Made by a program: the position numbers and the translations under genes. Source: a virus. Taken from it: a DNA stretch of 26,650 nt. The notes under the pieces are model-generated. The model did not search any database and was not told where the DNA came from. It saw only the letters and a list, made by a program, of their open reading frames with translations. Positions 1-26,650 of this stretch are shown here, one piece after another (within the stretch, counting starts at the first letter, position 1; the number at the start of each line of letters is the position of its first letter). The stretch spans positions 1 through 26,650 of the IMG/VR virus record IMGVR_UViG_3300035698_003185, one strand, 5' to 3'.

Positions 1-1
1 A

Positions 2-223
2 TATTTTTATAAGACTAAAGTATCTACTAATAAAAATGATGCAGTAATATTACTATTAAATGATTATACTAATAAACGTTATGATATAGAAGATAAAATA
101 AAAGCAATAGAAACTGATATATTGAAGTCAAAAAAGAAGATAGTTGATTTAAAAGATAAAGATGTAATTATAGTATCTGAACAAAGAAGACTTCAGAATA
201 AATTTAATAAAATCAGATTTTAG
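2..223 (+). CDS. C-terminal end of an unknown Lys-rich coiled-coil protein (5' partial)
   Basis: An open frame enters from the left edge and ends at TAG 221-223, giving the last 73 residues of a protein. The visible part is rich in Lys, Asp and Ile. From about residue 28 onward it shows heptad-like spacing of Ile, Leu and Val (around YDIEDKIKAIETDILKSKK), so a C-terminal coiled coil is likely. I recognise no domain. It lies upstream of the dUTPase with a 61-nt gap and in the same direction. Codon use (AT-rich, AGA, TTA) matches the rest of the window. Function is unknown. Confidence 0.75.
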   Translation, partial: YFYKTKVSTNKNDAVILLLNDYTNKRYDIEDKIKAIETDILKSKKKIVDLKDKDVIIVSEQRRLQNKFNKIRF

Positions 224-284
224 TATTGCTTTTATATTTACCATAATATATATTATAACATAATCATATTAAAAGGAGATATAT
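224..284 (+). promoter_or_regulatory. AT-rich leader with strong SD before the dUTPase gene
   Basis: This 61-nt gap holds an extended AT run and the SD AAAAGGAG at 271-278, correctly spaced from ATG 285. TTGCTT (226-231) followed by TATTAT (251-256) resembles a sigma70-type pair, but the spacing of 19 nt is long and the background is so AT-rich that chance is likely. The SD is secure; the promoter is only a possibility. Confidence 0.3.
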
Positions 285-908
285 ATGACTGTAGAAAACC
301 CATTAGCTTTAAGAGTAGAAAAATTATATGAAAATGCACCTCTTCCAGTTAAACCTAAGACTGATTCTGATTCTGGATTTGATGTCTGCGCGCATAATGT
401 ATCTAGAATATATGCAAATGTTGGTAATACTGAAAGATTATTAACTGAAGATATGTTAAAAGAAAGATTTATAGATACAGGTGTATTTGAATTAAGATCA
501 GGTGAACGTTGTTTAATAGGTACTGGTCTTAAAATGACTGTAGCAGAAGGTTATGAAATACAACTAAGACCAAGAAGTGGTAATGCACTTAAAAGAGGTT
601 TAACATTAGTTAACTGTGTAGGCACAATTGATTATGAGTATAGAAATGAAGTAGGTGCAATTATTATTAATACATCTAATCAAACTCAAACAATTACACT
701 TGGTGAAAAGATTGCTCAAGTAGTTCCTGCTAAAGTTGAGTTAATTGAAGTTATAGAAGAAAAATTAGAAGATAATACTAAAAGAGGAAAAGATGGTTAT
801 GGTTCAACTAATACTCTGGTAAATGATAAAAGTAAATTTACTGAAGGTTTAATGAGACCAATATCTGTTAATCCAATTCGTAGTAATACTGCATTTAATA
901 TGCTGTAA
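285..908 (+). CDS. dut: dUTPase (trimeric type, dUTP diphosphatase)
   Basis: The 207-residue protein would hydrolyse dUTP to dUMP and pyrophosphate, keeping uracil out of phage DNA and feeding dTMP synthesis. All five motifs of the trimeric family are present in order: I, DSGFD at 29-33; II, PRSGNAL at 96-102; III, GTIDYEYRNEV at 113-123, with the catalytic Asp expected at D116; IV, GEKIAQ at 140-145; V, RGKDGYGST at 167-175. Motif V has Tyr where Phe usually stacks on uracil, and motif III has YRNE rather than the usual YRGE. It is longer than typical 140-160-residue enzymes because of about 30 extra residues between motifs I and II and about 30 after motif V. The start is set by the SD AAAAGGAG at 271-278. 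It is the only nucleotide-metabolism gene in the window. Confidence 0.95.
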   Translation: MTVENPLALRVEKLYENAPLPVKPKTDSDSGFDVCAHNVSRIYANVGNTERLLTEDMLKERFIDTGVFELRSGERCLIGTGLKMTVAEGYEIQLRPRSGNALKRGLTLVNCVGTIDYEYRNEVGAIIINTSNQTQTITLGEKIAQVVPAKVELIEVIEEKLEDNTKRGKDGYGSTNTLVNDKSKFTEGLMRPISVNPIRSNTAFNML

Positions 909-926
909 TTAAGAAAAGAGAGAAAT

Positions 927-1385
927 ATGAATTTTGAAATTTCAACCGATCTAACAACCAAAAATACCTTTGTAAGTATTGATGGTAAGAAGTTAAATGA
1001 TGATATGAATGTAGCAGCAATCACATTTTATGCTGATGCACCAAACACTGAATATTATAGTGATAGTGAAGGATATGTATCCTGTAGTGTTACTAGTTAT
1101 GATTCTGATGGTAATTTTAATAGAACTAATTATTCTAATAATACTAAAAGAGCTGAAGCTACTAAACCACTTGGTCTTCAAGATGAAGCATCATTTAAGA
1201 TGTCTGACTTTACTAGTTACTTAGGTGACGTAGTTGAGACTAAAGATGCGGATCCTAAAGTAGAATTAATTGATTCAATCATTGCTTTTTGTGATGAAAA
1301 GAAAATTAAAGTATCTACTAAAGAACAATTATTAACTAGAACTATTAGTAGTTTAGAAGATAAGAAGACGGATTTAGGTATATAA
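927..1385 (+). CDS. Unknown 152-residue phage protein
   Basis: The start follows a purine-rich AAAGAGAG SD, 18 nt after the dUTPase stop, so the two are probably co-transcribed. The first half is Ser, Thr, Asn and Tyr rich with alternating polar and apolar residues (beta-like). The last 45 residues look helical, including ELIDSIIAFCDEKKIKV. There is no signal peptide, membrane segment or recognisable catalytic motif. A strong hairpin follows at 1413-1444, so this is likely the last gene of the upstream transcription unit. Function is not recognised. Confidence 0.75.
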   Translation: MNFEISTDLTTKNTFVSIDGKKLNDDMNVAAITFYADAPNTEYYSDSEGYVSCSVTSYDSDGNFNRTNYSNNTKRAEATKPLGLQDEASFKMSDFTSYLGDVVETKDADPKVELIDSIIAFCDEKKIKVSTKEQLLTRTISSLEDKKTDLGI

Positions 1386-1412
1386 TATATATACTATACT
1401 TACGTAGTAATT

Positions 1413-1444
1413 AATAGAGCATACTTTTATTAGTATGCTCTATT
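1413..1444 (+). terminator. Strong intergenic hairpin, probable transcription terminator
   Basis: AATAGAGCATACT (1413-1425) pairs perfectly with AGTATGCTCTATT (1432-1444), giving a 13-bp stem with a 6-nt TTTATT loop. Only a weak T-rich stretch follows (GCTATTTAG). It sits between the dUTPase unit and the late structural block, as expected for a terminator or RNA-processing hairpin. The stem is certain; the function is inferred. Confidence 0.7.
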
Positions 1445-1455
1445 GCTATTTAGAG

Positions 1456-1466
1456 TATACTATAAG
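1456..1466 (+). promoter_or_regulatory. Candidate late promoter element TATACTATAAG
   Basis: TATACTATAAG lies just after the 1413-1444 hairpin and 35 nt before ATG 1502. Close relatives of this string occur in other intergenic gaps (1390-1400, 5201-5216, 15864-15875), and TATACT resembles a bacterial -10 box. Similar strings also occur inside genes as ACT-ATA codon runs, so the assignment is tentative. Confidence 0.35.
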
Positions 1467-1501
1467 AGGTATTACAATATACCTTTACTAAGGAGATTAA
1501 T

Positions 1502-1822
1502 ATGATTAATAACATAATATATGGATCCGGAACTATCTCAATACCTACTGGTTTATCAGCGGTATTAAGTTCGGTAGATGTACATTCAGGTCAAACCGCT
1601 AATATATACGATGGCGTTCAAAACTATACATTTGATGGTTTAAATACTAATTTAACTTTTAAATTTGATGGTGATGATATGACAGTAATAGTTACTGGTT
1701 CAGGTTATGCTAATATAGGTATTACTTATGTTGGTGATCAAAATGCGTATAGGTTATATGGTGCTGGGGAAATTAATCCTAGTAATAAATCATTATATCC
1801 TGGAGCAAGGGTACCTAGATAA
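1502..1822 (+). CDS. Small unknown protein, beta-rich, upstream of endolysin
   Basis: The 106-residue protein starts after the SD AAGGAG (1490-1495). It is rich in Gly, Thr, Asn and Val, with alternating polar and apolar residues that suggest a small beta-sandwich, and has no membrane segment, so it does not look like a holin. It ends in a Pro/Arg-rich tail. Its TAA overlaps the endolysin ATG as TAATG, so the two are translationally coupled. It is the first gene after the 1413-1444 hairpin. A small virion or decoration protein is possible, but I do not recognise it. Confidence 0.7.
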   Translation: MINNIIYGSGTISIPTGLSAVLSSVDVHSGQTANIYDGVQNYTFDGLNTNLTFKFDGDDMTVIVTGSGYANIGITYVGDQNAYRLYGAGEINPSNKSLYPGARVPR

Positions 1823-2226
1823 TGGCTAAATTCAGTAATAATAGTAAAATTAAATTACGTAGTTGTGATGAAAAACTCCAACTACTATTTAATGTTGTTA
1901 TACAAAATTTTGACTGTACTATAATAGATGGATATAGATCTAATATTGAACAGAATAGATTATTTTTAGAAAAAAAGAGTAAACTTTCAGCAGGTAAATC
2001 AAAGCATAATACTAATCCATCTAAAGCAATAGATGCAGCACCTTATATAGCAGGTAAAGGGCTATCATTTGATCTTAATCAATGTTATTTCTTTGCTGGT
2101 TATGTTATTAGAATTGCAGAGGAATTAGGTATTACTTTAAGATGGGGCGGAGATTGGGATTCCGATGGTAATTTAAATGACCAATCTTTTAATGATTTAG
2201 TACACTTTGAACTTTTAGGAGAGTAA
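1822..2226 (+). CDS. Endolysin, M15-family L-Ala-D-Glu-type peptidase
   Basis: The 134-residue protein matches the compact zinc peptidases of the M15 family (phage T5 endolysin and CwlK type, about 137 residues), which cut the L-Ala-D-Glu bond in peptidoglycan stem peptides. Visible landmarks are GYRS at 37-40, SKHNTNPSKAIDAAP at 60-74 with zinc ligands H62 and D71, WGGDWD at 108-113, and DLVHFEL at 125-131 with catalytic D125 and third zinc ligand H128. The D-x-x-H spacing equals that of the T5 enzyme. There is no signal peptide or wall-binding domain, so it would need a holin to reach the wall, and none is recognisable in the window. It is coupled to both neighbours: a TAATG overlap upstream and 1 nt to the next ATG, whose SD GGAGAG lies inside its last codons. 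Confidence 0.9.
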   Translation: MAKFSNNSKIKLRSCDEKLQLLFNVVIQNFDCTIIDGYRSNIEQNRLFLEKKSKLSAGKSKHNTNPSKAIDAAPYIAGKGLSFDLNQCYFFAGYVIRIAEELGITLRWGGDWDSDGNLNDQSFNDLVHFELLGE

Positions 2227-2227
2227 C

Positions 2228-2872
2228 ATGTCAGATATAAATTTAAGGGAACCATTAAGTGATCAACAAGAGATATCTATTATAGAAGAAGAACTTGGTG
2301 ATCTTTCGCCATTGTTATCTTTATTCCCTGAAGAAGCATTAAATAAATTAGTTCAAAATAAAGATAAGTTGTTAAAATTATCTAAACAATTTAGTGGTGA
2401 TATTTCTACTATAACTACAACTATAATGTTAATGAAATGTAATTCTGAAACTTGTCCATATAAATCATCTTGTCCACTTCTTAAATTAGATATGCAACCA
2501 GAAGGTTTTTTCTGTCCTGTAGAGAAGAAGATAAGTAATGAATTAGAATTAGCTGTTATACAATCTTTAGATATAGATAGACAAGATACCATGGAAATGG
2601 AACTTCTTTATGATTTTATTGATACTAAATTATTAGATATGAGAACATCCGGTATGCTATCAAATATATCATTAGTACAGGATATAGATGGTAGGAATGG
2701 TGCTTATAGAGATGTTGCTCCAGAATTTACTATTAAGATGGAATTAAAGAAATTGAAATCTGAAATATTAAATGAATTCATGTCCACGCGGGCAAGCAAA
2801 GCAAAATATGGTATTAAGAAAACTAGTTCAATGGAAGATATTATTAAGAGTGCTATGACTGGTGCGTTATAA
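2228..2872 (+). CDS. Four-cysteine phage protein, possible small terminase subunit
   Basis: The 214-residue protein carries a compact cysteine cluster, C71-x4-C76-x5-C82-x13-C96, with CP or PY next to the cysteines. This suits a structural zinc or an Fe-S cluster. The N-terminal part is acidic and helical; the C-terminal part is basic and helical (around EILNEFMSTRASKAK) and could contact DNA. The cysteine pattern and the R-A-S-K-A-K helix resemble proteins found near terminase genes in some large phages, so a small terminase or transcription-related role is possible, but this is recollection and not proof. No other small terminase candidate is evident. It overlaps the next start by one base (TAATG). 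Confidence 0.7.
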   Translation: MSDINLREPLSDQQEISIIEEELGDLSPLLSLFPEEALNKLVQNKDKLLKLSKQFSGDISTITTTIMLMKCNSETCPYKSSCPLLKLDMQPEGFFCPVEKKISNELELAVIQSLDIDRQDTMEMELLYDFIDTKLLDMRTSGMLSNISLVQDIDGRNGAYRDVAPEFTIKMELKKLKSEILNEFMSTRASKAKYGIKKTSSMEDIIKSAMTGAL

Positions 2873-3630
2873 TGTTTCGTCCTAGTAATAATAGAAGTAA
2901 TAGTCGGCAGTATAATAAGTCAACATATAATAAGTCAACATATAATAATGCGCCTAAGAAAACTAGGAAAAATACTAAACTAGAACTTTTTAATGTTCAA
3001 CAAGAGACAGTTATTACTAGAGCGACATATAATGCAGCTGACACTGCGCATACAGTTGTTAGTGAGAGTGTAACTAAACCAGATATAGATAATAATTATG
3101 TTAGACGATCTGGTCCACAAGTACAAAATAGAAGAAAAAATGGAAGAGATGGAGTATTAGAACCAAAACAGGTACATGATATAGCAAAAAAACCTGTTAC
3201 TAAAAAAAGTGTTACTAAGATATTTAAAAATAATCCAAGTATGGCTAACTTTAATAAAACACTTAGTACATTTTTAAAGAATAATAAAAAAGGAATTTTA
3301 GGTGGATCTGCGGTTATAGCTGGTATGTGGATTTTAAATAAATCACATAAACAAAATAGAAGACCTAATATATCTGTTAATCAAGGTGGTATATCATTTG
3401 GTAGAAGTTCAGCTTATATACCAGATAGTTATAAAAAAGGGTTTAATGAAATAAAAGAAATGACTACTGATTTTGGTTCTAAAGTACATTTAGATAAAAC
3501 TATATCTAAAGTTATGATTAGTCCACCAAACACCACTAGACAGCATTTTACTACTAATACTAATTCAGTTATTAATAGTAATTTAGCATTAAATGCGCAT
3601 AGTAATGCTATTAACCATACGAGGTATTAA
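2872..3630 (+). CDS. Basic, low-complexity protein with one short hydrophobic segment
   Basis: The 252-residue protein begins with an Asn/Ser/Arg/Lys-rich tail containing the duplicated pentapeptide YNKST (from the DNA repeat at 2911-2948). The first 130 residues are strongly basic and look disordered. Residues 141-155 (GILGGSAVIAGMWIL) form a short hydrophobic segment flanked by Lys on both sides, a possible membrane insertion element. I see no enzyme motif. It sits with two similar basic, hydrophobic-segment genes just before the terminase, which suggests a minor virion or ejected protein. That role is inference only. Confidence 0.7.
   Translation: MFRPSNNRSNSRQYNKSTYNKSTYNNAPKKTRKNTKLELFNVQQETVITRATYNAADTAHTVVSESVTKPDIDNNYVRRSGPQVQNRRKNGRDGVLEPKQVHDIAKKPVTKKSVTKIFKNNPSMANFNKTLSTFLKNNKKGILGGSAVIAGMWILNKSHKQNRRPNISVNQGGISFGRSSAYIPDSYKKGFNEIKEMTTDFGSKVHLDKTISKVMISPPNTTRQHFTTNTNSVINSNLALNAHSNAINHTRY
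2911..2948 (+). repeat. 15-bp tandem repeat, 2.5 copies, in coding sequence
   Basis: The unit TATAATAAGTCAACA occurs at 2911-2925 and 2926-2940, followed by a partial copy TATAATAA at 2941-2948. It encodes repeated YNKST in the disordered N-terminus of the 2872-3630 protein. Perfect identity suggests recent slippage. Confidence 0.9.
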
Positions 3631-3632
3631 TT

Positions 3633-4046
3633 ATGTTAAAAGGAGCTAGAGCAGGAATTAATGCATTTAAGCAAAATGCTATAAATAAAGTATTAACTAC
3701 TACTATGAAAGCCGGTAGTACATTAACTGGTGCAGCAACTGCAGCAACTGCAGCAAGCCGTCAAGTAGGTGGCTTTTATAAACACTTAGCTCATAATACT
3801 GTTGGTAAAAAGGTATTATCAGCAGGAACATTTTTAGTTGGAGCATCAGCAATGGCTTCTGTTTCTATGATGAATGGCGGAATGCAAGCTGCCCAACAAC
3901 AACTAGCAAGTAGATATATGCAAGATTCAAGATATTCTTCTAAGTTATTACAAAGTAGAATAGGTAGAGCTGCAGGTAATTCTAGTTTAAATATAGGTAA
4001 TCATACCGGATTATCATTATCCATGCATCGTAGTAGACATGGTTAA
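3633..4046 (+). CDS. Small Ala-rich basic protein with a hydrophobic segment
   Basis: The 137-residue protein starts just after the previous stop, with GAGG as SD. It has an Ala/Thr-rich stretch at 33-42 encoded by repeated GCAGCAACT, and a hydrophobic segment at about 61-80 (VLSAGTFLVGASAMASVSMM) preceded by two Lys. The C-terminal half is rich in Ser, Arg and Gln. With one possible membrane segment and a basic head, a holin-like or ejected virion protein can be imagined. The basic N-terminus of about 60 residues is long for a holin, however, and the gene lies among structural genes. Function is not recognised. Confidence 0.65.
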   Translation: MLKGARAGINAFKQNAINKVLTTTMKAGSTLTGAATAATAASRQVGGFYKHLAHNTVGKKVLSAGTFLVGASAMASVSMMNGGMQAAQQQLASRYMQDSRYSSKLLQSRIGRAAGNSSLNIGNHTGLSLSMHRSRHG

Positions 4047-4072
4047 ACTGCTGTTAATAAAGGATGTATGTT

Positions 4073-5197
4073 ATGTATAATGATTTCCAAGAAGATAAAC
4101 TAAGTGCTTTAGATTTAGCTAAACAAACTGCTGGTTATTATATTAATCCTCTTAGCAGAACTATGTATAGTCCTTCAGCTTGGAGTCCTGGTAGAGGCGG
4201 ACTACGTATTTATAATCCTTTAGCACAAGGCACATTATTAAATAATCCTGTAACTAGAATTACTAAGGATTTTATAAGTAATAAAATTGGCACATTTGAA
4301 GCAGCAGAAGGTAGTTTCTGGAATAAAACTCAAGAGCTTAGTAGTAAACATGTTGGTACTGGAATATATAATACATCAGAAACATTTTTTGGTAATTTAG
4401 TTAGTAAAGGTGGAGTGTTTGAATATAATGATGGTTATATACAATTAAATACATTAGAAACTAAAAATACACGTATATATAAACATTTAAAAACTAATAG
4501 TAATAATGCGTTAGACCGAGTAAATAAACTAAAAGCTGGTACAGCTGATATTCAGCAAGAAATAAAGTTAGCTAAATCAACACTAAGTACAGCTGAAGTT
4601 GCTCATAGCCAAGCTGGAACTTCTGGTGTAAGAGGTCACCAGGCAAGAAAAAGTAGAATTGATAAACCAGGACATAGACGTAGACGATCGCCTAGTATGA
4701 ATAAAGTAACATCTGCTAAACAAGCGTTAACTAATATATTAGATACAGCTGAAGGTAAAGCTGCTTCTACTGCATCTAGAGGTTGGGGTAAAGCACTAGG
4801 TAAAACTATGGCAGTTGTTCAAGCAGAAGCAGCATATAACTCAGCTGTAGTAATGGAAAAGTTGACTTTTCCCTTATTAAGACATGCTGGTAGAGCCGTA
4901 GTAAGAGGTGTTATATTACTTGGTAAAGGTGCATCTATGTATGCTGTAGGTTCACTGATGTATGATATAGCATCTGCCGTAGCTAATCCTATAGCTCAGG
5001 CTGGTGTATCAGCAATAGATAATACTATGGCTAGTATTCAATCAATGACTAATCCTAATTTAGGTGGACAATTACAATATAGCTTTTTAAGTCATGGTGC
5101 AGCAAATGAACGTCAACGTGCGATACAAGCAATATCTAGATCAAGAATGAATGCTAGATCCTTACTTGGAACAGAAGCTAATATGGTGCATTCCTAG
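4073..5197 (+). CDS. Unknown virion-region protein with basic patch and hydrophobic C-terminal third
   Basis: The frame can begin at ATG 4064, but the SD AAAGG (4059-4063) touches that codon directly. ATG 4073 lies 9 nt downstream of the SD and is preferred, giving 374 residues. The N-terminal 120 residues are Gly, Asn and aromatic rich. A coiled-coil-like stretch follows (around LKAGTADIQQEIKLAKSTL), then a very basic patch with GHRRRRSP. Roughly residues 265-315 are Ala, Gly and Val rich and hydrophobic, with possible membrane-interacting helices. It directly precedes the terminase gene, separated by a candidate promoter element. The architecture would suit an internal or ejected virion protein, but I do not recognise the family. 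Confidence 0.7.
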   Translation: MYNDFQEDKLSALDLAKQTAGYYINPLSRTMYSPSAWSPGRGGLRIYNPLAQGTLLNNPVTRITKDFISNKIGTFEAAEGSFWNKTQELSSKHVGTGIYNTSETFFGNLVSKGGVFEYNDGYIQLNTLETKNTRIYKHLKTNSNNALDRVNKLKAGTADIQQEIKLAKSTLSTAEVAHSQAGTSGVRGHQARKSRIDKPGHRRRRSPSMNKVTSAKQALTNILDTAEGKAASTASRGWGKALGKTMAVVQAEAAYNSAVVMEKLTFPLLRHAGRAVVRGVILLGKGASMYAVGSLMYDIASAVANPIAQAGVSAIDNTMASIQSMTNPNLGGQLQYSFLSHGAANERQRAIQAISRSRMNARSLLGTEANMVHS

Positions 5198-5200
5198 TCT

Positions 5201-5216
5201 TATACTATACTATAGC
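5201..5216 (+). promoter_or_regulatory. Candidate promoter element before terminase gene
   Basis: TATACTATACTATAGC fills the 36-nt gap before the terminase start, upstream of SD TAGGAG. It repeats the TATACTATA core seen at 1390, 1456 and 15864. It could be a phage late promoter -10 region, but the short distance to the ATG and the AT-rich background keep this tentative. Confidence 0.3.
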
Positions 5217-5233
5217 AGATTAGGAGATATTAT

Positions 5234-7051
5234 ATGAGTTTAACTAAAGAGCATAATGAGTGGTTTCTTAAAACTATTGCAGATCCAGTATTATGGACAG
5301 AAGCATTTTTAAGAAATCCTAGTGACCCACAATTACCATTTAGATTAAGATCTTATCAAAGAGAAGTATTAGCCGCATCATTAACACATAAGAAACAAGT
5401 ATTACGTTTTGGTAGAAGACTTGGAAAATCAACGGTAATGTGCGCAGATATCCTATATTGGTCTATAGCACATCCTTTATATCAAATGTATAAAAACAAT
5501 GGCACTAAACCAATACCAATGAAAACATTAGTAGTAACTCCTATGGATTCTCATATAAAACTATTATTTGATATGTTTTTGGATTTAATTGGTGATTCTG
5601 AATTTATTACAGGTATGATTACTAAAATTAAAAGAAGTGATGTTAATGAAATACATTTTAGTAATGGTTCAGTTATTAAAGGTATGACATTAGGAGTTAC
5701 ATCAGCTAATAAAGGTACTAGTGTTAGAGGACAAGATGCAGATATATTATTTATAGATGAGGTTGATTATATTCCTATTGAGATCTTAGAATCAGCAGTT
5801 CTTCCAATTATGAGAAGTAGTTTAGATAATAAGGTTAGAGCATGTAGTACGCCATCTGGTCAACGTGGTATATATTATACTTGGTGTACTAGAAATTTAG
5901 AAGTAGGTTTTTGGCATTTACATTGTCCATCTTGGCATCCAGATAATGAGAACTGGATATCTATTAAAAAGGCTGAAGAGTTAGGTATGCCCGTATCAGA
6001 TTCCACAGAATTTGAATGTAGATCAACCTCTACCGATGGAGCATATAATAGAGAATATGGTGCTGAGTTTGGTGAAAAAGATGAAGGTGTTTATAATCAA
6101 AAATACTTAGCTGACTACATGGTTAAATATTTATCTAGTAATGTTAATGATGATGTAGAAACATTTGATCCAAAATTTGAACAAAAATCTGGTAATAAAT
6201 ATGTAATAGGGGTAGATTGGAATACTTATAAAAACGGTGGTCAAATTGTAATGATAGAATATTGCAATGAACCTACATTTATAGAATATTATGATCATGA
6301 AAAACAAGAAGATATAAGAATAGATTGTACTAATAAAATTAGATTATTTTACCGTAAAGGTGTAAAAGCTAAAGATGCTACCCAAAGAGAAACTAGAAAT
6401 GAAATTATTAGATTAATGACACATTTCAGAGTAGATTTTTTATATGTAGATTATGGTGCTGGTGATACTAATGTTGAAGAATTAAGTTTTTATGGTAAAC
6501 AGCATCCTCAATTAGGAATGAGTAGAAAATTACATGTTGTAGATTCTGGCGCATCAACAGAACATTATGATGTTTTATTAAAGAAAAAAGTTAAGAAACG
6601 TAATAAAGGTTTAATGATTAATCAATCAGCTCTTGCTCTAGAAGAAGGTAAATTAATATTACCTAAAGAAGAAGATGGTAATCATAGACTAGTTGGTCAA
6701 ATGAGAACCTACACAGTTAAGTCTACTACGTCTAGAGGAGACTTTACCTATGAAGGTGAAGACCATGTATTAGATGCTTTTAATCTAGCTGTATACGGCT
6801 TCTTTTTTCAATTTGGCGTATTATTAAAAAACAGTTATGATAACAGAATAAAGTTCATAAGAGATCCAAGATTAGATAATTTTGATGGCAGAAATAGTAC
6901 ATCTACGGAATCACCTATACTAACAAGTAATGAACCATTAATTAGAGACCCAGAAGCTCCACCTTTATATTCTAGACCTAAGTTTATTAAGGGGCGTTCT
7001 AATTCAAGAGGTTCAAATATTATAGGTTCTGGATTTAGGAGACAATTTTAA
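5234..7051 (+). CDS. terL: Terminase large subunit (DNA-packaging ATPase and nuclease)
   Basis: The 605-residue motor protein translocates phage DNA through the portal and cuts the concatemer. The ATPase half shows a Walker A with an Arg-rich lead, GRRLGKST at 60-67, the packaging-ATPase signature SVRGQDAD at 163-170, and Walker B ILFIDE at 171-176 with catalytic E176. A coupling-type motif, STPSGQRG, follows. The C-terminal half is an RNase H-like nuclease with expected metal-binding acids D328 (IGVDW), D406 (YVDYG) and D510 or D514 (EDHVLDAF). Length matches other terminases of large phages. The start follows SD TAGGAGA. The stop directly abuts the next ATG. The last 60 residues are Pro, Ser and Arg rich and probably flexible. 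Confidence 0.95.
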   Translation: MSLTKEHNEWFLKTIADPVLWTEAFLRNPSDPQLPFRLRSYQREVLAASLTHKKQVLRFGRRLGKSTVMCADILYWSIAHPLYQMYKNNGTKPIPMKTLVVTPMDSHIKLLFDMFLDLIGDSEFITGMITKIKRSDVNEIHFSNGSVIKGMTLGVTSANKGTSVRGQDADILFIDEVDYIPIEILESAVLPIMRSSLDNKVRACSTPSGQRGIYYTWCTRNLEVGFWHLHCPSWHPDNENWISIKKAEELGMPVSDSTEFECRSTSTDGAYNREYGAEFGEKDEGVYNQKYLADYMVKYLSSNVNDDVETFDPKFEQKSGNKYVIGVDWNTYKNGGQIVMIEYCNEPTFIEYYDHEKQEDIRIDCTNKIRLFYRKGVKAKDATQRETRNEIIRLMTHFRVDFLYVDYGAGDTNVEELSFYGKQHPQLGMSRKLHVVDSGASTEHYDVLLKKKVKKRNKGLMINQSALALEEGKLILPKEEDGNHRLVGQMRTYTVKSTTSRGDFTYEGEDHVLDAFNLAVYGFFFQFGVLLKNSYDNRIKFIRDPRLDNFDGRNSTSTESPILTSNEPLIRDPEAPPLYSRPKFIKGRSNSRGSNIIGSGFRRQF

Positions 7052-8362
7052 ATGGCTGAGAAAAGTAATATAGATTTAAGTGAATTAGTTGGTCAACAAT
7101 TAAACTCTGAGCAATTTAATGATTTATTAAGTGGTGGTAAAATAAAGTTTCCAGAGAAGCCAGTTAGTAGACCAAATAACGTATCAGGTGGTTCATCTTT
7201 TAGTTGTGATAATAGTAAAATTCAAAAAGATACTGATGCTAAAAAATATAACAGATTAATAGATAATATAAAAGATAATGAAAAATTAGTTAAAACATTA
7301 GAAGATATGTTAGATGATCAATTAAAAGATATGAAAATCCCTGCTGCTAATGATGTAATTGGTAAAGCAGCAAAGAAGTTAAATGGTGACGATACGGATA
7401 TCATTACTAAAGAAACTATTGATAAAGCTGAAAGTATATTACAACCGGATTTCATAGATATAACTACTAATGGAATTATTAGTAGATTGATACCAGTAAT
7501 AGGAGATGCTAAAGTTTTAGGTGATTTTGTTAATTGTAATGAAGTAACTAAAGCGGTATTTAATGGTTTTAAATTAGCAAAAACTGATGATAGTAATTTA
7601 ACTGAAGCTGAAATAGAAGTTAAGAATAACTTAGATATTAGTACTGCTAATATGATGGCTGATACACAACAAAATTTTGCTGATAAAATGAAAGAAATGT
7701 TTTTAAGTTTACTTAATGAATTATTTTGGGATTATATCTGGACTAGGATGTGGGTAGCTTTATTTGGTTTTATTGAAAAATTATTAGCAATTCCTATTGA
7801 TACGCCTATAATAATATTAAAATCATTATTTAAAATACCTAAATTAACAAAAGAAGTATATTATGACAAAGGGCCAATACATAGAATGTTAAATAGAGCT
7901 AAAATAAAAATATTATGTATGGTTCCTAAAAAAGCTTGGTCTGATTATAAACCAGAAGAAACCATAATGGTATATTTCCGTAAAAAGGTTGGGGATAAAA
8001 TGGTCGGCTCTATGACTAATTTAAATGAATTATGTAGTGCTACTTCTGATTATTCAGAATGTTCAGAACCAGATAAAACTAATACCTTTCCTGAAATAGA
8101 TGTTCCAGAGCAAAATGCTAAAGATGAAGATCCTAATACATCTATGGAAAATATAGGAGCATTATTTGAAAATGTTAATAAAGTTTTACCTGGTGTAGAT
8201 GAAGAAGGTAATGTTACACTAGATATGTGCGACTTAAATTTTATGGATGACTCTTTTAGAAATAATAAAAAAGGTAAATCTGTAGGTACTGGAATTGATT
8301 GTATAGAAGCAGCTAAAATTGTATTAGAAGCAGCTTATAATGATGCATTATATACTAACTAA
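7052..8362 (+). CDS. Unknown structural-region protein with central hydrophobic helices
   Basis: The 436-residue protein starts on the base after the terminase stop; its SD (AGGAGA) lies inside the terminase end. Residues 1-200 are charged and helical. Around 213-263 there is a Trp/Phe/Leu-rich stretch (MFLSLLNELFWDYIWTRMW, then a Pro-interrupted Ile/Leu run) that could be one or two membrane-associated helices. The C-terminal 130 residues are acidic, with several Cys. I see no catalytic motif. Its place between terminase and portal, and a partner gene at 8649 with a similar plan, suggest a minor head or ejection protein, but this is inference. Confidence 0.75.
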   Translation: MAEKSNIDLSELVGQQLNSEQFNDLLSGGKIKFPEKPVSRPNNVSGGSSFSCDNSKIQKDTDAKKYNRLIDNIKDNEKLVKTLEDMLDDQLKDMKIPAANDVIGKAAKKLNGDDTDIITKETIDKAESILQPDFIDITTNGIISRLIPVIGDAKVLGDFVNCNEVTKAVFNGFKLAKTDDSNLTEAEIEVKNNLDISTANMMADTQQNFADKMKEMFLSLLNELFWDYIWTRMWVALFGFIEKLLAIPIDTPIIILKSLFKIPKLTKEVYYDKGPIHRMLNRAKIKILCMVPKKAWSDYKPEETIMVYFRKKVGDKMVGSMTNLNELCSATSDYSECSEPDKTNTFPEIDVPEQNAKDEDPNTSMENIGALFENVNKVLPGVDEEGNVTLDMCDLNFMDDSFRNNKKGKSVGTGIDCIEAAKIVLEAAYNDALYTN

Positions 8363-8373
8363 TAGGAGATATT

Positions 8374-8649
8374 ATGAAAGAAGTTAATTCAAGAGGTTAT
8401 AACTCAAGTGCTCTTTTAATGAATAAGTCTATACGTGAAATGAGAACACATGTAGAATATGAGAAATTTTTAGCACGTATGTTAATAGATAATGATGACA
8501 CCCGGCAATTTAAAATTAATACAGAAGAACATACAGATAGTTTACATAAATTTATTTATAATAATTCAGAAATTGATAAGTTTACTATAAGAGGTAAAAA
8601 TGAAGCTGTTGGAAAATCTGCATATGTTTCTACATCAGGAGTTATATAA
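8374..8649 (+). CDS. Small unknown protein between two structural-region genes
   Basis: The 91-residue protein is preceded by SD TAGGAGA and overlaps the next gene by one base (TAATG). It is charged, mostly helical and without hydrophobic segments. No motif is recognised. Strict coupling to the 8649 gene suggests the two products act together or are needed in fixed proportion. Confidence 0.7.
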   Translation: MKEVNSRGYNSSALLMNKSIREMRTHVEYEKFLARMLIDNDDTRQFKINTEEHTDSLHKFIYNNSEIDKFTIRGKNEAVGKSAYVSTSGVI

Positions 8650-9992
8650 TGGCTACATCACCAGATAATAAGAGTCAAGCAGATAAACTAGCTGAATCAG
8701 CAGCTGCTCAAGCCTGGGCTGAAAATACTAAAGACTTAGGATTAAATAACCCATTTGCTTCTGGAAAAGGTGTTGATAGTTTCATGATGGGTATAACTGA
8801 TAGACAAACTGATCTAGTTGGTTTATTAGAACAAATGATGGATAAGATAGATACTCCTATATTCAAATCTTTAGCTAATGATATGATTGATATATTAGGT
8901 AGTTTTTACTTAGATGAAGATGCTCTATGTTGTTTAATTAAAAATATATTAATCCAAACTGGTCTTCAAAGTCAATTAGAAGAATATAGTAAATGGTTAA
9001 CTGATGTACGTAGAGCATTAGCAAGTGATGATACAACCGGAGCAGACGGTATTACTATAACTGAAGATAATTTTGAGTTAAAAGTAAGTGAGACATTATT
9101 TGGACGGTATATTGATTCTACCATATCTGTAATTGATATAGTATTAATGTTCTTAATTTTAGATATAAAAGATTTTGTCCTTCCAACTTTCGATTTCATC
9201 CGTGAAATATCAAAAGCAGTAGTTGGATTTTTATTAATATCTATACAAACTATATTATTTACGGTTAGAGATTCAGCCATAGATTGGATATTACAAGAAA
9301 TAGATGATGCTACTAAAAGTAAAAAATGGGTTAAGTGTGTTCCTTATATGGATTTAATATCAATATTAAAAAAGTATATACATGATTATGGTATAACTAA
9401 AAAACTAATGGCTTTAATAAATAGCAAAATAGGTCAACTATTTAATGATATGAATAAGAAATTAAAAGATGACTTTCCTAAAAAAGTAAGAGAAACAGCA
9501 TATTTAAAATTTGTTAGATCTATATTAGTTAACATAAAAAATGCTGTTATAAGTTGGGATTTTTGCGTATTTTTATCAGAAGATCCAGAAGCTGAATCAG
9601 ATGATGATGCTAAAACTAATCCATATCAAACAGCATTAAGAGATATAATGTATGGTGATGGATTAACTACAGATCATAATCGTAATGATTATATGTTTGC
9701 TGATGATGGTACTATACTAAATGATGTAACAAGTAGCAATGTAGATGATGGCACTAATTTAAATAATTCTCAAAATTCTATGAATGGTCCTTCTAATGAT
9801 GAAGTGTTTGCATTTTTACAGAATTACATGGGATTATCTTCAACTAGAGCACGAGAACTTATTACTGATACAGGCTTAAATACAGGAGCTGGTGATGGTC
9901 CTGGTGTAGCAAATAGTTGTGGTAATATATTAGATCCTAATGATATTAAATCTATGTTAGATAGAGTTATAAATAGAAGTAAGGTTGGATAA
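8649..9992 (+). CDS. Unknown structural-region protein with long hydrophobic helices, before portal
   Basis: The 447-residue protein has an acidic N-terminal half with helices, then roughly residues 156-214 dominated by Ile, Leu, Val and Phe (for example VIDIVLMFLILDI and AVVGFLLISIQTILF). This is enough for two membrane-interacting helices. A basic helical region follows, and the last 130 residues are Asn, Asp and Ser rich. Its plan, with a hydrophobic centre between polar ends, parallels the 7052-8362 protein, although I see no clear sequence repeat between them. The stop overlaps the portal start as TAATG. It is likely a virion component near the portal vertex; its exact role is unknown. 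Confidence 0.75.
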   Translation: MATSPDNKSQADKLAESAAAQAWAENTKDLGLNNPFASGKGVDSFMMGITDRQTDLVGLLEQMMDKIDTPIFKSLANDMIDILGSFYLDEDALCCLIKNILIQTGLQSQLEEYSKWLTDVRRALASDDTTGADGITITEDNFELKVSETLFGRYIDSTISVIDIVLMFLILDIKDFVLPTFDFIREISKAVVGFLLISIQTILFTVRDSAIDWILQEIDDATKSKKWVKCVPYMDLISILKKYIHDYGITKKLMALINSKIGQLFNDMNKKLKDDFPKKVRETAYLKFVRSILVNIKNAVISWDFCVFLSEDPEAESDDDAKTNPYQTALRDIMYGDGLTTDHNRNDYMFADDGTILNDVTSSNVDDGTNLNNSQNSMNGPSNDEVFAFLQNYMGLSSTRARELITDTGLNTGAGDGPGVANSCGNILDPNDIKSMLDRVINRSKVG

Positions 9993-11857
9993 TGAATATA
10001 TCAGATTTATTTAAAATAAATACTATTGCTGATTCTAAAGAGGTAACTTTTAGTGGTGATCAAACTGATGCTACAGTTAAAAATCCATCGTTAATATTTT
10101 CAAAACCTAAATATATTAAAAAGTTTTCTATGCCAACAAATGTTAGAGGCGTAGATTTTGTTAGTTCAGAATACGACTTACATACAATAGCTAATGCTGT
10201 TCAATTAGATGGTTTATTAAATAGAGCTGTTAGTATGTATACTGAACAAATTAATAAAAATGGCTATGAAGTTGTTGTTCCTGATGATAAATTATATAAA
10301 CATATAAATAATAGATTTAAAGAAATTGAATTATTTACTAATACTAAAACAACTGCATTAATGACTACTATTTCTAGACAACTTGTAACATATGGTAATG
10401 CTTATATTATAAAAGTTAGAAAACCAAACTTAAGTAAATATGGTAAAAAATATAAATTATATTCGCGAACGGTTAATCCTATAGTTGGTTTATTTTTAGT
10501 TGATGCTAGTACTATGCAAATAGGATTAGATGATAATACTCAAATTAAATATTATAAACAGACAATATCTGGAAACGATAAGATATATAAAGTTGACGAT
10601 GTTATACATTTAACGTATAATAAGATTCCTGGATTGTTAACTGGTAGATCTTCTATAGTTCCAATTTTAGATGATATTAGAGCTTTACGTAAATTAGAAG
10701 AAGAAGCTGAGATATTAGGTTTTCAATATGCTGTACCTCTTTATATTTACAAAGTAGGAACAGATCAACATCCAGCTGCTCCTGGTGAAGTAGATTCAGT
10801 AGCATTAGAGATTAATAACATGAATACATATGGTATAGTTTGTGTACCTCATACTCATAGTGTAGAAACTGTAACTAATAATAATGACCCTATAGATATC
10901 ATTAAATATATAGATCATTTTAAAAAGAGAGTATACGCTGGATTAGGTGTGTCTCCTGTCGCAATGGCTGAATCAGATACATCAAATAGAAATACAGCAG
11001 AAGCTGCATATTTATCTATGCAATCTATTACTAAAGCGTATCAACAGATAATATCTGAACAATTTGAAATGGAATTACTTAAAGAATTTGTATTAGATGC
11101 TGGTTATAATCCACAAAGATTTGTATATGAAATTAGATTTAATGAGATTGATCTAGAAGCAACTATTAAAAAACAAACACATGTATTACAAAAATATCAT
11201 GCTAATCTTATTACTAGAGATGAAGCTAGAATACAAATGGATATGGAGCCTAAAGTTAATGAAAAAGACTTATATCTAAATACTGTTCAGATTCCTATTA
11301 TTAAAGCAGAAGCTGAAGCACAAATACCAATTATTGATAAACAGGCAGAAGCTAATATTAAAGTAGCAAAAGCTGCTCCTAAAACTACAACTACTAGTAC
11401 TTCTAAAAAAGCAACTACTACATCTAAGTCAGCTACTAAATCAAATGGTACTAAATCTTCTAGTAGTAAAGCGTCAGAGAATAAAGTCAAATCTAATAGT
11501 CAACCTACTAACCAACACGGTAAACAATTAGGTAGACCAGTATTTAAAAAAGATGAATTAATAACTTATTCTAAAACCTTATCTGATAATTTGTTATTAA
11601 ACAATCATTATAAATCTAAATTAAATAGAGAAACTTATACTAAAAAATTAATAGATAAGATTAAATCTACTATACTACAAATGGATACTGAAAATAGTGA
11701 TGATATTATTACTAAATTTAACCTGCGATTAACTGATAGAGTTAACAGATTAGGTTCAATTGATTCAGATGTAAAATATGATTATATACTTAATTCTATA
11801 ACTGATGAAATTAATAAGTTAGAATTACAATTGGAGTTAGATAATGACAGTGAATAA
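9992..11857 (+). CDS. Portal protein
   Basis: The 621-residue protein would form the dodecameric portal through which terminase pumps DNA and to which the neck attaches. Supporting segments are an N-terminal helical block (LDGLLNRAVSMYTEQINKNG), the clip and stem-like region QLVTYGNAYIIKVRK, the YKVDDVIHL strand, the helix RALRKLEEEAEILG, and the portal signature VYAGLGVSPVAM at 314-325 followed by NRNTAEAAYLSMQ. Residues about 460-510 are a Thr/Ser/Lys low-complexity linker, then the NQHGKQLGRP segment, similar to many portal tails, and a helical C-terminal domain to 621. It is coupled to the protease gene by a 14-nt overlap and to the upstream gene by TAATG. Confidence 0.9.
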   Translation: MNISDLFKINTIADSKEVTFSGDQTDATVKNPSLIFSKPKYIKKFSMPTNVRGVDFVSSEYDLHTIANAVQLDGLLNRAVSMYTEQINKNGYEVVVPDDKLYKHINNRFKEIELFTNTKTTALMTTISRQLVTYGNAYIIKVRKPNLSKYGKKYKLYSRTVNPIVGLFLVDASTMQIGLDDNTQIKYYKQTISGNDKIYKVDDVIHLTYNKIPGLLTGRSSIVPILDDIRALRKLEEEAEILGFQYAVPLYIYKVGTDQHPAAPGEVDSVALEINNMNTYGIVCVPHTHSVETVTNNNDPIDIIKYIDHFKKRVYAGLGVSPVAMAESDTSNRNTAEAAYLSMQSITKAYQQIISEQFEMELLKEFVLDAGYNPQRFVYEIRFNEIDLEATIKKQTHVLQKYHANLITRDEARIQMDMEPKVNEKDLYLNTVQIPIIKAEAEAQIPIIDKQAEANIKVAKAAPKTTTTSTSKKATTTSKSATKSNGTKSSSSKASENKVKSNSQPTNQHGKQLGRPVFKKDELITYSKTLSDNLLLNNHYKSKLNRETYTKKLIDKIKSTILQMDTENSDDIITKFNLRLTDRVNRLGSIDSDVKYDYILNSITDEINKLELQLELDNDSE

Positions 11858-13358
11858 TTTAGATACTCTTATAGCTAAATTAGATTATATAGATGTTAAA
11901 ATTAACGCAACTCATTTAAATTATGTTAATGGTAATAATCTATTATATACTATAGATGCTGCTACTACTGGCGGTGTTAGTTGGTTAGAACCATATGCTA
12001 AACCTCAATTATTACATCATGATAAAAAACAAGACGCAGTTGGTAGAATTGTATCTTATGACATTAAAGATAAAGCCACTATTAAAGGTGAACCTAAAGA
12101 CTACATTGAATTAACATCCCGTATAACTGATTCTGTTGCTATATCCAAAGTAATTAAAAGTTTATATTTTACTTGTAGTGTTGGTAGTTCTACATCAAAA
12201 GTGAGATGTTCAATATGTAATCAAGTATTAACTACTGATGGTTTATGTGAACATGAAAAAGGTTCCCTGGTTGATGGCAAACAAGTATATTGGATAATAG
12301 ATAATATATCTTATAGAGAAAATTCTTTTGTAAATAATCCTGCTGATTTATACTCCAGAATAATTTCTATTGATATTGGAGATGGTTTTATACCATTTGA
12401 TAAATTCCTTAAAGATAAGGAAAATATTTTAACTGGAGTTTTTTTGGAGGACGATATGTCTAAAAATACATATAAGAAACTAACGGCAGATACAAGAGCT
12501 AATCTTGCTGCTTCAGTTTTTTGTGGACCTGACAATAGTTTTCCTGCACATGACGAAGCACATGTCACAGCAGGGTTAAAATTGTTAGAGGATTCTGAAC
12601 TTACTGATTCTGTTAAACTAAAAATAAAAGGTAGTTTATATAGAAAAGGTAAAAGATTTGAAGTTGTACCAAGTGAGGATGAATTAAAACAAACATCAGA
12701 TTTGTTAATTTACCGCATGGAAGATGACTTTACAGAAGATGAAATGAAAGAATTAAGTGATTATTTTAAAACTAATCCTGATTCTGATTTACCATCTATT
12801 GAGGATTCAGAAGAAGAAACTTCTACTACAACTGAAAAAGTAACATATACTATAGACAGTTATGACGAAGTTATTAAAGGTGAAAAATCTGAAATTATAT
12901 CATTTTGTGATTATTTAGTAAAAGAAGTATCAACTCTTAAAGATGAGATTGAAACTTTAACTATTACTAAAACAGAACTTACTAATAAAACTTCAGAACA
13001 AGATACTATACTAAATAGTAAAGAAGATGAAATTCAAAAAATGCTTGATGATAATGCTACGTTAACCGTATCTTTCAAAAAAGCACTTATTGATAATATT
13101 CTTGATTTTAAACAAATAGTTGAGAATCAAGATGAAGAATTTAAAAAATATGATTCTAGACAAATTGATAGTTTAACTGATACACTTTCTGATTTTAGAA
13201 ATGAATCGGTTACTTCAATACCTAGAGTTGAAGATGAAACATTAACTGACGATCAGCTTGCTGCTGATACTGAAGAAAATGATTCTGGCGAAAATACTAC
13301 TGATATTGATGACAATCAAGAAGAAAGTAAGATAGATCGCTTTTTTAAAAATAATTAA
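11844..13358 (+). CDS. Prohead protease fused to scaffold region
   Basis: The 504-residue protein has three parts. Residues 1-200 look like a phage prohead serine protease: PQLLHHDKKQDAVGR at 54-68 supplies candidate catalytic H58 or H59, and TCSVGS at 110-115 supplies candidate nucleophile S112, followed by the conserved-looking YRENSFVNNPAD segment. Inside it is a zinc-finger-like C122-x2-C125-x9-C135-x-H137 insertion. Residues about 205-300 hold an FCGPDNSFPAHDEAH domain seen in other phage head proteins. Residues about 342-454 are a long coiled coil typical of scaffolds, ending in a basic-aromatic tail. The gene overlaps portal by 14 nt. A strong internal SD and ATG at 12456 would make the scaffold part separately. 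The protease would mature the prohead and remove scaffold. Confidence 0.82.
   Translation: MTVNNLDTLIAKLDYIDVKINATHLNYVNGNNLLYTIDAATTGGVSWLEPYAKPQLLHHDKKQDAVGRIVSYDIKDKATIKGEPKDYIELTSRITDSVAISKVIKSLYFTCSVGSSTSKVRCSICNQVLTTDGLCEHEKGSLVDGKQVYWIIDNISYRENSFVNNPADLYSRIISIDIGDGFIPFDKFLKDKENILTGVFLEDDMSKNTYKKLTADTRANLAASVFCGPDNSFPAHDEAHVTAGLKLLEDSELTDSVKLKIKGSLYRKGKRFEVVPSEDELKQTSDLLIYRMEDDFTEDEMKELSDYFKTNPDSDLPSIEDSEEETSTTTEKVTYTIDSYDEVIKGEKSEIISFCDYLVKEVSTLKDEIETLTITKTELTNKTSEQDTILNSKEDEIQKMLDDNATLTVSFKKALIDNILDFKQIVENQDEEFKKYDSRQIDSLTDTLSDFRNESVTSIPRVEDETLTDDQLAADTEENDSGENTTDIDDNQEESKIDRFFKNN
12446..12450 (+). promoter_or_regulatory. Internal Shine-Dalgarno GGAGG for a nested scaffold start
   Basis: GGAGG sits 5 nt before the in-frame ATG 12456, inside the protease reading frame. 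It is created by GAG and GAC codons, where GAA and GAT are usual here. It is as strong as the SDs of the most highly expressed genes in the window, including the one before 13373. Confidence 0.75.
12456..13358 (+). CDS. Predicted nested scaffold protein (internal in-frame start)
   Basis: Translation from ATG 12456, codon 205 of the protease frame, would give a 300-residue protein lacking the protease domain. It keeps the FCGPDNSFPAHDEAH domain and the long acidic coiled coil. The start has an optimal SD (GGAGG, 5-nt spacing). The boundary falls exactly between the protease domain and the scaffold part, just after the GDGFIPFDKF linker. Nested scaffold genes read from inside a protease gene are known in other phages, for example lambda C and Nu3. 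Here the arrangement would supply the scaffold in excess of the protease. The sequence features are seen directly; that the shorter product is made is inferred. Confidence 0.7.
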   Translation: MSKNTYKKLTADTRANLAASVFCGPDNSFPAHDEAHVTAGLKLLEDSELTDSVKLKIKGSLYRKGKRFEVVPSEDELKQTSDLLIYRMEDDFTEDEMKELSDYFKTNPDSDLPSIEDSEEETSTTTEKVTYTIDSYDEVIKGEKSEIISFCDYLVKEVSTLKDEIETLTITKTELTNKTSEQDTILNSKEDEIQKMLDDNATLTVSFKKALIDNILDFKQIVENQDEEFKKYDSRQIDSLTDTLSDFRNESVTSIPRVEDETLTDDQLAADTEENDSGENTTDIDDNQEESKIDRFFKNN

Positions 13359-13372
13359 AACGGAGGAATAAT

Positions 13373-14461
13373 ATGGCTATTGATAATTTTGGTTTAAATT
13401 TTCAAACCCAAACAACACATGATGTGCCAATTAGAAATCGTCCTGATAAATACGCTCAGTCTCCTCTTGCTAAGAGAGCTAGATTTGAAGTATCAGAAGG
13501 GATTCGTCCTGCAGAATATTTTGCAGCTTATAAATATTTACCTGTAGCAGAATTAGATATCACCACTGGTGATTATACTGTTATACCTAAAGGTAAAATT
13601 TTAGCATCATTATCTGCATTTGATCTAACACCAACAGGTGGAATCAAAGGACTTGCAGCAAGTGGAACATTATACGGCTATGAAAGTCAATTAACAAGTA
13701 CATTAAGTACTTATTCACAAGATAGTTCATACTTTGGATATGATGATTTTATTAGTAATTTACTAGTACCAGCTAATGGTAACGCTGCTTCTACACAGTA
13801 TTATACGGCTTTAGATGTAAGTGCTACTACTATTACTGCTAGTGGAACATATGCGGCTGCTGGCGATTCAATGATCATTCCAGCTAATGCTCCTATTGGA
13901 GTAGCATATCATGACTGGTATCAAGATATCCGTGGTAAAAACTTGAACTACAACATGTGGCCAGATGGCGGACATGTATTAACTGACTGGTATGTTGAAG
14001 TACCTTTTATTGTTGAACAGTCTGGTGTTAATACTATAAGAAGTACTGGTTCTGAAAGTGCAGTTGAACGTGCGGTTTATGTTGGAGTAAGTAATGCTTA
14101 TTCTTATTTAACTGTAGATTACACTGAAAACTTCCAACCTGGTATTTTTGTTCAATCTGATGGTATAGGTAACTATAAACCTCAAGGCGCAGGATCATTA
14201 ACTCAAAGCAAAACAGCTCAAACTGTTGGTAAACTTATGGGTATTGATACAAGATTTCCTAAAGGTGGACTTCAAGACGTAGTAACATATCCTGGATCTA
14301 GAATGCCTGGTACACAAACAGCTGGCTTGCCTAGCTTCTTATTTGAATTTGCAGTTGCTACTGAAATAGTTCAAGGTAATACACCTACAATTGAAACAGT
14401 TCTAGCTGCTGTTCAATCTGGTAAGTATGGTGTAGCTCGAATCCAACTTTTGGTATCTTAA
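13373..14461 (+). CDS. Abundant-type structural protein between scaffold and major capsid genes
   Basis: The 362-residue protein starts after a near-perfect SD CGGAGGA, and its codon choice (more GGT, GGA and C-ending codons) resembles the capsid gene, pointing to high expression. The sequence is Gly, Ser, Thr, Ala and Tyr rich, with many beta-like stretches and no membrane segment. Segments such as VAYHDWYQDIRGKNLNYNMW look structured and conserved, but I cannot assign the family. Its position between scaffold and major capsid suggests a head decoration protein or second capsid component. A minor role is less likely given the strong SD. The major capsid gene follows after 12 nt. Confidence 0.75.
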   Translation: MAIDNFGLNFQTQTTHDVPIRNRPDKYAQSPLAKRARFEVSEGIRPAEYFAAYKYLPVAELDITTGDYTVIPKGKILASLSAFDLTPTGGIKGLAASGTLYGYESQLTSTLSTYSQDSSYFGYDDFISNLLVPANGNAASTQYYTALDVSATTITASGTYAAAGDSMIIPANAPIGVAYHDWYQDIRGKNLNYNMWPDGGHVLTDWYVEVPFIVEQSGVNTIRSTGSESAVERAVYVGVSNAYSYLTVDYTENFQPGIFVQSDGIGNYKPQGAGSLTQSKTAQTVGKLMGIDTRFPKGGLQDVVTYPGSRMPGTQTAGLPSFLFEFAVATEIVQGNTPTIETVLAAVQSGKYGVARIQLLVS

Positions 14462-14473
14462 AGGAGATAATAA

Positions 14474-15787
14474 ATGTATATAAAAGACGAAATCGCTCTT
14501 AGAGACTTTAAAACTCAAGAAGATAGAACTGTATTTAATAATGTATATTCTGCATTTACAAATAGAGGGCTAATGGAAGACAGCAAAGGTGATGTTGAGT
14601 TCTTTGAATTGAAAGATTTAATTACTACTCAAGATTTAACCCGCTTTATTCCACAAACAGTAGAAACAATTGTAAGAGAAGCCATAGAGCCTAACTTATT
14701 TATTGTTGATAAACTGTTTCAAGAAATTAATATTCCTAGAGGTTCTAGAATCCAAATTGGTGCCATTGGCGCAATGGAAGCTGGACGTGTAGGACAAGGT
14801 GGAGAGTATCCTGAAAGATTTGTAGATCTTGATGGTGGTGACATGGTTGCACTTACAACTGATAAACACGGTTTGAAAATTTCTTTAACTGAAGAAGTTT
14901 TAAATGAGAACTTGTTTGATGTTGTTGGTATCTGGCTTAGAGCTGCTGGCCGTGCACTTGCACGTCATAAAGAACGTACTGCTGCTAAATTGATTAATGA
15001 GATGGGTTATGATGTTTTCAATAACGTTACTCCATCTACTGCATATATTGGTGCTACTACTGGTAGAAACATTGCTGGTTTAGGTAATGGTTCAATGACT
15101 GTTAATGATATATTTGAAATGTATACTTATCTTCTTCATAGAGGATTTAGTCCTGATACACTTCTTATGCATCCATTAGCGTGGAAAACTTTTATGACTG
15201 ACACAGAAATGCGTGAAGTTGTATTAAAAGGTGCAACAGTTAACTCATATAAGAATCCTAATGGCTCTTATGCTGAAAACTGGAAAACTGGACATAGTGG
15301 ACTTGGTCTTAGAACTAAAGCAACTGGTAATAGTGAGACTTCTGGTAATTCTGCTAAAGGCGGAAATGCTTGGACTCAAACTCTTAATCCACTTGGAGCA
15401 ACTTTTAACATTGCACCGGATTATTTACCTACACCATTAGAAGTTCTTGTAACTCAATATGCGCCTTTTGCATATGGTTCTAGATCTCCTGGTACAGCTA
15501 ATGAAACTACTAAAGGTTCTACCTCTAGTCTTATCATGGTTGATAGTTCAAATTGTGGACTAATTGGTACATCAATGCCTGTTACTATGGATCGTTGGTC
15601 AGATCCTGAACGTGATATTGAAAACATTAAGCTTAAAGAAGCTTGGGGTTTAGCTTTACTTGAACAAGGTAAAGGAATTGCTGTAGCACGTAATATTTCT
15701 ACTGATAGAAACTATAATTTTGATAATGCAAATAATCAGACTCTTAGTGAACTTGATAGAAATGTAACACCATCAGGTATGCTATAA
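14474..15787 (+). CDS. Major capsid protein (HK97-fold type)
   Basis: The 437-residue protein follows SD AAAGGAGA and is followed by a terminator, as usual for the most expressed head gene. The N-terminal 50 residues form a charged helix of the kind often removed at maturation. The order then fits the HK97 fold: LFIVDKLFQEINIPRGSR, an E-loop-like region with GRVGQGGEYPE, the spine-helix candidate VVGIWLRAAGRALARHKE, and the A-domain helices SMTVNDIFEMYTYLLHRGF followed by PDTLLMHPLAWKTFM. The C-terminal strand region includes YAPFAYGSRSP. Position after protease/scaffold and before the neck genes supports the call. Maturation cleavage sites cannot be read with confidence. Confidence 0.9.
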   Translation: MYIKDEIALRDFKTQEDRTVFNNVYSAFTNRGLMEDSKGDVEFFELKDLITTQDLTRFIPQTVETIVREAIEPNLFIVDKLFQEINIPRGSRIQIGAIGAMEAGRVGQGGEYPERFVDLDGGDMVALTTDKHGLKISLTEEVLNENLFDVVGIWLRAAGRALARHKERTAAKLINEMGYDVFNNVTPSTAYIGATTGRNIAGLGNGSMTVNDIFEMYTYLLHRGFSPDTLLMHPLAWKTFMTDTEMREVVLKGATVNSYKNPNGSYAENWKTGHSGLGLRTKATGNSETSGNSAKGGNAWTQTLNPLGATFNIAPDYLPTPLEVLVTQYAPFAYGSRSPGTANETTKGSTSSLIMVDSSNCGLIGTSMPVTMDRWSDPERDIENIKLKEAWGLALLEQGKGIAVARNISTDRNYNFDNANNQTLSELDRNVTPSGML

Positions 15788-15819
15788 TATATAAGTTATT
15801 AACATATTTGTAATAAATT

Positions 15820-15851
15820 TAGGGATTATGTCTATACTGGCATAGTCCCTA
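15820..15851 (+). terminator. Terminator after major capsid gene
   Basis: TAGGGATTATG (15820-15830) pairs with CATAGTCCCTA (15841-15851) with one G-U pair, and two further inner pairs leave a TATACT loop. The run TTTTGGTTTT follows at once. This is a good rho-independent terminator. It would end or attenuate head-gene transcription, with a new promoter-like element just downstream. Confidence 0.8.
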
Positions 15852-15863
15852 TTTTGGTTTTAA

Positions 15864-15875
15864 TACTATACTATC
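15864..15875 (+). promoter_or_regulatory. Candidate promoter element before neck genes
   Basis: TACTATACTATC lies right after the capsid terminator and 31 nt before ATG 15907, which has its own strong SD AGGAGG (15896-15901). The string shares the ACTATACTAT core with 5201-5216. Position between a terminator and a new gene block supports a promoter; sequence alone is not decisive. Confidence 0.35.
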
Positions 15876-15906
15876 TAAGACCGTACAAATTAATTAGGAG
15901 GTTTTT

Positions 15907-16596
15907 ATGGCTGGAAGTAAAAATAATACAAAAGAGTTTAAATTACCAAAGTATCTTAAATTAGCAAAAGGTACCATGTGGTTTGATAACTTAGGTGAAA
16001 ATTGTTCAAATATAACATTAATAAATACAACGACTAATTTTATTGGTAGAGGTTGTATTACAGATGATGAATGGGATACTTTTTTAGAAGAAGGTTACTT
16101 ACCTTCTAAAAAAGTACCAAAAGATTCTAATAAGAATGAGAGTACAGAACATGGTCAATATGGACATGTTGAAATAGAAGATAAAAGTTACTTTGAAACT
16201 ACTAAGATTCATAACGCTAAATTAGGTAATATTATAACTGCTTATAAAACAGGAGTTCTGATTGACTTTGACCCTAAAAAAGAAGTGAAAGCTGAAAAAG
16301 AAAGAGAACTTAAACGTCAATTTATATTTAAAAAAGACGGAGATATAGTATTTAATGGTGATAATAAACATATGTTTGATAAATTAAATAATTCTAATCA
16401 TGAAGATTTAATAAAATTTATAGAAACATCTCCAATAAACGCTAAAGGTAATCTTATGGACTTATACGATTATGAAATGCAAGGATATAATAGACTAAAT
16501 AGACCAAGGGCTACAGTTTTAGATGCTATTAAAAAAAGATTAAATGCATTTGGTCCTGGTATGAGCGCTATTACTATAGAAAAAAATGAGGATTAA
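15907..16596 (+). CDS. Unknown neck-region protein
   Basis: The 229-residue protein starts after SD AGGAGG. The N-terminal 60 residues (for example LAKGTMWFDNLGENCSNITL, then GRGCITDDEW) look like a small globular domain. The middle is Lys and Glu rich and helical, and the last 60 residues include DLYDYEMQGYNRLNRPR. It is the first gene after the capsid terminator and precedes the Ig-like, adaptor and stopper candidates. A head-vertex or neck role is likely by position. I do not recognise a family. Confidence 0.72.
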   Translation: MAGSKNNTKEFKLPKYLKLAKGTMWFDNLGENCSNITLINTTTNFIGRGCITDDEWDTFLEEGYLPSKKVPKDSNKNESTEHGQYGHVEIEDKSYFETTKIHNAKLGNIITAYKTGVLIDFDPKKEVKAEKERELKRQFIFKKDGDIVFNGDNKHMFDKLNNSNHEDLIKFIETSPINAKGNLMDLYDYEMQGYNRLNRPRATVLDAIKKRLNAFGPGMSAITIEKNED

Positions 16597-16599
16597 TAA

Positions 16600-17280
16600 A
16601 TGAGTGAATTATTAGTTTCAGGTCATTACCCAAATATAAATCAAAATGATATTCCTAGAAATGCTACAATAAAGATATTTCTAGATGACGAAATCAATAC
16701 TGCATCAATTACAGCTAATTGTATAGTTGTATCTGATTATTTATATACTCCAGTTGATGGATTAGTAAGTTGGGCTTATACCAATCAGGGAACCCCTAGT
16801 GGTATAGCAAACATCTTAACTTTTACACCAACTAGTTATTTTGATCCTGAAACTAACTATTCTGTGTTTGTTAATAAATATCCAGATAGCGTAACATCAG
16901 TTAATAGTACATATTTAGAGGAAACTTATAGATATAACTTTACTACTGGTATTGGTGTTATTGATGATGTAGATCCTACATATTTAGAGCAAATCCAATT
17001 TGATTTAGATGCAGCTATAGCTAGAAGCGATTGGGCAGAAGCAGCAAGATTACAAGCAATATTAGATGATCCATATATTGCAGAATCAGGCGTTGCTGAT
17101 GTTACTGTAACTTTACCAGATAATCTTATATTAAATTCTACATATCCTTCTGACACTACATCTAATATCCCATTAGATGATTTACAATTTATTAAATTAA
17201 CATTTAATGATGACTTACCTGCAAGCGGTATTGATTATAGTTCTTATATATCAATTATAACTAAAGATGTATTGGAGTAA
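16600..17280 (+). CDS. Ig-like (Big_5-type) protein with UVR-like helical hairpin
   Basis: The 226-residue protein begins with a Big_5-like beta domain (residues about 6-115): YPNINQNDIPRNATIKIFLD is followed by strands ending in LTFTPTSYFDPETNYSVFV. Residues about 128-157 form a helical hairpin, LEQIQFDLDAAIARSDWAEA then ARLQAILDD, which resembles the UVR motif of UvrB and UvrC. A second Big_5-like domain starts at about 167 (YPSDTTSNIPLDDLQFIKLT) but stops early at the gene end. The next gene starts 3 nt later and may continue related folds. The likely role is a virion accessory or connector protein. The fold call is by pattern; the function is unknown. Confidence 0.75.
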   Translation: MSELLVSGHYPNINQNDIPRNATIKIFLDDEINTASITANCIVVSDYLYTPVDGLVSWAYTNQGTPSGIANILTFTPTSYFDPETNYSVFVNKYPDSVTSVNSTYLEETYRYNFTTGIGVIDDVDPTYLEQIQFDLDAAIARSDWAEAARLQAILDDPYIAESGVADVTVTLPDNLILNSTYPSDTTSNIPLDDLQFIKLTFNDDLPASGIDYSSYISIITKDVLE

Positions 17281-17283
17281 TAA

Positions 17284-18369
17284 ATGTCTGGAAACTTAAT
17301 ATTTGAAAAAAGAGATTCTGAATCATATAATTTAGTTTTTGATTATACCTCAGTATTAAATTCAGGAGAAGTAATAAAAACTTATAATGTATATGTCAAT
17401 GATGTATATGTGTCAGGTTTATATGATAGTAGATATGTGACGTATGAATTAGGTTCTGGTAATTATGATACAATCTTTACTTTAGATCCTATTAAATATG
17501 ATAACTATACTGTATTATTGCCATTAAATAGTGGTATTACTAATTCCGGTTATTCTGTTAATATGGTTATGATATCTAATAAATATGTAGAATATAATAA
17601 AACTATAGATGTAACCATAGATAGTACAGCATATCCATATAGTTATAATGATTTTGAATATAGATTTTTAGTTGATTCTGGTAATTTATTTATGTTACCT
17701 TCTATTTATACTGATCATGTACCATTTAACTATAATACTGAATATACTGTTAATATAGATTCTCAAATTGCTAGTATTAATGATTTACATTTATTAACAT
17801 CAGAAACTTTCTGGTTTACTAGTAAGTATTGTCCTATGTTTACTAGTGTACTTAAAATAAAATTATTATTAGGACCAGAAGCTGATAAGTTTACAGAAGA
17901 TACTATTAATAGATATATTCATAGAAATTCTAAAGAATCTATAGATTTAGTTAATCTTAACGGTTCAACTTTAAGTTATAGTTATTATGGTTGTACTCCA
18001 ACTGACGTTCCTTATAATCTTAGTCGGTATGTAGAATGTAAAACTGCATATGATTTATTTAATTTATTAGATAGATTAAGATTAATAGATGGTTCCGCAG
18101 CAGGGCAAACTAAAAAACTTGGTGATATGAATATTAAATATAATGGTACATCTGGTGGTAATGCTAATAATAATGATGCTAAAAACGATCTATATGAGTG
18201 TTTTATGGGTTTACAAAATATGATAAGTAACGGTGATGGATCGGGTATTAGAAATGCCGTAAGAGGTAAATATGATACTAGTAAAGGATTTAGTCATCCT
18301 GTTTTAGATTCTAATCATAATAGAATATCTAAACCTAGACCTACGTCAAATGGACCTTGGTATTTATAA
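17284..18369 (+). CDS. Head-tail adaptor candidate with N-terminal Ig-like region
   Basis: The 361-residue protein has a beta-rich N-terminal half, including a Big_5-like closing segment (NYNTEYTVNIDSQIASINDL, then ETFWFTSKY). A helical part follows from about residue 190 (LKIKLLLGPEADKFTEDTIN, then VECKTAYDLFNLLDRLRLID). Helices after a 'tky-P-mft' segment, with a Cys-Lys-Thr-helix, suit the gp6- or gp15-like head-tail connector fold that plugs onto the portal. The C-terminal 70 residues are Gly and Asn rich and end in a PRPTSNGPWYL tail. It sits 3 nt after the Ig-like gene and 10 nt before the stopper candidate. The adaptor call is inference from helix order and position. Confidence 0.62.
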   Translation: MSGNLIFEKRDSESYNLVFDYTSVLNSGEVIKTYNVYVNDVYVSGLYDSRYVTYELGSGNYDTIFTLDPIKYDNYTVLLPLNSGITNSGYSVNMVMISNKYVEYNKTIDVTIDSTAYPYSYNDFEYRFLVDSGNLFMLPSIYTDHVPFNYNTEYTVNIDSQIASINDLHLLTSETFWFTSKYCPMFTSVLKIKLLLGPEADKFTEDTINRYIHRNSKESIDLVNLNGSTLSYSYYGCTPTDVPYNLSRYVECKTAYDLFNLLDRLRLIDGSAAGQTKKLGDMNIKYNGTSGGNANNNDAKNDLYECFMGLQNMISNGDGSGIRNAVRGKYDTSKGFSHPVLDSNHNRISKPRPTSNGPWYL

Positions 18370-18379
18370 AGGATAATAT

Positions 18380-18922
18380 ATGAACTTTTTTACTGATAAT
18401 ACTTCTGCTACTGATTCTCAATTACAAGATACATTATATCCTGATTTATTAAGTGAAGCAGATGGTATAGATTTAAGAATTGAAATGAATAGAATACTAT
18501 ATGGTTCTACTTTTAAAAAACCATTAGGGCATTGGGTTATAGTTAGAGTATTTGATACTAGTACTAGATCTAAATATTTTAATAGATATTCTAAAGAAGG
18601 AATTATGGGTCCAGCTCATGACTACGTAGATCATTTAGTAAGAACCAGAAGAGTCCCTGATAGTTTTGGTAGAAGTAATATTGATGAAGAAAAAATAGCA
18701 GCAATGGTTGATAATAAATATATTTATTATCTTGAATATGATGTACCAATACGTGATGGTGATCAGATTTACGAATTAGATATATTAGATCATACTACTA
18801 TTCCTACTACTTATAACTTTGCTGGAAAATATGATGTAGACAGAATGCATCCTTATAGATTAGAAAACGGTAACGTTCAATATCTTTCAGTTGTTTGTAA
18901 ATATAATAACATAACATATTAA
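18380..18922 (+). CDS. Head-closure (stopper) protein candidate
   Basis: The 180-residue protein follows SD AAAGGA. Its N-terminal third is helical and acidic. A central strand (LGHWVIVRVFDTST) and a C-terminal beta region (YIYYLEYDVPIRDGDQIYEL, the loop around TTYNFAGKYDVDRMHPYRLE, and a final strand) give the small beta-barrel order seen in SPP1 gp16-like stoppers. These gate DNA exit below the adaptor. Position between adaptor and tail-terminator candidates agrees. There is no direct motif proof. Confidence 0.6.
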   Translation: MNFFTDNTSATDSQLQDTLYPDLLSEADGIDLRIEMNRILYGSTFKKPLGHWVIVRVFDTSTRSKYFNRYSKEGIMGPAHDYVDHLVRTRRVPDSFGRSNIDEEKIAAMVDNKYIYYLEYDVPIRDGDQIYELDILDHTTIPTTYNFAGKYDVDRMHPYRLENGNVQYLSVVCKYNNITY

Positions 18923-18935
18923 AGGTTAAATATAT

Positions 18936-19895
18936 ATGAACTTAAATAATAATTTTTATAATAAAATAGGTTTAGATCCAACTATATCTTCATCTTTACA
19001 ATTTGTAGTATTAGATGCTAAAAATAATCAAGTAGTTGCAACTCATACACCTCATGCTACCAGTAATGGTAGCATTCAAAGTTTATTAGAAATGCATATG
19101 TTAATGACTAAATCATTATCTATTATTAGTCCTAATTTAATTTTCTCACCAGATTTCCCAGATTATTTATTATCTGAGGATGATCCAAAATATATGCAAG
19201 ACCTTCCAACTATCACACCTAAATTATATGAAACTATGCCGCATTTCCGTTGGGATTTATATGAGCGTAATTTTGATGAATATAAAACTATAGAAAATAT
19301 ACCTGCTCCTCATATAACATGGGGTGTAGTTAGAACTGAACCTGGTACAGTATCAGGAACACCATTTAGAGGCACACAAGAACTTAAACCAAGAGAAAGA
19401 GAATTGGTTATAGTTTTTGATAAAGAATATAAAACCTTTTTATCTAAACATTCTAATAATACATTTTTAGAATGTGGTAATAAAATTGTTAAATATATAA
19501 AGGTTAATGGACAGTTTTTTGATAATTTAGTTCAATATAATATGTGGACTAGATCAAATTGGGAAGCTGAAGAATTAACAGATTGGTTTCAAAGACAATA
19601 TATGTTACCTTATACAGGTATGTTTAGAGAAGCAGGTATTAACAATATTTATTTTAATAGACGTGTTAGAGATGATACGTTAATGCAAAGTAAGAATAGA
19701 TATCATTTAAGATCCATGCTATACTATATAAGAAATGAACATATTTCAAATGAAACAATTATGCCTATTAGCAAAATAGATGTTGATATGGATGTTATAT
19801 CATCTAAATCAGATCTAATTATCAATAATGAGTTAACTAACTATTATGATAATATAGTTAATAATTGGCATATTAAGAATAATATAGGAGAATAA
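18936..19895 (+). CDS. Neck or tail-terminator candidate
   Basis: The 319-residue protein lies just before the sheath gene, where contractile phages encode the tail-terminator or completion protein. It contains a strand-rich middle (ERELVIVFDKEYKTFLSKHS) and a striking motif region, VQYNMWTRSNWEAEELTDWF followed by GINNIYFNRRVRDD. This resembles tail-terminator segments, where a beta strand with 'W-t-s-n-e-a' is followed by a helix and an Arg-rich strand. The N-terminal 100 residues are less clear. It has a modest SD (AAAGG). It would cap the tail tube and sheath and mate with the head neck. Confidence 0.6.
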   Translation: MNLNNNFYNKIGLDPTISSSLQFVVLDAKNNQVVATHTPHATSNGSIQSLLEMHMLMTKSLSIISPNLIFSPDFPDYLLSEDDPKYMQDLPTITPKLYETMPHFRWDLYERNFDEYKTIENIPAPHITWGVVRTEPGTVSGTPFRGTQELKPRERELVIVFDKEYKTFLSKHSNNTFLECGNKIVKYIKVNGQFFDNLVQYNMWTRSNWEAEELTDWFQRQYMLPYTGMFREAGINNIYFNRRVRDDTLMQSKNRYHLRSMLYYIRNEHISNETIMPISKIDVDMDVISSKSDLIINNELTNYYDNIVNNWHIKNNIGE

Positions 19896-19897
19896 TA

Positions 19898-22783
19898 ATG
19901 GCTAGAGAATATGCTATTCCAAGCTCTTCAACTATTTTGCAAGATTTCGGATTGGCTGTTACCTCTCCACCAACGGCTAGAAATAGACGTGTGGTTATTA
20001 TAGGTACAGCTGAAGATGGTCCATTATATGAACCTGTTCTAATAGATACTCCGTCTGATTCTGAATACGTTTGGGGAAGACAGTCAAAGGGTGATTTAGT
20101 TAGAGGTATTTTTGAATGTTGGAATGCCCAAATTAATAATCAAAATGTTGTAGGTGTACGTATAGGTAATGCTGATACGTCTATTTTAGAAGTTGCAGAA
20201 ATCAATTCTGAGGGGATTGATGAAGAAGATAGCAATACAACTAATATAAAATCATTAAAGTTATCAGGTAGATTTCCTGGTCCTATCTATGATCAAATTA
20301 CTATTAATTATGACACTAGTAGAAATCATGCTGGTGATATTGCTATGTATAATCCAAAAACAGGATTATCTAGTTATTTTTCAGTAGATAGAAAAAACCC
20401 AACTAATTCAACAGTTGACGTTCATAATATATCAGAATTAGTTAATGCTATTAATAATGATAGAAATATGACATCAGTTGTTACTGCTGAATATGATGCG
20501 TTATCTGCAGATTATGAATTAGCTTTAACTAGTTCAGTTAATGGTGTCATACAAGATGGTACTAGTTTAGTATTAGATCTTCAACAAATACTCGCAACAA
20601 GTGGAGTAATAGTTGATGGAACTGATGCGTATCTTGTAACTAATCCAGATTTACCTTATGCTCTCAATCAAGTTAATTCTAATGGTATTATTAAAAACTT
20701 AACAGTTGCTAATAATATTGTTAATTTAACTACTATTGAAGGTATTGGTATATCCGAATGGACTAAACAAGCATTTACAGGAGTTACTACACAATTAGTT
20801 AGAACTCCATTAGATGGTAAAGGCACTAGTAGATGGAATTCTATATCTGCTATGAAAGATTATGATAGTGATTCTAAATATATAACTAATCCATCTGGTT
20901 CAGTTATATCTGAATTTATTTATAATGTTGATAATGTTTTAGCTGATGAAATTCCAACTGATTATAGAGGATACAATGAAACTAATACGTTTAATTTAAC
21001 TATTGATTTACCATTAGATAATTCTAATCATTTATCTGTTTATAATTCTGGTGTACTATATGACTATTTGGCGTCTATATCTACTTATGATGAATATGTT
21101 GGTGCATCTGGCACTAATGCTTATGATGATGCTAAATGTACCGGTATTGAAACAAAATTAGTTAATAATAAAGCGGTAAGACCACAAGGTGTTATTAGAG
21201 CTTATGTATCTGATACAGTAGATCCTAATGGAGTTTGGACAGAATTACCTTATGATATAGACAATGGTATTTATTTATCAAGTTATACACCTGGTACTAC
21301 TATAACTAATGGTCAATGTACTTTTGCTATTGGCGCAACTGCATCAGGTGTTTATATTAATCCTATGGTAGCTACACCTTATACTGTTCCTGATAATGGA
21401 ACTGTTACTACAACAGTTCCATGGTCTAATCTTACTCAATTAATTGATGAGGATGGTGTTATTAAAGCTGATAAATTTATCAGAATAACAGCTAATTCAG
21501 TTAAAGGTTTTATTAGTGAAGTAGAAACATTACCATTATTAGATGCAGTTACTGCAACTACTCCAACAAGTTATTTTGTTAGAGGTAAAGAATTAGTTAT
21601 GAATGCGGCTCCAGGTTTTCCAATGATTTGGAATTATACAACTAGAACTAAATATCAAATTGATTCTAATGTATCATTATCTGATGCAGCTAATGGTTTT
21701 ATTAAGTTTAATGATGGTGAAAATCTACCTGGCCCAGCCGGTGGATCTATAGATACTACTACCACTTATATTAGATTAAATTATGATTATATGCCTAACT
21801 TCCCATATCTAACATCTGCAGCAAAATCGCTACATGGTGGTAGTACTGGTTCTAATTTAACTGTAAAAGAACGTGAAGATGAACTTAAAAAGGTTTATGA
21901 ATATTTACGTAACGTTGAAGCTGATATCTGGGTTCCAATGAATGCTTATATTGATGATATAAAAGAAGATTATAGTGATACTACTGGTCTTTTAGAAAAT
22001 ACATCTAATTCATTTGCTCTTGATATTACAGACTTTTTAGAAGAACAGTCTATTAATTTGTATCAACCTCATGCAGTACTTGGTGTGACTCAAGTTGAAG
22101 GTAATACTATTGGTGATAGAGATGAGTGGGTTGAAAATCTAACAGTATATGATATTGATGATGCAGTTCGTGGCGCTAATGCTATGAATGGTATCCAGAA
22201 TAAATTTATTTCTGTTGCAGCATTTGAACCAGTATTTATGAATACAGGTAGAGGAGCACCTTATGCTTCTAATGGCCAAGCAGCTTATGCTGGTCTAATA
22301 GCATCTGTACCTTATGATGTATCTCCTGTTAATAAAACTATACCTGGACTTTATGCTCTTAAGTATTCATTGTCTATAAGTCAATTAGAAGCACTTAATG
22401 GTAATAGATATGTATGTATGAAAACATCTGATACTAGACCTCCTGTTATTGTTAATGATGTAACAGCGGCGCCATATGGTTCAGACTTTGTTAATTGGTC
22501 TATCTTCTCTATAACTAAAGAAGCAGCAGATAGGATTAAACGCCTTGCTGATAGTTATATTGGTAAACCAAATAGCACAGAAGTTAGAAATGCGTTAGAT
22601 CAAGATATTTCTAATATTCTTACAAATATGTCTGGTATTCAGGCTTTCAATTTTAGTATTGCTTCTACTATAGAACAACAAGTTCTTGGAGTAATTGAAA
22701 TTGATTTAATCATAGTTCCAGTTTTCACAATTAAGAAAATCAGAACAACTATTAAACTTAGACGCAACGTTGCGTTAGGGTAA
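19898..22783 (+). CDS. Tail sheath protein
   Basis: The 961-residue protein forms the contractile sheath. The N-terminus is typical: PPTARNRRVVIIGTAEDGPL followed by a VWGRQSKGDLVRGIFECW-type helix. The C-terminal 250 residues carry the conserved sheath core, including LNGNRYVCMKTS, SIFSITKEAADRIKRLADSY and GVIEIDLIIVPVF, ending in the strand IKKIRTTIKL used for subunit interlock. It is far larger than T4 gp18 (about 659 residues) or typical sheaths (450-600). The extra length is a large Thr/Asn/Ser-rich central region (roughly 120-640), probably surface domains. It starts after SD TAGGAG, 2 nt after the previous gene. A 14-bp palindrome lies in its last codons and a strong hairpin follows. 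Confidence 0.93.
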   Translation: MAREYAIPSSSTILQDFGLAVTSPPTARNRRVVIIGTAEDGPLYEPVLIDTPSDSEYVWGRQSKGDLVRGIFECWNAQINNQNVVGVRIGNADTSILEVAEINSEGIDEEDSNTTNIKSLKLSGRFPGPIYDQITINYDTSRNHAGDIAMYNPKTGLSSYFSVDRKNPTNSTVDVHNISELVNAINNDRNMTSVVTAEYDALSADYELALTSSVNGVIQDGTSLVLDLQQILATSGVIVDGTDAYLVTNPDLPYALNQVNSNGIIKNLTVANNIVNLTTIEGIGISEWTKQAFTGVTTQLVRTPLDGKGTSRWNSISAMKDYDSDSKYITNPSGSVISEFIYNVDNVLADEIPTDYRGYNETNTFNLTIDLPLDNSNHLSVYNSGVLYDYLASISTYDEYVGASGTNAYDDAKCTGIETKLVNNKAVRPQGVIRAYVSDTVDPNGVWTELPYDIDNGIYLSSYTPGTTITNGQCTFAIGATASGVYINPMVATPYTVPDNGTVTTTVPWSNLTQLIDEDGVIKADKFIRITANSVKGFISEVETLPLLDAVTATTPTSYFVRGKELVMNAAPGFPMIWNYTTRTKYQIDSNVSLSDAANGFIKFNDGENLPGPAGGSIDTTTTYIRLNYDYMPNFPYLTSAAKSLHGGSTGSNLTVKEREDELKKVYEYLRNVEADIWVPMNAYIDDIKEDYSDTTGLLENTSNSFALDITDFLEEQSINLYQPHAVLGVTQVEGNTIGDRDEWVENLTVYDIDDAVRGANAMNGIQNKFISVAAFEPVFMNTGRGAPYASNGQAAYAGLIASVPYDVSPVNKTIPGLYALKYSLSISQLEALNGNRYVCMKTSDTRPPVIVNDVTAAPYGSDFVNWSIFSITKEAADRIKRLADSYIGKPNSTEVRNALDQDISNILTNMSGIQAFNFSIASTIEQQVLGVIEIDLIIVPVFTIKKIRTTIKLRRNVALG
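22762..22775. repeat. 14-bp perfect palindrome in the sheath gene end
   Basis: ACGCAACGTTGCGT reads the same on both strands and encodes part of RRNVALG. It is much richer in C and G than its surroundings and sits 24 nt before the 22800 hairpin. It could be a protein-binding site or part of a composite terminator. Confidence 0.6.
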
Positions 22784-22799
22784 TATATATTACCATATA

Positions 22800-22826
22800 A
22801 TGCCCTGGGAATAACTCCCAGGGCAT
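22800..22826 (+). terminator. Strong GC-rich hairpin between sheath and tube genes
   Basis: ATGCCCTGGGA (22800-22810) pairs perfectly with TCCCAGGGCAT (22816-22826) around a 5-nt ATAAC loop. No T-run follows, so it is not a textbook rho-independent terminator. It may halt transcription partially, protect mRNA ends or be a processing site that sets the sheath to tube ratio. The structure is certain, the role inferred. Confidence 0.65.
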
Positions 22827-22879
22827 AACTAGTCTCAGATAATATGATTTGGGACTTTAAACTAAGAAAGAAGGACATT

Positions 22880-23572
22880 ATGGCTAATGGAATTGGTGCA
22901 CCAGGAGGATTCTCCGACACTATGACACAAACCTATAATGCACACGCCGGAACAGATATTATTGCTACTCTTAATGGAGTAGTACTTGGTAACTTGAATG
23001 GTATCTCATTTTCAACTACTAGAGAAAAAGCCCCAGTTTATACATTAGGTAATGTAGATGCTGTAGCTTTTGGTAGAGGTAAAAGAGGACATGCAGGATC
23101 AATGATTTTTACAAATTTTGATAGGCATGCATTATGGGATGTTAAAGAAGCGTTAGCTGGAACAGAGCAAGCGTTAGAGTATTACAGAAAAGGAACAGAT
23201 ATACCTGCAGGTGGTAGATCTATACTTTTAGGTAGTCAAAGTTTTGAAGGTGACTTAAACGCGTTAGGTAAGTCTTTTAAGACTAAGACTAACTATTCTG
23301 ACCAGATACCACCTTTTACAATAACATTAACTGGTCAAAATGAATATGGTTCCACTTCAGTAATGGCCTTACTTGGTGTAGAATTTATTAATGAAGGTTC
23401 AGGTATATCTATTGATGATATAGTTACAGAGTCTCAAATGACTTTCGTAGCAAGAGCTATTCAAACATGGAGACCATTGAAAAATGGTGATCTTCATGCA
23501 TTTGATCAAGCAGTAGTAGGTGCAAATAGTCCTTTAGCAGCAGTGCGCGCAGCATATGCTTCTAAAAGATAA
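22880..23572 (+). CDS. Tail tube protein
   Basis: The start at ATG 22880 follows the SD GAAGGA. The frame is open to an earlier ATG at 22844, but that one has no SD and sits just after the hairpin. The 230-residue product forms the inner tube inside the sheath. Order and content fit the contractile tail-tube fold: a strand pair around LNGVVLGNLNGISFS, a segment KAPVYTLGNVDAVAFGRGKR, the hydrophobic strand GSMIFTNF, then DQIPPFTITLTGQNEYGS and a closing MTFVARAI strand. The two genes downstream share the same pattern. The gene is flanked by hairpins at 22800 and 23606, consistent with a separately controlled, high-level transcript. Confidence 0.88.
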   Translation: MANGIGAPGGFSDTMTQTYNAHAGTDIIATLNGVVLGNLNGISFSTTREKAPVYTLGNVDAVAFGRGKRGHAGSMIFTNFDRHALWDVKEALAGTEQALEYYRKGTDIPAGGRSILLGSQSFEGDLNALGKSFKTKTNYSDQIPPFTITLTGQNEYGSTSVMALLGVEFINEGSGISIDDIVTESQMTFVARAIQTWRPLKNGDLHAFDQAVVGANSPLAAVRAAYASKR

Positions 23573-23575
23573 AGG

Positions 23576-23602
23576 GATCCATATCCTAATTAAAAATGGA
23601 TC
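23576..23602 (+). other. Short inverted repeat in the tube-paralogue gap
   Basis: GATCCAT (23576-23582) pairs with ATGGATC (23596-23602) across a 13-nt AT-rich loop, immediately upstream of the 23606 terminator hairpin. It may form the first of two consecutive stem-loops. It is weak on its own. Confidence 0.4.
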
Positions 23603-23605
23603 TAG

Positions 23606-23639
23606 ATAATATGGGGGCGTAATGCCCTTGTATTATTTT
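23606..23639 (+). terminator. Terminator after tail tube gene
   Basis: ATAATATGGGGGC (23606-23618) pairs with GCCCTTGTATTAT (23624-23636) through 13 pairs, three of them G-U, around loop GTAAT. TTT follows directly, then CATT. It is a reasonable rho-independent terminator that would separate the abundant tube transcript from the minor downstream tail genes. Confidence 0.75.
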
Positions 23640-23660
23640 CATTATAAATAGTAGGTATAT

Positions 23661-24656
23661 ATGAGTGCATGGACAAGAAGTTTATATAAAAATACTAAAA
23701 ATATTAAAGATAATGTTAATAGTAATGGTTTAGATTTCCTAAGAGCTGGCCCTATAGATACTACAATGGATCTAGGTTTAACTCCTACTTCTTTAACTTA
23801 TGCCTCAACTAATCAAAGTTATAGTGGTACTGATTGTACTGTAGCTATTATTTATAATGAAAATATTGTAATATTAGGTAATGTTGAAACTGTATCTTAT
23901 TCTATACATAGAGACAAAATGCCAGTTAGAACTCTTGGTAGAACTTATGCTAAGAATTATTGTAGAGGTGGAAAAACTATTGCTGGTAGTTTAATATTTG
24001 TCCAATTTGACGAGTCGCCATTATATAAATTATATGAATTTTTTAATAAAAAATCAGAAAACCAACATAGATTTAGTTCTCCTACTTCAGATGAAATTCC
24101 TCCTTTTGATATGATGCTTATATTTGAAAATGAATATGGATATAGTTCTATCATTAGATTATATGGTGTTGAAATTACGGATGAAGGCGGAACTTATAGT
24201 ATTAATGATATCTATTCTGAGAATGTTATGCAATATATAGCTAAAGATATTGATCCAATGATTTCTTCTGGTAAAAAAGGAGAATTCCAAAATATGTTAT
24301 ATGAAAAAATGGTTCAAGGTAAAGTTATAGATGAACATTATAATTCTATGATTAAATATAAATCTAAATTAGATAGACAACTTAATGATTTATTAAAGAA
24401 ATTAGATATTTTAAGTAAAGACGCTTCTGCTAGAACTAGAAGAGGTAGTGGTAGTATTGCCACTCAAAAAAATAAAGATCGCATGACAATTAGAAAAAAA
24501 TATGATAATCTTGTGTTAAAAATAGAAACTCATAAAAAAGAAATAGAAAAAATAAGCGCAGATATTAGAAATTATGAACGTACAAAAATGACATGGGATT
24601 TAAATTCAAGTATGGAACCTGTATCTTCAATAGGCACAATCAAAGAAGGTAATTAA
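23661..24656 (+). CDS. Tail-tube paralogue with coiled-coil C-terminus
   Basis: The 331-residue protein repeats the tube-protein pattern: ILGNVETVSYSIHRDKMPVR matches VLGNLNGISFSTTREKAPVY of the tube, followed by a shared TLG, then GSLIFVQF for GSMIFTNF, then DEIPPFDMMLIFENEYGYSS for DQIPPFTITLTGQNEYGSTS, and YIAKDI for FVARAI. It adds an N-terminal extension of about 55 residues and, after the fold (about residue 200), a Lys-rich coiled coil of about 110 residues. The role is probably a minor tube-like protein at one tube end, such as an initiator at the baseplate or a junction protein. It has a poor SD (GTAGG), which fits low copy number. Confidence 0.75.
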   Translation: MSAWTRSLYKNTKNIKDNVNSNGLDFLRAGPIDTTMDLGLTPTSLTYASTNQSYSGTDCTVAIIYNENIVILGNVETVSYSIHRDKMPVRTLGRTYAKNYCRGGKTIAGSLIFVQFDESPLYKLYEFFNKKSENQHRFSSPTSDEIPPFDMMLIFENEYGYSSIIRLYGVEITDEGGTYSINDIYSENVMQYIAKDIDPMISSGKKGEFQNMLYEKMVQGKVIDEHYNSMIKYKSKLDRQLNDLLKKLDILSKDASARTRRGSGSIATQKNKDRMTIRKKYDNLVLKIETHKKEIEKISADIRNYERTKMTWDLNSSMEPVSSIGTIKEGN

Positions 24657-24657
24657 T

Positions 24658-26650
24658 ATGAGTATTACTCCAGCTAGAGGGTTAAAATTAGATGCTGACA
24701 CTACAATATATGTTCTTGATAAAGATGGTAAACCAATACAAAATCCAACTAAAGAACAATTTAAAAAAAGATATTGGGAATATAAAGCTGAAGAAAAAAT
24801 TGCAGATAGAGGTCAAAGAGATAATTATAAATCAGCTAAATATAAAGAGACTGTTAAAAATGATTTAAATCAACAGTATGCTAATCAAACCCGTGGAGAA
24901 ATGGCTGGTCCTGATAAACATGATAGTAGATATAATTATGATACATATAAGTATGATTATTTCTGTGGTTCAAACGCTAAAGTATTTATAGGTGATATTT
25001 GGGTAGATGATGTTGTTACTATACAACACAATATCCGTCAAACTAAAGAACCTATTTATGGTTATTCGTCACAGCACTATGATAGCGTTGCTATGGGTAC
25101 TATATTAGGTGAGGGTACCTTAGCTATAGCTTTTAAGGAAACAGGCTACCTTAACGTTATTAAGGCCTATTTAGAAGAGCAATCAAAAGGTGTTCAAGAT
25201 GCTAAGAATAATTTAAACTATAGAATGAACAATAATGAAGCAATCATTAGTTCAACTTCTGATTATTCAGCATATGTAAAAGATCAATTTAATCCTGGTT
25301 TAATAAGACAAAGTGAAAACATAGAAACAGTTTTAGATAATTTAAAAGGTCTTAAGGTAGAACAAGATGGTACAAATAATACTGTAGAATTTGGTAATAA
25401 TACAACTATTAAAGATTTTGAAGATACCGCTGAAGTATTAGAAGATGTAATCTGGGGTGATTCTAATGGTAAACCATTTGGGTTAGATCAAGAACAACAC
25501 GGATTATTAAGAGTTGATGAATTTGATTATATTAAAGAAAAAGGTAATATAGTAGGTATTAAATCTGCTAGTGAAGATAATTATGAAGATGTAATGAATA
25601 TCCTTATAACATATGGTGATATGTCTGATAAAAGATCAGAACATACTATTACAGTTTTAAATGATATTCATTTCACTGGTCAAAGTGTTATTGTTAATCC
25701 TAATGGTGATCCTATAGCAGAAGTATATAATTTCTTTTTCAGAGATATAAATAAAACAGTAAACCAACATACATTTAAAACTAATCCTATTAAATTTAAT
25801 ATTGGTAATGAAGAAGCATTTCATCTATCAACTTTAGAGCAAATAGAAAACGCTTTAAATAATAAACAGTATGATATACATATAAATATTAAATCCTATA
25901 ATGATGGTTCAGTATGGATACCTATAAATATTAAAATAGTGCCAACTGATTTAGATTTAGGATTGTTTCAACCAGATAAGCAAATAGGAATACCTAGTTC
26001 TCTTAATCAATATGTAGAAGAAGCTATTAGTGAATACATGTCAATAACTGGTACTGATAAAATATCATATAAAGATAGTATTGCTAAATTAGCTATTGAA
26101 GTTGATGGTATGTCTTATAATGGTTCTACGTATGGTGCTGATGGTTTTGGTTCAAGTGGTGATAAATCTAGTACTATTAATATGGTAGCTGAACGTCTTA
26201 CTGAGTTTAATAGTAATAATTATAGAATAATTGCTCCAGCTAAGAATGAATCATTAATAGTTGATGTTATTAAAAGAGAAGATTTCTTTAAACCTAGTCC
26301 TACTATTATTCATAAAGATAAGTTTGATGAATTTGTTGATGAGACAGAAATAACTTCTGCCGGTTTAGATCAATTAGAATTAGATCTACAAGAAGGTGCA
26401 GCAAATGCTAAAGATTTAGAAAATACTAAATATCAGACTAAAATGTATGAAGGGCGACAGTCAGTTATAACTGATTTTGGTGAGGATCTTAATATTCATG
26501 ATTTAGATAATACTTATAGTGACCCTAATACGGTTATAACTGATTTTGGTGAGGATCTTAATATTCATGATTTAGATAATACTTATAGTGACCCTAATAC
26601 GGTTATTGATATATCTGATCAGTACACTATACCATTAGATGAATGGGACA
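24658..26650 (+). CDS. Third tube-fold tail protein, 3' partial
   Basis: The frame begins at ATG 24658 after SD GAAGG and stays open to the right edge (664 codons visible). An N-terminal charged stretch is followed at about 106-160 by a first tube-like half (NAKVFIGDIWVDDVVTIQHN, then KEPIYGY, and GTLAIAF). About 150 inserted residues follow, then a second half at about 316-364 (ILITYGDMSD, then LNDIHFTGQSV and FFFRDI, like the closing strands of the tube). Further domains include a Gly/Ser-rich segment (TYGADGFGSSGDKS). The visible end carries a perfect 23-residue tandem duplication. It is likely a tail-tip or baseplate-hub-proximal protein built on the tube fold. Confidence 0.7.
   Translation, partial: MSITPARGLKLDADTTIYVLDKDGKPIQNPTKEQFKKRYWEYKAEEKIADRGQRDNYKSAKYKETVKNDLNQQYANQTRGEMAGPDKHDSRYNYDTYKYDYFCGSNAKVFIGDIWVDDVVTIQHNIRQTKEPIYGYSSQHYDSVAMGTILGEGTLAIAFKETGYLNVIKAYLEEQSKGVQDAKNNLNYRMNNNEAIISSTSDYSAYVKDQFNPGLIRQSENIETVLDNLKGLKVEQDGTNNTVEFGNNTTIKDFEDTAEVLEDVIWGDSNGKPFGLDQEQHGLLRVDEFDYIKEKGNIVGIKSASEDNYEDVMNILITYGDMSDKRSEHTITVLNDIHFTGQSVIVNPNGDPIAEVYNFFFRDINKTVNQHTFKTNPIKFNIGNEEAFHLSTLEQIENALNNKQYDIHINIKSYNDGSVWIPINIKIVPTDLDLGLFQPDKQIGIPSSLNQYVEEAISEYMSITGTDKISYKDSIAKLAIEVDGMSYNGSTYGADGFGSSGDKSSTINMVAERLTEFNSNNYRIIAPAKNESLIVDVIKREDFFKPSPTIIHKDKFDEFVDETEITSAGLDQLELDLQEGAANAKDLENTKYQTKMYEGRQSVITDFGEDLNIHDLDNTYSDPNTVITDFGEDLNIHDLDNTYSDPNTVIDISDQYTIPLDEWD
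26464..26601 (+). repeat. Perfect 69-bp tandem duplication in tail gene
   Basis: The 69-bp unit at 26464-26532 is repeated without a mismatch at 26533-26601, followed by five more matching bases. The unit is in frame and encodes 23 residues starting VITDFGEDLN. Identity at third codon positions means the duplication is recent or actively kept identical. Confidence 0.93.

Follow-up and report, generated by a model that had tools for sequence, protein, structure and literature searches.

The question raised by the gene found at positions 11844-13358 (+ strand) of the analysed window, namely the whole 26,650-base virus record of a large bacterial virus, is whether it encodes a single protein of 504 amino acids (57.0 kDa, pI 4.5) or, as proposed in the first-pass annotation, also a free scaffold translated from an internal start. 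The window comprises, in order, the genes of the terminase and of the portal (9992-11857, PF04860 match), the gene of interest, the ATG of which at 11844 overlaps the 3' end of the portal gene, an uncharacterised gene, the gene of the major capsid protein (14474-15787, PF25209 match) and more genes, of which those beyond the major capsid look like the tail sheath and tube by order and size. The gene thus sits between the portal and major capsid genes, as in nested protease/scaffold systems, and this capsid-gene neighbourhood is the genomic context of a scaffold. The order portal, protease-scaffold, uncharacterised gene, major capsid protein is common to three isolated phages, KLEB27-3, MTATph1 and ME3. 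The uncharacterised gene (13373-14461, + strand, 362 amino acids), directly before the capsid gene, has its own strong GGAGG Shine-Dalgarno (SD) sequence, and its product has no Pfam or PHROG matches; genes are also found at its position in KLEB27-3 (where it is a putative capsid protein), MTATph1 and ME3. Elsewhere in the window, the open reading frame at 22844-23572 is without an SD at its listed start (22844), and the in-frame Met of MANGIGAPGG at approximately 22880 may be the true start of the gene, while the last, truncated open reading frame (about 26500-26649) contains a protein-level direct repeat of VITDFGEDLNIHDLDNTYSDPNT.

The internal site reads ...TTT TTG GAG GAC GAT ATG TCT..., with GGAGG at 12446-12450 (+ strand; codons (TT)G GAG G(AC)) separated by the five-nucleotide spacer ACGAT from the ATG at 12456-12458, which is in frame and corresponds to Met205, so that the initial reading of a GGAGG five bases 5' of an in-frame ATG is exact, as read directly from the letters. 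From this ATG to the stop codon, 300 amino acids are encoded. The GAG and GAC codons that generate the SD are indeed rare with respect to GAA and GAT, with 38 GAA and 6 GAG, and 47 GAT and 11 GAC, in the gene itself, and 414 GAA and 69 GAG for Glu over the genes of the window. Only four copies of GGAGG are present on the + strand of the window: two are the SDs of annotated genes (13373 and 15907), the third is the internal site, and the fourth (22904) has its nearest in-frame ATG 13 nt away. Among the 229 internal in-frame ATG, GTG or TTG codons of the window genes, only that at 12456 has an SD with a duplex energy of −8 kcal/mol or lower at a spacing of 4-9 nt. The calculated SD duplex is more stable at the internal site than at the gene's own start, with its GGAG (−9.3 versus −5.9 kcal/mol), a difference that would favour production of the scaffold in excess; the annotated starts of the window use GGAG-type SDs. 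A second internal in-frame ATG, at 24294 in gene 23661-24656, follows an AAGGAG SD at a spacing of 10-11 nt. Predicted RNA folding round the site is weak evidence for an internal start, the SD being unpaired in the minimum-energy structure, the stability of which is ordinary (z −1.0). In 20,000 synonymous-codon permutations of the gene, a GGAGG with an in-frame start arose at most 10 codons away from the junction in 1.2%, and anywhere in gene 11844-13358 in 3.0%. With the former value, the single gene is suggestive rather than overwhelming, and it is the conservation in homologues that, at the sequence level, makes the internal start convincing.

A search of IMG/VR with the full-length protein as a single sequence gave no match. 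With tblastn, three isolated relatives were found, namely Bacillus phage KLEB27-3 gp014, Moorella phage MTATph1 CDS0006 and Acinetobacter phage ME3_20, in all of which the gene is annotated as a single CDS, and alignments of the relatives' protease and capsid proteins, used as IMG/VR queries, led to 26 and 61 loci, respectively. The resulting set contains 68 distinct homologues, of which the 56 below 80% identity were used for the statistics; distant actinophage relatives, which have different and much longer C-terminal parts, were left out of them. With the conserved NxPAD motif at the end of the protease domain as anchor, a strong site was defined as an in-frame ATG, GTG or TTG with an SD of −8 kcal/mol or lower located 20-120 residues after the motif. 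Such a site is present after the protease domain in 44 of the 56 homologues, as opposed to 11.1±2.6 (maximum 19) in 200 synonymous shuffles, and the same open reading frames contain only three strong in-frame sites outside the junction. The proposal of a nested gene, which had been made dependent on finding the SD and the Met at this boundary in homologues, passes the comparison. With SD matches of at least 6 nt, the junction has 0.74 sites per 100 codons, compared with 0.045 in the remainder of these open reading frames and 0.019 in 265 control open reading frames, so that the junction value is approximately 40-fold that of the controls. The spacing between SD and start is mostly 5-8 nt (mode, 7-8), the sites are distributed over frames 0, +1 and +2 as 28, 5 and 1, and the start codon varies among ATG, GTG and TTG across homologues (it is GTG in KLEB27-3), yet it is retained.

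The homologues with the site are scattered over the whole tree, and thinning of the relatives leaves it in 17 of 24 clusters at 40% identity and in 10 of 13 at 35%. Most of the homologues outside the 44 have a weaker site at the junction (AAGGA-ATG in ME3, L084 and L087; AGGAG-ATG in L044; CGGAG-ATG in L036). The nested start is not universal in the family, as about five of the 56 homologues are without a convincing junction site (L003, which is MTATph1, L053, L082, L047 and L022). One locus, L077, was considered as a split-gene homologue and rejected: about 70 codons past the internal start (3900-4450), its scaffold frame is disrupted by a frameshift, which may be a sequencing error or real, and its internal ribosome-binding site, AATAGGAGGTGACATG, is near-perfect, so that it provides no evidence of two separate genes.

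A codon alignment of the window's own clade (14 sequences, i.e. the window and 13 relatives that are 39-64% identical to it) allows a closer view of the site. GGAGG is kept in 13 of the 14 members, and 13 of 14 use GAG for the Glu encoded within the SD, against a clade usage of 79% GAA and 21% GAG and against two to five GAG codons out of 14 in the other invariant Glu columns. In five members the ATG is found one codon further downstream with the SD unmoved, and in L036 the SD is one codon further upstream. As GAG is fixed at the SD, and the SD stays while the ATG shifts, selection looks like it acts on the initiation signal itself, beyond the protein sequence.

What lies upstream of the site was defined by structure prediction. 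The region encoded by 11844-12455 (+ strand; residues 1-204) was identified as a prohead, or capsid maturation, protease domain from the AF2 model, Foldseek/VIA and BFVD searches, phrog_18299 matches and conservation. The model of residues 1-204 has a mean pLDDT of 95.8, and its best structural matches in the PDB are the VZV protease (Z 11.2) and T4 gp21 (5jbl, Z 10.5 over 122 residues), with the HCMV protease at Z 9.5 over 140 residues and unrelated entries at approximately 6; in BFVD, prohead proteases are among the best matches, with E values down to 1.5e-16. Thus, as judged from the model, the domain has the fold of T4 gp21 and of the herpesvirus assemblins, and is a prohead protease by fold. 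ClpP is not among the structural matches listed, of which the best are assemblin and gp21, an absence from the listing that is not proof. Matches to phrog_18299 (head maturation protease) were found for 23 of 47 members, and to PF04586 (Peptidase_S78) for one of 47 (E 0.0024). H24, H59 and S112 are invariant in 47 sequences, and the catalytic residues would be found among them. The C122/C125/C135/H137 cluster (CxxC..CxH), invariant or nearly so, is probably a zinc site; the relatives from actinophages and phage G (L092-L097) have a similar CSxC..C.H pattern. The last helix of the domain spans residues 192-203 and model confidence falls in 201-204, so that the protease domain ends at approximately 200-203 with Met205 next, in agreement with the initial placement of the site at a domain junction.

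The nested reading frame (12456-13358, + strand) would yield a product of 300 residues (34.3 kDa, pI 4.27), which is helical in its AF2 model. At its N-terminal side, a module with the pattern KLT..R..L..SVFCGP..SFPAHDEAHV..GL..L (12474-12680, + strand) is matched by phrog_16160. PF20223 (DUF6582) gave no match with the window segment, and gave 16.4 and 20.9 bits in the relatives L038 and L040, below the gathering cut-off of 27.3, so that the FCGP..SFPA..EAH module may be called DUF6582-like only. It is limited to the window's clade plus a few others in the family; outside the clade, most nested products have approximately 175-290 residues and are without it. As most members with the nested start lack the module, the latter is accessory, and the mechanism is independent of it. 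A disordered linker separates the module from a long coiled-coil helix of 76 residues in the model (12885-13112, + strand; nested residues 144-219), which is followed by the most conserved part of the scaffold, a core with a helical hairpin at residues 225-252 (13092-13211, + strand). This core is conserved across the family and contains, in the nested numbering, D217, R235, S239, L240, D242 and D246. After a disordered acidic tail, the model has a short C-terminal helix (13329-13352, + strand; nested residues 292-299), a candidate capsid-binding element. The predicted features (acidic, helical, with a long coiled coil and a short C-terminal helix) are those of a scaffold, and the downstream 300 residues are scaffold-like at the level of the model. 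Searches of the PDB and PHROG with the nested product returned coiled-coil-like matches only, apparently generic, those of BFVD gave no significant match (the best scaffold-named entry being a Gordonia phage protein, E 0.84), and no sequence homology was found with characterised scaffolds.

With 44 of 56 homologues carrying the site, a protease fold upstream and a scaffold-like part downstream, the nested-scaffold reading of the first-pass annotation is supported, and it is very probable that one gene encodes two proteins with a common C-terminal part, a fusion and a free scaffold from the internal start. Initiation at 11844 would lead to a 57-kDa protein in which a prohead protease of the assemblin/gp21 type is fused to the scaffold domain, and initiation at the ATG at 12456, behind GGAGG, to the scaffold alone (34 kDa). 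This free form and the less abundant fusion would co-assemble via their shared coiled-coil/C-terminal region, and the protease would therefore enter the procapsid core at low stoichiometry. Once the shell is assembled, the protease would cut the scaffold and itself.

Other explanations of the same data have been considered. The fusion might be the only protein translated, with autoproteolysis freeing the scaffold, in the way proposed for P2 gpO-like proteins or by a cleavage such as that at the release site of herpesviruses, in which case the internal SD would be incidental. A protease-scaffold fusion is indeed able to free a scaffold by cleavage, a few homologues are without a good internal site, and release by cleavage has been suggested, by analogy with P2, for phage 0105phi7-2 (PMC10219371). 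However, autoproteolysis leaves unexplained why a strong SD and an in-frame start are found at the boundary, conserved against the synonymous nulls, and cleavage may also operate alongside internal initiation, as in HSV UL26/UL26.5, so that cleavage as the sole source of the scaffold is regarded as unlikely.

The position of the site, directly behind the helix that ends the protease domain, would also agree with an SD-like sequence that causes a translational pause at the domain boundary, aiding folding of the protease with no initiation. However, pausing requires no start codon, whereas in-frame starts at initiation spacing are strongly enriched among the homologues (28:5:1, mode 7-8) and ATG, GTG and TTG interchange, which makes this explanation very improbable. 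Least credit is given to chance, by which an acidic linker (Glu-Glu, Glu-Asp, Glu-Gly) would generate GGAGG through codon luck: the linkers are Glu-rich and the event has a frequency of 1-3% in a single gene, but shuffles that keep protein and codon usage give approximately 11 of 56 sites versus the 44 observed, and the Glu of the SD in the clade is GAG in 13 of 14 members versus a 21% usage.

Two proteins from one gene, through internal initiation, thus being the preferred reading, the distribution of the protease domain may be considered. It extends to the cluster C mycobacteriophages, to Rhodococcus phages E3 and Finch and, as judged from the predicted fold, to Bacillus phage G, relatives that were excluded from the internal-start statistics. 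Phage G gp19 (L092 16840-17742) has a CSIC..CDH cluster and is predicted to adopt a similar protease fold (Foldseek E 1.6e-11), but differs in that it is a 300-residue stand-alone protease followed by the separate genes gp20 and gp21; gp19 with gp20/gp21 is possibly the split counterpart of the fused gene. In the cluster C mycobacteriophages (L095-L097) the protease domain is found at the N-terminus of a protein of approximately 1200-1370 residues; that at L095 3378-7013 (Myrna gp97) is labelled tape measure, probably wrongly, and the others are annotated as hypothetical. The protease genes of Rhodococcus phages E3 and Finch contain one strong AAGGAG-type in-frame internal start each at mid-gene, at codon 449 in L093 gp77 and at codon 557 in L094, and from these sequences a nested product may be present in them also.

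The nested protease/scaffold principle is already known from lambda C/Nu3, Mu I/Z and HSV UL26/UL26.5. In lambda, the scaffold gene is nested in frame in the 3' part of the protease gene and the C-terminus is common, as proposed for the present gene. The Mu protease belongs to a family that differs from the gp21/assemblin type described here. In herpesviruses (UL26/UL26.5, VP24-VP21/VP22a), the nested gene is their own and UL26.5 is a separate transcript, whereas here a bacterial SD is found within one message. The lambda arrangement is attributed to Shaw & Murialdo 1980, as cited in PMC8508860. It differs from the present one in that lambda-type proteases have been modelled on ClpP (MD8 paper) and the present protease has the gp21/assemblin fold, in that no sequence homology was found and in the extra DUF6582-like module. 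The same principle is used by Mu and by the Mu-like phage PaMx73, with a putative internal Val177 start and the SD ACGAGGA in the latter (PMC4378225), in a phage lineage that differs from the present family. Among phage proteases with a solved structure, the nearest is T4 gp21, but in T4 the gp21 protease and the gp22 scaffold are separate core proteins, and the counterpart of the T4 scaffold was still unconfirmed in at least one large-phage group (PMC5694885).

No nested scaffold was described for this family in the literature searched, although such a description may exist, and KLEB27-3, MTATph1 and DUF6582 were not mentioned in it. In the records examined, the gene is given a single product, named ‘prohead protease’ or ‘hypothetical protein’, and the main core protein of the heads would therefore be missing from annotation. 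The initial claim of novelty thus holds in so far as the nested start is absent from the annotation of these records, but the pairing with the FCGP module is not the novelty, most members being without the module. What the present case adds is a nested start conserved in a large, mostly uncultivated phage family with an assemblin/gp21-fold protease, by which a concrete scaffold candidate is provided for dozens of large phages and nested protease/scaffold coding is placed in phages with the herpesvirus-type protease fold. In HSV, the nested UL26.5 product consists of the last 329 residues of the UL26 protein, and VP21, which derives from the fusion, makes up approximately 10% of the scaffold (PMC12474303). 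It is tentatively proposed, as a conceivable though by no means secured view, that a deeply diverged, largely unannotated family of large tailed phages carries the UL26/UL26.5 arrangement, with an assemblin-fold protease fused to a scaffold for which a nested start gives a separate copy, and that the nested scaffold is ancient and recurrent in the assemblin-type lineage; if so, it would be a feature of this protease lineage rather than a peculiarity of lambda or Mu.
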